From NCBI RefSeq assembly GCF_004331075.1, contig NZ_SJNX01000001.1, positions 521,810-585,809 on the forward strand: 64,000 nucleotides of DNA, read 5' to 3'. The translations under genes were made by a program, and so were the position numbers. This stretch comes from Acinetobacter brisouioides. GTDB taxonomy: Bacteria > Pseudomonadota > Gammaproteobacteria > Pseudomonadales > Moraxellaceae. The notes beneath the pieces are model-generated. The model had not been told where the DNA came from, did not search any database, and saw nothing but the letters and a program-made list of their open reading frames with translations. Shown piece after piece: positions 1 to 64,000 of the stretch (positions are counted from its first letter, which is position 1; each line of letters begins with the position of its first letter).

Positions 1-65
1 GACGGGATCGAACCGCCGACATTCTGCTTGTAAGGCAGACGCTCTACCAACTGAGCTAAGCGCCC
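1..65 (-). tRNA. tRNA-Val (TAC anticodon), cut by window edge
   Basis: On the minus strand this reads as a tRNA from its 5' acceptor strand GGGCGC through D-arm, anticodon arm and T-arm. The anticodon loop is CTTACAA, giving anticodon TAC (valine). The 3' acceptor strand and CCA lie outside the window. Over the visible part it matches the complete copy at 311-386 base for base. It is the last gene of a four-tRNA array transcribed leftwards. Confidence 0.95.
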
Positions 66-83
66 CAAAAGCGTTTATGTAAA

Positions 84-160
84 TGGCGCAGCGGACGGGG
101 CTCGAACCCGCGACCCCCGGCGTGACAGGCCGGTATTCTAACCAACTGAACTACCGCTGC
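84..160 (-). tRNA. tRNA-Asp (GTC anticodon), copy 1
   Basis: This is a full 77-nt cloverleaf on the minus strand. The acceptor GCAGCGG pairs with CCGCTGC, the anticodon loop CTGTCAC gives anticodon GTC (aspartate), the T-loop is TTCGAGC, and the 3' CCA is encoded. It is identical to the copy at 211-287, so the two genes form a tandem duplication. Confidence 0.97.
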
Positions 161-210
161 ACTTACACAATATCGCATTTGTGGTACAAACAATGATTAA
201 ACTCTACAAG

Positions 211-287
211 TGGCGCAGCGGACGGGGCTCGAACCCGCGACCCCCGGCGTGACAGGCCGGTATTCTAACCAACTGAACTACCGCTGC
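211..287 (-). tRNA. tRNA-Asp (GTC anticodon), copy 2
   Basis: This is an identical second copy of the 77-nt tRNA-Asp, with anticodon GTC and encoded CCA. It is bracketed by a 9-bp inverted repeat (TTAAACTCT at 197-205 and AGAGTTTAA at 292-300). That repeat could extend the acceptor stem in the precursor RNA and help processing. Confidence 0.97.
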
Positions 288-310
288 ACTGAGAGTTTAA
301 CGTAAAGGCT

Positions 311-386
311 TGGTGGGCGCTGACGGGATCGAACCGCCGACATTCTGCTTGTAAGGCAGACGCTCTACCAACTGAGCTAAGCGCCC
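311..386 (-). tRNA. tRNA-Val (TAC anticodon), complete copy
   Basis: This is a complete 76-nt minus-strand tRNA. The acceptor GGGCGCT pairs with AGCGCCC, the anticodon is TAC, and the CCA end is encoded. It is the first gene of the array, starting 28 nt downstream of the near-consensus promoter at 414-441. Confidence 0.97.
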
Positions 387-413
387 TTAACGTCTTTATC
401 GTTTGTGAGGTGC

Positions 414-441
414 ATTATAGAGAATCTTGATCTACTGTCAA
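414..441 (-). promoter_or_regulatory. Sigma-70 promoter of the tRNA array
   Basis: On the minus strand a perfect -35 box TTGACA (436-441) is followed after 16 bp by a perfect -10 box TATAAT (414-419), just upstream of tRNA-Val. This is as close to consensus as any promoter in the window and suits a highly expressed stable-RNA operon. Confidence 0.9.
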
Positions 442-545
442 ACGCTTTTCGAGGCATTTCGTTATTTTTGTATCTGAATGATTAAAAAATAAGTCATTTT
501 TCATCAAATGCTGTAAATCTCAGTAAAATGAGGCGTTATTTTAGC

Positions 546-1076
546 TTAAACCTCAAGTGAATCATAAATTTGTTGATCAATTTTACATTCAGACAAATAC
601 ACCAAAGCATCCGTAGCAATAGATTCAAATAGCTCGATAACATCCTGATTCCGCATGCGGATACAACCATGCGAAGCTGCTATGCCCATTGGTTGATTAT
701 CTGGCGTACCATGAATATAAATGTAACGGCGATAGGTGTCACAACCCTCACCAAGGTTAAAGCCCTGCTCTAAACCTTGTAACCATAAAATACGAGATAG
801 TATCCAGTCACGTTCAGGAAACTGTGCAGCATAATCTGCCGAATAAATTTCACCTGTGGCTTGGCGGGCTATAAAAACACTATTGACGGGTAAATCTTCA
901 CCAAATTTTTCTGCAATTCGATGCCAGCCTCTTGGTGTTTTCCCACTATTTTCAGCTTCACCGATTCCATTTTTTCCAGAGGAAATCAGATATTTCTTCT
1001 TCAGTTTAGGCAATATCAGAGTTTGAGTCTCAAGATCTATTAAAATATCAGTATCTTGCAAGAAAGTCGGAAGCAT
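546..1076 (-). CDS. elsL: Cytoplasmic YkuD-family L,D-carboxypeptidase/transpeptidase (ElsL/LdtK type)
   Basis: The 176-residue protein has a YkuD catalytic core: His122 in IHGTP and the SHGCIRM motif with His136 and catalytic Cys138. It has no signal peptide or membrane segment, so it should act in the cytoplasm. In Acinetobacter a signal-less YkuD protein (ElsL, also called LdtK) is an L,D-carboxypeptidase that trims tetrapeptides during murein recycling; length and lack of a leader match that protein. Assignment to this ortholog is from family knowledge, while the fold and catalytic residues are seen directly. Its start lies 2 nt after the stop of the DUF454 gene upstream, so the two are probably cotranscribed. 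The alternative is a generic L,D-transpeptidase, but without export it could not cross-link the sacculus. Confidence 0.8.
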   Translation of the reverse strand: MLPTFLQDTDILIDLETQTLILPKLKKKYLISSGKNGIGEAENSGKTPRGWHRIAEKFGEDLPVNSVFIARQATGEIYSADYAAQFPERDWILSRILWLQGLEQGFNLGEGCDTYRRYIYIHGTPDNQPMGIAASHGCIRMRNQDVIELFESIATDALVYLSECKIDQQIYDSLEV

Positions 1077-1078
1077 TA

Positions 1079-1456
1079 TTATTTTCTCAAATCGTGGGCA
1101 GTCGGTTCAGGTCGTTGCCACAGCCAAATAGCAACCATTAACATCGTGATATCGGTAAATAGCTTAACAAGGAGTGGCGCTCGGGTAAACAACATGATTA
1201 TCGCGCTGACAAACATCATCCCCAATGCCCAATATTTGGCTTTACGTGGTACGGTGCCATGTTCACGCCAATTACGCAATGTTGCACCATATTTGGGATG
1301 ATTGAGTAACCATGCATCCATCTGTGGCCAGCCTTTCGATGCAGCCCACGCAGCTAAAATCAAAAAAATGGTGGTTGGCATTCCAGGTAAAATGGCACCA
1401 ATCATTGCCAATACGACAAAAATAATGACCAGAATGCGCCAAAACAATGTTTTCAT
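1079..1456 (-). CDS. DUF454 (YbaN-like) inner-membrane protein
   Basis: The 125-residue protein has an N-terminal hydrophobic stretch (about residues 5-40, with the LPGMPTT motif) and two more hydrophobic segments near 75-115. The pattern LPGMPTTIFLILAAW followed by a short WLLNHPKYG segment is typical of DUF454/YbaN. The function of the family is not established. It sits directly upstream of the YkuD gene with a 2-nt gap, which suggests one transcript and possibly a shared envelope role, though that is inference only. Confidence 0.8.
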   Translation of the reverse strand: MKTLFWRILVIIFVVLAMIGAILPGMPTTIFLILAAWAASKGWPQMDAWLLNHPKYGATLRNWREHGTVPRKAKYWALGMMFVSAIIMLFTRAPLLVKLFTDITMLMVAIWLWQRPEPTAHDLRK

Positions 1457-1519
1457 TCAACAACCTGCTCAGATGAACAATGCTAGTATAAAGTCTTCAT
1501 TGTGATTGGTGTAATTTTA

Positions 1520-2416
1520 ATGACTCACCCCATACTGCCTTTACACCAGAACGATTATTTTGAGCCTTGGCTAAATTTCAAACAACCTTGTGTGCGACAA
1601 CTGGCTTTTGCAATTGCCAGCCCAAATTTACTGTGTAATTTGCCTTTGGAACTGGAGATTCGACACCGTTTTCAGCTACATAGTGCTGCCACATGGCAAC
1701 AATATTATCTTCAGTATCAGCCTCGTCTAAAGCAACTGGATCACGACCCTGCTCCATTACAGCAATTTCTCGCACAACTCAAAAGTACGCGCTTAGGACT
1801 ACGCTTTGAAATGTTGTTGTGGTTCTGGTTACAAGACAATCCTGAACAGCGTTATCACCCCTATGAGCTATTAGGGCATAGCCTGCAACAGATTGATGGC
1901 GCAAGAACCTTGGGTGAACTTGATTTTGTGGTATTTAATCATCAAAGCCAACAAGTTGAACATTGGGAAGTAGCATTAAAGTATTACTTGGCAGAACGTG
2001 ATTACAGCTTACCTTTTTGGTATGGCTTAAACCGTGATGATACATTCTTAAAAAAACTGCGCCATTTTACCGACCACCAATTTCAGTTCAATGAGATTTT
2101 TGAGCGCCATATTCAGCAAAAATTTGCAGTAGTCAAAGGGCAACTTTTTCTTCCTGAATGTCAATTATTTGCAACTCCATCATGGATCTCAACACAACGT
2201 CGCTTAGGGCTCTGGGGGACATCCATTCCCAAACAATCCATGCAGCATTTAACACGCCATGAATGGATTTGTCCTAATTTTCAATCAACCTCAACTCCTG
2301 CTCAATGGTGGTCTAACGGCTTATATTATGACGCGAACACGCGACTTACTTATATGTATCGCCAACCAGCCTTGATTGATTCTGTATACAAATGCTACAA
2401 AGCAATTACATTTTAA
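1520..2416 (+). CDS. DUF1853 family protein
   Basis: The 298-residue cytoplasmic protein begins MTHPILPLHQ. The PCVRQLAFAIASPNLL segment near the N-terminus and the later HWEVALKYYL and GLNRDDTFLKKL segments fit DUF1853. The Glu/Asp-Lys pattern in the middle (LGELDFVVF, then WEVALKYYL) resembles a PD-(D/E)xK nuclease-like core, which I offer only as a possibility. I chose the ATG at 1520; a GTG 18 nt upstream is in frame but has no ribosome-binding site. It is divergent from the DUF454 gene. Confidence 0.75.
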   Translation: MTHPILPLHQNDYFEPWLNFKQPCVRQLAFAIASPNLLCNLPLELEIRHRFQLHSAATWQQYYLQYQPRLKQLDHDPAPLQQFLAQLKSTRLGLRFEMLLWFWLQDNPEQRYHPYELLGHSLQQIDGARTLGELDFVVFNHQSQQVEHWEVALKYYLAERDYSLPFWYGLNRDDTFLKKLRHFTDHQFQFNEIFERHIQQKFAVVKGQLFLPECQLFATPSWISTQRRLGLWGTSIPKQSMQHLTRHEWICPNFQSTSTPAQWWSNGLYYDANTRLTYMYRQPALIDSVYKCYKAITF

Positions 2417-2500
2417 ATGTCAAACATCAATACTTTTTTAAATACGGCTTGTTTATGCTTGATCCTACAGTAACAAAAAATGACATACTGGAGCGTCTTA

Positions 2501-2641
2501 ATGAAAAAAATTTTATTTGTCTCAATCTCATTAGCAGTTGTTCTTACAGGTTGTAATACCATACGCGGCATGGGTCAAGATGTATCCAAAGCGGGGAGTG
2601 CTGTATCAGATACCGCAACAAAAACCCAAGATAAAATGTAA
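2501..2641 (+). CDS. Small entericidin-like lipoprotein (46 aa)
   Basis: This 46-residue ORF begins MKKILFVSISLAVVLTGC, a classic lipoprotein signal with the LTGC lipobox and Cys18 as the lipidated residue. The mature part (NTIRGMGQDVSKAGSAVS followed by a Thr/Ala/Lys-rich tail) matches the EcnA/EcnB entericidin family in length and composition. A GGAG ribosome-binding site lies about 9 nt upstream and a strong terminator follows at 2657-2688, so it is a self-contained gene. Its biological role in this genus is unknown; entericidins are named after an antidote/toxin lipoprotein pair in enterobacteria. Confidence 0.85.
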   Translation: MKKILFVSISLAVVLTGCNTIRGMGQDVSKAGSAVSDTATKTQDKM

Positions 2642-2656
2642 TAATACAATGATGTC

Positions 2657-2688
2657 AAAAAACCTTATCTTTCTGATAAGGTTTTTTT
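2657..2688 (+). terminator. Rho-independent terminator of the entericidin-like gene
   Basis: A 13-bp stem formed by AAAAAACCTTATC and GATAAGGTTTTTT, with a 5-nt loop and a T-run, begins 15 nt after the stop codon. Confidence 0.9.
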
Positions 2689-2747
2689 ATTGCTGACTTT
2701 CCCCTATCATAATCAACAAATTTTATCCTGCTAGATTTTTGCTGCTT

Positions 2748-3881
2748 ATGTCTACCTCCGAAACTCTTGATCTTAGTCTAGAACTTTTACGTCAGCCCTC
2801 TGTGACACCTGTTGATCATAACTGCCAAACCATAATGGCAGAGCGCTTGGCAAAAGCTGGCTTTCATATTGAGCCAATGCGTTTTGGAGAAGTTGATAAC
2901 CTTTGGGCGCGTCGTGGTACAGCCGAACCTGTTTTCTGCTTTGCAGGTCACACTGATGTAGTACCAACAGGTAATCTAGAGGACTGGAAAACCCAGCCAT
3001 TCCAACCAGAAATTAAAGATGGAAAATTGTACGGTCGTGGCAGTGCTGACATGAAAACAGCCCTCGCTGCCATGGTGGTTGCAACCGAACGTTTTGTTGA
3101 AAAACATCCCCATCATAAAGGTTCTATTGCTTATTTGATTACTTCCGATGAGGAAGGCCCTGCAATTAATGGCACAGTAAAAGTGATTGAAACTTTAGAA
3201 GCACGTCAGGAAAAACTGACTTGGTGTCTTGTAGGCGAACCATCGAGCACTGATCGCCTTGGTGATATTGTTAAAAATGGACGCCGTGGATCTCTCAATG
3301 CCGTTTTAACTATTCAGGGCAAACAAGGTCATGTTGCCTACCCTCACCTTGCCAACAACCCGATTCACCAGGCTTCTGCTGCACTAAATGAACTTTGCAA
3401 TACTGTCTGGGATCATGGCAATGAATATTTTCCAGCGACTTCATTCCAAATTTCTAACATTCATGCAGGTACGGGCGCAACCAATGTCATTCCTGGAACA
3501 CTCAGCGTAACTTTCAATTTCCGTTACTGCACGGAAGTCACTGCTGAACAATTACAAGCACGTGTGATTAAAATTCTCAACAAGTACAAACTCAACTTTG
3601 AAATTCAATGGACACTCTCTGGTTTACCATTCCTTACTCCAGTAGGTGAACTCGTTAAAGCAACCCAGCATGCGATTCGTGAGGTTTGTGGAATTGAAAC
3701 CGAATTGTCGACCAGTGGAGGTACTTCAGATGGTCGCTTCATCGCACCAACAGGCGCGCAAGTCCTTGAATTAGGTGTACTCAATGCAACGATTCATCAG
3801 GTCAATGAACATGTCAATGTTGATGAACTTGAGCCTTTAGCCCGTATTTATGAAGAAATTCTGGTACAACTTCTTGCCTAA
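2748..3881 (+). CDS. dapE: Succinyl-diaminopimelate desuccinylase
   Basis: DapE hydrolyses N-succinyl-L,L-diaminopimelate to L,L-diaminopimelate and succinate, a zinc-dependent step in lysine and peptidoglycan precursor synthesis. The 377-residue protein shows the M20 metallopeptidase ligands: His in [10 protein letters not shown], the bridging Asp in GRGSADMKT, the Glu pair in SDEEGPA, and the C-terminal [11 protein letters not shown] and [11 protein letters not shown] segments. Length equals the usual DapE length. I start at the ATG at 2748; the in-frame TTG nine bases earlier would add only MLL. It is followed by a terminator shared with the convergent pil-chp operon. Confidence 0.97.
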
Positions 3882-3893
3882 CTTACCCCAAAT

Positions 3894-3926
3894 AAAAAAG
3901 CCTTCGTAACTGAAGGCTTTTTTATT
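3894..3926. terminator. Bidirectional terminator between dapE and the pil-chp operon
   Basis: Stem AAAAAAGCCTTC / GAAGGCTTTTTT with a 6-nt loop lies between the converging stop codons. Both arms carry A/T runs, so it can serve dapE on the plus strand and the CheW-like gene on the minus strand. Confidence 0.9.
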
Positions 3927-3939
3927 TTTTCAATTCAAC

Positions 3940-4389
3940 TTAAACAGAAATTCCCAGTTCACGTTGAATTTCTACCAAATTAGGAATCTGATACTGCTTG
4001 CCCTCAGACACAACATATTGGAAAACTTTAGGGTCATCAATCAGTCGATCATCATCAACAACCTCAGAGATACGTAAGCGAATACCTCGTGGCATTTCAT
4101 TGCATAACAAAGCAAATCGCTGAGCAGCCTCGTCCCCTTCAATGACTAAGGCAATGCCCTCTTTCATATCAGGATGATGAATTGCATAAATTGGCAAATT
4201 AACATCATGCCAAGTGAGTACATTGGCTTGCGTCTCTGCATTTTGTGCTGACAATACAATATTTTGAGGGATCAGCATGGGCACTTGGTTATAACATTCA
4301 ATGATATAAGCATCAATAAAGCCTGTAGATACTGAAATTAAATGTTGCAGCTCTTGCTGGTCAATATTATGTACACGTTCGGTATTCAT
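3940..4389 (-). CDS. CheW/ChpC-like chemotaxis coupling protein
   Basis: This 149-residue soluble protein is the last gene of the Pil-Chp operon, 11 nt after chpA. The part around residues 50-125 (LPIYAIHHPDMKEGIALVI, then FALLCNEMPRGIRLRISEV) has the strand pattern of a CheW-like domain. Position and size match chpC of the Pseudomonas cluster, where ChpC is a CheW-type linker between a receptor and the ChpA kinase. The call rests on weak similarity plus strong context, so I leave the symbol empty. Confidence 0.6.
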   Translation of the reverse strand: MNTERVHNIDQQELQHLISVSTGFIDAYIIECYNQVPMLIPQNIVLSAQNAETQANVLTWHDVNLPIYAIHHPDMKEGIALVIEGDEAAQRFALLCNEMPRGIRLRISEVVDDDRLIDDPKVFQYVVSEGKQYQIPNLVEIQRELGISV

Positions 4390-4400
4390 CTGCTATTCCC

Positions 4401-7400
4401 TCAAGCCTCTGCCAAAATTTGCTCAATATGGTGCAGCAAATCTGCTTCTTGGAATGGTTTACCCATATAGTGAGTTACACCTAGGCTAAATGCACGCTCA
4501 CGGTGTTTTTCACCTGTACGCGATGTAATCATGATAATTGGTAAATCACGATAAACTGCATGGTGACGCAATGTATTGGTGACTTCGAAACCATCCATAC
4601 GAGGCATTTCGATATCGAGCAACATCACATCTGGCTTGATATGTTCAATTTGTTCAATTGCATCCACACCATCTTTTGCAGTCACTACATCATAACCATG
4701 ACGTTCTAATAGACGCGACGTTACTTTACGTACTGTCACCGAGTCATCGACAATCATCACTAACTGACGAGCACGAGTCACTTTGGCAATATCACGACGC
4801 TGTTCAGTTAAAGCAGCTGTACGCTGAGAGCTTTGGATACGGCGCGCAATATTATGACCATCAAGAATCAGACAAACTTGACCATCACCCAAAATCGTTG
4901 CACCACCAATCACATCAATTTTTGCCAATTGCTGACCCAATGGTTTCACCACAATCTGTGCACGAGAACCGATCAATTGGTCAACCAACAAGGCAACCGT
5001 CTGGTTGTTATGACCTTTAATTAACAGTACAGGTAACGAATGTCCCACACCACTTAAACGAGGCAGTGGTTGATGCCCAACAAACTCAGAGACATAACGC
5101 AACTTATACTTTTGCCCATCAATGCCGAAGGCTTCTTCATTACCTTCAAAGTAATCTGCTAGAGCTTGTGGAGAAATTCGTACAATACGCTCAATCTGAG
5201 TCAATGGAATTGCAAACTGCTGATCAGCAACTTTCACCATTAAGGCATCACTTACTGCTACAGTTGTTGGAACACGGATAATAAATGTAGTTCCGCGACC
5301 TTGCTCAGATTGAATCGAAACGTGCCCACCGAGGGTTTTAATTTCACTTTGCACCACATCCAATCCAACACCACGACCAGAAATCTGTGTGACTTCTTTT
5401 GCCGTTGTAAAACCAGAATGGAAAATGTATTGCAAAATTTCCTGCTGACTTAGATTATGATCAGCACTAATCAAACCTAGCTGACGGGCTTTATGTTCGA
5501 TCTTACTCGGATTAATTCCTCGTCCATCGTCGCGCACCTCAACCACAATATCAGAACCCTGACGGCTGATTTCGATCTCAATACGTCCTGCTTCAGACTT
5601 ATGCTGTGCTAAACGTTCTTCCGCCGATTCAATACCATGGTCAATCGCGTTACGCATCATATGTTCTAACGGCGTAACCAATCGCTCCAAAATGCTTCGG
5701 TCAAGTTCAACATCTTGATTGACAATATTTAAGTTTACTGCACGATTCAAAGTTGATGACGTTTGACGGACAAGACGTTGTAAACGACTTAAAATACGCG
5801 AGAATGGTACGAGACGTACACGCATCAAGCCATCTTGCATTTCTGCCTGAATACGGGACTGTTGCAACAGTAACGCTTCTGCATCACGAACTTTATCAGC
5901 TAATGTCACTTTAAAGTCGATCAAATCCGATGCAGATTCCGCCAATGATTTAGACAATTGATTCAAAGATGAATATTGGTCCATCTCCAAGGGGTCGAAA
6001 TCAGCATAACGGGAATTTTCCATCCCATGCTTGGCAATAATCTGGGTTTCAAGTTCACCTTCCATTCGGCGCAGCTGATCAGACAAACGCTGAATTGCCA
6101 GCTCCATTTCATTGAGCGTGATGGTGAACTGACTGATACCCATTTCAATACGTGAACGGTTAATCGCATTTTCACCTGTCAAGTTGATCATTGTCTCAAC
6201 CAGACCTGCAGAAATACGAATCATCTCATTAGCTTGATCTGTAGTATCTTCAGTATCCCATTCACCCAGCATTGAAGGAGGTTCTGTACCATCGCCTTCA
6301 ATAAAGCCAGCAAATGGATTATTCGCGAAATCAAGATGGCTCGAAACTTGCTGCGGTAATTGTACAGAGACATCAATAAACTCAATAGAGGTCAACTGCT
6401 GTTTCAGAGTCTCTAGACCATCATATTGATTGGATTGAATCGCCTGCTGTAACCATGCAACAATTTTTAGCAATAAGCCATCGTACACATTTGAACTAAA
6501 CTGGCGTAATGCAAATTGTTCAAATGTATTTTCCAATGCCGTTGTAATATCAATGACAGGTTGAACCCCTGCCATACGTGCAGCACCCTTAATAGTGTGT
6601 GTATCACGTTGCAATTCAAGCAGTAAACTACGGTTGGTACGCTCATCAAACCAACGCTGCAACCGCGTCTGAATTTTTTGAATAAGCTCTTGAGTTTCTT
6701 CAAAAAAGCTTTGTTGAATCAATGCTTGCAATTCAACAGCCTGATCTACATTTTCAGGCTCATCAGCAATAGACTCAACAATAACTGGTTCTGAAGTCGC
6801 TTTCGCTTCAACTGTAGCAAGCTCGTGTAAAACCTGTAGCGTCGCTGTTGCTGGGTAATCAATTCCTTTTTGCTGAATCACTTCAACACGTTCAGCAATC
6901 TGATCTTGTGCTAGACGTAAGACTGCAAGCAAATACTCGGTTGGCTGTAATTGCTGATAAATCAGTTTTTCATAAACAGTTTCTAGCTCATGGGCAATTA
7001 AACCGATCTGAGTCGCCTGAATCATATTTGCACCACCTTTAAGGGTATGCAAATGACGCATCAAGACATTCAGATATTCAGGTTTATAATTTTCATGCAA
7101 ATATGCATTAAAGTCATGATCAAGTTGTACCAGTAAATCTTCCGCTTCATCTAAGAAAATCAGATTCAGGTCAGTATCTGGCAGGCTATTTACTTGCGCG
7201 CTTTCAACTGCAAGATGATCACTAAAGATACGCTGTGCAACACGGTTAATTGGATCATTTACATTAATCGCTGGTTCAGCTAAGGCTGGTGCAGGAGTTT
7301 CAACCACAATCGGCTCAACAAGTGCGCTGCTGGCTTGACTGAGACTTGATTTTAATAACTCATGCAAGACTTGCACTGTTGCTGTCGCAGAATAATCACT

Positions 7401-9248
7401 TTGTGATTGACGCACTAAGTCAATGCGATCCGCAATAGCATCAAGCACCAAACGCAATACTGTCACCAGTTTCGGCGATGTTTGTAATTGCTTATTAATC
7501 AGACGTTCAAAAATTGTTTCCAGCTCATGCGCAATCAAACCAATATTTTTGGCTTGTACCATATTGGCACTGCCTTTCAATGTATGCAAATAACGCATCA
7601 AATGGTTCAATGCTTTAATGTGTTCAGGTTCCTGCTGATACACATTAAATGAATGATCAATCTGTGCTAACAGGTCATCAGCTTCATCTAGGAATACATC
7701 TAGAAGCTCTTGATCATCAAGAACTGCTACTGCACCGCGAGCCAAAGCCTGTTGATCTTTTGCCAATCGCTGTACATAGCTTGATAAATCAAAGCTTGTT
7801 TCACTTGGTGTTACTTGCTCTGGTTGCTGTTGTAACCAATCCAGCAAATCATTCAAGACATGTTCTGTCTGGTTTGACAAATAAACCGTTTGTCCCGTTG
7901 CAAGCAAGTCAAAGTAATGAATCAACTCTTGATGAGCATCATCAAATAGCTCAAAAGTATAGTCAGAATCCAACAACCATGGTTTATCTAAAACAACCTG
8001 ATAGCAAGATTTCAACTTATCTGCTAACTGAGGTAACGCGAGTGTTGAAAATTTATCAGTATACTCGCTAAGAATAGTGGCTTCTTGGATTAGAGCTGCA
8101 AGATAGTGTGTAGGGTCATCTTGAATAGATTTTTCAAAGTCATGTTCAGCATCTAGCAAATGATCAATATTCAATGCCATGATGTCATTGATTAAACCAC
8201 TAATATTTAATGCTTCTTTAGTATGCTGCTGATTTTCTTGGTAGTCATGCCAAATGCATTCAAATTCTTCAGCTGCACGGATGCCCTGTTCAATCGTTTC
8301 CTGTTTCAGATCGGTCAAATACGTCGTGATAAACTTAGAGAAGTTCACTAGTAGATCTGTTTCAGCATCTGTTAAAGATTTCTCTTTTTGTAAATGTGCC
8401 TTTAACGCATGTTCAACATTGGCACTCGCTTGAAAAATTGGCTCAATATGTGCCATGCCTGAACTACCTTTTAAGGTATGTAAAGCACGAATTAACGCAT
8501 CAATCTGTTTTTCAGATGGATCAAGCTGTTGCAAAAATTGATTAATCGTATCTAAATGTTCTAATGCCTCTTCCAAATAAATTGTTAAGGTTTCAGAAAA
8601 TACGATTTCCTCTTTAGCATGTACAGAAACTGGTCGTTCAATCAGGTCAACAGCAACCAACTCCTCAACAGGCAAGGCAATATCAACCACAATGTCTTTA
8701 GTTTCAGGTTGCTTAGCATCAACCAGCTCAAGCCCTGTAACATCGGCTTCGCTGTGTAAATTTGCTGTGACAGTCAAAAGATCTTGCAAGGCAGCATCTG
8801 GAGTTTGCTGTTGCTGTAACTGTTGCCCAAGCAATACTAATGGGCGCAAGTCCAAAGCTAAGGCTTGCTGCTGCTGCAATAACGGATAAAGTTTATATTG
8901 AAAAACCCGAAAGCATGCCAAAGTAAATTGCTGAATCTGAGCAGAGAAATCTACACTTTTTGCCATGACTCGATTGAGTAGATCTTCACTTGTCCACGCC
9001 AGTTCACCTGCTTGATAAGCCCCAACCATTCGCCCAGACCCTTTTAAAGTATGGAAATGACGGCGAATGTCTTTTAAATACTCTTCATTATTAGCATCTG
9101 TTAACCACAATGGAAATAGATGCTCAAATTCAGCCAAGATTTCCTGAAGTTCTTCAACAAAGATCTCTAAAATCTCAGCATCTTGTTCTAAATAGCCGTC
9201 TTCAGGCAACGAGATCGTTGTTACCAAATTTTTTAGTATTTCTTTCAT
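4401..9248 (-). CDS. chpA: ChpA-type hybrid histidine kinase of the type IV pilus chemosensory system
   Basis: This 1615-residue CheA-like kinase shows five Hpt domains with the HT(L/I)KG motif at His66, His257, His555, His734 and His884. Next come a dimerisation segment, a CheA ATPase (N-box LEHMMRNAIDHG near 1194-1205, DDGRGI near 1240, GRGVGLDVV near 1291), a CheW-like domain (about 1335-1470) and a C-terminal receiver with phospho-acceptor Asp1545. In Pseudomonas ChpA phosphorylates PilG and PilH to control pilus extension, retraction and surface-sensed cAMP. Residues about 345-480 look like an Hpt helical bundle with no phosphorylatable His, as in the degenerate repeats of Pseudomonas ChpA. 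Hpt3 and Hpt4 are close copies of each other. Confidence 0.95.
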   Translation of the reverse strand: MKEILKNLVTTISLPEDGYLEQDAEILEIFVEELQEILAEFEHLFPLWLTDANNEEYLKDIRRHFHTLKGSGRMVGAYQAGELAWTSEDLLNRVMAKSVDFSAQIQQFTLACFRVFQYKLYPLLQQQQALALDLRPLVLLGQQLQQQQTPDAALQDLLTVTANLHSEADVTGLELVDAKQPETKDIVVDIALPVEELVAVDLIERPVSVHAKEEIVFSETLTIYLEEALEHLDTINQFLQQLDPSEKQIDALIRALHTLKGSSGMAHIEPIFQASANVEHALKAHLQKEKSLTDAETDLLVNFSKFITTYLTDLKQETIEQGIRAAEEFECIWHDYQENQQHTKEALNISGLINDIMALNIDHLLDAEHDFEKSIQDDPTHYLAALIQEATILSEYTDKFSTLALPQLADKLKSCYQVVLDKPWLLDSDYTFELFDDAHQELIHYFDLLATGQTVYLSNQTEHVLNDLLDWLQQQPEQVTPSETSFDLSSYVQRLAKDQQALARGAVAVLDDQELLDVFLDEADDLLAQIDHSFNVYQQEPEHIKALNHLMRYLHTLKGSANMVQAKNIGLIAHELETIFERLINKQLQTSPKLVTVLRLVLDAIADRIDLVRQSQSDYSATATVQVLHELLKSSLSQASSALVEPIVVETPAPALAEPAINVNDPINRVAQRIFSDHLAVESAQVNSLPDTDLNLIFLDEAEDLLVQLDHDFNAYLHENYKPEYLNVLMRHLHTLKGGANMIQATQIGLIAHELETVYEKLIYQQLQPTEYLLAVLRLAQDQIAERVEVIQQKGIDYPATATLQVLHELATVEAKATSEPVIVESIADEPENVDQAVELQALIQQSFFEETQELIQKIQTRLQRWFDERTNRSLLLELQRDTHTIKGAARMAGVQPVIDITTALENTFEQFALRQFSSNVYDGLLLKIVAWLQQAIQSNQYDGLETLKQQLTSIEFIDVSVQLPQQVSSHLDFANNPFAGFIEGDGTEPPSMLGEWDTEDTTDQANEMIRISAGLVETMINLTGENAINRSRIEMGISQFTITLNEMELAIQRLSDQLRRMEGELETQIIAKHGMENSRYADFDPLEMDQYSSLNQLSKSLAESASDLIDFKVTLADKVRDAEALLLQQSRIQAEMQDGLMRVRLVPFSRILSRLQRLVRQTSSTLNRAVNLNIVNQDVELDRSILERLVTPLEHMMRNAIDHGIESAEERLAQHKSEAGRIEIEISRQGSDIVVEVRDDGRGINPSKIEHKARQLGLISADHNLSQQEILQYIFHSGFTTAKEVTQISGRGVGLDVVQSEIKTLGGHVSIQSEQGRGTTFIIRVPTTVAVSDALMVKVADQQFAIPLTQIERIVRISPQALADYFEGNEEAFGIDGQKYKLRYVSEFVGHQPLPRLSGVGHSLPVLLIKGHNNQTVALLVDQLIGSRAQIVVKPLGQQLAKIDVIGGATILGDGQVCLILDGHNIARRIQSSQRTAALTEQRRDIAKVTRARQLVMIVDDSVTVRKVTSRLLERHGYDVVTAKDGVDAIEQIEHIKPDVMLLDIEMPRMDGFEVTNTLRHHAVYRDLPIIMITSRTGEKHRERAFSLGVTHYMGKPFQEADLLHHIEQILAEA

Positions 9249-9289
9249 CGCTCAAACTTCTTCTGTTTAGCTTGATATTGTTGAGCGCA

Positions 9290-9353
9290 AGCTAGAGACA
9301 TCTAGCTACTGCGGTTGCTCCAAGGGTTTCTCATTCGTAAACAAGAAACCCTT
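9290..9353 (-). repeat. Two hairpins in the pilJ-chpA gap
   Basis: The 123-nt gap between pilJ and chpA holds a 10-bp inverted repeat (AAGGGTTTCT at 9322-9331, AGAAACCCTT at 9344-9353) and a smaller one (AGCTAG / CTAGCT at 9290-9307). Neither is followed by a T-run on the minus strand, so they look more like processing or attenuation structures than a full terminator. In Pseudomonas pilK lies at this point of the operon. Confidence 0.6.
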
Positions 9354-9371
9354 TCAACAGACAAAAGTTAT

Positions 9372-11441
9372 TTATTCAGGTAACTTAAAGTCTGTTACAG
9401 ATTCACGGAGTGACTCCGCCATATGTGCCAACTCAGAAACAGATCGCGCTGTATCAAAGCTTGAAGTCGTTGTTTGTGATGTAATGTCTTGTACAACGTT
9501 CATCGTATTGGCAATGTGACTTGCAGATGCAGACTGCAATTGTGCAGCATTTGAAATGTTGTCAATCAACTGTGCCAATGCTTTCGATACGTTTTGAATC
9601 TCATCCAAGGCAACCCCTGCATCCTTCGCCAAGTTCGCACCACGTACAACCTCGGCAGTCGTATGTTCCATGGAGATAACGGCTTCGTTGGTATCGGCCT
9701 GAATGGTTTTTACAAGGTTTTCAATCTGTTTCGTTGCAGATGCTGAACGTTCTGCAAGACGCTGGACTTCATCGGCAACCACGGCAAAACCACGACCTGC
9801 TTCACCTGCCATGGATGCTTGAATCGCTGCATTCAAAGCCAAGATGTTCGTTTGGTCGGCAATATCGTTAATCAGAGAGACGATGTTCCCAATCTCTTGA
9901 GAAGATTCACCCAAACGTTTAATACGTTTTGAGGTTTCTTGAATCTGCTCACGAATATTATCCATACCTTCAATCGAACGGTTTACAACATCTGCGCCAT
10001 TCGCAGCGATGACAACCGAACGCTGCGCAACCTCAGCAGATTCTGTTGCGTTGGTAGATACCTGATCAATAGACAATGCCATTTCATTCATCGCAGCAGA
10101 AGCACCAGCAATCTCTTGTGCCTGATGTTCTGCGGCTTCAGCAAGCTGGTTGGTAATGTGCTGTGTACCTTGAGAATAACGCGCAACTTCTTGAGATGTA
10201 TCATTAATTCGCGATACCAAATCACGTAACTGGTCAATCGCAAAGTTAATAGAGTCGGCAATCGCACCCGTAAAGTCTTCCGATACTGTTGCATAACTAC
10301 GCAAGTCACCATCTGCCAAATCGGCGATTTCGTCAAGTAAACGTAAAATCGCATTCTGGTTACGGTCATATTCTTCTTGCAAGCTTTCCATACGGACTTT
10401 ATCTGCTTCACCACGTAGGCTTAAAAGGCGATATGCGCAGTATAAGAATCCAACAAAGCTGATAATTAACAGGAATGAGAAGTAAATTGTTGCAGATGCG
10501 GCATTTGATAATTTATTTAATGATGCAAGCAAATCACCAGACTGGTTAAAGATTTGTGCTGTTGATTTCTGTACAGCTGCAACTTTAGCAGAGTTGTTGA
10601 AAAGTACTGTCGCACCCGTTTTGATTACTTGATTATACTCAGTCTGAATTTCAGTGAGCTGATCGCGTAAATCTGGATCATCAATACGTGCTACACCTAA
10701 CTCCACACTACCATTTAATTGTGCATTGAGATACTTACCAAAAGTATCGGCATCTGTTTTAAAGTCATCTGCTGATTCTTTTGAGGTGTCTGATACTGAT
10801 AAAATTGCATCAATTGAACGTAAAATACGCTCAGCAATCAACACTTGGTTTTTTGCAATCACCACCTGACTACTAGGCATATTACTGTGTACCATTTGGT
10901 CGACCACAGCATTATATTGCGCCTGCATACCAGGAACGACCTGACCAATTGCAACATTGGTATCGTACAATTTGTTCAGAATTTTTTCATTTTGAACGAT
11001 GGTATCAATATTTTTTGAAGTTTGCGCCCATTGATCTTCAACTTTCTTTAAATTGTCGACACGGCTATGGACTGTTTTTAAACTTGCCAAACTTGCATTA
11101 AATTGTTGTTGTAAGTTTTTAAGTTTTTTAACCGAGTCCTCAGAACCCGATGCCGTTGCATCGGTTGCTTGACGGGAAATCATCTGAGATAACAAGCGTA
11201 AATTACCTAAACTTTCAGTCAAGGTTTTGTTACGCGGTACACTATATGCCAGAACCAATAAAAGTACAAAAGAAACGGCTGCACACACCAAACCCATTTG
11301 AATAAATGGTTTTGCACGCTCACGGTCACCAAATGTGTCCGAAGTCGCATCAAGCGTGTCTTTTATCTTACGAACAAAGCCCTCATCATTATTTAAGATT
11401 TGGTCTGTTGTTGTACCTTTTAATTTATCAAAAAAGCCCAT
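9372..11441 (-). CDS. pilJ: PilJ, methyl-accepting chemotaxis protein of the pilus system
   Basis: PilJ is the transmembrane receptor of the Pil-Chp pathway. The 689-residue protein has a soluble N-terminus, transmembrane segment 1 (about 47-67), a periplasmic helical region of about 250 residues, transmembrane segment 2 (about 319-340), then a cytoplasmic MCP signalling domain. The conserved hairpin tip ([20 protein letters not shown], about 531-550) is intact. It lies between pilI and chpA on the minus strand and ends 123 nt before chpA. No methyltransferase gene follows it. Confidence 0.95.
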
Positions 11442-11487
11442 CCAGCTTCTCCCCAGAATCGCAATATTTAAGCGATGTAATCATTTA

Positions 11488-12015
11488 TTACTTTATCGCG
11501 GCATTCATATATTCAGTATCTTTCAGCATTCGGCTGAATAAGAAAATATTCCAGTCTCGTTGGTGTTGGCTAAAATAGCCTTGACAGTATTTTTGGAGCC
11601 GTTGATCTAAAGATCTATTACTTGAAAAGAAACTTCTTTTATTGAAATGTTGAATACCAAGCACTCTATCTACAGCCAAGCCTAGATATTGGTCTTGATG
11701 ACTAATACATAATACTTTTTGTTGGCTTGGGTTTTGACTCGGCTCACCTGAAAAGTATTCAGGCAAATCGGTAATTGAAAGAAGTCGACCACGAATATTT
11801 GCCAATCCCTTTAGCCATGAATGGCTATTGGGAATAAAGGTATAATGTGGATAGTAAATAACTTCTGATACTTCACCGAGTGGGGCAACGAAGAATTGCC
11901 CCAACATTTCAAACGCAATACCTGACCATCGATTTACTTCATTTTCGCTTGAGGTATAGTTTTTATTTCCCCGTTTTGCTAAGCGAAGTAATTCGATAAA
12001 ACCATTTGCAGCCAT
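11488..12015 (-). CDS. pilI: PilI, CheW-like coupling protein
   Basis: The 175-residue CheW-domain protein couples PilJ to ChpA. Typical CheW features are the segment LKGLANIRGRLLSITDLPEYF (about residues 68-88) and LGLAVDRVLGIQHF further on. The gene starts 3 nt after the end of pilH and precedes pilJ, the standard order in Pil-Chp clusters. Confidence 0.9.
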   Translation of the reverse strand: MAANGFIELLRLAKRGNKNYTSSENEVNRWSGIAFEMLGQFFVAPLGEVSEVIYYPHYTFIPNSHSWLKGLANIRGRLLSITDLPEYFSGEPSQNPSQQKVLCISHQDQYLGLAVDRVLGIQHFNKRSFFSSNRSLDQRLQKYCQGYFSQHQRDWNIFLFSRMLKDTEYMNAAIK

Positions 12016-12018
12016 AGC

Positions 12019-12387
12019 TTATCCCGCATTAAGATATTGTTTTATTACTTCGATTAATGCTTCTTCTTCCACAGGTTTTGTTAAATAATCACGTGCGCCC
12101 TGACGTTTACCCCAAACACGGTCAGTTGCCTGATCTTTGGTACTCACAATAATAATCGGAATATGTTTAGTTTTCTCAGCACGCGTAATTTGACGGGTCG
12201 CCTGGAAACCATTAACACCGGGCATAACCACATCCATAAGAATTAAATCTGGAAGCGCAGACTCAGCCAAGGTAACGCCATCGGCGCCATTGCTTGCATC
12301 GAGTACTTCATAGCCATGCTTAGTCAAAATCTCTTTAAAACGGAAGGTTTCTGTAGGAGAGTCATCTACGATTAAAATACGTGCCAT
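12019..12387 (-). CDS. pilH: PilH, single-domain response regulator
   Basis: This 122-residue CheY-like receiver has acidic residues in ILIVDDS, phospho-acceptor Asp52 in LILMDVVMPG, and the conserved Lys in DYLTKPV. In the Pseudomonas system PilH is the second output regulator, linked to pilus retraction or acting as a phosphate sink. It lies 25 nt after pilG. The motif QATDRVWGKRQGA is characteristic of PilH and separates it from PilG. Confidence 0.93.
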   Translation of the reverse strand: MARILIVDDSPTETFRFKEILTKHGYEVLDASNGADGVTLAESALPDLILMDVVMPGVNGFQATRQITRAEKTKHIPIIIVSTKDQATDRVWGKRQGARDYLTKPVEEEALIEVIKQYLNAG

Positions 12388-12412
12388 TCTTTAATTTCCC
12401 CAAAACTCTTTC

Positions 12413-12796
12413 TTATGCAACGTGTGTACGAATTGCATCAATCAGTTCATCTTTACTAAAAGGTTTAGTCAGATATTGATCCGAACCCACAATACGGCCT
12501 TTTGCCTGATCAAACAAGCTATCTTTACTCGACAACATGATAATTGGAATATTTTGATATTGTTGTGAATTTTTGATTAAAGCGCAGGTTTGGTAACCAT
12601 CTAAACGAGGCATCATAATATCAACGAACACAATGTCTGGATTTGTTTCAGCAATTTTTGACAATGCTTCAAATCCATCTACTGCAGTCACAACCTCATA
12701 TCCTTCACGTTGTAAAAGCGTTTCAGCTGTACGGCGAATGGTTTTTGAATCATCAATTACCATAACTTTTAAATTTTTTGGGTTATCTTCTTGCAT
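12413..12796 (-). CDS. pilG: PilG, single-domain response regulator
   Basis: This 127-residue receiver domain has VMVIDDS, phospho-acceptor Asp59 (IVFVDIMMPR) and the Lys in YLTKPF. In characterised systems PilG drives pilus extension and activation of adenylate cyclase signalling. It is the first gene of the operon, with an AAGGG ribosome-binding site 8 nt before the ATG. The promoter must lie in the AT-rich gap 12797-13084, shared with the divergent gene at 13085. Confidence 0.93.
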   Translation of the reverse strand: MQEDNPKNLKVMVIDDSKTIRRTAETLLQREGYEVVTAVDGFEALSKIAETNPDIVFVDIMMPRLDGYQTCALIKNSQQYQNIPIIMLSSKDSLFDQAKGRIVGSDQYLTKPFSKDELIDAIRTHVA

Positions 12797-13084
12797 TTAA
12801 TGATCCCTTCCCATTGAAACAATGAAAATCAGCAGTATATAGATGGGTTTTCACAGTTATTTACAGATATTAAACATCTATTTTATTGCTTTTTCAACGA
12901 AGCTTTTCTGCTACTTTGCCAGCTTTTGGTGATGCAGCCAACAAATTATTAACTTTTAGCTGATTAGTCTACCTTTTTTTCATTAAAAACTTAAATTTAG
13001 TCTTGAGTCAGGTAAAACCCTTAGCAGATAATATGACCGCTATGAATAAAAATTTGATTATCTTTTTCAATTTTCGGGAACATC

Positions 13085-13699
13085 ATGACATTTAACCAAC
13101 TAAAATTGCTAAAAATAATCATCTATATTTTTATACTATGTTCAATTTCTTCTCTCACACTTGCCGATAACTCTCCCACGCCTGCCTGGTATCGTTACTA
13201 TGATCGTCACGGCGTTGCCACGATTAGTTCTTCCGTTTCTTCTGCTCATATTCAACAGGGCTATGATGTTCTTGATCGTAGAATGCAAATCATTCGCCAT
13301 GTTCCTGCTTTTAGTGCTGAACGGTCACAGCAAAATGCTCAGTCCTATGGCGTAAAGTCCCAACAGCATGAGGCCGATCTTCGGCTCAAACAGGCATATA
13401 GTTCTAGCCGAACGGCTGAGTTAAAAAAACAAGAAGCATTAAAAGCGATTAAAATCCAAATCAATATTCAACAAAACCACACCAAAGATACCTACCAAGA
13501 GCAAGTGTCACTACGTCGTGAAGAACTGCAATATATACGTCAAGGCAAGCCTGTACCTGCTGCACTCAAAAATCGCATTCAACAAAATGATCAGGCGATA
13601 AACCACAGCAAAAATACAATTCTAGATTTGCAAAATAATTATCGGGATACTCAGCTCAAATATGACAAGATTATCTCTCGTTTAAAATTAGTGGAATAA
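13085..13699 (+). CDS. Secreted coiled-coil protein, DUF4124-like N-terminus
   Basis: This 204-residue protein has an N-terminal signal sequence (about 1-27, cleavage near SLTLADN). A short region (about 35-70, WYRYYDRHGVATISSSV and DVLDRRMQII) resembles the DUF4124 domain of periplasmic proteins. The remainder is Gln/Lys-rich and strongly helical, probably a coiled coil (about 85-200). No enzymatic motif is visible. It is divergent from pilG and ends about 100 nt before proS. Confidence 0.65.
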   Translation: MTFNQLKLLKIIIYIFILCSISSLTLADNSPTPAWYRYYDRHGVATISSSVSSAHIQQGYDVLDRRMQIIRHVPAFSAERSQQNAQSYGVKSQQHEADLRLKQAYSSSRTAELKKQEALKAIKIQINIQQNHTKDTYQEQVSLRREELQYIRQGKPVPAALKNRIQQNDQAINHSKNTILDLQNNYRDTQLKYDKIISRLKLVE

Positions 13700-13802
13700 T
13701 CCTGTAAGATTCATGTCATAATTTTTCACTTCAAATGCTTCGCTCATTTTGAGCTGTTTTTATCGTATAATTTTTTCACCTTAAAGTATCAGGACAACCT
13801 CC

Positions 13803-15518
13803 ATGCGCGCGAGTCGCTTTTTATTTGCAACGTTAAGAGAAACCCCAAACGATGCGGAAGTTATTTCGCACCAGTTAATGCTTCGTGCTGGCATGATTCG
13901 TAAATTGGCATCAGGTTTATACACTTGGCTTCCAATGGGTAAACGTGTGCTAAATAAAGTTGAAGCAATTGTGCGCGAAGAAATGAATCGTTCTCATGCT
14001 TTAGAAGTGTTTATGCCGGTGACTCAGCCTGCTAGCCTTTGGGAAGAATCTGGCCGCTATGTGCAATATGGTCCTGAATTACTCCGTTTTAAAGATCGTC
14101 ATGGCAATCCGTTTGTACTTGGCCCAACGCACGAAGAAGTCATTACCGACTTGGCTCGTAATGAATTAAAAAGCTACAAACAACTGCCGATCAATTTCTA
14201 TCAGATTCAAACCAAGTTTCGTGATGAAATACGTCCCCGCTTTGGTGTAATGCGTTCACGCGAATTTGTGATGAAAGATGCTTATTCGTTCCATATCGAT
14301 CAAGCTTCTTTACAAGAAACTTATGATGTGATGTATGACACTTATTGCCGTATCTTCACGCGCTTAGGCTTAAATTTCCGCCCAGTACAAGCAGATACAG
14401 GCTCAATTGGCGGTTCAGGTTCACATGAATTCCATGTACTTGCAGAAAGTGGTGAAGACGATATCGTATTTTCAACTGAATCTGACTATGCAGCCAATGT
14501 TGAAAAAGCCGAAGCGATATTGGTGGGTGAACGTAAAGCACCTGCTCAAGAACTGCAAGTGGTTGATACTCCAAATACCAAAACCATTGCAGATGTGTGT
14601 GCTTTCTTAAAATCAGATCCAAAACAATCCGTGAAAGCGCTTTTGGTTCAAGGTATTGCACAAGAAGATGGAAATGTTCCTGTCGTGGCACTATTCCTGC
14701 GTGGCGATCATGAGCTGAATGAAATCAAAGCTGAAAAACACCCGCAAATTACTGCTCCACTGACTTTTGCCACTGAAGCTCAATTGCAACAATATGGTTT
14801 AACTGCTGGTTTCACAGGTCCACAAGGTTTAGTTGAAAAAGGTTTAACTGTAATTGTAGATCGCGCTGCGTCAGTATTGTCTGACTTTGTTGCAGGTGCA
14901 AATCAGGTTGATCAACATGCCACTGGGGTGAACTGGGAACGTGATGCTCAAATCAGTGAAGTTTACGACCTGCGTAATGTTGTAGAAGGTGACCCATCTC
15001 CAGATGGTAAAGGCGTTTTACAAATTAAACGTGGTATTGAAGTCGGTCATATCTTCCAGTTGGGTCAAAAATACTCTGAAGCGTTAGGCTGTAAGGTTCT
15101 AGGTGAAGATGGCAAACCTCTCACCGTTACTATGGGCTGTTACGGTATTGGGGTTACCCGTGTGGTGGCTTCTGCAATCGAGCAAAACTACGATGACAAA
15201 GGGATTATTTGGCCTTCTGCAATTGCACCATTTGAAGTGGCAATTGTACCAATGAATGCACACAAATCACCACGCACGCTAGAAGCAGCCGAAGCCTTAT
15301 ATGCAGAATTACAAGCACAAAGTTTTGATGTTTTATTGGATGATCGTAATGAGCGCCCAGGTGTAAAATTCTCAGATCTTGAGCTAGTGGGTATTCCACA
15401 TCGTATTGTAATTGGTGAAAAAGGCTTAGACGCAGGTACTTTTGAATACAAAGGCCGCCGTGATGCTGAATCAGTCAATATCACAAAAGATGAGTTACTT
15501 GCAAAATTGAGTGGCTAA
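13803..15518 (+). CDS. proS: Prolyl-tRNA synthetase
   Basis: ProS charges tRNA-Pro. The 571-residue class II enzyme has motif 2 ([18 protein letters not shown], about 138-155), a YbaK-type editing domain inserted between motifs 2 and 3 (about 225-400), motif 3 ([14 protein letters not shown]) and a C-terminal anticodon-binding domain (from about 475). This is the bacterial-type architecture and usual length. It is followed by its own terminator. Confidence 0.98.
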
Positions 15519-15529
15519 TTCGGCCCCAT

Positions 15530-15560
15530 AAAAAATCCCGCCAAGCTGCGGGATTTTTTT
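15530..15560 (+). terminator. Terminator of proS
   Basis: Stem AAAAAATCCCGC / GCGGGATTTTTTT with a 6-nt loop lies 12 nt after the proS stop. The arm facing the minus strand is also A/T-rich, so it can also end dcd transcription. Confidence 0.92.
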
Positions 15561-15584
15561 ATGTCTTGCCATCAGCTCACTGAA

Positions 15585-16154
15585 TTAAGCTTTTGGCAAT
15601 GTCACACCTTGCTGACCTTGGTACTTACCACCACGGTCTTTATAAGAAGTTTCGCACACTTCATCAGATTCGAAGAACAACATCTGTGCAACGCCTTCAC
15701 CCGCATAAATACGTGCAGGCAAGTTTGTGGTATTGGAAAATTCCAAAGTCACATGCCCTTCCCACTCAGGTTCAAGTGGCGTGACATTCACAATAATACC
15801 GCAACGCGCATACGTTGACTTACCTAAGCATACGGTCAGGACACTACGCGGAATGCGAAAATATTCAACGGTACGGGCTAGAGCAAACGAATTTGGCGGG
15901 ATAATACATACATCAGATTCAATGTCGATAAAGCTTTTATCATCAAAGTTCTTAGGGTCGACAATTGCAGAATGTACATTGGTAAAGACTTTAAATTCGC
16001 GCGCACAGCGAACATCATAACCGTAACTAGATACACCGTAAGAAATTAACTTCTCACCTTGTTCATTATAGCGAACCTGATTGGGTGCAAACGGTTCGAT
16101 CATACCGTGTTGCTCACTCATTTCGCGAATCCAACGATCAGACTTAATGGCCAT
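15585..16154 (-). CDS. dcd: dCTP deaminase
   Basis: Dcd deaminates dCTP to dUTP, the precursor of dTMP. The 189-residue protein has the conserved active-site region [17 protein letters not shown] and the following catalytic Glu stretch [17 protein letters not shown]. The C-terminal KYQGQQGVT closes the active site. Length fits the trimeric dCTP deaminase family. It converges with proS. Confidence 0.97.
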
Positions 16155-16238
16155 GTAGCTATTCCAAAATCATAAATCAATCTATCAATATTGGGCTGTA
16201 CTTTAACTGAATTTAACGATTTTGACCATGATCAAAAC

Positions 16239-16835
16239 TCAATATAAACGAATCAGAGCTGAATAACTCAGAGGAACAGAAAAAGACATCAGAATTAAAG
16301 AAGCAGTACGCTGCAAATTACAAGGGTTTAGCCAAGAAATTTTATTTTTGGTGAGATAAGTGCCTAGCAAAATCCAACAAAAAGCGATCGGGACAATGAG
16401 TAATAAAAACACCCCAATATGTAATAGGTAAAGCACTGTACTATGCCAGACTACTTTAGGAAAAATTACCGATGCAAACACCAAACCTTTGGGATTAAAT
16501 AAGGTTGCAACAAATAATTCTCTAGGCTGAATAATTGACTGTTGTAGATCTAAATCATGGTTGGCAGTTTTCCATAGCTTAACTGCCAAATACAACATAT
16601 AACTCGCACTCAAAAGCTGTAGCAATTTCGGTAATAATGGTAAGCGCTGCTCGACAAAACTAATCAGAATGCCCCACAACGTAATCGCAATCAGATAACC
16701 CAATGTTTCTGCTGGAATAAGTTTTAATGATGTTTTTAGTCCTGCCCGAATACCCGAAGAAGCCAATAAAGTGTTGGTTGGACCAGGTGTAAACAAAATT
16801 GTAATTACAGAACCGAGAAATAACCAAGATATCAT
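16239..16835 (-). CDS. LysE/RhtB-family amino-acid exporter (1 of 3 in window)
   Basis: This 198-residue membrane protein has about six hydrophobic segments and the family signature FTPGPTNTLLASSGI near the N-terminus. LysE/RhtB proteins export amino acids or related metabolites; the substrate cannot be read from the sequence. I chose the ATG at 16835 because GGAGG lies 8 nt upstream; the longer reading frame adds 16 residues with no signal. It lies 84 nt upstream of dcd on the same strand. Confidence 0.85.
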   Translation of the reverse strand: MISWLFLGSVITILFTPGPTNTLLASSGIRAGLKTSLKLIPAETLGYLIAITLWGILISFVEQRLPLLPKLLQLLSASYMLYLAVKLWKTANHDLDLQQSIIQPRELFVATLFNPKGLVFASVIFPKVVWHSTVLYLLHIGVFLLLIVPIAFCWILLGTYLTKNKISWLNPCNLQRTASLILMSFSVPLSYSALIRLY

Positions 16836-17179
16836 CCACTGACCTCCAAAGTTGATCGTCGCCAAAGTATGGCATTTTGCCAATCAAGGCAAAAAAGTAA
16901 TTGTAACCATTTTTAAATAAATAAAATATATTTTATATTATCAATAACTTAAATAAATCAAATTAGACCATGGGCGCCTATACAGATCAACCGAAATGAT
17001 CAAAATAGCCAATACAGACGGATTCTATGCTATTTTATAATGTATATTGCATATCGTTTTGGCAGCGCAATGTAAAAATGCAGACAATAATTAAGCTCTA
17101 GCTAAGTTTGCTTGCATAAAGTGGAAATGACCCAATATAAATTATTGAGTGATGTTGAATCGATTAAATTTGAGCATGT

Positions 17180-17728
17180 ATGGTTAAACAACTATTGCAA
17201 TCTTGGTTGCCTTCGCCCGAACGAGTTTCCTCTATGAAAATGATGAAATTGTTTGGTAAGCATACGGCCAACCCTGTGCTGTGGTATGTCAACCGCAAAT
17301 CGATCTGTAAAGCGATTTTTATTGGTTCATTCTTCGGCTTACTTCCTATTCCTTTTCATAGCATATTCATTGTTCTTGCTGTATTGCTCCTCGAAATTAA
17401 TTTGCCCGTCAGCTTAGCTTTGGCATGGTTGAGCAACCCATTTACACTAGTTCCCATTTTATATACTGGATTTTGGTTCGGGGCTAGAATCTATCAGGTA
17501 CACATGATCGACAAAGCCATGTTGATGGGCGTCATGCACCAGCTTGTGAACTGGATTGAGCATTTTGGACATGGGCATATTGATTTTAGTTTAGCCAAAA
17601 TCCTTCTGACAGGTTTGATTGTTGAAGCATTACTGGTCGCTATCGTTCTCTATATCGTAACGCTCGTACTTTGGCGTTGGAGCGTGATTCGCACTTGGCA
17701 TAAACGCCACAATAAATCCCAACTTTAA
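17180..17728 (+). CDS. DUF2062 membrane protein
   Basis: The 182-residue protein carries the DUF2062 pattern: an early SICKAIFIGSFFGLLPIPFHS segment, a central hydrophobic helix, and the WLSNPFTLVPILYTGFWFGA segment, then a C-terminal transmembrane helix (about 150-172). The family is of unknown function. It converges with the nucleosidase gene, with only 5 nt between stops. The 344-nt gap upstream is AT-rich and contains no coding sequence. Confidence 0.8.
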   Translation: MVKQLLQSWLPSPERVSSMKMMKLFGKHTANPVLWYVNRKSICKAIFIGSFFGLLPIPFHSIFIVLAVLLLEINLPVSLALAWLSNPFTLVPILYTGFWFGARIYQVHMIDKAMLMGVMHQLVNWIEHFGHGHIDFSLAKILLTGLIVEALLVAIVLYIVTLVLWRWSVIRTWHKRHNKSQL

Positions 17729-17733
17729 TTTTT

Positions 17734-18486
17734 CTACAATTCCGCTAAATAATGCTGCACAACTTTAAATACAAAGTCCTGACATGCCTGTCCTGTTTCT
17801 GCATTATAAGCTTGCTGATTGGTTAAATTATTGGAGATGACTCGTATCGCCAAAAAAGGCACCTGAAACTGGGCAGCAACTTGTGCCACAGAAGCACCTT
17901 CCATTTCTTCAGTGACTGTGCCATAAGCCTCTCGAAAAAAAGCAATTCGATCTAGTTCATTATTCCAGACATCTGCCGAACCAATGATACCTTCTACCAC
18001 TTGCCCAGCCGTATAGTGTTGCCGAACGTTCTGTGCCGCAGCAAGTAATGCAGGGTCTGCATAAAAATGTCGAATCGCAATCGGTTCAGGATCTGTTTCA
18101 TCTTCTGCTAAAACATCAAAGGCTTCTCGCCACGCTAAAGCATCAGCACCTTCACCAAGTGCTTTTTTGGGTGTTTTAAATGCACCAATATTACAAACAG
18201 CTCGCCCAAGCACGAGATCAAATACATTTAATGCAGGATCATGCCCACCCGATGTTCCCTGATTAATAATGGCACAGGGCTGATATTTCAAAATCGCAAT
18301 TGCCGTTGCTGCAGCAGAATTGGTCATCCCCATACGGGTTTTGGAAATAATCACTGGCAAGCCTTGATAATGCCCCTTCCAAAACACCCAACCACCGACA
18401 GTTTCCATTTCAACATGGGTCAATTGACTGGCAAGGTGTTCACATTCGACTGGAAGCGCACCTTGAATAATCAGTGGATATCGCAT
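17734..18486 (-). CDS. MTAN-like purine nucleosidase with altered base-specificity residue
   Basis: The 250-residue PNP/UDP-family protein would be labelled 5'-methylthioadenosine/S-adenosylhomocysteine nucleosidase. The N-terminal Glu14 aligns with the catalytic Glu12 of E. coli MTAN, and the EMEGASVAQVA segment binds the ribose. At the position where MTAN has the catalytic Asp in the ISD motif, this protein has Asn (ISNN, Asn219). In this superfamily Asp favours 6-aminopurines and Asn favours 6-oxopurines, so the substrate may differ. The start at 18486 is chosen for the GGAGGG site upstream; the longer frame would run into the mrp terminator. Confidence 0.75.
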   Translation of the reverse strand: MRYPLIIQGALPVECEHLASQLTHVEMETVGGWVFWKGHYQGLPVIISKTRMGMTNSAAATAIAILKYQPCAIINQGTSGGHDPALNVFDLVLGRAVCNIGAFKTPKKALGEGADALAWREAFDVLAEDETDPEPIAIRHFYADPALLAAAQNVRQHYTAGQVVEGIIGSADVWNNELDRIAFFREAYGTVTEEMEGASVAQVAAQFQVPFLAIRVISNNLTNQQAYNAETGQACQDFVFKVVQHYLAEL

Positions 18487-18501
18487 CGCAATCCCTCCAT
18501 T

Positions 18502-18528
18502 AAAAAAGCCCGATGCAAACATCAGGCT
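18502..18528 (-). terminator. Terminator between mrp and the nucleosidase gene
   Basis: Read on the minus strand, AGCCTGATG and CATCGGGCT form a 9-bp stem with one G-U pair and a 4-nt loop, followed by six T. It lies 8 nt after the mrp stop and ends about 15 nt before the nucleosidase start codon, so read-through may be partial. Confidence 0.8.
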
Positions 18529-18536
18529 TCAAGCGA

Positions 18537-19802
18537 TTAAAAAATACGATTTTGATCTTTATCAGTTTTTGGTAATTTTTCAATGCATTTTAAAAGTTGC
18601 TCGGCAATCGCCATATAACTGTCATGGGCATCATCCATCGCCACTACACTTGGTTCACCTTTATCGGCATTTTCACGAATTTGCGCATTTAAAGGCAAAC
18701 GCCCCAAGAGTGGAATATGATATTGCTCAGAAATTTTATCACCACCACCAACCCCAAAAATCCGCTCTTCAAAACCACAGTTTGAACAGATATGCGTTGA
18801 CATGTTTTCAACCACGCCCAATACAGGAATCTGCATACGGTTGAATAACTCAATTCCTTTGGTCGCATCGAGTAGCGCAACATTTTGCGGAGTTGTCACA
18901 ATTACTGCGCCAGAGACTGGAATGCGCTGTGCTAAAGTGAGTTGAATATCACCTGTTCCTGGTGGCATATCAATCATCAATACATCGAGTTCAGGCCACA
19001 AGGTTTGGTTAAACAGTTGCATTAAAGCACCCGTTGCTTTTGGCCCACGCCAAGCGACTGGCGTATTATTGTCCCCTGTTAAATGCCCAATCGACAACAC
19101 TGGCATTCCATAAGCATCTAAAGGTACAAACTGTTCATTTTCAATCAGTGGAGTTTGCCCAGCATTGCCCAGCATTGTTGGAATACTTGGCCCATAAATA
19201 TCGGCATCCAGTACACCCACCTTTAAGCCGAGTTTTTGCAACCCCAACGCCAGATTGACGGTTGTCGTCGATTTTCCTACACCACCTTTACCAGAAGACA
19301 CCAAAATCACATGTTGAATACGTGGATGCTTCGGTACATCGCGCTGTTGTGGTGCAGCTTTTTGAATCGGAGGATTATTTGGGTCTGCTTCTACTGGCTC
19401 AGGTTTTGCCGAGGCATCGACTACAGGGGGTAAATTGCCCGCTTCAGTTTTGGGTTGTGATGAACAGCTATGCTCTGATTCACCATGCTGCTGACTGCCA
19501 CAACCACTTGCAGCTTGCCCTGTTTTTTGCTGAATCACATGTAAATTCAGTTCCTGAATGCCACATTTTTCGAGGGCATCTGCCAGTTCATCATGAATTT
19601 GCTGTAATTGTTCAGCTTCGCTCGGGTGTGTGTTGATGGTGAGTTGTAAAATCTGGCCTTGTAAATTGACCTGACTAATCCGATCTTTGAGTAAATTTTC
19701 AGAATTTGGCAAACAGTAATTTTGGAGGACTTTCTGGATCTCTTCTTCTTTGACCTCTTGTGACGGGGCAAATTTTGCTTTTAACGAAGAAAACCAAGAC
19801 AT
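18537..19802 (-). CDS. apbC: Mrp/ApbC iron-sulfur carrier ATPase
   Basis: This 421-residue P-loop ATPase delivers Fe-S clusters to target proteins. It has an N-terminal MIP18/DUF59-like domain (about 20-95), a low-complexity linker (about 97-160), then the deviant Walker A GKGGVGKSTT (171-180), a Walker B-type LMIDMPPGTGD, and the CxxC pair Cys339/Cys342 that holds the bridging cluster in dimers. The linker contains two Cys and two His (Cys101, Cys113) not needed by the family. The start at 19802 has GGAG upstream; the longer frame adds 29 residues of unconvincing sequence. It is divergent from metG. Confidence 0.93.
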   Translation of the reverse strand: MSWFSSLKAKFAPSQEVKEEEIQKVLQNYCLPNSENLLKDRISQVNLQGQILQLTINTHPSEAEQLQQIHDELADALEKCGIQELNLHVIQQKTGQAASGCGSQQHGESEHSCSSQPKTEAGNLPPVVDASAKPEPVEADPNNPPIQKAAPQQRDVPKHPRIQHVILVSSGKGGVGKSTTTVNLALGLQKLGLKVGVLDADIYGPSIPTMLGNAGQTPLIENEQFVPLDAYGMPVLSIGHLTGDNNTPVAWRGPKATGALMQLFNQTLWPELDVLMIDMPPGTGDIQLTLAQRIPVSGAVIVTTPQNVALLDATKGIELFNRMQIPVLGVVENMSTHICSNCGFEERIFGVGGGDKISEQYHIPLLGRLPLNAQIRENADKGEPSVVAMDDAHDSYMAIAEQLLKCIEKLPKTDKDQNRIF

Positions 19803-20100
19803 GTTTGACTCCAACAGGAAAGATAATGGGTTTAGTTTAACTGTAATTGCAGATAAGTTTAAGTCAACTTTATTGATAGCCATGATCAATATGACTGGTA
19901 AAAAGTCGAAGATTTTATTTCAGGTTTTAAGGTGATGATTTCGCTTAATCTTTAATTTGAAAAGAATTCACCGCCTAGATCAATAAAGTTCTATATACTC
20001 ACGCACAGTCCTCACCAAATGCGCAGACAAAGCGTTGCTTTGTTTTCCCGCGCTCAGGTACAATCTTTTGCTTGTAAATACGAATGAGAGAACAACTTCC

Positions 20101-22161
20101 GTGCGTAAAATTTTAGTCACAAATGCCCTTCCTTATGCCAATGGTCCAATTCATATGGGTCACTTACTCGGTTATATCCAAGCAGATATATGGGTTCGTG
20201 CCATGCGTGCATTAGGTCATGAAGTGACTTATGTCTGTGCGGATGATGCTCATGGTACTGCCATCATGCTACGTGCCGAGGCCAATGGCATTACCCCAGA
20301 ACAACAAATTGCCAATGTACAAAAAGAACATGAACGTGATTTTGCAGGTTTTGGCATTAGCTTTGACCACTATGACTCAACCCATAGCGACACCAACAAA
20401 GCACGCTCTCAAGAAATTTATGTCAAAAACCGTGAAGCAGGCAACATCGCGATTCGCCCTGTCAGCCAGTTATTTGACCCAGAAAAACAAATGTTCCTGT
20501 CTGACCGATTTATTAAAGGCACATGCCCAAAATGTAAAGCGGAAGACCAGTATGGCGACTCATGTGAAGTCTGCGGTACAACTTATAACGCAACTGAACT
20601 GCTCAACCCACGTTCTACGCTAAGTGGAGCAACGCCTGTTGAAAAGTCATCTGACCATTATTTCTTTAAGCTGCCAAATTTCTCAGAATATTTGCAGCAA
20701 TGGACACGTGACCAAGGTCGTTTGCCTGTTTCAATTGCCAACAAACTGGATGAATGGTTCGAAGCAGGTTTAGCCGATTGGGATATTTCGCGTGATGCGC
20801 CGTATTTCGGTTTTGAAATTCCAGATGCGCCGAACAAATACTTCTATGTCTGGGTGGATGCACCAATTGGTTATATGTCGAGTTTTGAAAACTACATTAA
20901 AACCAAACGCCCAGACTTAAACTTCAATGACTACTGGAAAAAAGACAGTGAAAATGAAGTTTATCACTTCATTGGCAAAGACATTGTTTACTTCCATGCG
21001 TTGTTCTGGCCTGCAATGCTGAAAGGCGCCAACTACCGCACACCAACAGGTTTATTCGTGAATGGTTTCTTGACTGTCAATGGTCAGAAAATGTCGAAAT
21101 CACGTGGCACATTCATTAAAGCTGAGACCTATTTACAGCATTTAAACCCTGAATATTTACGTTACTACTTTGCATCAAAACTTTCCGATAAAGTTGAAGA
21201 TTCAGATTTGAACTTGGATGACTTCATTCAAAAAGTGAACTCTGACCTTGTGGGTAAAGTGGTGAATATTGCCAGCCGTTGTGCGAAGTTTATTAACACC
21301 AAATTTGACAATACCTTATCTAATGAATGCGCCGAATCTGATTTAGTACAAAGCTTTATTGATGCAGGTGACTCAATTGCCAAGGCTTATGAAGCACGCG
21401 AGTTTTCAGCCGCGATTCGTGAAATCATGGCATTGGCTGACCGTGCTAACCAATATATCGATGAGAAAAAACCGTGGGCTTTGGCGAAGCAAGAAGGTCA
21501 AGAACAACAAGTGCATGATGTCTGCTCTGTCGGGATTAACTTGTTCCGTCAATTGGCAGTTTACCTTGCACCAGTCTTGCCTGAATTGGCGAATCAAGTG
21601 CAAGCGTTCTTAAAACTCGACAGCTTTAACTTTGAATCACGTAAAACAATTTTAGTTGGGCATGAAATTGCAGATTTCCAACCACTCATGCAACGTGTTG
21701 ATCCAAAAGCAGTTGCAGCGATGGTGGATGCATCTAAAGAATCTTTAGGTGCGCCTGCAGCTGAACCAGCAAAAGCTGAAAAGAAAAAAGAAAAAGCTAA
21801 AGAGAAAAAAGCTGAACCGAAAATTGGTGAAGCAGACATCATCGGCATTGAAGATTTTATCAAGATCGACCTTCGTGTAGCAAAAGTTTTGGAAGCTGCA
21901 ACCGTTGAAGGTTCGGACAAACTTCTTCAACTGACTTTAGATGCTGGCGAAGCTGAACCACGTAACGTATTTAGTGGTATTCGTGAGTTTTATGCACCTG
22001 AAGACCTGAAAGATAAGCTGGTTGTATTGGTTGCCAACCTTACACCACGCAAAATGCGTTTTGGTATTTCTAACGGTATGGTTCTAGCAGCGGGTAATGG
22101 CGAAGGGGTTTGGGTGATTTCACCTGAATCTGGCGCGAAACCAGGTGATAAAGTGTCTTAA
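20101..22161 (+). CDS. metG: Methionyl-tRNA synthetase
   Basis: This 686-residue class I synthetase has the HIGH-type motif HMGH near residue 20, a zinc knuckle (CPKC ... CEVCG, about 145-165), the KMSKS loop, and a C-terminal OB-fold tRNA-binding domain (from about 580). A Lys/Glu-rich linker joins catalytic and OB domains. The start is the GTG at 20101, which gives the conserved [20 protein letters not shown] beginning; the in-frame upstream extension is not conserved-looking. Confidence 0.97.
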
Positions 22162-22177
22162 GATTAAGTTCTTAAAA

Positions 22178-22208
22178 GAAAAGCCTCTACTGATGTAGGG
22201 GCTTTTTA
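22178..22208 (+). terminator. Terminator of metG
   Basis: Stem AAAGCCTCTAC / GTAGGGGCTTT with one G-U pair, a TGAT loop and a T-run lies 16 nt after the metG stop. Confidence 0.88.
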
Positions 22209-22260
22209 TTTTCTCACTCCACCGCTCCCTAAAGAAGCAGGAGTTTTGGATAGGTTTTAA

Positions 22261-22285
22261 GTTACTTTTGTACAAGCAAAATTAA
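22261..22285. repeat. Palindromic repeat, left flank of the DUF4145 gene
   Basis: GTTACTTTTG, a 6-nt spacer and CAAAATTAAG form a degraded palindrome. The same arrangement (GTTACTTTTG, 6 nt, CAAAAGTAAG) recurs in intact form at 23194-23219 on the other side of the DUF4145 gene. Confidence 0.6.
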
Positions 22286-22357
22286 GTTTGTTTATAGATT
22301 AATTAACCACAAAGTGTATTATTGAAATAAATCAAATTATTTAATAACTAGATAACA

Positions 22358-23098
22358 ATGAAGCATTTCTTAGTTCATAACTGTAATTTCTGTGGTGCAA
22401 AAAACATCCGTTTTGATGTTCTTACTACTACAATGCATCAATCACCATATGATTCTAGTGCCACTTATTGGCAAGCTTTTTGCCAATGTAGTCATTGTAA
22501 AAAGGGCTGCGTTCTAGCTATTCATGGAGGACCTAATTTTCATATTTTAAATAGAATAACTCATATTGAATCTTACCCGAATTTATGCATCTTGGATAAA
22601 ACCAATATCAGTGACCATTTCAAAATTTTTAAAATTATTATTCCCCCGAATACAAAGCAGGTGGAATGTCCTAAATATGTTCCTGAAAATATCCAAAATA
22701 TTTTCGATGAAGCTACAAAATGTCTATCAGTTAATTGTTATGTCGCAAGTGGTGCAATGTTTCGGCTCTGTCTCGATCTCGCCAGTAAAAATTTATTAGA
22801 AAAATGGATATGTGAGAATTCATCAAATGTAAATCAGCCAAATAAAGACCAAAAAGAAAAATTATATAATCGGATTAACTTTTTAATTTCAGAAAATGTT
22901 ATTCCCAAAAGACTTAAAGAGCTTGCCCATTGTATTCGATTAGATGGAAACGATTCAGCGCATGATGGAACAACAGGCGAACATGAAGCTTTAGATTGTT
23001 TAGATTTTACAGAAGCTCTATTAACTGAAATTTATACATTAACGGAACAAATAAATGAAGCCAATAGAAGAAGACTCGAACGCCGCTCTAAATCTTAA
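22358..23098 (+). CDS. DUF4145 domain protein with N-terminal zinc ribbon
   Basis: The 246-residue protein has a four-cysteine zinc-ribbon pattern (Cys9, Cys12, Cys44, Cys47) and a C-terminal helical region (about 105-225) with VPENIQNIFDEATKCLSVNCYVASGAMFRLCL, then a LDGNDSAHDG segment, both typical of DUF4145. The family has no established biochemical role; members occur beside restriction and other defence genes and as stand-alone cargo. This gene is visibly more AT-rich than its neighbours, stands alone between metG and a hydrolase gene, and is flanked by related palindromic repeats, which suggests acquisition by transfer. Confidence 0.7.
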   Translation: MKHFLVHNCNFCGAKNIRFDVLTTTMHQSPYDSSATYWQAFCQCSHCKKGCVLAIHGGPNFHILNRITHIESYPNLCILDKTNISDHFKIFKIIIPPNTKQVECPKYVPENIQNIFDEATKCLSVNCYVASGAMFRLCLDLASKNLLEKWICENSSNVNQPNKDQKEKLYNRINFLISENVIPKRLKELAHCIRLDGNDSAHDGTTGEHEALDCLDFTEALLTEIYTLTEQINEANRRRLERRSKS

Positions 23099-23145
23099 AA
23101 TTTAATATTAATCCGATCACATGACCCGTGACATGGATGTCACCC

Positions 23146-23259
23146 GTTCGTTAGGGGCATACGGACGTGCCCTCTAACGAACAACAGGGTTTTGTTACTT
23201 TTGCCCAGTCAAAAGTAAGGGGGAAGGAACTTCTACTTAAAATAATCACTCCCCCTTTT
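23146..23259. repeat. Composite palindromic intergenic repeat, right flank of the DUF4145 gene
   Basis: Three hairpins follow each other. A 14-15-bp imperfect stem GTTCGTTAGGGGCA / TGCCCTCTAACGAAC spans 23146-23182. A perfect 9-bp stem TTACTTTTG / CAAAAGTAA spans 23195-23218. AAGGGGGA / TCCCCCTT followed by TTTT spans 23217-23259 and may act as a terminator. The arrangement looks like a dispersed palindromic (REP/MITE-like) element. Confidence 0.65.
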
Positions 23260-23391
23260 ATAAGATAAGAAATACTGCGTTTTTAGATTCATACGCATTT
23301 TCGCTTCATTTACACAAACTAAAAAAGATGAAAAATATTTTCCCACGTGCTAAAAAATAAACACCATAAATAAATCAAAAAATACACCCAA

Positions 23392-24360
23392 ATGAAAAAA
23401 CTACTCGCCTCAGCTCTACTCTGCTCAAGTTTCATCAGCCTTTCTACCTTCGCCACTTCCCCCACTGCTCCAATCGAGCAACACAAACAAGTGGCAGGCT
23501 ACTACCAATATCAGTCAGGTCAAACCCAAATTACAGCACTACTTGATGGTACAAACTATATTTCACCCAGCTTATTTAAAGGGCTTTCAGAGCAACAAAT
23601 CCATGAAAGCCTAAAGAAATATTATGCAGACCAAGCCAAAGGCATACAAACTTCCATCAATGCCTTTCTGGTCAATACAGATCATTCTCTGGTGTTAGTC
23701 GATAGTGGTGCTGCCAGTTGTTTTGGGTCACATTTAGGTTCGGTTTTAAGCAACTTAAAAGCATCGGGCTACAAACCTGAACAGATCAATACCATTTTGC
23801 TAACCCATCTCCACCCTGACCATGTCTGTGGGATTAGTAAAAATGGCATCGCCAATTTCCCAAATGCAACCGTCTATGTCTCAAATACCGAAGCCAATTA
23901 CTGGCTTAATCCTGAACAGATCAAAAAACTTCCGCAAACACAACAGGCAGGCTATTTAGCCACCGTTGAAAAAATCAAACAGGCGATTACCCCTTATCAA
24001 GCCAAACAACGCTTTAAAACCTACAAACTGGGTGATCAGATTCAGGATTTTAAAGTGATTAGTACTCCTGGGCATACGCCAGGGCATTTTAGTTATGAAC
24101 TCAAAACCTCAAATGAAACTATTGTTTTTATTGGTGATATTGTGCATTCACACACCATACAGTTCGATCATCCTGCAACAGCGATTGGCTATGATGTTGA
24201 TCCTAAACAAGCTGTGGCAACGCGGTTAAAGCAATTTGCCGAGTATGCTAAAAATGGGCAAACCATTGCCGCTCCACATTTACCTTTCCCAGGAATTGGG
24301 CATATTTATTCTGCTGATGGAAAAAGTTATCAGTGGATTCCCGTACATTTTAAAGATTAA
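23392..24360 (+). CDS. Periplasmic metallo-beta-lactamase-fold hydrolase
   Basis: The 322-residue protein has a signal peptide (about 1-22, cleavage near STFA). The two-metal site is complete: THLHPDH with His139, His141, Asp143, His144, then His228 (TPGH), Asp249 (IGDIVH) and His296. Spacing resembles the methyl-parathion-hydrolase and AHL-lactonase branch of the superfamily rather than true beta-lactamases. A lactone or ester substrate is plausible, but specificity cannot be read from the sequence. It is a single gene, convergent with a small lipoprotein gene. Confidence 0.85.
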   Translation: MKKLLASALLCSSFISLSTFATSPTAPIEQHKQVAGYYQYQSGQTQITALLDGTNYISPSLFKGLSEQQIHESLKKYYADQAKGIQTSINAFLVNTDHSLVLVDSGAASCFGSHLGSVLSNLKASGYKPEQINTILLTHLHPDHVCGISKNGIANFPNATVYVSNTEANYWLNPEQIKKLPQTQQAGYLATVEKIKQAITPYQAKQRFKTYKLGDQIQDFKVISTPGHTPGHFSYELKTSNETIVFIGDIVHSHTIQFDHPATAIGYDVDPKQAVATRLKQFAEYAKNGQTIAAPHLPFPGIGHIYSADGKSYQWIPVHFKD

Positions 24361-24372
24361 GACAAATCTCTT

Positions 24373-24406
24373 AGTCCTGAAATAGGTAGATACTTATTTC
24401 AGGACT
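24373..24406. repeat. Perfect 12-bp inverted repeat between convergent genes
   Basis: AGTCCTGAAATA and TATTTCAGGACT form a perfect stem with a 10-nt loop, placed 12 nt after the hydrolase stop and 13 nt from the end of the lipoprotein gene. Neither side has a good T-run, so it is either a Rho-assisted or 3'-end-stabilising hairpin. Confidence 0.7.
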
Positions 24407-24418
24407 GGACAAATAAAG

Positions 24419-24583
24419 TTACGGTTTGTTGACTGCACTTAACTGATAGTCTTGTTGATACACAGGAATACCTGCAATGCTTCGTGCATAGTAATTGGGC
24501 TGAGTTTTGATAGGCTGTTTTAGCTCACATCCTGTAAGCACAAATAAACTCATCGCTACACAGAGTATGGATATTGTCTTCAT
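24419..24583 (-). CDS. Small lipoprotein (54 aa), unknown function
   Basis: This 54-residue ORF begins MKTISILCVAMSLFVLTGC, a lipoprotein signal with lipobox LTGC (Cys19 lipidated). The mature 36 residues (ELKQPIKTQPNYYARSIAG, then IPVYQQDYQLS) are Tyr/Gln-rich with no known domain. An AGAGGA ribosome-binding site lies 8 nt before the ATG. It converges with the hydrolase gene and shares the inverted repeat at 24373-24406. Confidence 0.75.
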   Translation of the reverse strand: MKTISILCVAMSLFVLTGCELKQPIKTQPNYYARSIAGIPVYQQDYQLSAVNKP

Positions 24584-24905
24584 GAGCATATCCTCTTTGT
24601 TGTTTTATTCTAAATTAGCACTTTATTTGCAAAATGTTTTAAAAAATATATTTCAATTTGTGAAGAAACTTATTCTAAGATACTTAAAATCAGCAATAAA
24701 AAGATCAGCTTATTTTTAATATTAAATATCTTTAAGAAGAGCTTATATTCATCATAAAGCCTTTCATCTTATCTTCAGATGATGGATACATTCATCTTAC
24801 TCCCTAAAGCAAATTTATTTATTGCCCACCCCTGATGATGTCAGCTGATTTTAGGCATAAAAAAAGCCTATTGATAAACAATAAGCTTTTTTTAAATTCT
24901 TGAGA
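24584..24905. other. Intergenic gap without a gene
   Basis: This 322-nt AT-rich stretch holds the ribosome-binding site and presumably the promoter of the small lipoprotein gene at its left end and the LysE terminator (24859-24895) at its right end. I see no coding sequence in either strand. Confidence 0.7.
24859..24895 (-). terminator. Terminator of the LysE-family gene at 24906
   Basis: A stem of AAAAAAAGC(C)TATTG with CAATAAGCTTTTTTT, an unpaired C and a short A-rich loop, lies just beyond the stop codon on the minus strand and ends in a T-run in that direction. Confidence 0.85.
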
Positions 24906-25541
24906 TTACTTCATACCAAAAATCAGTTTTAGCCCAAGCAAAGTCATCACCCCACCCGCAACGCGGTCAAAAATAGCTTTGGATTTTAAATACACTTTAC
25001 GCGGTGCTTCAGCTGAAAGCACCATAGCGACCAGTGAATACCAACCTGCATCAATAAAAAAGCACAATACAGGCAAAACCACATAGTAATACGTTGGAAT
25101 TTCTTTGGGTAACAAGGCAGTAAAAATACTGGCAAGGACAATCGCAATTTTAGGATTGCTGAGTTGTGTGATCAGCCCTAAACGATAGGCTTGAGCATAG
25201 CTCATTTTCTGGGCTGTATCCTGCTCAGTCTGCATTGGCTCTTTCGCATGTCGAATAATTTTAAATGCGATCCATAGCAAATACAGACCACCACACACTT
25301 TTAAAATCAAATATGCCGATGGCACAGCCAATAAAATGGCTTGCAAGCCCATGACCGCAAGTAAACCAAATAGTGCTGCACCTGTTCCAGTGCCCAAAGC
25401 CGTAAATAAGCCATGCTTCCGTGAAATTGCAATGGAGTTTTTTGCCACATAAATAAAGGTTGGACCTGGGCTAATCGCACCTAACATTAATGCGACTGCA
25501 ATCGGAAAAAGCGACCACAAACTATTCACGACAGCACCCAT
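24906..25541 (-). CDS. LysE/RhtB-family amino-acid exporter (2 of 3 in window)
   Basis: The 211-residue membrane protein has about six hydrophobic segments, the signature ISPGPTFIYVAKNSI near residues 24-38 and the mid-protein QLSNPKIAIVLASIF motif, all typical of LysE/RhtB exporters. The substrate is unknown. It lies 35 nt after the methyltransferase gene on the same strand, so the two may share a transcript. Confidence 0.87.
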   Translation of the reverse strand: MGAVVNSLWSLFPIAVALMLGAISPGPTFIYVAKNSIAISRKHGLFTALGTGTGAALFGLLAVMGLQAILLAVPSAYLILKVCGGLYLLWIAFKIIRHAKEPMQTEQDTAQKMSYAQAYRLGLITQLSNPKIAIVLASIFTALLPKEIPTYYYVVLPVLCFFIDAGWYSLVAMVLSAEAPRKVYLKSKAIFDRVAGGVMTLLGLKLIFGMK

Positions 25542-25576
25542 TTACTGACCAACAAAGGCGGCTATTTTAGCAGAAT

Positions 25577-26341
25577 TTAAGCTGTTTTTCCCAATACTAA
25601 ATACATCACATCACTTTGAAATGAACCATCTGCCTGAATCTGGAAATGTTGCTTGACGGCATCAGAAACTTTGCCTTGCAAGCTCTGAATCGTTTCAACG
25701 CCACTTGCTGGAGTTTGCATGCGGCTAACCCAACTCTGAAAATCCAAATGCAATACTTGTTTTTCTACTTTCTCAACCTGAAAACCCGCATATTCAGCAA
25801 ATTGCATCCATTCTTGCAAGTTGTAATTTCGCACATGACTTGGATCACGAATCATTTCAATCATTTGCAAAAAGGTGTCTAAAACAGGCTGACCATTTCC
25901 CAAAATATCCACAAAAATCACTTTGCCGTATGGTTGCAAAACACGATAAATTTCCTGCATGGCTTGCCCGACATGCTGCCAGTGATGTGCTGAATAGCGG
26001 CTAATAATGCAGTCAAAGGATTGATCCGCAAAAGGCAATTGCTCGGCTGCACCCTGTTGCCCCTGAATTTGGGTTAGACCCTTCTCTTTTGCTTGCTGGC
26101 AAACCAATTCCACCATTTCCGGGGTGACATCATAAGCAATAACCTGCTCAGTATACGGTGCAACCTGATAACTGACATGCCCCGCCCCACAGCCCAAGTC
26201 CAATATGCGTTTGAACTGGTGCTGCTGCACACATTGCTGCATTTTTACAAATTCTGCACCTTGAGCATGAACATTACTTGTTAAATAAGCATTTGATTTA
26301 TTTTGATATTGATGTTGATTCACTTGATGTTGTGTATTCAT
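25577..26341 (-). CDS. Class I SAM-dependent methyltransferase
   Basis: The 254-residue protein has the Rossmann motif I (LDLGCGAGHVSYQV, about residues 47-60), the acidic residue of motif II (VIAYDVTPEM) and a Methyltransf_11-type motif (FDCIISRYSAHHW). It resembles UbiE/YcgJ-type small-molecule methyltransferases. The start at 26341 has AGAAGGAAG upstream. It is divergent from the TetR gene across a 193-nt gap containing a perfect palindrome, so the TetR protein could regulate it as well. Confidence 0.85.
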   Translation of the reverse strand: MNTQHQVNQHQYQNKSNAYLTSNVHAQGAEFVKMQQCVQQHQFKRILDLGCGAGHVSYQVAPYTEQVIAYDVTPEMVELVCQQAKEKGLTQIQGQQGAAEQLPFADQSFDCIISRYSAHHWQHVGQAMQEIYRVLQPYGKVIFVDILGNGQPVLDTFLQMIEMIRDPSHVRNYNLQEWMQFAEYAGFQVEKVEKQVLHLDFQSWVSRMQTPASGVETIQSLQGKVSDAVKQHFQIQADGSFQSDVMYLVLGKTA

Positions 26342-26482
26342 TTTTTCTTCCTTCTGATTGATATAAAACACAGCATAAAGAAGATCTGATGAAATAAATA
26401 ATGATGATTTATAGGTATATTTATAAAATAAAGCTATAAATTAATTAAGTTTACAAAACTATAAACATCTCTCCCGACACAA

Positions 26483-26500
26483 ACGGACAAATTTGTCCGT
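26483..26500. promoter_or_regulatory. Probable TetR operator (18-bp perfect palindrome)
   Basis: ACGGACAAATTTGTCCGT is a perfect 18-bp palindrome in the gap between the methyltransferase and the TetR regulator, 34 nt before the chosen TetR start. Size, symmetry and position are those of an autoregulatory TetR-family operator. The longest open frame of the TetR gene would start inside this palindrome, an argument for the downstream ATG. Confidence 0.75.
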
Positions 26501-26534
26501 AAAATATCAAAAGATTTTAAATGACTTGGCAAGC

Positions 26535-27104
26535 ATGAGTAAACATTTACAACGCGCGGCACAAAACCGTGAAGAGCTTTTAAATGCCGCGGCAGAAATG
26601 ATTAAAGCCCATGGCATTCATGTGCCTTTACAGATGATTATTGATTATGCAGGGGTTGGACGTGCCACGTTTTATCGTAATTTTGCTGACCGTAAGCACT
26701 TGATTTATGCCTTGTTGCAACAATCCATTGAAAATTTGGAAACACGTGCCAAATATTATGGGCAGTTTGAAGATGGCTTGTTTTTATTAATTTACAGTCA
26801 TATTAACAATCTGCCACACTTATCTGCACTCAAAGAATACTGGCGCGTCCTCGATACCAATGAGGCACAGCTACAAGAACTCATCCAGCAACATCAGCAG
26901 ATTATTCAACCGCTGATTGATCAGGCAATTACTGCAAAGGTTTGTCGCCCAGACCTGACTTTTGAAGATTACCGTACCATTATTTCGATTTTAACTGCAT
27001 CGTTTCGTGGGCATACCGAACAAGAACAAATACGCCTCGCAAAACGTGCCATTGAACTATTACTGACAGGAATTCAAGTATCACACGAGGCACGTTATGG
27101 ATAA
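26535..27104 (+). CDS. TetR-family regulator of the adjacent efflux operon
   Basis: This 189-residue regulator has an N-terminal helix-turn-helix (about 12-55, with VPLQMIIDYAGVGRATFYRNFADR) and a C-terminal ligand-binding helical domain. Its last 8 nt overlap the start of the MFS transporter gene, so the two are translationally coupled. The likely operator is the palindrome at 26483-26500. I chose the ATG at 26535; a TTG at 26493 is in frame but inside the palindrome. Confidence 0.87.
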   Translation: MSKHLQRAAQNREELLNAAAEMIKAHGIHVPLQMIIDYAGVGRATFYRNFADRKHLIYALLQQSIENLETRAKYYGQFEDGLFLLIYSHINNLPHLSALKEYWRVLDTNEAQLQELIQQHQQIIQPLIDQAITAKVCRPDLTFEDYRTIISILTASFRGHTEQEQIRLAKRAIELLLTGIQVSHEARYG

Positions 27105-28740
27105 ACAGCCACGTTATCTGGAAACACCGCCCGACTGGACTGCCGATGAACGCCCAATTTTGCCTGGCTCGCCCCCTTCAATTGAGCACTCGCGGAGCAA
27201 AAGTTATTTATATTTTTTTATCGGCATATTTATTGCGCTTTCCGCAGGGCTGAGTAACGGTTTTATTACCGCTAATCTGCCTCAGCTACAAGGTGAATAC
27301 GGCTTGACTCCAACTGAAGGCGCATGGTTACCCGCTGCCTATGTCATGGCAAATGTCAGCTCTAATTTGATTTTGTTCAAAGCTCGGCAACAGTATGGAC
27401 TGCGGTTATTTAGTGAAATTGGTTTACTGGCTTTTATTGCCGTCATGATCATGCATATTTTGGTGCATAACTATCAATCTGCACTGTTTGCCCGTTTTAT
27501 TAGTGGCTTGGCAGCTGCTCCCCTCAGTTCGCTGGGCATGTATTACATCATGCAGGGTTTTAGCAAAGAACATCGCATTAAAGGATTGTATCTAGGGATT
27601 GGGATTGGGCAATTGGGTGTACCGCTGGCATGGATTATTTCTCCGCTTCTAGTAAACGTCAACAACTGGACTGTGCTCTACACCTTTGAGCTTGGTCTGA
27701 GCATTTGCTGTTTTGCCATGGTGGTTTCACTCAAACTGCCACGTAGTTTACGTATTGCAGTATTTGAAAAAGGTGATTTCATCACCTTTGCCTTACTTGC
27801 CCCAGGCTTTGCTTGTTTATGTGCAGTTTTAGTACAAGGGCCACTGCGTTGGTGGTTTGACTCGCCTTGGATTGCCTATATGCTGATGTGTAGTTTTGGT
27901 CTGCTGGTCTTGGGATTCTTTTACGAACATCAGCGTACTAACCCACTGATTATGACGCGTTGGTTAGGTACTTGGCCAACCTTGCGCTTTATTATTGCAG
28001 CCTTTATGTTGCGCTTGCTTATGTCAGAACAAACCTATGCTGCAGTAAATTTTTTAAAAACAGTCGGTATGGGTCCTGACCAATTCGTGAGTCTCTATAC
28101 CGTGATTTTTTTTGGCATGCTTGCAGGTGCTATTTTCAGTGCGCTGACCTTTGCCCGCGAACGTATTGTCTTGCAATTGGTCTTTGCCGAATTTTTGGTA
28201 TTCATCGCCTGCGGTCTAGACTTTCATTTGACCAGTGATGTGCGACCCGCCAATTTTTATCATAGTCAGTTTTTAGTGGCATTTGCAGGCGGTCTGTTTA
28301 TTGGCCCACTGGTACTGGTGGGTTTTGGTCGTGCCTTGCAACAAGGTGCAGGTCATGTTGTGACTTATCTAGTGCTGTTTTCGGCAACCCAGAGTTTTGG
28401 TGGCTTGGTCGGGTCTTCATTTTTTTCCACTTACCAAAAAGAACGCACTCAAGTTTATCAACTCACCATTAACAATGCCCTGGAAGCTACCGATCCTAAC
28501 GTGACGCAGCGCCTCAGCCAGTATCAAAGCAAGTACGCTTCTTATATTACCGATAACAGCAAAGCCCTAGTACAGGCAAAAGCCAGCCTGTCACAAGTTA
28601 CTACACGTGAAGCACAGGTACGAGCCTATAACGATGTGATTTATTTAAATGGCATTTTTGCCGTAATTTTACTGGTTTGGGGCTTCAGCAATATTGCATC
28701 TACACACTACAATGCCCGCCGCCAACCTCAATCCTCTTAA
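27097..28740 (+). CDS. DHA2 (EmrB-type) MFS multidrug efflux transporter
   Basis: The 547-residue protein has an N-terminal cytoplasmic leader, then about 14 hydrophobic segments (about 38-535). The TM1 region reads IALSAGLSNGFITANLPQLQ and is followed by LTPTEGAWLPAAYVMANV, matching EmrB/DHA2 proton-drug antiporters. An EmrA-type adaptor follows 15 nt downstream. No outer-membrane factor gene is present, so it would use a TolC-like protein encoded elsewhere. Confidence 0.9.
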   Translation: MDKQPRYLETPPDWTADERPILPGSPPSIEHSRSKSYLYFFIGIFIALSAGLSNGFITANLPQLQGEYGLTPTEGAWLPAAYVMANVSSNLILFKARQQYGLRLFSEIGLLAFIAVMIMHILVHNYQSALFARFISGLAAAPLSSLGMYYIMQGFSKEHRIKGLYLGIGIGQLGVPLAWIISPLLVNVNNWTVLYTFELGLSICCFAMVVSLKLPRSLRIAVFEKGDFITFALLAPGFACLCAVLVQGPLRWWFDSPWIAYMLMCSFGLLVLGFFYEHQRTNPLIMTRWLGTWPTLRFIIAAFMLRLLMSEQTYAAVNFLKTVGMGPDQFVSLYTVIFFGMLAGAIFSALTFARERIVLQLVFAEFLVFIACGLDFHLTSDVRPANFYHSQFLVAFAGGLFIGPLVLVGFGRALQQGAGHVVTYLVLFSATQSFGGLVGSSFFSTYQKERTQVYQLTINNALEATDPNVTQRLSQYQSKYASYITDNSKALVQAKASLSQVTTREAQVRAYNDVIYLNGIFAVILLVWGFSNIASTHYNARRQPQSS

Positions 28741-28755
28741 TTTTAGAGAAATGCT

Positions 28756-29910
28756 ATGAGTGAACAGCCAAAAACCGATGATCGCCCAGCTGAACAGGAA
28801 GCCACATCGACAGCACAGCAACAGCCACATTTAAAGGCAGTGCCTCGAGTCAGCAAACTGATTGAAACCAAAAAATCAACCTTGATCCTGATGTTCTTTG
28901 TGCTATTGGTTGGAATGAGCGTGATTATGTGGGCATGGCAGATTGGCCCATTCAATACTCCAATCCAGCAGACAGACAACAGTTATATCAAAGGTAAAAC
29001 CACGATTTTATCCTCTCAAATCAATGGCTATATTCAGGATGTGCTGGTCAGTGACTTTGATCATGTCAAAAAAGGACAAATTCTGATTCGGATTGACCCA
29101 ACAACTTATAATCAAAAAGTGTCACAAGCCCAATCCAGTGTCGAGCAAGCTGCAAATAACTTTAACAATCAGAAGCAAACCATTGCCCAGCGCCAAGCCG
29201 ATATTGCTGCAGCACAAGCCAAAGTCGCTCAGGTCTCGTCACAATATCAACTCTCATTGCAACAACTGCAACGCTATCAAGCTTTAGGGGATACTGGTGC
29301 GGTTTCCAAAACAGATCTGGATCAAAGTCGAGCCAATCTCGCGAATAACCTTGCCTTACTCAATGAAGCCAAAGCCAACGTCAAAGTCGCTGAAGAAGCT
29401 TTAAAAACGGCACAAATTGCCACAACAGGTTTACAGGCACAGGTTAAAAATGCTGCAGCACAACTTGATCAAGCCAATACCACCAAAGATTACAGCATCA
29501 TCACCGCCCCTATGGATGGGCAACTGGGTGATGTTTCTCCACGCGTAGGACAATATGTTGCGGCAGGCTCACAATTACTGTATCTCATTCCTCAAACCAC
29601 TTGGGTGGTTGCCAACTTTAAGGAAACCCAAATTGCCAATATGCAGATTGGGCAAAAAGCCTCGTTTACCGTCGATGCGTTGAATCACAAAAAATTTACA
29701 GGACGGGTTGAGGAAATTTCTCCTGCCGCAGGCTCAGAGTTCAGCGTTTTAAAAACTGATAATGCGACGGGCAACTTTACCAAAGTCGTGCAGCGGATTT
29801 CCGTGAAAATTGCAATTGACTCAAATCAACCCGAATTGGCTCGCCTCAGACCAGGCATGTCGGTCATTAGCTCAGTTGATACGTCCACTCAAGGAACAGG
29901 CACACGTTAA
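28756..29910 (+). CDS. EmrA/HlyD-type membrane-fusion adaptor
   Basis: The 384-residue protein has a cytoplasmic N-terminus, a single membrane anchor (about 40-62), a biotinyl-lipoyl-like half (INGYIQDVLVSDFDHVKKGQ), a long alpha-helical hairpin rich in Gln/Ala (about 120-245), and the second lipoyl half and beta-barrel (YSIITAPMDGQLGDVSPRVG, then WVVANFKETQ). It is the periplasmic bridge of the efflux pump. Its stop overlaps the start of the next gene by one base (TAATG). Confidence 0.92.
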   Translation: MSEQPKTDDRPAEQEATSTAQQQPHLKAVPRVSKLIETKKSTLILMFFVLLVGMSVIMWAWQIGPFNTPIQQTDNSYIKGKTTILSSQINGYIQDVLVSDFDHVKKGQILIRIDPTTYNQKVSQAQSSVEQAANNFNNQKQTIAQRQADIAAAQAKVAQVSSQYQLSLQQLQRYQALGDTGAVSKTDLDQSRANLANNLALLNEAKANVKVAEEALKTAQIATTGLQAQVKNAAAQLDQANTTKDYSIITAPMDGQLGDVSPRVGQYVAAGSQLLYLIPQTTWVVANFKETQIANMQIGQKASFTVDALNHKKFTGRVEEISPAAGSEFSVLKTDNATGNFTKVVQRISVKIAIDSNQPELARLRPGMSVISSVDTSTQGTGTR

Positions 29911-30809
29911 TGCAGATTCAAGCCCAGTTGCCTAAAATCCCTATAGAAACCTTGATGCAACGCAATGATATTCAGCTTGATCTGAAACGGCTGGATTTGG
30001 TTCATCCACAAATTTCAGGCAACAAATTTTATAAACTCAAATACAACCTGCAACAGGCACAGCAACAAGGCAAAACGGCTGTGCTCACTTTCGGGGGGGC
30101 ATATTCCAATCATATTGCAGCAACGGCATACGCTGCTCAAATGCTTGGTCTACAAAGCATTGGTATCATTCGGGGAGAAGAACTGGCACAGCGCCCACTC
30201 AACCCGACCTTGCAAACTGCACGCGAGATGGGGATGCAGCTTGAATTTATTTCACGGCAAGCCTATCAACAACGTCATGAACCAGACTTTTTACAGCAGT
30301 TACAATCGCAATTCCCCGACTGCTATCTGATTCCTGAAGGAGGCACCAATGCCCTTGCGATTCAAGGCTGTCAGGAAATTCTAACTTCGGAAGATTTAAA
30401 TCATTATGATGTATTTTGCTGTGCAGTCGGTACAGGTGGTACATTGGCAGGCTTAATTCAAGCCAGTGATGCACGACACCAATTACTGGGTTTTTCTGCG
30501 CTTAAAGGTGAATTTCTCGCCCGAGAAGTTGCACAGCTTACCTGCAAAAGTAACTGGAAAATTTTGGATACTTACTGTTGTGGTGGTTATGCCAAAACGT
30601 CACCTGAACTGATCCAATTTATTCAAACGTTTGAACAGCAATATCAGATTCCTCTTGAACAGGTATATACAGGCAAAATGCTGATGGGGATTTTTGACCT
30701 GATTCAGCAGGGATTTTTTCAACAAGGCTCACGAATTCTCGCTATTCATACAGGTGGTTTGCAAGGACGTTGTCAAGAGTTAGGCGGTATGCCGAAAATT
30801 TCAGTATAA
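29910..30809 (+). CDS. PLP-dependent D-cysteine desulfhydrase / ACC deaminase family enzyme
   Basis: This 299-residue fold-type II PLP enzyme has the Schiff-base Lys region SGNKFYKLKYNL (about 36-47), the phosphate/substrate loop TFGGAYSNHIAATAYAA and the Gly-rich phosphate-binding segment AVGTGGTLAGLI. Family members break down D-cysteine (to pyruvate, sulfide and ammonia) or 1-aminocyclopropane-1-carboxylate; the sequence does not decide between them. It is translationally coupled to the efflux adaptor, an unusual partner for this family. Confidence 0.82.
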   Translation: MQIQAQLPKIPIETLMQRNDIQLDLKRLDLVHPQISGNKFYKLKYNLQQAQQQGKTAVLTFGGAYSNHIAATAYAAQMLGLQSIGIIRGEELAQRPLNPTLQTAREMGMQLEFISRQAYQQRHEPDFLQQLQSQFPDCYLIPEGGTNALAIQGCQEILTSEDLNHYDVFCCAVGTGGTLAGLIQASDARHQLLGFSALKGEFLAREVAQLTCKSNWKILDTYCCGGYAKTSPELIQFIQTFEQQYQIPLEQVYTGKMLMGIFDLIQQGFFQQGSRILAIHTGGLQGRCQELGGMPKISV

Positions 30810-30839
30810 TGCGCGGTTTTTAGTATTCGGAGAACTCAC

Positions 30840-32039
30840 ATGTCTGCTCTACACTATGATGTCATCGTATTAGGCGCAGGCGCATCAGGCTTGATGTTGG
30901 CAGCATGTGCAGCCAAACGCGGACGCTCCGTATTGGTACTAGAAAAAGCCAATAAAGTCGGCAAAAAAATCCTGATGTCAGGTGGTGGTAAATGTAACTT
31001 TACTAATCTTGATGTCGAGCCTGAAAATTATCTTTGTCATAACCCCCATTTTGTCAAATCGGCACTTTCACGTTATAACCAGTGGGATTTTATTGGTCTG
31101 GTCTGTGAATATGGGATTGCCTATGAAGAACGGAAACATGGGCAACTATTTACCCTCAACGGCGCCAAAGATATTTTAAATATGTTGCTTGCCGAATGTA
31201 ACAAAACAGATTTGGTTGACATTCAAGCTTCAGCAGAAGTTACTCAAGTCCAAGTGCTTGCAGAGCATCAGTTTAGTGTTAAAATATCCACTCAAAGCTA
31301 TCAGGCTGAATCGGTTGTGGTCGCAACAGGCGGTTTGTCTATTCCAACACTCGGCGGTTCAGATTTTGGTTATAAACTGGCACAACAATTCGGGCATCGG
31401 GTTTATCCAACTCGTGCAGGTCTTGTTCCTTTTACTTTTTCCGATCAATTTAAAGAAGTCACAAGTCGTTTAAGTGGCAATGCTTTAGAAGCAACTTTAA
31501 GCAATGCGGATACTGCTTTTACCGAAGCATTACTCTTTACTCATCGCGGTTTGAGTGGTCCAAGTTCATTACAACTATCTAACTATTGGCAGGTTGGTGA
31601 AAGTTTTCATATCAATTTTTTCCCAACTCATGATCTTTGTGAATGGCTAAAACAGAAAAAACTTAGCCAGCCGAAAAGCTTATTACGCACATTACTCAGT
31701 GAACTTGCAGCGAAGTCTGTGATCATTGAACTACAACAATTGATTTGGCAAGTAGATAGTGAAACCGCAATTGGTCAATTCAGCGATCAAAAACTGGAAA
31801 ATATTGCGACTCAACTACAAAACTTTCAGGTCAAGCCATCGGGTACTGAAGGCTACCGTACCGCAGAAGTGACTTTAGGTGGGGTTGATACGGATGAGGT
31901 TTCATCTAAAACCATGGAAAGTAAAAAGCAGAAAGGTTTATTCTTTTTAGGTGAAGTACTGGACGTAACAGGACACTTAGGCGGATACAATTTTCAGTGG
32001 GCGTGGTCATCTGCCGTTGCAGCAGCAGAATATGTGTAA
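30840..32039 (+). CDS. HI0933/YhiN-family flavoprotein
   Basis: The 399-residue protein has an N-terminal FAD-binding Rossmann motif (VIVLGAGASGLMLAACAAKRG, about 8-28), the family motif KVGKKILMSGGGKCNFTN (about 40-57), and the C-terminal TGHLGGYNFQWAWSSAVAAAE that closes the FAD site. The reaction of this NAD(P)/FAD oxidoreductase-like family is not established. It lies 30 nt after the desulfhydrase gene and may be read from the same operon. Confidence 0.9.
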   Translation: MSALHYDVIVLGAGASGLMLAACAAKRGRSVLVLEKANKVGKKILMSGGGKCNFTNLDVEPENYLCHNPHFVKSALSRYNQWDFIGLVCEYGIAYEERKHGQLFTLNGAKDILNMLLAECNKTDLVDIQASAEVTQVQVLAEHQFSVKISTQSYQAESVVVATGGLSIPTLGGSDFGYKLAQQFGHRVYPTRAGLVPFTFSDQFKEVTSRLSGNALEATLSNADTAFTEALLFTHRGLSGPSSLQLSNYWQVGESFHINFFPTHDLCEWLKQKKLSQPKSLLRTLLSELAAKSVIIELQQLIWQVDSETAIGQFSDQKLENIATQLQNFQVKPSGTEGYRTAEVTLGGVDTDEVSSKTMESKKQKGLFFLGEVLDVTGHLGGYNFQWAWSSAVAAAEYV

Positions 32040-32077
32040 CTGCCGAAGGAACGTCATTCCTTCAGCAGTATATATGT

Positions 32078-32269
32078 TTAATTTTTCACGATTTTAGTCG
32101 CTTGAGGATGCCCTGTATAAGCATCTTTGGCACTTGGGTTGCTGTAACTGAACATGTAGGCCACAACTGCTATATAAAATAAGACAATCATGGCAAACAT
32201 GAAACGCACGAGACGTTTATTTTCTTTTACATACATCTCATGAAGTGACCGACTTAGATGGCGTAACAT
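32078..32269 (-). CDS. Small single-pass membrane protein, unknown function
   Basis: The 63-residue protein has a basic N-terminus (MLRHLSRSLHEMYVKENKRL) and one hydrophobic helix (about 23-43, FMFAMIVLFYIAVVAYMF), then a short polar tail. A strong AAGGAGGAG Shine-Dalgarno sequence supports it as real. Two nearby ATGs are possible; the second (32269) has the better 8-nt spacing, while the first (32275) is only 2 nt from the site. It converges with the YhiN-family gene. Confidence 0.7.
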   Translation of the reverse strand: MLRHLSRSLHEMYVKENKRLVRFMFAMIVLFYIAVVAYMFSYSNPSAKDAYTGHPQATKIVKN

Positions 32270-32381
32270 AGTCATCTCCTCCTTTCTATCACGTCAATCC
32301 GACTATTTTTTATACTACATCAAGTTTGTGTTGTGTTGTGTGAAGAAGCATTATCATCACGTATACATTGTTTATCTGCTG

Positions 32382-32399
32382 TAGCCTAAAAATAGGCTA
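32382..32399. repeat. 7-bp dyad overlapping a possible -10 box
   Basis: TAGCCTA-AAAA-TAGGCTA is a perfect hairpin whose right arm merges into TATACT (32398-32403), a good -10 sequence upstream of the gene at 32433. The -35 side is weak. It could be a small operator, but this is uncertain. Confidence 0.35.
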
Positions 32400-32432
32400 T
32401 ACTATTTGCCACTTTTTCAATGCACCACGATT

Positions 32433-32855
32433 ATGTCGTATAGCCTGCAATCCACTTCCCTTGAACTCGACACTGATGTGACGCATCAATGTTATTTACA
32501 TTATACGCGAGATCAGCATCTGATCGGCGTGATTGAGTTTAGCAAGCCAAGCTATGTGCTCAAGTGGGGTGATTTGGAATATTTTCGTCGCCGTACAGAA
32601 GAATTTTCTGTCATGCCATTTCCCGACTTTATCAGTGCCATAGTGATTGATTTACGCAATATCGAAGCATTTCTCGATCAGGATATTCTCATTATTCCCT
32701 GGCGTTTAGTCGATGAAGAATGTCCAATTCGCTTGGTCGTACCACAAGATCGACTCGAATATTATGCAGGTTTTTTTGAACCGACTTGGCTCAGTTCCGA
32801 TGTTGAAACCGCAATTAGTGAAATCCGTACATTTATGGATATGTTTGTGCATTAA
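32433..32855 (+). CDS. Conserved hypothetical cytoplasmic protein
   Basis: The 140-residue protein (MSYSLQSTSLELDTD...) is acidic, with no signal or membrane segment. It has an alternating strand/helix character (HLIGVIEFSKPSYVLKW, AIVIDLRNIEAFL, ILIIPWRLVDEECPI) but no motif I recognise. I start at the ATG at 32433; the frame extends 9 codons upstream across the promoter-like sequence. It converges with fpr, separated by 28 nt. Confidence 0.6.
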   Translation: MSYSLQSTSLELDTDVTHQCYLHYTRDQHLIGVIEFSKPSYVLKWGDLEYFRRRTEEFSVMPFPDFISAIVIDLRNIEAFLDQDILIIPWRLVDEECPIRLVVPQDRLEYYAGFFEPTWLSSDVETAISEIRTFMDMFVH

Positions 32856-32883
32856 GCTGTGGCAAACATATCCAAACTCATTT

Positions 32884-33645
32884 TTACCAGTAATTCTCAA
32901 CAGCAATATTACCTTCACCACGGCGATTCATACTCAAGCCACGTTGTTTTAAGGCTTCTTTGGTATCTTCAACCATTTGCGGGTTACCACAGAGCATAAT
33001 ATGACTAGTTTCCGAGTTAAATTGCTGCCCGATCACAGCTTCTAATTGTCCATTTTTAATTAAAACCGGCAAGCGCTGGTGCAATATTGCCTGTGGGTCA
33101 CGCGTAATAATTGGGACAAACTGAAATCCGGTATGCCCTTCACCAAAAGTTGCAGCAATCTCCTGAATACGCTCGACATATGCCAGTTCTGCTTGTGTCC
33201 GCACACTATAAACCAGATTGATTTTTTGATAATTCTGCCACGTCTCAAAATCTTGCAACATGGACAAAAATGGTGCCAACCCCGTACCTGTTGCCAGTAG
33301 CCATAAATCGTGTGGTAAAGGTTGCTGATAGCGTGCCAAAGTCAAAAATCCATAGGGAATTTTTTCCAGATACAAATCATCGCCCACCTGTAAGTCTTTT
33401 AGGCGTGAAGTAAAAGCACCATCAGGCACAACAATCGAAAAAAATTCTAAAGTTTCATCGTAAGGCGATGAAACAATTGAATATGCTCGCACAATGAGTT
33501 CGCCATCAACTTGTAAACCAATGCGCGCAAACTGACCTGCTGTGAATTTAAAGTGAGCAGGTCGTGTCATGCTAAAGCTGAACAAATTATTTGCCCAACG
33601 TTGAATAGATAAGACTTTTTCTACAGTAAATTTTTCAGATGTCAT
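32884..33645 (-). CDS. fpr: Ferredoxin/flavodoxin-NADP+ reductase
   Basis: The 253-residue FAD enzyme exchanges electrons between NADPH and ferredoxin or flavodoxin. FAD-binding RAYSIVSSP (about 52-60), NADP-binding ATGTGLAPFLSML (about 110-122), the LCGNPQMV segment and the terminal AVENYW match subclass I bacterial FPRs. The ATG at 33645 is chosen; a TTG 15 nt upstream is in frame. A LysR-type regulator is divergent, 83 nt away, the same arrangement as fpr/finR in Pseudomonas. Confidence 0.95.
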   Translation of the reverse strand: MTSEKFTVEKVLSIQRWANNLFSFSMTRPAHFKFTAGQFARIGLQVDGELIVRAYSIVSSPYDETLEFFSIVVPDGAFTSRLKDLQVGDDLYLEKIPYGFLTLARYQQPLPHDLWLLATGTGLAPFLSMLQDFETWQNYQKINLVYSVRTQAELAYVERIQEIAATFGEGHTGFQFVPIITRDPQAILHQRLPVLIKNGQLEAVIGQQFNSETSHIMLCGNPQMVEDTKEALKQRGLSMNRRGEGNIAVENYW

Positions 33646-33728
33646 GATTTCAAGGTGCAAGAATTCGTCGGCTCATGTTAGCATGGCGAGGCAAATATTG
33701 ATATTTTTACTCATTTAAGGCTTCAACT

Positions 33729-34616
33729 ATGCGCATGACCTTACGCCAATTGGCTGTTTTTGTAGCCGTAGCCCAAGAAGGGACTGTGACCAAAGCCAGT
33801 GATGCTGTCAAGCTAACTCAAAGTGCAGCCAGTATGGCATTGGCTGATTTAGAGGATGGATTAGGTGCGCCATTATTTGATCGCTTAGGAAAACGCCTCC
33901 AGCTCAATGACCTCGGACGTTTTTTGCTACCACAGGCACTCGAAATTTTAGGGCGCTGTGAAGCATTTGAACAAGTCGCCAAAGGTGAATTACAAAGTAT
34001 TGATTTACGCCTTGGTGCAACATTAACAATTAGTGATTATTTAATGCCAGATTTGATGGCAGGTTTCCTACAATTACAGCCTCAAGCCCACTTACAATTG
34101 CAAGTCGGTAATACTCGCCAGATGATTGAAGCTGTCAATCAATTCCAGCTTGATCTAGCACTGATTGAAGGTTCCTGCCATATTCCACAATTACAAAGTA
34201 TCCATTGGCGAGATGATGAATTGGCCGTATGTTGTGCTCCAAGCCATTCTTTAGCGCAACTAAACCGTCCTTTAACACCTCAAGATTTTGCTGATGTAGA
34301 ATGGATTTTGCGTGAAGAAGGCTCAGGCACACGTGAGGTTTTTGATACAGCTATTTTAAATGATTTAGAAGATGCCAATATCCGCCTGACACTCGGACAT
34401 AATGAAGCGATTTTAAAAATTATTTCAGGTGGTTTAGGTATTTCATGTATTTCTAAACTTGCATTGCTACCAATGCTCAATTCTGGACAACTGGTTATTT
34501 TAGATACGCCATTTTGGGAACTCAGACGTCCACTCTATATGCTTGTACATCGCCAGAAATATCAAGGGCCTGGGCTTAAAGCCTTTATGCGGTTTTGTGA
34601 CGAACAGCCAGGCTAA
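33729..34616 (+). CDS. LysR-family regulator, likely FinR-like activator of fpr
   Basis: The 295-residue LysR-type protein has an N-terminal winged helix-turn-helix (about 3-60, with TVTKASDAVKLTQSAASMALADLEDGL) and a substrate-binding domain. In Pseudomonas the LysR-type protein FinR is divergent from fpr and induces it under oxidative stress. The identical gene pair here suggests the same role, but the link is by position rather than by a diagnostic residue. Confidence 0.88.
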   Translation: MRMTLRQLAVFVAVAQEGTVTKASDAVKLTQSAASMALADLEDGLGAPLFDRLGKRLQLNDLGRFLLPQALEILGRCEAFEQVAKGELQSIDLRLGATLTISDYLMPDLMAGFLQLQPQAHLQLQVGNTRQMIEAVNQFQLDLALIEGSCHIPQLQSIHWRDDELAVCCAPSHSLAQLNRPLTPQDFADVEWILREEGSGTREVFDTAILNDLEDANIRLTLGHNEAILKIISGGLGISCISKLALLPMLNSGQLVILDTPFWELRRPLYMLVHRQKYQGPGLKAFMRFCDEQPG

Positions 34617-34619
34617 TCT

Positions 34620-35057
34620 TTATTGCCAATTTGGATCAGTGTTACGACGGGAATCACTTTCACAAGGTTCTCCGTCACGATTGCCATCCATTTTGGTGTT
34701 TGGGCAATTTTGTATAAACCAACGTGCTTCGGCAAGCGAATGCATTTGTGAGCAGTATTGCCGACCATCACATTTAAAATATCCCAACGGACTTGGCATC
34801 GGCTTTTGTGCTGGCATCGGTCGACTAATAATAGATGGTGCAACTTTTACTTGTGTTTTTTGTTCAGGCAATTGATCTGGGAGATTCCCTAGTTTTTTCC
34901 GTTGTTCATCAATGAGCTGTTTTTGTTCTTGAATCAATTGTTGCGTATATTGCACACGTTTTCGCTCATGTTGTTGCAGCCTTGAGTAAGTGATATAAAT
35001 CCCGATACCAACCAATACAACAACGACAAATAAAAACATGCCTGCTCTCTTCATCAT
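34620..35057 (-). CDS. Membrane-anchored excalibur-domain protein
   Basis: The 145-residue protein has one N-terminal transmembrane helix (about 5-25), a coiled-coil/Gln-rich stalk (about 28-60), a Pro-rich segment, and a C-terminal excalibur calcium-binding domain (about 92-135: FKCDGRQYCSQM, then EARWFIQNCP and MDGNRDGEPCE). The DxNxDG loop and four paired Cys are intact. The function of this domain outside thermonuclease fusions is unknown; a periplasmic role is likely. It converges with the LysR gene (3 nt) and follows upp. Confidence 0.85.
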   Translation of the reverse strand: MMKRAGMFLFVVVVLVGIGIYITYSRLQQHERKRVQYTQQLIQEQKQLIDEQRKKLGNLPDQLPEQKTQVKVAPSIISRPMPAQKPMPSPLGYFKCDGRQYCSQMHSLAEARWFIQNCPNTKMDGNRDGEPCESDSRRNTDPNWQ

Positions 35058-35067
35058 TCTTGTCTCA

Positions 35068-35110
35068 TAAAAAAATACCTGTTATTTAGATATTTAACAG
35101 GTATTTTTTC
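35068..35110 (-). terminator. Terminator of upp
   Basis: A 15-bp perfect stem (AAAAAATACCTGTTA / TAACAGGTATTTTTT) with an 11-nt loop lies 10 nt beyond the upp stop and is followed by T on the minus strand. It separates upp from the excalibur gene. Confidence 0.9.
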
Positions 35111-35119
35111 AAATTAACA

Positions 35120-35755
35120 TTAGTCTTTTTGTACACTGCCGAAGATTTTATCACCCGCATCACCCAGACCTGGAACAATGTAACCATGGTCATTCAATCC
35201 ATCATCAATTGATGCGGTAAAAATGCGAACGTCAGGATGTAAGGCTTCAACTTTGGCAATGCCTTCTGGTGCTGCAACCAGTACCATTACGCGAATATCT
35301 TTACAGCCACTGCTTTTGAGTACATCAATTGCTGCGATTAACGAGCTACCCGTTGCCAACATCGGATCAATAATCATGGCAATACGATTGGCTACATCTG
35401 GAACCAATTTTTTATAGTAAGTTCGAGCTTGTAAAGTTTCTTCATCACGCTCAAGGCCCAAAACACTGACTTTAGCACTTGGAATCAAATTGAGTACGCC
35501 ATCTAACATACCAATTCCTGCTCGTAAAATCGGAACGATGGTGATTTTTTTACCCGCAATGCGCTGTGTAGTCACCTCACCTGCCCAACCTTGAATTTCC
35601 TGATCAACCACAGGTAAATCTTTAGTTGCTTCATAAGTCAGCAACATAGTTACTTCTTGCGCAAGTTCACGAAAGTTTTTGGTACTAATATCGGCACGAC
35701 GCAATAAGCCTAGTTTATGGCGAATCAATGGATGACGAATTTCTTGAATAGGCAC
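35120..35755 (-). CDS. upp: Uracil phosphoribosyltransferase
   Basis: Upp converts uracil and PRPP to UMP in pyrimidine salvage. The 211-residue protein has the PRPP-binding loop [14 protein letters not shown] and the C-terminal uracil-binding [18 protein letters not shown] use the GTG at 35755 ([16 protein letters not shown]), which has AGGTG 8 nt upstream and gives the standard length. The longer open frame begins inside the nuo terminator and is not credible. Confidence 0.96.
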
Positions 35756-35813
35756 GGGGAGAACACCTGACAGATTTAAGTTGCGCCTAGTATATCGCTT
35801 TTCGATCAGAAAT

Positions 35814-35843
35814 AAAAAAGCCCTCATTGATGAGGGCTTTTTT
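35814..35843 (-). terminator. Terminator of the nuo operon
   Basis: Stem GCCCTCAT / ATGAGGGC with a very short loop is flanked by A and T runs on both sides, 13 nt after the nuoN stop. It isolates the nuo operon from upp. Confidence 0.9.
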
Positions 35844-35855
35844 AGACCGCTAAAA

Positions 35856-37352
35856 TTAGTGGTTGAACAATATTTGTTGAATTGGCGCTAAAACTTGTGA
35901 CATTGCAGAAATTTTAAGTACAGGATCAGGGTAAACACCGATCAACAGTACCAATGCTGCTGCACCAAGCACCATGATTCCACCGACTTTTTGACCCCAA
36001 TGTTTTTCAGCGTCAATACGTGGAGTTTCTGGTGGTGTCAGGTACATCACAACCATAACACGTAAGTAATAGTATAAACCGATACCACTACCCACAATAA
36101 TCATGGCAGCCAAGAACCAGTGACCTGCATCAACCGCAGCTTTAATCACCATGAACTTACCGATAAAGCCTGCAGTCAACGGAATCCCTGCCAACGACAA
36201 TAACATAATTGTCAAAGTCCCAGTCAAAACAGGACGACGCCAGAACAGACCACGATAGTCCGCAACACTTTCAGCTTCATCGGTATTGTTGTATGGGCTA
36301 GACATTAGAGTCACGACACCAAACGCACCAATGGTTGTTAATACGTAAGCAATCACATACATATTTACACTATCAAGGCTGAAGTAGTTTTTGCTGACTA
36401 AAGCCACAAGCAAGTAACCAAAGTGTGCAATTGATGAATATGCAAGAACACGTTTGAGGTTAACCTGACGTACTGCAAGCAAGTTACCCACAATAATTGA
36501 AAGTACCGCAATAATGCTGATGATCAAGCTGATTGATGGAATCAACGCGCCTGCAGCAAGTAAATAACGGACAAACAAACCAATGGTTGCAACTTTCGCA
36601 GCAGTCGCCAAAAAGGTTGCCAATGGCGCTGGTGCACCTTGGTAAACATCTGGCGTCCATTTGTGAAATGGTGCTAACGATAGTTTGAACGCAATTGCGA
36701 AAATGATTAGGCCAAGACCCAAAATCACCATTGGGTTGCCCATTTTCACCATTTGCAACAAAGATGCAAAACCTGTGTAGAACGACAATGTACCTGTGTA
36801 CGCATAAATATATGCCATACCCATCAACAACATCGCAGAAGCAGTTGCTGACAACACCAGATATTTCATTCCTGCTTCTAAAGACTTCTCACGTTCATGC
36901 GTATATGCCAACAGACCATATACAGGAACTGACATCAACTCCAAGCTAATGAAGAATGATGCATAGTGAGAGCTTGCTACCATCAACATTGCCCCAGCAA
37001 CAGAAGACAATAACAGCAAGTACAACTCTTCACGGTTGCCTTTATAGCTTTCAATATACGCATGCGACAAAGTACAGCATGCCAAGGCAGAAACCAGAAT
37101 CAGCAATTGATAAAGCATGGTAAATGGATCAACCATAAACATGTTCATCACATTAGCAGGTCTGAAGTGCCCATTCATCATTTGCAAAATGATATTGAAT
37201 GCTGCCAAGTTCAAGCCAATAACGGATGCTGTCGCAATCAGATTATGATTACGCTTGATTGCCGTTAAGATCATGACCAGCACGATTGTCAAAGAGACAA
37301 TCATGACTGGAGCAAGTGGCATAAGATCTGAAAATTGGATTGTGAAGTTCAT
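35856..37352 (-). CDS. nuoN: NADH-quinone oxidoreductase subunit N
   Basis: This 498-residue antiporter-like membrane subunit of complex I has about 14 hydrophobic segments. Conserved features include [13 protein letters not shown] (membrane Glu) and [21 protein letters not shown] with the Lys of the proton channel. It is the last gene of the operon. Confidence 0.97.
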
Positions 37353-37355
37353 GAC

Positions 37356-38957
37356 TTATTGGATCTCCACATTATCAAGTTGGCTGACTGCTTGTTGCAT
37401 CAAATCTACACCATTATGAACAGGAATATAGCTGTTCGCTAACCACTGCATACTTGAGTGAGACACATCAAGGAAGGTTTGTGGGTAGATACCAAGCCAC
37501 ACTAGACCAATCACACAGATCATTAAAATTGCAATCTCACGTGCTGACAAATCTTTCAGTGGGTTTGCATAATGCTGTTTTTGTTCAGGATTTGGAGTAC
37601 CAAACAATGAACGATGAATCAAAATCAAGCCGTAAAGACCAGCCAATACCAAACTGATCGCAGCAATAATAGTAAATGTTGGGTATTTACCAAATGAACC
37701 CATCAAAATCAGGAATTCACCAATAAAGTTACCTAGACCAGGAATACCGACCAACGCAGCAACAAAGAACATCAGGAAGAATGGCAAGTAACGGAACTGA
37801 CCGCGCATACCACCCATCAAACGCATATCACGTGTATGTAGGCGCTCGTAAATCTGACCACACATAATAAACAGTGCAGCAGAAGATAAACCATGTGCCA
37901 ACATCATGATCATCAGACCTTGATAAGTAATGATGTTGCCTGCATAAATTGCCAGTAGAACAAAGCCCATGTGCGAAATCGAACTATACGCCAACAAACG
38001 TTTCATATCGGTTTGCTGATAAGCACACCATGCACCGTAGAAGACACCAATCAAACCTAACACAATCGCAATATCAGCAAATTGTGCTGATGCTGCTGGG
38101 AAGAATGGAATAACGAAACGTAATAGACCGTAAGCTGCAGTTTTGATCAAAATACCTGCCAAGTCTACAGAACCTGCTGTAGGTGCTTGAGCATGAGCAT
38201 CTGGTAACCAACCGTGCAATGGAAATACAGGAAGTTTCACTGCAAAACCAATGAACATGCAGATCATGAAACCATATGCAAAGCTTGGTGGTAAATGATT
38301 TGCAACTGCCAACAAGAAGTTGTAGTCAAAGTTAATCACACCATTGGTCATGATATAACCCCAGACCACCAGTCCGAGAATACCAATCAACATGATCAAA
38401 CCAGAAACTTGCGTATAGATGAAGAATTTGGTTGCAGCATAAACACGTGAACGACCGTTCGAACCTGTATGCCCCCAAAGTGCAATCAAGAAATAGATTG
38501 GTACCAGCATCATCTCCCAGAAGAAGAAGAACAGGAACATATCAATCGCAAGGAATACACCAATTACCCCACCTAAACTCCAAAGCAAGTTTAAATGGAA
38601 GAAACCGACATTCTTCTGAATTTCACCCCAAGAACAGCCGACTGCCAAAATACCCAAAAGTGCGGTCAAGCCGACCATGAGCAATGACAAACCGTCTACG
38701 GCAAGGTGAATACTAATCCCCAGAGAACTAATCCAAGGCAAGTAAAATTGTGCTGCAAAAGTTGGGGCTTGAGCACCCAACTCATAGTGATAATTACCAT
38801 GACTCCATAGGATTACAGTTAAGCCTAGGGTAATCACCATCCCAATCAGGGCGATCCAACGTGGAAGGTGCTGGTCGAGTTTATCGACCAACCAGCATAT
38901 AAAACCAGCAATGAACGGAACCAGAATCAGCGCGGGTAAAATTAAATTGTTTTCCAT
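37356..38957 (-). CDS. nuoM: NADH-quinone oxidoreductase subunit M
   Basis: This 533-residue antiporter-like complex I subunit has the conserved FFFWEMMLVPIYFLIALWG (membrane Glu) and KLPVFPLHGWLPDAHAQAPTAGSV motifs. It begins 1 nt after nuoL and ends 3 nt before nuoN. Confidence 0.97.
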   Translation of the reverse strand: MENNLILPALILVPFIAGFICWLVDKLDQHLPRWIALIGMVITLGLTVILWSHGNYHYELGAQAPTFAAQFYLPWISSLGISIHLAVDGLSLLMVGLTALLGILAVGCSWGEIQKNVGFFHLNLLWSLGGVIGVFLAIDMFLFFFFWEMMLVPIYFLIALWGHTGSNGRSRVYAATKFFIYTQVSGLIMLIGILGLVVWGYIMTNGVINFDYNFLLAVANHLPPSFAYGFMICMFIGFAVKLPVFPLHGWLPDAHAQAPTAGSVDLAGILIKTAAYGLLRFVIPFFPAASAQFADIAIVLGLIGVFYGAWCAYQQTDMKRLLAYSSISHMGFVLLAIYAGNIITYQGLMIMMLAHGLSSAALFIMCGQIYERLHTRDMRLMGGMRGQFRYLPFFLMFFVAALVGIPGLGNFIGEFLILMGSFGKYPTFTIIAAISLVLAGLYGLILIHRSLFGTPNPEQKQHYANPLKDLSAREIAILMICVIGLVWLGIYPQTFLDVSHSSMQWLANSYIPVHNGVDLMQQAVSQLDNVEIQ

Positions 38958-38958
38958 T

Positions 38959-40854
38959 TTATTTCCCCACTACCTGAACAACGATCAGGATCATCAGTAA
39001 CACCACAATACCTAGTGACATACTTGATGCGTATTCACGCAATGATCCAGTTTGACGTGAACTTGTAAAACTGTTACCACCTTTGACTAAAGCAGGTAAT
39101 ACAAGCCACAAGCCATCAATCGGGTCACGACCTAAAATCTTCGCGATCAGTAAATAAGGTTGTACGAAAACGAGGTTATATAAAGCATCGAAACCGAACG
39201 CATTACGCCAGATGTGAGCAATACCTGCACCCAATGAGGTTTGAGCAAAAGCTTTAACCGCACCATAAGCAAAGGCAAATAGCACCACACCAATCACTAG
39301 ACCCACCAAGGCAATACCAACAGCGGTATGCTCTGCACCTTTAACCAGCACTTCAACATTTTCAGGAATTTCAAATGCTGGAATACGTGCTGAAGTCAGT
39401 AATTTTTGAACAGGCGCTTTAAGTAATGCACCTACACCTGTAGACAGTACCAATAGAATTGATAATGGTCCCCAGTAAGTAACGCCCTTGATCTCATGCG
39501 CATGGGTTTTTTCTTCACCAAAGAATACAACCCAAATTAAGCGGAATGTATAAATTGAAGTTAAGAATGCACCTGCGACACCTGCCCAGTACAAGCAGTT
39601 ATAGAGTGGAAGGTTTGCCAACATACCGTGTGCATAGACTTCACCCAAGATCGCATCTTTAGAGAAGAAGCCCACTGTTACAAATGGAATTGCGGCTAAC
39701 GCGCCACCACCCACAACGAAACATGCAAATACAAATGGAATCTTTTTCCAAAGACCGCCCATCTTGAAGATGTTTTGTTCGTGATGACATGCCAAGATCA
39801 CTGCACCAGAAGACAAGAATAATAATGCCTTAAAGAATGCGTGAGCCAACATGTGGAATAAACCTGCTTGATATGCTTCAGCACCCACCGCCATAAACAT
39901 ATAACCCAACTGACTCATGGTTGAGTAAGCCAAGATACGTTTGATATCGGTTTGTACCAATGCCGCAAAACCAGCCACCAACAAAGTAATTGCACCTGTT
40001 ACAGAAATAAACTGCATCACTTCAGGTGCCATTTCAAACACAGTATGCGCACGGCAAGTTAAGTACACACCTGCGGTAACCATAGTTGCAGCATGGATCA
40101 ATGCAGAAACAGGTGTCGGACCTGCCATCGCATCGGCTAACCAAGTTTGTAGTGGAATCTGTGCAGATTTACCCGCAGCACCCAAGAACAACATCAGTGC
40201 TGTCCAGATCGCTAGTGAGTGATTTCCTGCAAGAACAAGGTGTGCATTTGCCACAATCGTTGCAATATGCAAAGTACCAAATTCTTGATAAAGTAAGAAT
40301 AACGCGATTAATAAGAAAACGTCACCCACACGTGTAACGGTAAATGCTTTGATCGCAGCCCAACCATTGTCTGGATTTGAATAATAAAAACCAATCAATA
40401 AGTATGAGCAAAGCCCCACACCTTCCCAGCCAAGGAACAATAACGCAAGGTTATCGCCAAGAACCAACACCAACATGCTCGCAACGAACAAGTTGAAGTA
40501 AGAGAAGAAACGTGCATAGTCATCTTCACCACGCATATACCATGATGCAAAGATGTGAATCAGGAAACCTACACCTGTGATCATGCCCATCATTAATAAT
40601 GATAAGCCATCAAGATGTAGACTCACTTCTGGCGCCAATGTACCAACACTGAACCATGTCCATAGATGTTGTACTACAGCTGTTGAACCGCTGTTGACAA
40701 ACTCCAGCCCCGCAATCAATGCAAATAATGCAGACAGCCCCACTGAACCTACGCCAATAATCGCAGCAATATTTTCAGAAAGTTTATCGCGACCCGCCGC
40801 TAATAAAATAAAGCCGATTAGCGGAAATAAGATTGTTAAATATAAATAACTCAT
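38959..40854 (-). CDS. nuoL: NADH-quinone oxidoreductase subunit L
   Basis: This 631-residue subunit is the distal proton-pumping member of the membrane arm. It has [48 protein letters not shown] and the C-terminal extension that forms the lateral helix. It overlaps nuoK by 4 nt. Confidence 0.97.
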
Positions 40855-41159
40855 CCGCGCATCTCACTCGCAGCATCCACATCCAAATGATGGAAGCGAT
40901 GATAAAACTGAAGGACGATCGCTAGACCAATACAAGCCTCGGCAGCTGCCAATGTCAAAATTAAGATAAACATAATTTGACCGTCAGCTTGTCCCCAAAC
41001 ACTGCCTGCCAGCACAAAGGCCAATGCAGCAGCGTTCATCATGATCTCAAGACTCATCAATATAAATAGAAAGTTGCGACGCACCATTACACCGTAGAAC
41101 CCAAGTGCAAAAAGAACGGTTGCAACAATCAAACCGTGTTCCAAAGGGATGTTACCCAT
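40851..41159 (-). CDS. nuoK: NADH-quinone oxidoreductase subunit K
   Basis: This 102-residue protein has three membrane helices. The conserved Glu residues of the proton path are in [13 protein letters not shown] and in [11 protein letters not shown]. It overlaps nuoJ by one base and nuoL by four. Confidence 0.97.
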
Positions 41160-41677
41160 CAGTCTTGTTCCTCTTCACTTGGTTCACGTTTACCTAAATG
41201 GAATGCTGCAACAAGTGCTGCGAGCAATAGCATTGCGGCAATTTCAACCAACAATAAATATTGGGTAAATAACGCTTGACCCACTGCTTTTGGTCCAATC
41301 ACTGTTTTACCCAGCAATGCACCTGCTGGTGTGTAATCACTACTGATCATCCACACCAAGGTCAAGCCCAATAAGAAGCTCAACAATGCAGGTACAGCCC
41401 AAGCATCGGACGTTAACCATTTACGCTCCTGCTCGACCGTGTGCTGCCCCAAGTTCAGCATCATGACCACGAAAACGAACAAGACCATAATTGCGCCAGC
41501 ATACACAATCACCTCAAGTGCGCCTGCAAACGGCGCACCCACAATCATGAAAATACCCGCAACAGCAAGCAAAGAAATAATAAGATTTAAAAGTGCATGT
41601 ACAGGGTTCGTGTTAGTCACAACGCGAACTGTAGAAACAATGGCCACAAGAGCCATTAAATAAAATGGCCACATCAT
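41159..41677 (-). CDS. nuoJ: NADH-quinone oxidoreductase subunit J
   Basis: This 172-residue, five-helix membrane subunit has the conserved [23 protein letters not shown] helix (about 53-75), which contains the pi-bulge region of complex I. It overlaps nuoI by 4 nt. Confidence 0.96.
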
Positions 41678-42216
41678 GGTAATAAGCTCCGTACATCGAC
41701 AGGTGCGCTTTCTTTTTGCGCTTGTCCTTTTTCTTTACCGTTAATCGCCATACCTGTTACACGATAGAAGTTGTAATCAGGGTATTTACCTGGACCAGAA
41801 ATCAGTAGATTTTCTTTTTCGTAAACAAGGTCTTGACGTACATATTCTGCTAACTCGAAGTCAGGAGTTAGCTGAATTGCCGTGGTCGGACATGCTTCTT
41901 CACACATACCGCAGAAGATACAACGTGAGAAGTTGATACGGAAAAATTCTGGATACCAACGACCATCTTCTTTTTCTGCTTTTTGTAATGAAATACAGCC
42001 TACAGGGCAAGCAACCGCACACAAGTTACACGCAACACAGCGCTCTTCGCCATCTGGATCACGTGTCAGAACGATACGACCACGATAACGTGGTGGTACG
42101 ATCTGCTCGGCTGGTACTTCTGGATATAAAATGGTGTCACGTTTGCGCGTTGCGTGGCTAAATACCATCCACAACGAGCGAACGACAGACCCTACACCAG
42201 CTAGAATTTTAAACAT
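41674..42216 (-). CDS. nuoI: NADH-quinone oxidoreductase subunit I (two [4Fe-4S])
   Basis: The 180-residue peripheral-arm subunit carries two ferredoxin-type motifs, [15 protein letters not shown] and [12 protein letters not shown], binding clusters N6a and N6b on the path to quinone. It lies 18 nt after nuoH. Confidence 0.97.
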
Positions 42217-42234
42217 AATGTTCTCCCTGCTGTC

Positions 42235-43251
42235 TTAGGCCGCATGCTTCAATAGAATAACAGCACCAGTTACCAATAAGTTAACCAACGCCAATGGCAA
42301 GCAGATTTTCCATCCGAAGTTCATGACTTGGTCATAACGTGGACGAATTAAAGCACCACGTGCCAAGATGAACATCATGACAAAGAAAGCAGTTTTGATA
42401 ATGAACCAGAAACCTGCTGGAATAAATGGAATATCCAAATTAAATGGTGCAAGCCATCCACCGAAGAATAACGTTACGATTAAAGATGAAATTAAAATGA
42501 TGTTCACGTATTCCGCAACGAAGAACATCCCCCATTTCATACCACCGTATTCAACATGGTAACCTTCTGACAATTCTTGTTCTGCTTCAGGTTGGTCAAA
42601 TGGGTGACGGTGAGTCACCGCAACACCTGCAACCACAAACACCAAGAAACCAACAAACTGAGGAATGATGTTCCACATATCGCGTTGTGATTCAACAATT
42701 TCACGCATGTTGAATGACCCTGCAATTGCCACCACACCCATCAGGGAAATCCCCAAGAACACTTCATAAGAAATGGTTTGTGCAGAAGAACGTAAAGCAC
42801 CGAGTAATGCATATTTGTTGTTAGAAGACCACCCCCCAAACAATACTGCATACACAGCAATACCTGCCATTGCCATAAAGAACAATAGACCGATACTCAT
42901 GTCTGCTACACCCATAAATGGGCTCACAGGAATGACCATGTAAGACAGCACAGCCGTCGCCATTGCGACAGCAGGTGCTAGACGGAAAGTTAATTTATCC
43001 GCAAATTTTGGTGTCCAGTCTTCTTTGAACATGATTTTAAGCATGTCGGCTACGATTTGAAGTGAACCAAATGGACCAACACGGTTTGGACCGTAGCGGT
43101 CTTGCCATAAGCCTAAAAGACGACGTTCAACAAAAGACATCAGTGCCGCAAAAACGACGACCACCAATAAAATTAGAATCGCTTGCACAACCATATAGGC
43201 GATTGGCCAGTCTGTTGCCCATACAGGTAGAGCGCGTAAATTTTCGTGCAT
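42235..43251 (-). CDS. nuoH: NADH-quinone oxidoreductase subunit H
   Basis: This 338-residue membrane subunit forms part of the quinone chamber. It has [20 protein letters not shown] near the N-terminus and the acidic loop [20 protein letters not shown]. It follows nuoG by 2 nt. Confidence 0.97.
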
Positions 43252-43253
43252 GA

Positions 43254-45938
43254 TTACACTCCTACCGACACAGCAACAGGTTCAGCCAAAGAAACAGTTG
43301 GCGCTAAACCAATCGGATAACCAATATAGCCCGTTGGCAAGTATTCAATCACTTGCACAGGTAAGCTAATGCTGGTTTCCCCTGCTTTTACGGTAATTTT
43401 TTGACCATCTTGAAGATTTAAACGAGATGCATCTTGTTCACCAACAGCAAAAACTGCTTCTGGAATGCGTGACTGCATTGCAGGTGTCTTGATGGTAAAT
43501 TCACCTGAAGCAAAAATATGATGCATTGGAACCAAACGGAAGCTATCTGGGTTGGTCAGAACTGCAGAAGGAGTAACATAGCTACGCGCTGGACGTTTTG
43601 GTAAACGGTCAAATAGACGAATACCTGCGTCACCACCTTTCAAATGTCCACCCACTTCATCTTGGTATTTGTTCCAAGACTGTGGAGAGTTCCAACCTGG
43701 TGCCCATGCAAATGGTACCAACGATGCCGCTTTTTGTGACCCTACATAACCTTCCATTGAGAAAGTTAATGCTGAGTCAACGTCAACAGGTTGTTTTGGT
43801 TCATGCACAGAGATTTGCGCACGTAATGCTGTACGACCTGAATAACGGCGTGGTTCGCGCGCAATTTTCAAACCATGAACACGATAGCCTGCATCTGGTG
43901 CAACATCTTGAATTGCTTCAAGTACTGGTACATTTTTCACGACAGATTCAATCACGTCATCAAGTAATGTCCAGTCAATCGCTTTACCGCGTAGACCCGT
44001 TTCAATCGCATGCAACCAGCGCCATGATTCTTTAATCGCGTATTCTGGTTTGTAGTAGCTTGGATCGTAAACTTGATAGAAACGTTGCGCACGACCTTCT
44101 TGGCTGACCACTGTACCATCGCCTTCAGCAAAGCTTGCTGCTGACAATACAATGTTGGCTACTTTCACAGTTTCAGTTTCACTATGATCTAGCACAATAA
44201 CATCTTGCACTTTTGCCAAAGCTGCCTGAACTTGAGTTACAGGTAAGCGACGGAACAGATCATTTTCAACGATCACAACAGCATCATAGTCTTGTGCAAA
44301 GGCTTGTTCTAGGCTTAACCCACCAAACAGTGCCAGACCCATTGAGTTCACTTCAGGAACAACCAAAGTTAAACCTGCTGTTGCACCCAAGTTTTGAGTC
44401 AACTGAGCCGCTGCTTCCATAATCGCTGGATCTTGTAGGCTTGTACCTGCAATCACCAATGGTTTTTTCGCAGCTTTCAACGTATCTGCAATCGTTTGCG
44501 CAAATGCTTTGGTATCATCATCTAGACCCAGAACATTTTCACCTTTGACTGCTGCTGCAACTGCGAAGCCTAAACGTGCGATGTCATTTGGAGAAGCAAC
44601 TACTTCACCTGTCGCTACATCAGCTAAACGCGTTTGTGTCGCTGCCAAGATATAAATCGGAGATTTTTCATCTTGACCAATACGTGCAACAGGTTCAGCT
44701 AACCAGTCTGGTGTACGACGATCTGCTGCCATTTGTTTAGCTTTGTTTTTCGCAGCTTGGCGAACAGACAATGCCATACGTGGTGCAGTTTGAGTTAGAT
44801 CTTCACCCAAAATGAGTACCGCATCATAACTTTCAACTTCACGTAAAGTTGGGTTATAAATGCCTTCGGTTTGCATGATTGATGCAGCAAGTTCAACCAA
44901 TGACTGCTCTTTTTGCGTCATCCCTGTTGAATAGTTGTCTGAACCCACCAATTCACGTAGCGCATAGTTAGATTCAAGGCTGGCACGTGGAGAACCGATA
45001 CCCAAGACTTTTTTGCCTTGTAATTTAGCAATCACAGCATCAAGTGCCTGATCAACTGAAACAGTTGTCACTTCAGCTTGGTTGCGCAATTGTGGCTGAC
45101 GTGGACGGTCTGCACGGTTGACATACCCTGTGCCGAAACGACCTTTGTCACACAAGAAGTATTGGTTCACGTCACCGTTGAAACGGTTTTCTATACGACG
45201 TAATTCACCATAACGCTCGCCTGGAGAAATGTTACAGCCTGAAGAACAGCCTTGGCATACGCTTGGCGCATACTGCATGTCCCACTTACGGTTATAACGC
45301 TCTGAGTGAGTTTTATCGGTAAATACACCTGTTGGACAGACTTCAGTCAAGTTACCAGAGAACTCAGACTCTAAAACACCTGATTCTGGACGACCGAAGT
45401 ACACACGTGATGCATTGGCATATACGCCAAAGTCCGTACCACCTGCGTAGTCTTTATAGTAACGAACACAACGATAACACGCGATACAACGGTTCATTTC
45501 ATGTGCAATAAATGAACCCAGTTCTTGGTTGTGGTGTGTACGCTTGGTGAAACGGTAACGACGACGGTCATGACCTGTCATTACAGTCATATCTTGTAAA
45601 TGACAATGACCACCTTCTTCACAGACTGGACAGTCATGTGGGTGGTTTGTCATTAAGAATTCAACCACGGACTCACGAAAGCTCACCGCTTCTTTGTCTT
45701 CGATTGAAATATAGGTATTGTCGGAAGCAGGCGTCATACAAGACATCACAAGACGTCCGCGTGTATCTTCAGGATTTGCATACTGAGTGACAGCACATTG
45801 ACGGCAAGAACCAACAGAACCTAAGGATGGGTGCCAGCAAAAATATGGGATATCAATACCTAGAGACAAACATGCTTGCAGCAAGTTCTCAGACCCATTA
45901 ACTTCGTACTGTTTCCCATCGACATGAATTGTAGCCAT
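43254..45938 (-). CDS. nuoG: NADH-quinone oxidoreductase subunit G
   Basis: The 894-residue subunit starts with a [2Fe-2S] ferredoxin domain ([15 protein letters not shown]), then the His/Cys motif [12 protein letters not shown], a [4Fe-4S] motif (CIACYRC), and the additional CQGCSSGC motif of cluster N7 found in a subset of bacteria. A large molybdopterin-oxidoreductase-like domain follows. All cluster ligands look intact. Confidence 0.97.
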
Positions 45939-45949
45939 AGTCGAATTCC

Positions 45950-47281
45950 TTAAGCTTGTGCTACGTTGCTGGTTTGAGCTGCAGGACGATCTGTCACTTT
46001 TGCTTCAAACTCGCTACGGAAATGTTTGAGTGCGCCCATTAATGGCTCCATCGCACCAGGTGCGTGAGCACAGAAAGTTTTGCCAATCCACAACTTACGG
46101 GTCAGTTCCTGAAGATGTTGAATGTCTTCCATCTTCCCTTCACCGTTTTCAAGTGCTTTAAGCGCTTTCACTGCCCAAGGTAAGCCATCGCGGCAAGGTG
46201 TACACCAGCCACATGATTCACGTGCAAAGAATTCTTCTAGATTACGTGTCGCAGAAACCATACATTGAGTTTCATCGACCACCATCAGCAAACAAGTCCC
46301 TAAACGTGAACCTGCTTTCATGATGCTTTCAGCATCCATTGGAAGATCAATGTGCTCAGCCGCCAAGAAGTCAGTCGATGCGCCGCCTGGCAACCATGCT
46401 TTGAGTTTAAGACCATCACGCATACCACCAGCATGATCTTCAATCACTTCACGCGCAGTTGTACCAAATGGCAATTCCCAAAGACCAGGGAAGGTTACCT
46501 TACCTGATGCTCCATAGATTTTCGTACCAGGATCTTTCGATTTACCTGCTGACAAACCGATGTACCATTCTGGACCACGTAGCAAAATTGCTGGTAAGTT
46601 GTTGTAGGTCTCAACGTTATTTACAATCGTTGGACGACCCCAAGCACCTGCAACTTGCGGGAATGGCGGTTTAGTACGAGGGTTGGCACGGCGACCTTCG
46701 AGTGAGTTAATCAATGCAGTTTCTTCACCGCAGATATAACGTCCTGCACCTGTGTGCACATACAGCTCGAAGTTCCAGCCTGTATCTAGAATGTTGTCAC
46801 CCAAATAGCCTTTGGCACGAACTTGCTCTAAAGCTTCATTGAGATATTGCGCGGCTTCAATATATTCACCACGAATAAAGATATAACCTTGAGTCGCTTC
46901 TAAAGTATAAGCTGCAATCAACATCCCTTCGATCAACTGATGAGGAAGTCTCTCCATCAACAGGCGGTCTTTGAACGTACCAGGTTCCATCTCATCAGCA
47001 TTACAGATTAGGTAACGAGGGCCGCCATCATTTGGCGCCATCAATGACCATTTGATCCCTGCTGGGAAACCTGCACCACCACGACCTTTTACAGTTGCTG
47101 CCTTAATGACTTCAAGCACATCCTTTGGTGGCATTAAAATCGCTTTTTTAAAGCCAGCATAACCTTCTAGCGCTTCATAATCATCTGCATTACGCACATG
47201 TTCTTGTTTGCTTAAGCGCCAAGTCAATGGATGGGTTTCTGGATTACCGTCGCCATAAATTGGTTTTGGTTCAGTATTCAT
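45950..47281 (-). CDS. nuoF: NADH-quinone oxidoreductase subunit F
   Basis: This 443-residue NADH dehydrogenase subunit has the NADH/FMN-binding [13 protein letters not shown] (about 66-78) and the [4Fe-4S] N3 motif [12 protein letters not shown] with the distal Cys in TFCAHAPGA. It overlaps nuoE by 4 nt. Confidence 0.97.
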
Positions 47282-47787
47282 ACATACTTCTCCAATAACT
47301 GTTTGATTGAAGTCACTTCAACCAATCCATGAGTATCTTCATCAATCATCAAGGTTGGACCTTTATCGCAGTTGCCCAAACAGCAAATCGGCAATAAAGT
47401 GAAACGGTTATCTGCCGTAGTTTGTCCAAACTGAATACCTAATTCACGCTGAAATGCTTCAGCTAAGGTTTCAGCGCCCATCAAGAAACATGCGATTGAA
47501 TCACACAACAAAATGACGTGGCGACCTACAGGTTGACGATAGATACGGTTATAAAATGTTGCTACGCCTTCTAAATCAGCAACACTGATGGTGAGTAGCT
47601 GCGCAATCGCATTTAATTGAGCATCATCTACCCAACCATTACGGCGTTGTACACACTTCAAAGCATCAAGTGATGCTGCACGTGGGTATGGATAATGGTC
47701 AATGTGATGTTCAATCTCATGGATTTCGTCCGCAGTCAAAATCCCTTCAACATTCACACGTGGCTTTTTATCAGTCAAAATCATCAT
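47278..47787 (-). CDS. nuoE: NADH-quinone oxidoreductase subunit E
   Basis: This 169-residue thioredoxin-fold subunit has the [2Fe-2S] N1a ligands in [10 protein letters not shown] and [10 protein letters not shown]. It forms the NADH-oxidising module with NuoF and NuoG. Confidence 0.96.
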
Positions 47788-47800
47788 AATGCGTTACCCC

Positions 47801-49591
47801 TTAGCGATCCACATCAGCCATAACCACATCAATGGTTGCCAAGTAAATGATCAAGTCAGACACCAAGCTGCCATTAATCACCGAAGGCATTTGCTGTAGA
47901 TGAGTAAATGTTGGTGTACGAATACGCGTACGATAACTCATGGTGGCTTTGTCAGAGGTCAAGTAGTAGTTACTTGCGCCTTTCACCACTTCAGCCATCA
48001 CAGATGCTTCACCTGCTGGCATCACAGGACCCCAAGATACGCTCAAGAAGTGCGTAATCAAGGTTTCAATATCTTGTAATGTCTTGTCTTTCGGTGGTGG
48101 AACAGCCAGTGGATGATCCGCTTTGTATGGACCAGATGGCATATTGTCTAGACATTGCTTCACAATTTTCAATGATTCACGAATTTCATGGAAGTGAACC
48201 ATCACACGTGCATAAGCATCGCCTTCGTACTCAACTGGTACTTCAAAGTCGTAATTTTCATAACCGCTATATGGGCGGTATTTACGAACGTCAAAGTCGA
48301 TCCCTGTTGCACGCAAACCTGTACCTGTCACGCCCCAAGCCAATGCAGATTTCGCATCGTACTGAGCAACATTGCGGGTACGACCAATAAAGACAGAGTT
48401 CTTTAACGCTGCTTTATGGTATTCATCCAAACGCTTAGGCATCCAGTCGAGAATTTCACGAATCAGATGTTGCCAGTTGTTTGGAAGGTCATGCGCAGTA
48501 CCGCCAATACGGAACCAAGCTGGGTGCATACGGAAACCAGTAATGGCCTCAATTGCATCATAAATTTTTTGACGGTCAGCAAACATATAAAATACTGGTG
48601 TCATACCACCCGTATCCTGAATCGCTGTACCAATGTAGAGCAAGTGGTTATTGATACGGAATAGTTCAGACATCATTACACGGATACATTGTGCACGATC
48701 AGGCACTTTAATGCCTGCAAGCTGCTCCACACCCATGACATAAGGCATGTTTTGCGCACAACCACCCAAATAGTCTACACGGTCAGTGTAGGGAATAAAT
48801 GAGTGCCATGTTTGACGTTCAGCCATCTTTTCCACACCACGGTGGTGATAACCGATATCAGGAACACAGTCTTTCACTTCTTCGCCATCGAGCTGCAAGA
48901 TCACACGGAATGCACCATGCGCAGATGGATGGTTAGGACCCAAGTTCAAGAACATGAAGTCCTCGTCCTTGTTACCACGTTTCAGTCCCCAATCTTCAGG
49001 AACAAAACGCAAGTGTTCTTGTTCAAAATCTTGTTTCGCCTTGTTTTGCATATAAGGCGTATATTCCGTTGCACGTGCAGAATATTCTTTACGTAGCGGA
49101 TGCCCTTCCCAATAGGTTGGCAACAAGATACGACGCAACATTGGATGGCCGTCAAACTTGATGCCGAACATGTCATAAGCTTCACGTTCGTACCAGTTGG
49201 CATTTGGCCAAATGTTGGTTGCGGTTGGAATATTCAGATCACTCTCGTTTAAAGCGACTTTTACACGAATATCGGCATTACGCTCTAGCGATAGCAAATG
49301 ATAGAACACTGTGAAATCTGATGCTGGCAACCCTTCACGATGTTGACGCAAACGTTCATCAACAGCAGATAGATCAAAAAGCATCACGTATGGGCGTGAT
49401 ACGGTGCGCAAGAACATTAAGACTTCTTGCACACGTGCACGCTCAACCCAGACCGTTGGAAAATCTTCACAAGTCGGTTGCACGTAGAAGTTTTCACCGA
49501 ATTTGGTTTTCAGCTCTTCTACAATTGCAAATGCTGGGCGCGAATCAATTTGAGTCGATTCTTCTGGCATAGCAATTTCAGTTTCAGCCAT
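47801..49591 (-). CDS. nuoC: NADH-quinone oxidoreductase fused subunit C/D
   Basis: This 596-residue fusion joins NuoC (about 1-190, with [23 protein letters not shown]) to NuoD (about 200-596, with [14 protein letters not shown] and the quinone-site His/Tyr region). The C-D fusion is typical of gammaproteobacteria. I chose the ATG at 49591 with AAGGAAG 8 nt upstream rather than the frame's first start, 19 codons earlier. Confidence 0.96.
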
Positions 49592-49678
49592 TGGCTTGGC
49601 TTCCTTTTTAATACAAATTCTTTTTAACCCTAACGACAAATCACCCATAAGTGGGTGACGAACAGTCCATCGCTAAAA

Positions 49679-50356
49679 TTATTTAATCTCATCCATAGAG
49701 CGTAAGTTTTTCACTGCAATACGTTCTGCGTTTTTGCGATCACGTTCTGGCATCATCTTCGGCTTATATACAGGCTTAAGATCATCACCAATCACCGCAG
49801 ATAACGGACGGCGCTCTAGCTGAATTTGATCTTGCAACAGCATTAATGCTTGGATTAATGCTTCTGGGCGTGGTGGGCAACCTGGAATATAAACATCTAC
49901 AGGGATGATTTTATCGACGCCTTGCACAACCGAGTAAATATCATACATACCGCCAGAATTGGCACAGGCACCCATAGAAATCACCCATTTAGGTTCAAGC
50001 ATTTGTTCATACAAACGTTGAATAACAGGCGCCATTTTCACAAAGCAAGTCCCAGCCACAATCATCAAATCAGCCTGACGTGGTGAAGCACGAATAACTT
50101 CGGCACCGAAACGTGACAAGTCATGCACACCTGTCAAGGTGGTCGCATACTCAACGTAGCAGCAAGATGTACCAAAGTTAAATGGCCAAACAGAGTTTTT
50201 ACGCCCCCAGTTGACCACATTGTGCATCACGTCTTCCAAACGCGTCATAAATACGTTTTTATTGACTTCTTCCTGAAGAGGATCTGTAACAATTTGACGC
50301 TCTTGAAGGGGATACTGGTCAGCCTGTGGATTGGCACGGGTTAAGGTATATTTCAT
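49679..50356 (-). CDS. nuoB: NADH-quinone oxidoreductase subunit B
   Basis: The 225-residue subunit carries the N2 [4Fe-4S] cluster next to the quinone site. The ligands are the tandem Cys in TSCCYVEY, the Cys in [10 protein letters not shown] and the Cys in [10 protein letters not shown]. Confidence 0.97.
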
Positions 50357-50362
50357 CCCGTA

Positions 50363-50899
50363 TTACTCCTTGTCAGAAGTTGCTGTGGTCTTTTTGACTC
50401 GAGATTGAGCTGGAACATGACCCGTAGGGTCTTTAACCAACTCATCGATTGAATTAAAGCGTGTGATCTCTGCGATATCCATATTTGGAGAGCCAATTTT
50501 TGGTAATATGCCTGCCGCTTTACGACGGTCAAATGGCGACCAGTTCAACGCACCTACAGAAAGCGCATAAACCAGACCAATCAACAAATCGATAATAAAG
50601 ATGGTTGCCGTTGAAAAACCCAACCAGCCTACTTCACGCACAGCACCAGACCATGCATAAAGATAAAGTGCTTCGATATCAAAAATGACAAAGAAGATAG
50701 CGACAAGATAAAATTTTGCAGACAGGCGAATGCGGGCACCACCAGCACCAACAATACCTGACTCAAACTGCTCTTGTTTTGAACGACCCCATGACTTACC
50801 TCCTAGGAGCAACGGAACTGTAAGCATAAAGACGCAAAGGAATGTAACGCCGATCACGAAGGCAATTGTTGCCCAATCGTATGGAGTAATGGCACTCAT
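50363..50899 (-). CDS. nuoA: NADH-quinone oxidoreductase subunit A
   Basis: This 178-residue protein has three membrane helices, with [10 protein letters not shown]-like sequence ([10 protein letters not shown]) in the loop and the [11 protein letters not shown] segment typical of NuoA. It is somewhat longer than the E. coli protein because of a C-terminal tail of about 45 residues. It is the first gene of the operon, with an AGGAG ribosome-binding site. A TACAAT box lies about 90 nt upstream at 50989-50994, a possible -10. Confidence 0.95.
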
Positions 50900-51550
50900 G
50901 CGGGGATAACTCCTGGCAGGCCTAATTTTAACAAAAAGGATGTATGTATTGGCCTAAAAATACACCAAACACAAAATTAAACACTTCAATTGTACCTGAT
51001 TTATGATTTACGTTGCTAGGCTAATCTCGCTGGTTATCTCTAGCCTTTGGCATAATACTCTGTATGGTTTTTACGCAAAAAAACGGCTAAAACTGTGGTA
51101 ATCCATACTTATCGATTAATACTATTACTTTTATAAAAAGTCACTTTTTTTTCAATTATTGTATTTTTCATGTCATTTTTTGCAAAAAATTAGCTTTTTT
51201 CTTTAGCAAAATACTCCAAATTTTTTACTAAACTTTATAGAAAACAAGAATAATTCTCTATTATAGAGTCATGATTTACCATTTAATTCGTTATATCTTG
51301 CAACAAATTCTTTAAATTGTTTTTATACATTTTCTCTGGAAAAATCATCATTCAACAGGTTTTAATCTTAACGCACCACGCAACATTTATAAAAAATTTA
51401 TGATGACGCACCATTCTAAAAATAGGCTCTAGACATTTTCTACAAAAATTGTATGAGAAAGCTTACGGTTACAACACAAATTTAGAAAACTATGCTATAC
51501 AAATAAAAATACACAGAAATATCAATTAAATCAACTACAAGGATTCAACA
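50900..51550. other. Long AT-rich intergenic region upstream of nuo
   Basis: These 651 nt lie between the divergent nuoA and the hypothetical gene at 51551. They contain many A/T tracts (likely curved DNA), a candidate nuo -10 (TACAAT on the minus strand, 50989-50994) and a candidate -10 (TATACA near 51495) for the rightward gene. I see no open frame with a ribosome-binding site and no clear RNA structure, but a small RNA cannot be excluded. Confidence 0.6.
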
Positions 51551-51904
51551 ATGAGCTTAGATATATCACATAAACCGAATTACTTCCTATTTGCACAATT
51601 ACTCGCACGCTTTATTGAAAATCACCTACCGATTCATCCAAGCACCCAGCTCAAAATCCCTTTTGATCAATTACACCATTTGTTTCAGAATGATCCTGCA
51701 GCAACCAGTATCAATTTGGAAGGCATACTCAATATCGCCAATGAATATAAAGTCGAAACTTTATCTGGCGATCAAAAACTCATTGAGTTTTATCAGATTG
51801 ATCATGAGCAATTAAACTTAATTCTTGACCTAAATGCACAGGCAATTTCCGAACTGCTACAAGGTAAAGCGCTGATCACGCCTGATGCCACATTATATGA
51901 ATAA
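51551..51904 (+). CDS. Conserved hypothetical protein
   Basis: The 117-residue soluble, acidic, helix-rich protein begins MSLDISHKPNYFLFAQLLAR, with an AAGGA ribosome-binding site about 8 nt upstream. No motif or domain is recognised. A clean terminator follows at 51917, so it is a monocistronic gene with a long AT-rich leader region. Confidence 0.6.
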   Translation: MSLDISHKPNYFLFAQLLARFIENHLPIHPSTQLKIPFDQLHHLFQNDPAATSINLEGILNIANEYKVETLSGDQKLIEFYQIDHEQLNLILDLNAQAISELLQGKALITPDATLYE

Positions 51905-51916
51905 ATCATCCAATAT

Positions 51917-51945
51917 AAAAAAACCACCCTAGGGTGGTTTTTTTT
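51917..51945. terminator. Bidirectional terminator
   Basis: AAAAAAACCACCCT joins directly to AGGGTGGTTTTTTT, a near-perfect palindrome with A and T flanks. It serves the hypothetical gene at 51551 on the plus strand and the OmpA-like gene on the minus strand. Confidence 0.9.
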
Positions 51946-51966
51946 GACGACATGCAAAATACTAAA

Positions 51967-52644
51967 TTATTTTACTTCGTAAATACTAATTTCAACACGA
52001 CGGTTTTGTTCACGACCACCCGCTGTACTGTTTGATGCGATCGGGTTAGATGCACCATGTCCTTCTGAATTCACACGACTTGATGGAACGCCTTGACTAA
52101 TCAAATATTGAGCGACCGCATTAGCACGATTTTTAGACAATGGAATATTAATTGAGTCATTACCAGTGTTGTCAGTATAACCTGTGACTAAAATCGCACT
52201 CTTGTTATCTTCAGTCAAAGTTTGTGAAACTTTATTTAGAGTTGAATAGAAGTTTGGTTTGATATTATATGAATTGGTATCAAAAGTGATGTTACCTGGC
52301 ATCACCAAACCAACAGAACCATCTGGATTACGGTTTACTTCAACCCCTGTACCTGCCATTTGCTGGCGAAGTTTTTGCTCTTTTTTATCAAGATACAAAC
52401 CACCTGCAGCACCAAGAATGGCGCCAATCGCAGCAGCACGGTTATTTTGTGCACTTGAATTCGCACCAGCTCGTGATAAGCCATAACCTGCAATTGCACC
52501 TAAACCTGCACCAATCGCAGTTTTTTGATAATCACGGAAGCCACCGCTACTACCAGTAGCACCAGAATTCGTACCAGTGTTCATACTTTGACAACCTGAC
52601 AATGCCAAAGCCCCGATGACTGTAGAAATAACCAATGCACGCAT
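51967..52644 (-). CDS. OmpA-family lipoprotein (YiaD-like)
   Basis: The 225-residue outer-membrane lipoprotein has a signal with lipobox LSGC (Cys18), a Gly-rich glycine-zipper region (about 40-90, IGAGLGAIAGYGLSRAG and AAAIGAILGAAGGLYL), and a C-terminal OmpA peptidoglycan-binding domain (about 115-222, VTGYTDNTGNDSINIPLSKNRA and GGREQNRRVEI). The layout matches YiaD-type proteins, which link outer membrane and peptidoglycan. Confidence 0.93.
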   Translation of the reverse strand: MRALVISTVIGALALSGCQSMNTGTNSGATGSSGGFRDYQKTAIGAGLGAIAGYGLSRAGANSSAQNNRAAAIGAILGAAGGLYLDKKEQKLRQQMAGTGVEVNRNPDGSVGLVMPGNITFDTNSYNIKPNFYSTLNKVSQTLTEDNKSAILVTGYTDNTGNDSINIPLSKNRANAVAQYLISQGVPSSRVNSEGHGASNPIASNSTAGGREQNRRVEISIYEVK

Positions 52645-52882
52645 CGCATGCCTCCTTGTTGTGTTTATTTACATGTAAAAAATTATGAAAGAATATACTT
52701 TCGTAAAATACTAATTTTTTGTTAAAAAACGAGGGTTTTTTAACAAAACAACAGTATTCAAACTAGTTTACGCATAAGCTCTCCTTATTTGCTACAGACT
52801 AGATACAATTTGAAAGATTTATTTTGACTCTCTCTAGGTCGATCGTTATCTTTACTAAGCGAGATTTAGGCTAGGAATTTTT

Positions 52883-53800
52883 ATGACATCTCATCGAGCC
52901 AAACAAAGTTTATTCAAAAAAATTACACGCGGCATGACTGTCGGCTCTGTGATTACAGGCAGCACATTTTTACATGGACCTCCTGTTTTAGCCTTGGGGC
53001 TCACCAAACTCTTTAAACAATCACGCAAGGTGGATGAGACCAATATCCAGATCACCAATAGCTGGCTAAGTGTAAACAACTGGCTGATTGATCATGTTTT
53101 GCCAAATACTGAGTGGGATATTCATATCGATGAGGATCTCGACTTGAACTTACAAGGGCGTTACCTGATGCTCTGTAATCATCAAAGTTGGGTCGATACG
53201 ACAGTTAATCAGTATTTCGGTTTAACCCGTATGCCATTAACGCGGTTTTTCACCAAATGGGAACTGATTTTTATTCCTTTTGTGGGACAAGCATTTAAAA
53301 TTTTGGGTTTCCCTATGATGAAACGTCATAGCAAATCTGAAATTGCTAAAAACCCAGAGCTAAAACATCGTGATATTTTAGAAGCGCGTAAATCTTGTGA
53401 ACAACTGCTCAGTCAACCTTTCACGTTGCTCAATTATGTCGAAGGTACACGTTTTACGCCTGAAAAACATGCTCAGCAAAAATCACCTTATCAAAATTTA
53501 CTCAAGCCTAAAGCTGGTGGTCTAGCATTAGCGCTGAATATTTTGGGAAATCAGGTTGATGCCTTGGTGGATATGACGATTGTCTATCCTGATGGTATTC
53601 CAGATTATAGTGATTTTTGGCTTGGTGAAGTGCCTCGTATTGCCATACATTTACGTAAAATTGAGATTCCAGCATGGGTTTTAGCTGGCAGCTATGAAGA
53701 TGATCGCGAATATAGATCCAAATTCCACAAGTGGCTAGCACAAATCTGGAAAGAAAAAGATCAGTTAATTAGTGACATTAAAGCCAAGTATTCCGCTTAA
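52883..53800 (+). CDS. PlsC-like acyltransferase (YihG-like)
   Basis: The 305-residue membrane-associated acyltransferase has the catalytic HX4D motif NHQSWVD (about 98-104), the glycerophosphate-binding motif YVEGTRFTPEKH (about 189-200) and a later PKAGGLALAL segment. The group containing E. coli YihG acylates lysophospholipids or forms phosphatidic acid. A following membrane-protein gene starts 16 nt after its stop, so the two are probably cotranscribed. Confidence 0.85.
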   Translation: MTSHRAKQSLFKKITRGMTVGSVITGSTFLHGPPVLALGLTKLFKQSRKVDETNIQITNSWLSVNNWLIDHVLPNTEWDIHIDEDLDLNLQGRYLMLCNHQSWVDTTVNQYFGLTRMPLTRFFTKWELIFIPFVGQAFKILGFPMMKRHSKSEIAKNPELKHRDILEARKSCEQLLSQPFTLLNYVEGTRFTPEKHAQQKSPYQNLLKPKAGGLALALNILGNQVDALVDMTIVYPDGIPDYSDFWLGEVPRIAIHLRKIEIPAWVLAGSYEDDREYRSKFHKWLAQIWKEKDQLISDIKAKYSA

Positions 53801-53816
53801 ATAAAGACGATGCATC

Positions 53817-54857
53817 ATGCAAAATTCAAAAAAAGTTCCGAGCTTCCAAGCGATTAACCACAACTCTTTGCAGTGGAAAATTTATTTGGGTTATGACATC
53901 TTCATGATGTTTATTATCGTCTTTAATTTATTTTGCCTTGGCACAAATGCAATCTTGATGAGTAACTTTGCCAATTGGTTCACTGAACATTTGCATATTA
54001 CTCATCTACTGAATTTTTATAAAAGTGCATTACATCCTTGGGTCAATAAAACAGAAGGCTGGTTTATTTGCTTTCTTGTGTCTGAATTCACAATACGCTG
54101 GGTTCTGGCAATTACGCAACGGCATCATCAACGCTGGTTTTTCTTTCCATTTATTCATTGGTATGAAGTTCTTGCCATTATTCCCATGTTACGCTTTTTG
54201 CGTTTGTTTCGCGTAGGGATTATCGCCTATCGTTTGCATGAATTGGGCTATGAAGTTATTCCTGAAGCATGGCTTAAGACTGCAAAATTTTATTATCAAG
54301 TGGTTATGGAAGAATTGTCGGATCGGGTTGTGATTACGGTGATTGACGGTATTCGTTATGAACTTGACACCAGTTCTACGCACAAGAAAATTATTCATGA
54401 GCTGGTGAACAGTCACCGCGAAATGTTTGCAAAAACGGTGGCTGATCTGCTGCGAGAAAATATTGCAACAGAACTGCAACGCCAACAACAAGATTTAGCA
54501 CAGCATGTTGGGAAAGTTGTTGAAAAAGCTGTAATAGATACACCAGAACTGCACCAGTTATTACGCTTATTTCCGATCATTGGTAGTCGTTTAGAAGAAC
54601 AGATTCAAAGTATAGGCAAACGTTTGGGTGAAAATATTACCCAAGGGCTGATTGAACCCTGGGCACAACCTCAAAGCCATACGCCCAATACCCCATATCA
54701 GCAAATTGCAGATAAAATTAGTGAGATTGATCTAAATAACGCACAACTTGAGCAATTGGTTGAATCTGCTGTTTATGAAAGTTTGGCTGCAATTCGCAAA
54801 CAGGTCAAAATCAAGCAATGGCAAAATATCTTGATCGCTGCCGATCAAAATAAATAA
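53817..54857 (+). CDS. Membrane protein with voltage-sensor-like S1-S4 region and no pore
   Basis: The 346-residue protein has four N-terminal hydrophobic segments that read like S1-S4 of a voltage-gated channel: S1 about 23-48; S2 about 81-99 with Glu90 and Arg94 (LVSEFTIRWVLAI); S3 about 107-123 (WYEVLAIIPM); and S4 about 124-140 with Arg126, Arg129, Arg132 and Arg139 (LRFLRLFRVGIIAYRL). No S5-pore-S6 follows. Instead there is a helical cytoplasmic domain of about 200 residues. Function is unknown; it is downstream of an acyltransferase gene. The voltage-sensor reading is my inference from residue pattern. Confidence 0.6.
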   Translation: MQNSKKVPSFQAINHNSLQWKIYLGYDIFMMFIIVFNLFCLGTNAILMSNFANWFTEHLHITHLLNFYKSALHPWVNKTEGWFICFLVSEFTIRWVLAITQRHHQRWFFFPFIHWYEVLAIIPMLRFLRLFRVGIIAYRLHELGYEVIPEAWLKTAKFYYQVVMEELSDRVVITVIDGIRYELDTSSTHKKIIHELVNSHREMFAKTVADLLRENIATELQRQQQDLAQHVGKVVEKAVIDTPELHQLLRLFPIIGSRLEEQIQSIGKRLGENITQGLIEPWAQPQSHTPNTPYQQIADKISEIDLNNAQLEQLVESAVYESLAAIRKQVKIKQWQNILIAADQNK

Positions 54858-55009
54858 CAAATATGAACATGCCAGATTTTTCCCGACAAATATTCATGAT
54901 TTTTTGTTGCTGGTGCTAGAGAATTACAGCAAATTGATCTAGGATTTGAGCTATTTACAACATACTTTGACTTATTACTTATTTGGTCAAAAGCCTCTAA
55001 GGAAATATC

Positions 55010-55723
55010 ATGGCTGATATACGCATTACCGGAAGAATGGTTAATTTTACCCGATTAACCTTCGATACAAATGATCATGATGCTATTCGCCAACAACTTA
55101 CCCAAATGCTCGAAGACACTGGTTCTCACGGTGCAGCGGTCATTTTAGACAGTACAGTCGAACAAGAGCTAATCGAATTAATTCAAATACTGATTAGCCT
55201 CGATTTACAACCAATGGCCGTTATTGATGGGTTACTTGGTGATGAAGCGCGTAGTATCCAGTTCCCTGTTCTTCCTGCAGATCGTCCTTTACAAAGAATC
55301 AAGCCAACGCACGAACAAGTGATTGAACAAAAGGATGATAAAGATCAAAATAGCGACGACAGTAAACAAAAATCAAACGCTGTAAACCATGTGACTTCAT
55401 ATCATAATGAAATGTTGCGTACGGGTCAGTGCTTAATCCAAGAGCATGGCGATGTGATCTTAAATGCCAGTATGAATAGTGGTTCAGAAGTGATTGCTTC
55501 TGGCAATATTTATATTTATGGTACAACACAAGGGCGCGTCATTGCCGGTGCCAGCGGTGATTCAACAGCACGTATTTTTTGTCAGTGCTTAAATGCCGAA
55601 TTGGTCTCTATTGCGGGAACTTATTGTGTCGCAGACGACATTCCTGCACATGTTGCGAAAAAAGCGGTACACATTTATTTAAATGATGAGCATGAACTTG
55701 AGTTCGAAGCGCTAGAAATCTAA
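55010..55723 (+). CDS. minC: Septum-site inhibitor MinC
   Basis: MinC inhibits FtsZ polymerisation away from midcell. The 237-residue protein has the N-terminal FtsZ-binding domain (about 5-100), an Asp/Lys/Gln-rich linker (about 105-130) and the C-terminal beta-helix (about 135-235) with [15 protein letters not shown] and [20 protein letters not shown], the MinD-binding face. minD follows after 72 nt. Confidence 0.96.
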
Positions 55724-55795
55724 GGTATGATTCGTCTTACTTAATTATTGAACATTTTATTTTAATTGCAAATGACCATAACAGGAGTGGATTCG

Positions 55796-56608
55796 GTGGC
55801 CAAAATTGTTGTCGTAACATCAGGCAAAGGTGGTGTAGGTAAAACTACAACAAGCGCATCATTTGCAACAGGCTTAGCCTTACGTGGTCACAAAACTGTA
55901 GTCATCGATTTTGATGTCGGTTTACGTAACTTAGACCTTATTATGGGCTGTGAACGCCGTGTTGTTTATGACTTTGTTAATGTCATCAATCATGAAGCTC
56001 GTCTACAACAAGCATTAATTCGCGATAAAGACATTGAAAACCTTTATATTTTACCTGCATCACAGACTCGTGACAAAGATGCTCTTACCGATGATGGCGT
56101 TGAGCGCGTGATGAATGAACTTGCTCAGGAGTTTGACTATATTGTCTGTGACTCCCCTGCAGGTATTGAACGTGGTGCGATTTTGGCAATGTATCATGCC
56201 GATGAAGCCATTATTGTCACTAACCCAGAAATTTCATCAGTACGCGACTCTGACCGTATTATTGGCATGCTCGATAGCAAAACTAAAAAAGTTGAGCACA
56301 ACGAAGGTCGTATCCGTAAACACTTATGTATTACTCGCTTTAACCCTGAACGCGCTGATCGTCAGGAAATGCTGACGATTGATGATATTTCTAAAGATAT
56401 TTTGCGTATTCCAACGCTAGGCGTAATTCCTGAATGCCCAAGCGTATTACAAGCGTCCAACGAAGGTAAACCTGTCATTTTGTATACAGAATCGTATGCT
56501 GGGCAAGCTTATGATGATTTAGTTGCCCGCTTTCTTGGAGAAGATCGTCCGTATCGTCATATTACGGTAAAACCTAAAGGCTGGCTGGCACGTTTGTTTG
56601 GAGCATAA
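55796..56608 (+). CDS. minD: Septum-site ATPase MinD
   Basis: This 270-residue deviant Walker ATPase has SGKGGVGKTTTSA (about 10-22), the switch DFDVGLRNLDLIMGCERR, and a C-terminal amphipathic membrane-targeting helix (PKGWLARLFGA). The GTG at 55796 gives exactly the E. coli length and has AGGAG 8 nt upstream. The earlier in-frame ATG would add 10 residues with no signal. Confidence 0.97.
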   Translation: MAKIVVVTSGKGGVGKTTTSASFATGLALRGHKTVVIDFDVGLRNLDLIMGCERRVVYDFVNVINHEARLQQALIRDKDIENLYILPASQTRDKDALTDDGVERVMNELAQEFDYIVCDSPAGIERGAILAMYHADEAIIVTNPEISSVRDSDRIIGMLDSKTKKVEHNEGRIRKHLCITRFNPERADRQEMLTIDDISKDILRIPTLGVIPECPSVLQASNEGKPVILYTESYAGQAYDDLVARFLGEDRPYRHITVKPKGWLARLFGA

Positions 56609-56610
56609 TC

Positions 56611-56883
56611 ATGGCAGGATTTTGGAGCAAATTATTTGGTAGTGACGATAAAACCCCAAGTGCACAGATGGCAAAAGACCGTTTAAAGGTTATTGTTGCT
56701 TCTGAACAAGGTTTAGGTCGTCGTTTGAGCCAAGACAAAATTGATCAGATGAAAAAAGAGATTATGCAAGTGGTTAGCCGCTATGTTCGTGGTGTCGATG
56801 AACAGCATATCCAAATGCAAGTACGTTCAGAAGCCAACATTGAAATGCTTGAGATGAATATCAATTTACCTGAAGATCATTAA
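56611..56883 (+). CDS. minE: Topological specificity factor MinE
   Basis: The 90-residue protein has an N-terminal membrane-interacting segment (MAGFWSKLFG), the MinD-binding helix (AKDRLKVIVASEQG) and the dimerisation domain. It starts 2 nt after minD. Confidence 0.96.
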   Translation: MAGFWSKLFGSDDKTPSAQMAKDRLKVIVASEQGLGRRLSQDKIDQMKKEIMQVVSRYVRGVDEQHIQMQVRSEANIEMLEMNINLPEDH

Positions 56884-56917
56884 TTTCAATTCTGATTAGC
56901 TAAATATAATAATTCAA

Positions 56918-56981
56918 GGCAAAATACGGGGCTGGACAAGCAAACTAAAGCTTTTGTCCAGTCCCATATTTTGCCTTTTAT
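56918..56981 (+). terminator. Long hairpin terminator of minCDE
   Basis: GGCAAAATACGGG and CTGGACAA pair with TTGTCCAG and CCCATATTTTGCC to give a stem of about 20 bp with small bulges and a loop of about 12-14 nt, then a T-rich tail. It lies 34 nt after the minE stop. Confidence 0.85.
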
Positions 56982-57003
56982 TTTCAATGTCGAGGAGTGA
57001 GCT

Positions 57004-57291
57004 ATGGCATTATCACAGCCAGCAACTTTCAATGAAGAATGGTCAGATGAGCGTGTGTTTGCCTACTTGAATCATTTACCTCCTGAAGGAAACAGTGCAG
57101 ACTTTCATGTACTTTATAATGCCTATAAACACATGCGGCCACATGATTTCGAGCGTCTACTGACTCAATTTACTGCTGATGGTCGCAATATCAATGCAAC
57201 CAACTCTCAAGGTCAGCGTATTCACGACGTGATTGCCCAGTTCCCTCGTCATTCGACTGAGTTTCTTAGCGTTTTGGCAAAATTTGCCTAA
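57004..57291 (+). CDS. Small conserved protein, PA4642-like
   Basis: The 95-residue soluble protein (EEWSDERVFAYLNHLPPEG near the N-terminus, HMRPHDFERLLTQFTADG mid-protein) resembles the PA4642 family of small conserved proteins; the DERV/YL pattern and size are the basis. The function is unknown. A GAGGAG ribosome-binding site precedes it. It sits after minCDE behind a strong terminator, so it has its own expression. Confidence 0.55.
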   Translation: MALSQPATFNEEWSDERVFAYLNHLPPEGNSADFHVLYNAYKHMRPHDFERLLTQFTADGRNINATNSQGQRIHDVIAQFPRHSTEFLSVLAKFA

Positions 57292-57308
57292 CTGCTAAAC
57301 GAAAAATC

Positions 57309-57335
57309 TAGCCTGCCTTGTGCAGGCTATTTTAT
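57309..57335 (+). terminator. Terminator of the PA4642-like gene
   Basis: Stem TAGCCTGC / GCAGGCTA with a 5-nt loop is followed by TTTTATT. The right arm contains the stop codon of the minus-strand lipoprotein gene at 57327. Confidence 0.8.
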
Positions 57336-57644
57336 TGAACGAGGTAAAACCAGCAATGTACTTGCCTCACCATTTTGCAGTAATTGCAGCCATGTCCCTT
57401 GTGGTTTTTCAATACATTCAAAGGTTTTAGGTTCCGTCTGAGCAATCTTATAGCTTTGCTGCAATCGATAATATAACCGTATACCCTGCTTTCCCTGCTG
57501 AGTCGTCACTAGATGATAAGCTTCTACAGCCTGAGTATTCAGATAACCCTCTGCCAACCTTTGACAGGTCGCAAAATTTTCCTGCTTAAATTGAGTACAA
57601 CCAAACAAGCTTAAACATATCAAAGCTACAATTAGATTTTTCAT
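57327..57644 (-). CDS. Lipoprotein, unknown function
   Basis: The 105-residue protein begins MKNLIVALICLSLFGC, a lipoprotein signal with lipobox LFGC (Cys16). The mature part has two further Cys (FATCQRLAEG and FECIEKPQG), probably one disulfide, and no recognised domain. I chose the ATG at 57644 with GGGGAAG upstream. The frame's longer start adds 13 residues that break the signal peptide. It is divergent from the MocR gene, 95 nt away. Confidence 0.7.
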   Translation of the reverse strand: MKNLIVALICLSLFGCTQFKQENFATCQRLAEGYLNTQAVEAYHLVTTQQGKQGIRLYYRLQQSYKIAQTEPKTFECIEKPQGTWLQLLQNGEASTLLVLPRSIK

Positions 57645-57739
57645 AAATTCTTCCCCATGACCAACCAAGTATTGCTCAATCATAGGAAGATTCTGTTAAG
57701 GTATACAGATACACTTTTTTCTAAAAAAGCAGTACAGAT

Positions 57740-59167
57740 ATGCAGTTTCGTTATCAGGATATTGCCAGTCAGCTTCGACATAAAATTCTGACGGGTGAAC
57801 TTAACCCCCATTGCAAGTTGCCCTCGCTACGCAACTTTGCCAAACAACAAAATATCAGTCTGACAACTGCTCAAGCCTGCTATGAACTACTAGAAGCGCA
57901 GGGACATGTCTATGTCAAACCCAAGTCTGGTTTTTTTGTACAAGCACCTAAAATAACTGTAAGTACCCAGCAACATGACTATATTGACTTCCCTTCAGTC
58001 AGCCGAGAAATTTCCAGTTTTGATCTGCATAACCAGATTCAGGAAGCATCTAGTCAAGCACAAATGATTCACCTTGGTGCAATTCAACTAGGTAGCCCAC
58101 TCATTCCAATTGAAGGCTTACGACGTTCAATTCAAAGAAGTCTCAAACACAGTCATCCCGAAGATTTTTTATATTGTGATCGGCAAGGACACTCACGTTT
58201 ACGTAAAGCACTGCTACAACACTGGGCGGAAGATGCCATTCATGCGGCTTACGATGATATTTTTATCACCAATGGCTGTATGGCTGCTTTAATGCTGATT
58301 ATTCAGTCAGTAACTGAGATTGGTGACAGTATTATCTTGCCAACGCCAACATTTAACGGGCAATTACTGTTACTTGCGAGCTTAAACCGCAAAGTCATCG
58401 AAATTCCATCTCATACTCAAGGTATTGATTTACAACGCCTCGAGCAGGTTTTACAAACGGGTCAAGCCAAAGCCTGCCTATTGACTGCCAATTATCAGAA
58501 TCCTCTAGGTTACTGCCTGACACATCAGGAAAAAGCACAGATTGCAGCACTGGCTGCCAAATATCAGTGTTTCATCATTGAAGATGATATTTATGGTGAA
58601 TGCGGATATGATCTGCAGCGCCCGTTGCCTATTAAACATTGGGATCAAGCAGGTTATGTCATTTGGGTGAGTTCGGTGTCGAAAATTTTATCCAGTGCAT
58701 ATCGGATTGGCTGGTTATGCCTGCCCAAAACCTTGCAACATTTAAAGCCCAAGCTACTAGCACACAACATTATTGTGAATACACCACTACAACTTGGCTT
58801 AGCTGATTTTATTTTTAGTGGCGGTTATCGTCGGCATCTTAATCAGTTACGTCCATGTCTATGGGAACAGGTACAACAGTATCTAATATATTTACAACAA
58901 CTTTTTACTCCACAGATGTTATCGCTAAATATGCCGCAAGGCGGTTATGCTCTCTGGATGAAACTTCCCAAAGATTTAAGCGCTTTTGCACTCTATCAAT
59001 TTGCCTTAAGCCAAAGTATCAGTATTGTGCCTGGTAGTATTTTTGGGGAAGACAATAAATATCATGACTACATTCGGATTAATGCAGGTCATCCTTTGAC
59101 AGCCCCTATTCAGACAGCCTTACAACAGCTTGCAACATGGATCAGGCAGCAAACTGAGGATGGCTAA
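57740..59167 (+). CDS. MocR-type regulator (GntR helix-turn-helix fused to aminotransferase domain)
   Basis: The 475-residue protein has an N-terminal GntR winged helix (about 5-68, LPSLRNFAKQQNISLTTAQACYELL) fused to a fold-type I aminotransferase domain (about 110-470). The PLP-binding Lys lies in SSVSKILSSAYRIGW and the PLP Asp/Tyr region in IIEDDIYGECGYD. Such proteins usually regulate vitamin B6, GABA or amino-acid metabolism and transport. It converges with a LysE exporter (3 nt between stops), a possible target by proximity only. Confidence 0.9.
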   Translation: MQFRYQDIASQLRHKILTGELNPHCKLPSLRNFAKQQNISLTTAQACYELLEAQGHVYVKPKSGFFVQAPKITVSTQQHDYIDFPSVSREISSFDLHNQIQEASSQAQMIHLGAIQLGSPLIPIEGLRRSIQRSLKHSHPEDFLYCDRQGHSRLRKALLQHWAEDAIHAAYDDIFITNGCMAALMLIIQSVTEIGDSIILPTPTFNGQLLLLASLNRKVIEIPSHTQGIDLQRLEQVLQTGQAKACLLTANYQNPLGYCLTHQEKAQIAALAAKYQCFIIEDDIYGECGYDLQRPLPIKHWDQAGYVIWVSSVSKILSSAYRIGWLCLPKTLQHLKPKLLAHNIIVNTPLQLGLADFIFSGGYRRHLNQLRPCLWEQVQQYLIYLQQLFTPQMLSLNMPQGGYALWMKLPKDLSAFALYQFALSQSISIVPGSIFGEDNKYHDYIRINAGHPLTAPIQTALQQLATWIRQQTEDG

Positions 59168-59170
59168 GAA

Positions 59171-59794
59171 TTACTTATTGGTTATCAGAAAAGCACCAAA
59201 TAGCGTAAAAATACCGCCCGAAATACCATCAATCCATTTTACCGAACGCTGGTAAGCTGCCTTGCAAGCTGGCAATGAAAATACAAAGGTGACAAACAAG
59301 AACCAAATTGCAGTTTCTACACTAATCACCAAAAACAGGACAGCATGTAAATGCTCTAATGCGGGGTTAGTCAAAAATAATGAAAAGACACTGCCAAAAT
59401 AAATCACTGCTTTCGGGTTCGACAAATTGGTTAGCATGCCTTTCATAAAGCAGCTAAACATGCTTTTAGATACTTGCACGCTTGGGGAAATGATCGTTGT
59501 CTGTTGTTTAGAAAATGCTGAACGTAACATTTGCACGCCCAACCAACATAGATATAGCCCGCCACAAACCAGCAAAACGTGCTTCAGCCACGCCATTTTT
59601 TCAAACAGTAGGTTTAAACCCATTAATGCCAATAACGACCAGAACATAACACCGACCGTAATACCTGCAACAACAGCCATCGCTTCTTTATGAGAACGAC
59701 TGATTGCTGTTTGTGATACCAAAAAGAAATCTGGCCCAGGTGTAATCAACGCACAAAAGTGAATAAATATCAGCATTGCAAAGGCAGAAAACAT
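59171..59794 (-). CDS. LysE/RhtB-family amino-acid exporter (3 of 3 in window)
   Basis: The 207-residue membrane protein has about six hydrophobic segments and the family motif ITPGPDFFLVSQTAI near residue 16, then LTNLSNPKAVIYFGSVF. The start at 59794 has GGAG 6 nt upstream; the longer frame adds 11 residues. It is oriented toward the MocR-type gene. Confidence 0.88.
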   Translation of the reverse strand: MFSAFAMLIFIHFCALITPGPDFFLVSQTAISRSHKEAMAVVAGITVGVMFWSLLALMGLNLLFEKMAWLKHVLLVCGGLYLCWLGVQMLRSAFSKQQTTIISPSVQVSKSMFSCFMKGMLTNLSNPKAVIYFGSVFSLFLTNPALEHLHAVLFLVISVETAIWFLFVTFVFSLPACKAAYQRSVKWIDGISGGIFTLFGAFLITNK

Positions 59795-59943
59795 GCAAAT
59801 CTCCAATCCATTAAATAAGCAAAACATGAATATTACACTGCGTTGCGTAATATTTAAATGCAGTGTGTGCCAATGCCATTGATGCTACACTGAGTACAAT
59901 ATCGTGTTTTACGACAACAAACAAAAATTGAGTTTAGAGAAAT

Positions 59944-60882
59944 ATGAGTTCACCCCATCAACTACAACCAAGCGAAGACGTCTCCACGACTGAGCAGGAA
60001 TTAATTAAAGATTTACCTGTTTTTTCTAAAACAGTTTTGGACTATCAGGGTAAGGTAACTGCTGAAGATTCCAGCTCAGCTGAGTTGCCAACAAGTTACC
60101 CATATCGAACTCGACTCTCCCGCAAAGCCTATGAAGCAGAGAAAAAATTGCTACAGATTGAACTACTCAAAGTTCAGTCTTGGGTCAAAGATACAGGGCA
60201 ACGTATTGTTTGTTTGTTTGAAGGTCGAGATGCCGCAGGCAAAGGCGGCACTATCAAGCGCTTTATGGAACATTTAAATCCACGCGGAGCACGTGTGGTT
60301 GCCTTAGAGAAACCGACCCCAACCGAAAGTGGTCAATGGTATTTTCAACGCTATATCGAGCATTTTCCGAGCAAAGGTGAAATGGTATTTTTTGACCGCT
60401 CTTGGTACAACCGTGCAGGGGTGGAACGAGTCATGGGTTTTTGTGAACCACAAGAGTATTTACAATTCATGCGCCAAACGCCTGAACTTGAACGTATGCT
60501 TGTTAACAGTGGCATTCATCTGTTTAAATTCTGGTTTTCTGTTAGTCGTGAAGAACAGTTACGCCGCTTTATTTCACGCCGCGATGATCCACTGAAACAC
60601 TGGAAACTTTCTCCAATCGACATCCAGTCTTTAGATCGTTGGAATGATTATACTCAAGCCAAAAACCATATGTTTTTTCATACACATACAGGCGATGCAC
60701 CATGGACGATCATCAAATCTGACGATAAAAAACGCGCACGTTTAAATTGTATTCGCTACTTTTTATCTAAACTGGATTATCCCGATAAAAATCAGAAACT
60801 AACCCGTAAAGTGGATGAACAAATTGTGCTTGTTCCAAATCCTCAATTTCAAGAGCACATTTTAAGTGCTTCTGATGAATAA
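59944..60882 (+). CDS. ppk2: Polyphosphate kinase 2 (PPK2)
   Basis: PPK2 uses polyphosphate to phosphorylate nucleotides. The 312-residue protein has the Walker A region FEGRDAAGKGG (93-103), Walker B and lid elements (MVFFDRSWYNRAGVERV about 147-163; SREEQLRRFISRRDDPLKHWK) in the usual order for a single-domain PPK2. An acidic N-terminal tail of about 55 residues precedes the kinase core. Substrate class (NDP or NMP) cannot be settled from the sequence alone. Confidence 0.93.
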   Translation: MSSPHQLQPSEDVSTTEQELIKDLPVFSKTVLDYQGKVTAEDSSSAELPTSYPYRTRLSRKAYEAEKKLLQIELLKVQSWVKDTGQRIVCLFEGRDAAGKGGTIKRFMEHLNPRGARVVALEKPTPTESGQWYFQRYIEHFPSKGEMVFFDRSWYNRAGVERVMGFCEPQEYLQFMRQTPELERMLVNSGIHLFKFWFSVSREEQLRRFISRRDDPLKHWKLSPIDIQSLDRWNDYTQAKNHMFFHTHTGDAPWTIIKSDDKKRARLNCIRYFLSKLDYPDKNQKLTRKVDEQIVLVPNPQFQEHILSASDE

Positions 60883-60885
60883 TCG

Positions 60886-60919
60886 AAAAAAAACCTAACC
60901 ACGATGGTTAGGTTTTTTT
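60886..60919. terminator. Bidirectional terminator between ppk2 and ftsK
   Basis: Stem AAAAAAACCTAACCA / TGGTTAGGTTTTTTT with a short CGA-type loop lies 4 nt after the ppk2 stop and just beyond the ftsK stop on the other strand. Confidence 0.92.
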
Positions 60920-60923
60920 GAAT

Positions 60924-63833
60924 CTAAACGAGAATATCTCGTTTACCATTTGCACCCATTGAGCTGACAATCCCATTTTCTTCCATGGTATCAATCAGTC
61001 TAGCCGCACGATTATAGCCCAGACTAAATTTACGCTGTAAAGATGAAGTCGATGCCTTACGCGTTTCCAATACAAACGCTACTGCCTGATCATACAGTAC
61101 ATCACGGTCAGGACTCGCATCGCCTTCTTCAAAACCACGACTCGTTGATTCTTCATCGTATGGCGTCAAGATTTCATCAACATAATTGGGTGAAGCACGC
61201 TCACGCCATGCGTCACAAATTCGGTTAACTTCATCATCGCTAATAAATGCACCATGCACACGTTCAGGTTCAATTTTACCTGGCCCAAGAAACAGCATAT
61301 CACCGTGACCTAGCAAGTCTTCTGCACCGCCTGCATCTAAGATGGTACGTGAGTCAATTTTAGAGTTCACGCGTAATGCAACACGGGTTGGGATGTTCGC
61401 CTTAATCAAACCTGTAATGACATCTACAGATGGGCGCTGTGTTGCCAATAATAAGTGAATGCCCGCAGCACGCGATTTTTGCGCCAGACGAGTAATCATT
61501 TCCTCCGCTTTTTTACCCACTTGCATAATCATGTCTGCAAATTCATCTGCCACAATCACAATCATAGGCAAAGGCTGCAAACGTGGTGCGCGCTCTTGTG
61601 TTGCTGAATCACTTGGTTTCCAAGTTGGATCAATCAGGTCTTCCCCGCGCTCCAAAGCCTCTTCAACCTTACGGTTATAATCGGTAATTTTACGAATTTT
61701 AAGGAATGACATCAGTTTATAACGACGTTCCATTTCGTTGACACACCAATTCAAGGCACTGACCGCATCTTTCATATCGGTCACTACAGGCGTCAATAAA
61801 TGCGGAATATCATTATAATTCGCCAGTTCTAACTGCTTAGGGTCGATCAATATAAAGCGTAACTGCTCAGGTTTATATTTCAGTAACATCGACAAAATCA
61901 TTGAATTGACCGCGACTGATTTACCTGAACCTGTTGTACCTGCAACCAACATATGCGGTGCTTTGGCAAGGTCGGTCAAAACAGGGTTCCCTGAAATATC
62001 TTTACCCATTGCCATACTAATCAAGTTATTTGGATCACGATAAGCAGGTGTTTCCAAAAGCTCAATTAAACGCACCATTTCTCGTGCGCTATTTGGAACC
62101 TCGATCCCAATATAAGGTTTACCTGGAATCACCTCAACCACACGAACCGAAGCCATTGACATAGAACGTGCCAAATCCCGTGAAATATTGGTGACTTTAG
62201 AGGCTTTGACACCAGGTGCCAAATCTAGCTCGAATCGAGTGACTACAGGGCCTGGCTGTGCTTCGATCACTTTAGCTTTAACATTAAACTCTTGTAATTT
62301 AATTTCCAAAAGTTCGGACAAACGTTCCAGTTGCTCAGCCGTAAAATTAATTTTTTTATTTGGATCAACCCGATCAAGTAAGTCTTCACTTGGTAAAGGC
62401 GATAAATCACGGCGCTTTTGAGCCACTTGCATGGCGCGCGATAATGGACGACCAGCTGCATCAGTTAAAGGTGCATCAAAATCAAAGTCATCTTCAGGCT
62501 GAGGCTTGCCTGCTGTTTCATTCCATGCCTCAATAAACTGTTCTTTTGATAAACTAGGCTGTGTTTCAAGTGTAGTTTTAATTTCAGCTTTTACAAATGC
62601 CGATGACTGTGCGTAGCTTTCTGCCCGACGTGGTGGTTGTACAGAGATATCTGTATCCATTGCTAAAAGCTTTTCAATATCGGCAATCTCATCATGCTTA
62701 AGTAAATGCTGTACTGTGGTATCAACTGATGCAGGCGTTTCTACCACATCATTGGCTAGACTGCTGGTTTTAACGAGATCATCAAATGCCAGATCATCTT
62801 TCCAATCCACTTTTTCATGTAAGTCAACTGACCTACTAGCGTGTGAAATTTCCTGCTGAACATGCTGCGGTGTATCAACATGAGTTTCTTCTGCAGCTTG
62901 CAGCAACGCATCTATTTCTTGCTGCTGTTGCTCATTCTTATCCAGTTCCAGAGCACGCCAAACTTCACCTGTTGGAACAATACGATCTTGCTGTTTGGTC
63001 AACTGATGTGCCTTTTGCAATGTTTTTTCAAACTCACTGTCATTCAGCACAGGGGTATTTGATTTTTCTACTTGTTGATCTTTACCTGCCAAATCATCTA
63101 ACAAACGCTCTGCAACAGTATCTGCTGTCAGATGTTGGGCTGTCATCATTGGCTGTGCTTCTATTTTCTGCTCTGCCGAAGGTGCCTGTGCAACTGTGGT
63201 TTTTTTAATCGTTGGCTGTGGCGGATTGGTGGTTAAATCATAATCTGCTTCACTTTCAGGTACATTACGATAAAACAGGTCTTCCAGATATTTCGGTGTT
63301 GCTTTCAATGTCGCCCATGTTCGATTCCAACGAACGCCAAAAGCAAAAGTAAACAGCATACTGCATAGAACAATGAGAAAAGCACTGGCCCCATAAAGGG
63401 TCAGCAATTCTGATAGGCTCGATCCTAGTTCATAGCCAATAATTCCGCCCGAAGCATTATCCAGTGCATCGCTTGGAACTTGCCAAAACAGATACAGCAA
63501 ACTAGCTGTGGTCAGCATCAGGAAAAACTGGGCGGCATAGCGAAAAGGGCGATTTAAAAAGCTATGTGGCCACCATACCTGTATGGCTTCCATAAACAGG
63601 AAGACAGGCAACAATAAGCTTGCCCAGCCCAAAAAGCCAAAGAGTAAATCAGCAATCCACGCCCCTGCTACCCCACTGGCATTTGATACTTGTTGGGTGT
63701 CGCTTGAGATATGCATCCAGCCTGGATCAAATGGTGTGTATGTGACTGTCGCTAAAAACAGATAAATCCCAAATGAGACCAAAAATAATGTAATGAGTAA
63801 GCGCTGTGCATAAGCACTCGACACCGCGGTCAT
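60924..63833 (-). CDS. ftsK: DNA translocase FtsK
   Basis: FtsK coordinates chromosome segregation with division and activates XerCD at dif. The 969-residue protein has four N-terminal transmembrane segments (about 12-32, 58-84, 98-116, 145-166), a poorly conserved Gln/Glu/Asp-rich linker (about 190-480), then the motor with Walker A GTTGSGKS (632-639) and Walker B (MIVIVADEFAD, about 757-767), and the C-terminal gamma winged-helix (about 905-969). An AGGA ribosome-binding site lies 7 nt before the ATG. Confidence 0.97.
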   Translation of the reverse strand: MTAVSSAYAQRLLITLFLVSFGIYLFLATVTYTPFDPGWMHISSDTQQVSNASGVAGAWIADLLFGFLGWASLLLPVFLFMEAIQVWWPHSFLNRPFRYAAQFFLMLTTASLLYLFWQVPSDALDNASGGIIGYELGSSLSELLTLYGASAFLIVLCSMLFTFAFGVRWNRTWATLKATPKYLEDLFYRNVPESEADYDLTTNPPQPTIKKTTVAQAPSAEQKIEAQPMMTAQHLTADTVAERLLDDLAGKDQQVEKSNTPVLNDSEFEKTLQKAHQLTKQQDRIVPTGEVWRALELDKNEQQQQEIDALLQAAEETHVDTPQHVQQEISHASRSVDLHEKVDWKDDLAFDDLVKTSSLANDVVETPASVDTTVQHLLKHDEIADIEKLLAMDTDISVQPPRRAESYAQSSAFVKAEIKTTLETQPSLSKEQFIEAWNETAGKPQPEDDFDFDAPLTDAAGRPLSRAMQVAQKRRDLSPLPSEDLLDRVDPNKKINFTAEQLERLSELLEIKLQEFNVKAKVIEAQPGPVVTRFELDLAPGVKASKVTNISRDLARSMSMASVRVVEVIPGKPYIGIEVPNSAREMVRLIELLETPAYRDPNNLISMAMGKDISGNPVLTDLAKAPHMLVAGTTGSGKSVAVNSMILSMLLKYKPEQLRFILIDPKQLELANYNDIPHLLTPVVTDMKDAVSALNWCVNEMERRYKLMSFLKIRKITDYNRKVEEALERGEDLIDPTWKPSDSATQERAPRLQPLPMIVIVADEFADMIMQVGKKAEEMITRLAQKSRAAGIHLLLATQRPSVDVITGLIKANIPTRVALRVNSKIDSRTILDAGGAEDLLGHGDMLFLGPGKIEPERVHGAFISDDEVNRICDAWRERASPNYVDEILTPYDEESTSRGFEEGDASPDRDVLYDQAVAFVLETRKASTSSLQRKFSLGYNRAARLIDTMEENGIVSSMGANGKRDILV

Positions 63834-64000
63834 ATACTGTCCTGTATCAGAAAAATCATAGCCAGTTGAAAATCAGCAATAAACTTTTTTTCAATTCATA
63901 AATATCTATATTATGCACTTGTTTAGCAAAAAAAGATGCAACGTAATACAGCATGTTTGTAGTCTTCTATATAGCTCAAATCGATTTAGATGATCAATAT

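Follow-up and report, generated by a model that had tools for sequence, protein, structure and literature searches.

A gene of Acinetobacter encodes what is, with little doubt, a divergent S1–S4 voltage-sensor domain (VSD) in the N-terminal ~145 residues of its product, lacking a pore and continuing into a C-terminal domain that is predicted to be helical. The gene (positions 53817–54857, forward strand, ATG start, 346 amino acids) lies in the window, the 64,000-nucleotide stretch of DNA analyzed here, which comes from an Acinetobacter near A. brisouii (closest named record, A. brisouii CIP 110357; 98% protein identity). A first-pass annotation of the sequence had proposed that a pore-less S1–S4 domain, homologous to the VSDs of ion channels and fused to a helical domain of ~200 residues, occurs in bacteria, and our analysis supports this proposal. 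The sequence relationship further suggests a common origin of this VSD and the VSDs found in bacterial voltage-gated K+ channels.

Organization of the VSD Protein

The boundaries of S1 and S2 were taken from a structural model, described below, and agree with hydropathy peaks. S1 (residues ~24–48; 53886–53960, forward strand, as are all elements of the protein) contains D27 and has its peak at residues 28–46. The S1–S2 segment (residues 49–78; 53961–54050) is predicted to consist of a helix at residues 50–59 and the start of the long S2 helix (residues 62–100), and is probably located outside the membrane. The membrane part of S2 (residues ~79–101; 54051–54119; peak at 81–99) carries E80, F83, E90, R94, and W95. 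S3, as placed by the models and by alignment, is a short broken helix (residues ~110–122; 54144–54182) with the pattern HWYE...AII, including E117. P123 and S4 follow (residues ~123–142; 54183–54242), with R126, R129, R132, and R139 located by the models and by alignment with S4 of K+ channels. The residues singled out in the first-pass annotation (E90, R94, the AIIP stretch at 120–123, and the four S4 arginines) are all where it had placed them.

The rest of the protein (residues ~150–346; 54264–54854) is modeled as entirely helical and has no transmembrane peak. After S4, no 19-residue stretch has a Kyte-Doolittle mean above 0.86, and the protein has no match to an ion-channel family, in agreement with the earlier claim that the pore module is absent. 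The S5-P-S6 pore with selectivity filter that belongs to Ion_trans (PF00520) is thus missing, and the corresponding region is the predicted helical tail.

Relationship to Channel Voltage Sensors

Pfam, NCBIfam, and PHROGs, searched with the window protein or with 19 family members (an alignment hand-picked for spread), gave no match above a curated cut-off; the best match in PHROGs, which has no cut-offs, was at E 0.0077. Helical families such as SpoIVA_C, CNOT1 HEAT, Spo0A_C, and DUF445 appeared in scattered fashion, in one member each (Adeno_E3B in two), and were taken as chance matches. Sequence searches of the PDB returned nothing usable (best E 0.24 for the protein and 0.093 for the profile), and two peptide patterns found no relative in viral contigs. 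An Ion_trans profile search had been suggested as a check of the voltage-sensor assignment. In Pfam this came back empty for the window protein, with sub-threshold Ion_trans matches in five of the 19 members (best E 0.065), whereas comparison of profile with profile was positive. The S1–S4 part of the 19-member profile aligned in register across S1–S4 with a profile built from 32 homologues of K+ channels (probability 97.7, P 1.7e-12, score 82.6); 29 of these 32 fit the K+ filter pattern. Column reversal brought the score down to 22.1, and the highest score among 40 shuffles, made in blocks of 10 columns, was 29.7, so that homology to the S1–S4 of ion channels stands with both kinds of control.

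A second comparison was made against 15 Ion_trans proteins; for the other six of 21 loci, phmmer found no similarity to the seed, and they were left out. The P value was 6.8e-7 for the whole 19-member profile and 1.5e-6 for its S1–S4 part (score 46.8), a result less clear of its controls, since one of 40 shuffles reached 36.9. A profile from Acinetobacter sequences only (34 rows) gave P 2.1e-4, over S1–S2 only. Using single sequences, 16 of 20 channels outscored the best decoy among membrane ORFs without a PF00520 match (18.7), the sixteenth by 0.1. The decoy set (38 proteins) itself held four PF00520 matches: L115, which was its top scorer (24.3), L117 and L119 (13.4 and 13.3), and L120, outside the top twelve.

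In a search of 349 genomes, the family profile also matched two K+ channels with a TVGYGD filter, at per-genome E values of 6.2e-5 and 6.4e-4 and across S2–S4 alone. The best match is that to the profile of 32 channels, made up of bacterial 6-TM K+ channels with a short S3–S4 hairpin (L172, L175, L176, L173/L140) and related ones. The short-hairpin channels align in register with the VSD family over S2–S4, and L172, L175, and L176 share the pattern W-x-D-[LF]-x3-I-P-x4-L-R-W-x-R-L-x-R. The 6-TM channels carry S5–S6 and the TVGYGD filter (L140, L141, L172), whereas the VSD family has neither and has its helical tail instead.

Shorter pore-less VSD proteins (260–261 amino acids) with a different tail were seen in L137 (1228–2013, reverse strand) and L167 (1465–2247, reverse strand). 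The L167 protein matches PF00520 at E 1.6e-5 and 24.6 bits, just under the 25-bit cut-off, and scores 33.6 bits with the family profile; its sister in L137 matches PF00520 only at E 0.37. To the eye, the residues following their VSDs look helical. A search with a shorter relative likewise reached TVGYGD K+ channels.

Predicted Structure

AlphaFold2, given 34 Acinetobacter sequences, produced two models, one of the whole protein with a mean pLDDT of 61 and one of residues 12–160, which span S1–S4, with a mean of 75. S1 is followed by a loop helix and a long S2; S3 is short and broken (residues 110–113 and 115–119), and after S4 there are helices to the end of the chain. Residues 13–146 of the full model were superimposed by VIA-align on the VSD of HCN1 (Z 7.4, rmsd 3.0, 104 residues aligned). 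Among five chains aligned to the S1–S4 model, NavAb gave Z 6.7 (rmsd 4.6, 96 residues) and Z 6.2 (rmsd 4.0, 101 residues), and the two other rows had Z values of 3.1 and 2.8. Z values of 6–7 fall in the range that the tool flags as a possibly common arrangement, and unrelated long-helix chains were placed on the tail with Z up to 7.1 and rmsd >20. Taken by themselves, the Z values would not prove a VSD fold; they agree with the sequence evidence. Foldseek's best matches to the two models were at E 1.0 and 5.3. Absence of a four-helix S1–S4 bundle from the predicted structure had been named as grounds against the sensor assignment, and here the outcome is partial: the models align to the HCN1 and NavAb VSDs, but S3 is short and broken, model confidence is moderate, and Foldseek is blank below E 1.

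Structural matches of the tail to chemoreceptors, SH3BP5, and an apolipoprotein had rmsd values of ~11–22 Å over long helices and were discarded.

C-terminal Helical Domain

The tail (residues ~150–346) has no match above cut-off in Pfam or NCBIfam. Its conserved features are EE[LIV]SDR (residues 165–170), P253, G256, and W335, with positions 165, 166, 253, 256, and 335 nearly invariant. The EE[LIV]SD motif occurs within about 25 residues of S4. One genome (G069) has the tail as a separate 185-amino acid protein (L203, 2351–2908, reverse strand), which matches profile positions 168–334 at 108 bits. The gene beside it has homologues in L043 and L047 (89 and 74.5 bits), where they lie upstream of the full version. 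The existence of this separate protein means that the VSD and the tail are separable modules. Comparison of the tail with DUF445 (PF04286) gave a probability of 18.7 and P 0.0013 without a decoy control, and one of the 19 members matched DUF445 at E 0.049. Weak matches to the tail also occur in two large proteins, one in L138/G401 (an N-terminal helical-looking stretch, E 5.9e-4) and one in G424 (E 8.1e-4).

Distribution and Conservation

The genus, family, and order of the genomes compared are our assignments, presumed in part from the GTDB taxonomy. On these assignments, all but one of the 37 genomes of the genus, its own included, have a match to the VSD protein (36 of 37), the exception being a genome that is 65% complete. 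Within the order, 55 of 244 genomes have a match (own included; 54 of 218 near-complete genomes); in G069, which is among the 55, the match is to the tail alone. When 349 genomes of the phylum were searched with the family profile, 17 had a match. Fourteen of these matches cover all or nearly all of the protein, and two of the fourteen come from a different order within the class; the remaining three are a shorter relative (G137) and the weak tail-only matches in large proteins (G401 and G424).

Purifying selection acts on the gene, with dN/dS of 0.04–0.07 against four relatives; dS is high for the two that are most distant (1.5 and 3.4). Across 93 aligned sequences, which include duplicates, 17 of the 346 positions are invariant, and R126, R129, and R132 are the only arginines among these.

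Seven records of a plasmid collection have a match. Two are labeled ‘preprotein translocase subunit SecA,’ one is labeled hypothetical, and four have no label; we found no support for the SecA name. L205 (CP040048.1, 400189–409229) comes from a 658-kb record labeled as an A. baumannii plasmid, and it holds rep (DNA helicase), the VSD-gene cluster, and minCDE. This record may be a mislabeled piece of chromosome.

Genomic Neighborhood

Upstream of the VSD gene, at 52883–53800 on the forward strand, is the PlsC-like ORF noted in the first-pass annotation. It belongs to the YihG family of 1-acylglycerol-3-phosphate acyltransferases in NCBIfam (305 bits against a cut-off of 260) and ends, as noted there, 16 nt before the VSD gene. 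Downstream are minC, minD, and minE (55010–56883, forward strand), named through annotated A. baumannii relatives. Promoter- and terminator-like sites around the VSD gene are no commoner than in shuffled sequence.

A survey of the neighborhood, which had been proposed as a check of the acyltransferase pairing, had a divided outcome. In all 70 loci of the Moraxellaceae (a redundant set), the VSD gene follows the acyltransferase gene and precedes minC, with both neighbors on its own strand; one of the acyltransferase matches is weak (19 bits, near the locus end). Elsewhere, none of 22 loci has a match to the acyltransferase, MinC, or MinD within about 1.5 kb on each side (less in L040 and L047); judged by sequence, the neighbors there look like exonuclease, SixA-like, GGDEF, and amidase genes. 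The pairing is confined to the Moraxellaceae and therefore cannot define the function of the VSD protein, and the suggestion of a ‘membrane-state sensor’ drawn from it is not supported as a general feature. In E. coli, MinCD is reported to cease oscillating when the electrochemical potential is lowered (PMC3793866). This dependence makes the link to Min of interest, local as it is to the Moraxellaceae.

Charge Network and S3–S4 Hairpin

Conservation within the VSD was assessed in a set of 101 distinct rows, the window protein included, with profile E ≤ 1e-20. The rows are distinct over their last 300 residues, and near-duplicates remain; the short relatives in L137 and L167 fall below the threshold. 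One row is the tail-only protein, leaving 100 VSD-bearing rows, and identity of family members to the window protein goes down to 20%. All 100 of these rows have R126, R129, and R132. Loss of arginines at three-residue spacing among homologues had been named as grounds for abandoning the sensor assignment; the spacing is kept throughout. R139, which is off the i+3 register, is Arg in 89 of 101 rows. Acidic residues occupy position 27 (Asp in 99 rows, Glu in 1), position 90, and position 117 in every one of the 100 rows, and position 80 in 93. R94 is Arg in 91 rows and Gly in 9. The E-x3-R spacing in S2 and the D/E-x5-P spacing in S3 are those of Kv1.2. Among features of the charge-transfer center, then, the S2 and S3 acids are constant; position 87, which we take to be the S2 aromatic on the basis of the Kv1.2 register, is Phe, Tyr, or Trp in 34 of 100 rows and Leu in 66.

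The S3–S4 hairpin is trimmed. From P123 to the first S4 arginine there are three residues in 66 of 100 rows and five in 34, compared with six (L172, L175, L176), eight (L173), and 10–17 (classical) in the K+ channels read. Hydropathy has only three strong peaks, with S3 and S4 sharing one (residues 118–136). Set against four transmembrane helices with an S3b–S4 paddle, the models align to VSDs and have a short S3 and no paddle. Because the hairpin is short and S3 and S4 share a single peak, the paddle appears to be missing, and few charges may cross the field; the three S4 charges are probably in the inner half of the membrane. The K+ channels of L172, L175, and L176, whose hairpin is likewise trimmed, could serve as natural tests of a minimal paddle.

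Proposed Voltage Transduction and Its Alternatives

The best explanation, in which we have middling confidence, is an inner-membrane protein whose VSD has a common origin with those of K+ channels and in which a helical cytoplasmic domain replaces S5–S6, working by S4-driven transduction. In such a mechanism, the S4 arginines would sit against the acids of S1–S3, and a change in membrane potential would shift or re-pair them. S4, which leads on to the EE[LIV]SD motif, would pass this movement to the helical domain, which in turn would act on some partner or membrane surface. The trimmed hairpin calls for caution, and the chance that the protein transduces voltage may be put a little below even. 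S4-driven transduction is favored at that strength; a scaffold that does not sense voltage is nearly as likely, and a proton leak or a silent channel subunit is less so.

The scaffold would be a VSD-derived anchor or assembly platform for the helical domain, with the arginines locked in structural salt bridges and giving no response to voltage. Such a role is in keeping with the trimmed hairpin and with the predominance of Leu at the S2 aromatic position. It is also in keeping with the tail of G069, which exists without a VSD, so that the VSD may be only an anchor. However, the arginine trio at strict i+3 spacing and the acidic positions 27, 90, and 117 rank with the best-conserved sites in the N-terminal domain across the 100 rows, with identity to the window protein falling as low as 20%, and an anchor would need no such network.

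A proton or cation leak through the VSD, Hv1-like and gated by voltage or pH, is improbable. A pore-less VSD with a helical C-terminus is the general layout of Hv1, and Asp occurs in seven of 100 rows at position 37, which may correspond to the S1 selectivity Asp of Hv1; yet this position is Asn in 92 rows and Ser in one. The S4 motif of Hv1 is RxWRxxR, and the family does not have it, residue 128 being Leu in 97 rows and Phe in 3, with Trp one place earlier (127) in 18. An extract of PMC10377628 also reports Hv channels to be absent from prokaryotes. Very improbable is a silent subunit, in which the VSD protein would join either the genome's single 6-TM K+ channel or a K+ channel pore encoded separately. 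In KCNH channels, VSD and pore need not be covalently connected for gating (PMC4389246), and the genome does have one full K+ channel, but it has no pore-only protein, and PF07885 finds only the 6-TM channel, on another contig (C8, the window being on C1).

If S4-driven transduction is correct, analogy suggests a non-channel form of bacterial voltage signaling with a layout like that of the voltage-sensing phosphatases (VSPs), in which membrane potential would move S4 and S4 would drive a cytoplasmic helical effector. In the Moraxellaceae, membrane potential might in this way be coupled to lipid supply or to placement of the division site, an idea that comes from the position of the gene between a phospholipid acyltransferase gene and minC in every locus seen. 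We put this forward tentatively.

Comparison with Known Systems and Significance

Pore-less VSDs occur in eukaryotes in VSPs and Hv1. In VSPs of the Ci-VSP type, the VSD is followed by a cytoplasmic effector and there is no pore; the VSD family has the same layout with a different effector, and is bacterial. With matches admitted as far as E 10, neither Pfam nor NCBIfam shows a phosphatase family, and a PTEN-like C-terminus was not found. Hv1 and TMEM266/HVRP1 resemble the family in having a pore-less VSD, but the family lacks RxWRxxR and mostly has Asn at the S1 Asp position. NavAb-type Na+ channels match the S1–S4 model in VSD fold (Z 6.2–6.7), whereas the VSD family has no pore and a shorter S3–S4.

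An extract of PMC13095418 describes TMEM266 and SLC9C1 as eukaryotic proteins whose VSDs are without a pore or serve something other than one; in SLC9C1, the sperm Na+/H+ exchanger, the VSD serves something other than a pore of its own. Unlike SLC9C1, the window protein has no transporter or cyclic-nucleotide domain that we could find. Sequence similarity to voltage sensors has been claimed for TolQ and MotA/PomA (PMC6768053, in extract), which belong to other, well-known complexes. Apart from that claim, we found no report of a pore-less bacterial VSD in the parts of the open-licence literature available to us, which is not proof of absence.

According to a 2023 review, all known prokaryotic VSDs carry a pore (PMC10377628), and set beside that account the VSD family is a pore-less exception. 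It is a conserved protein of Acinetobacter and relatives that Pfam has missed and that has been mislabeled. If it senses voltage, it would make the question of whether bacteria have a protein dedicated to reading membrane potential open to simple genetics.
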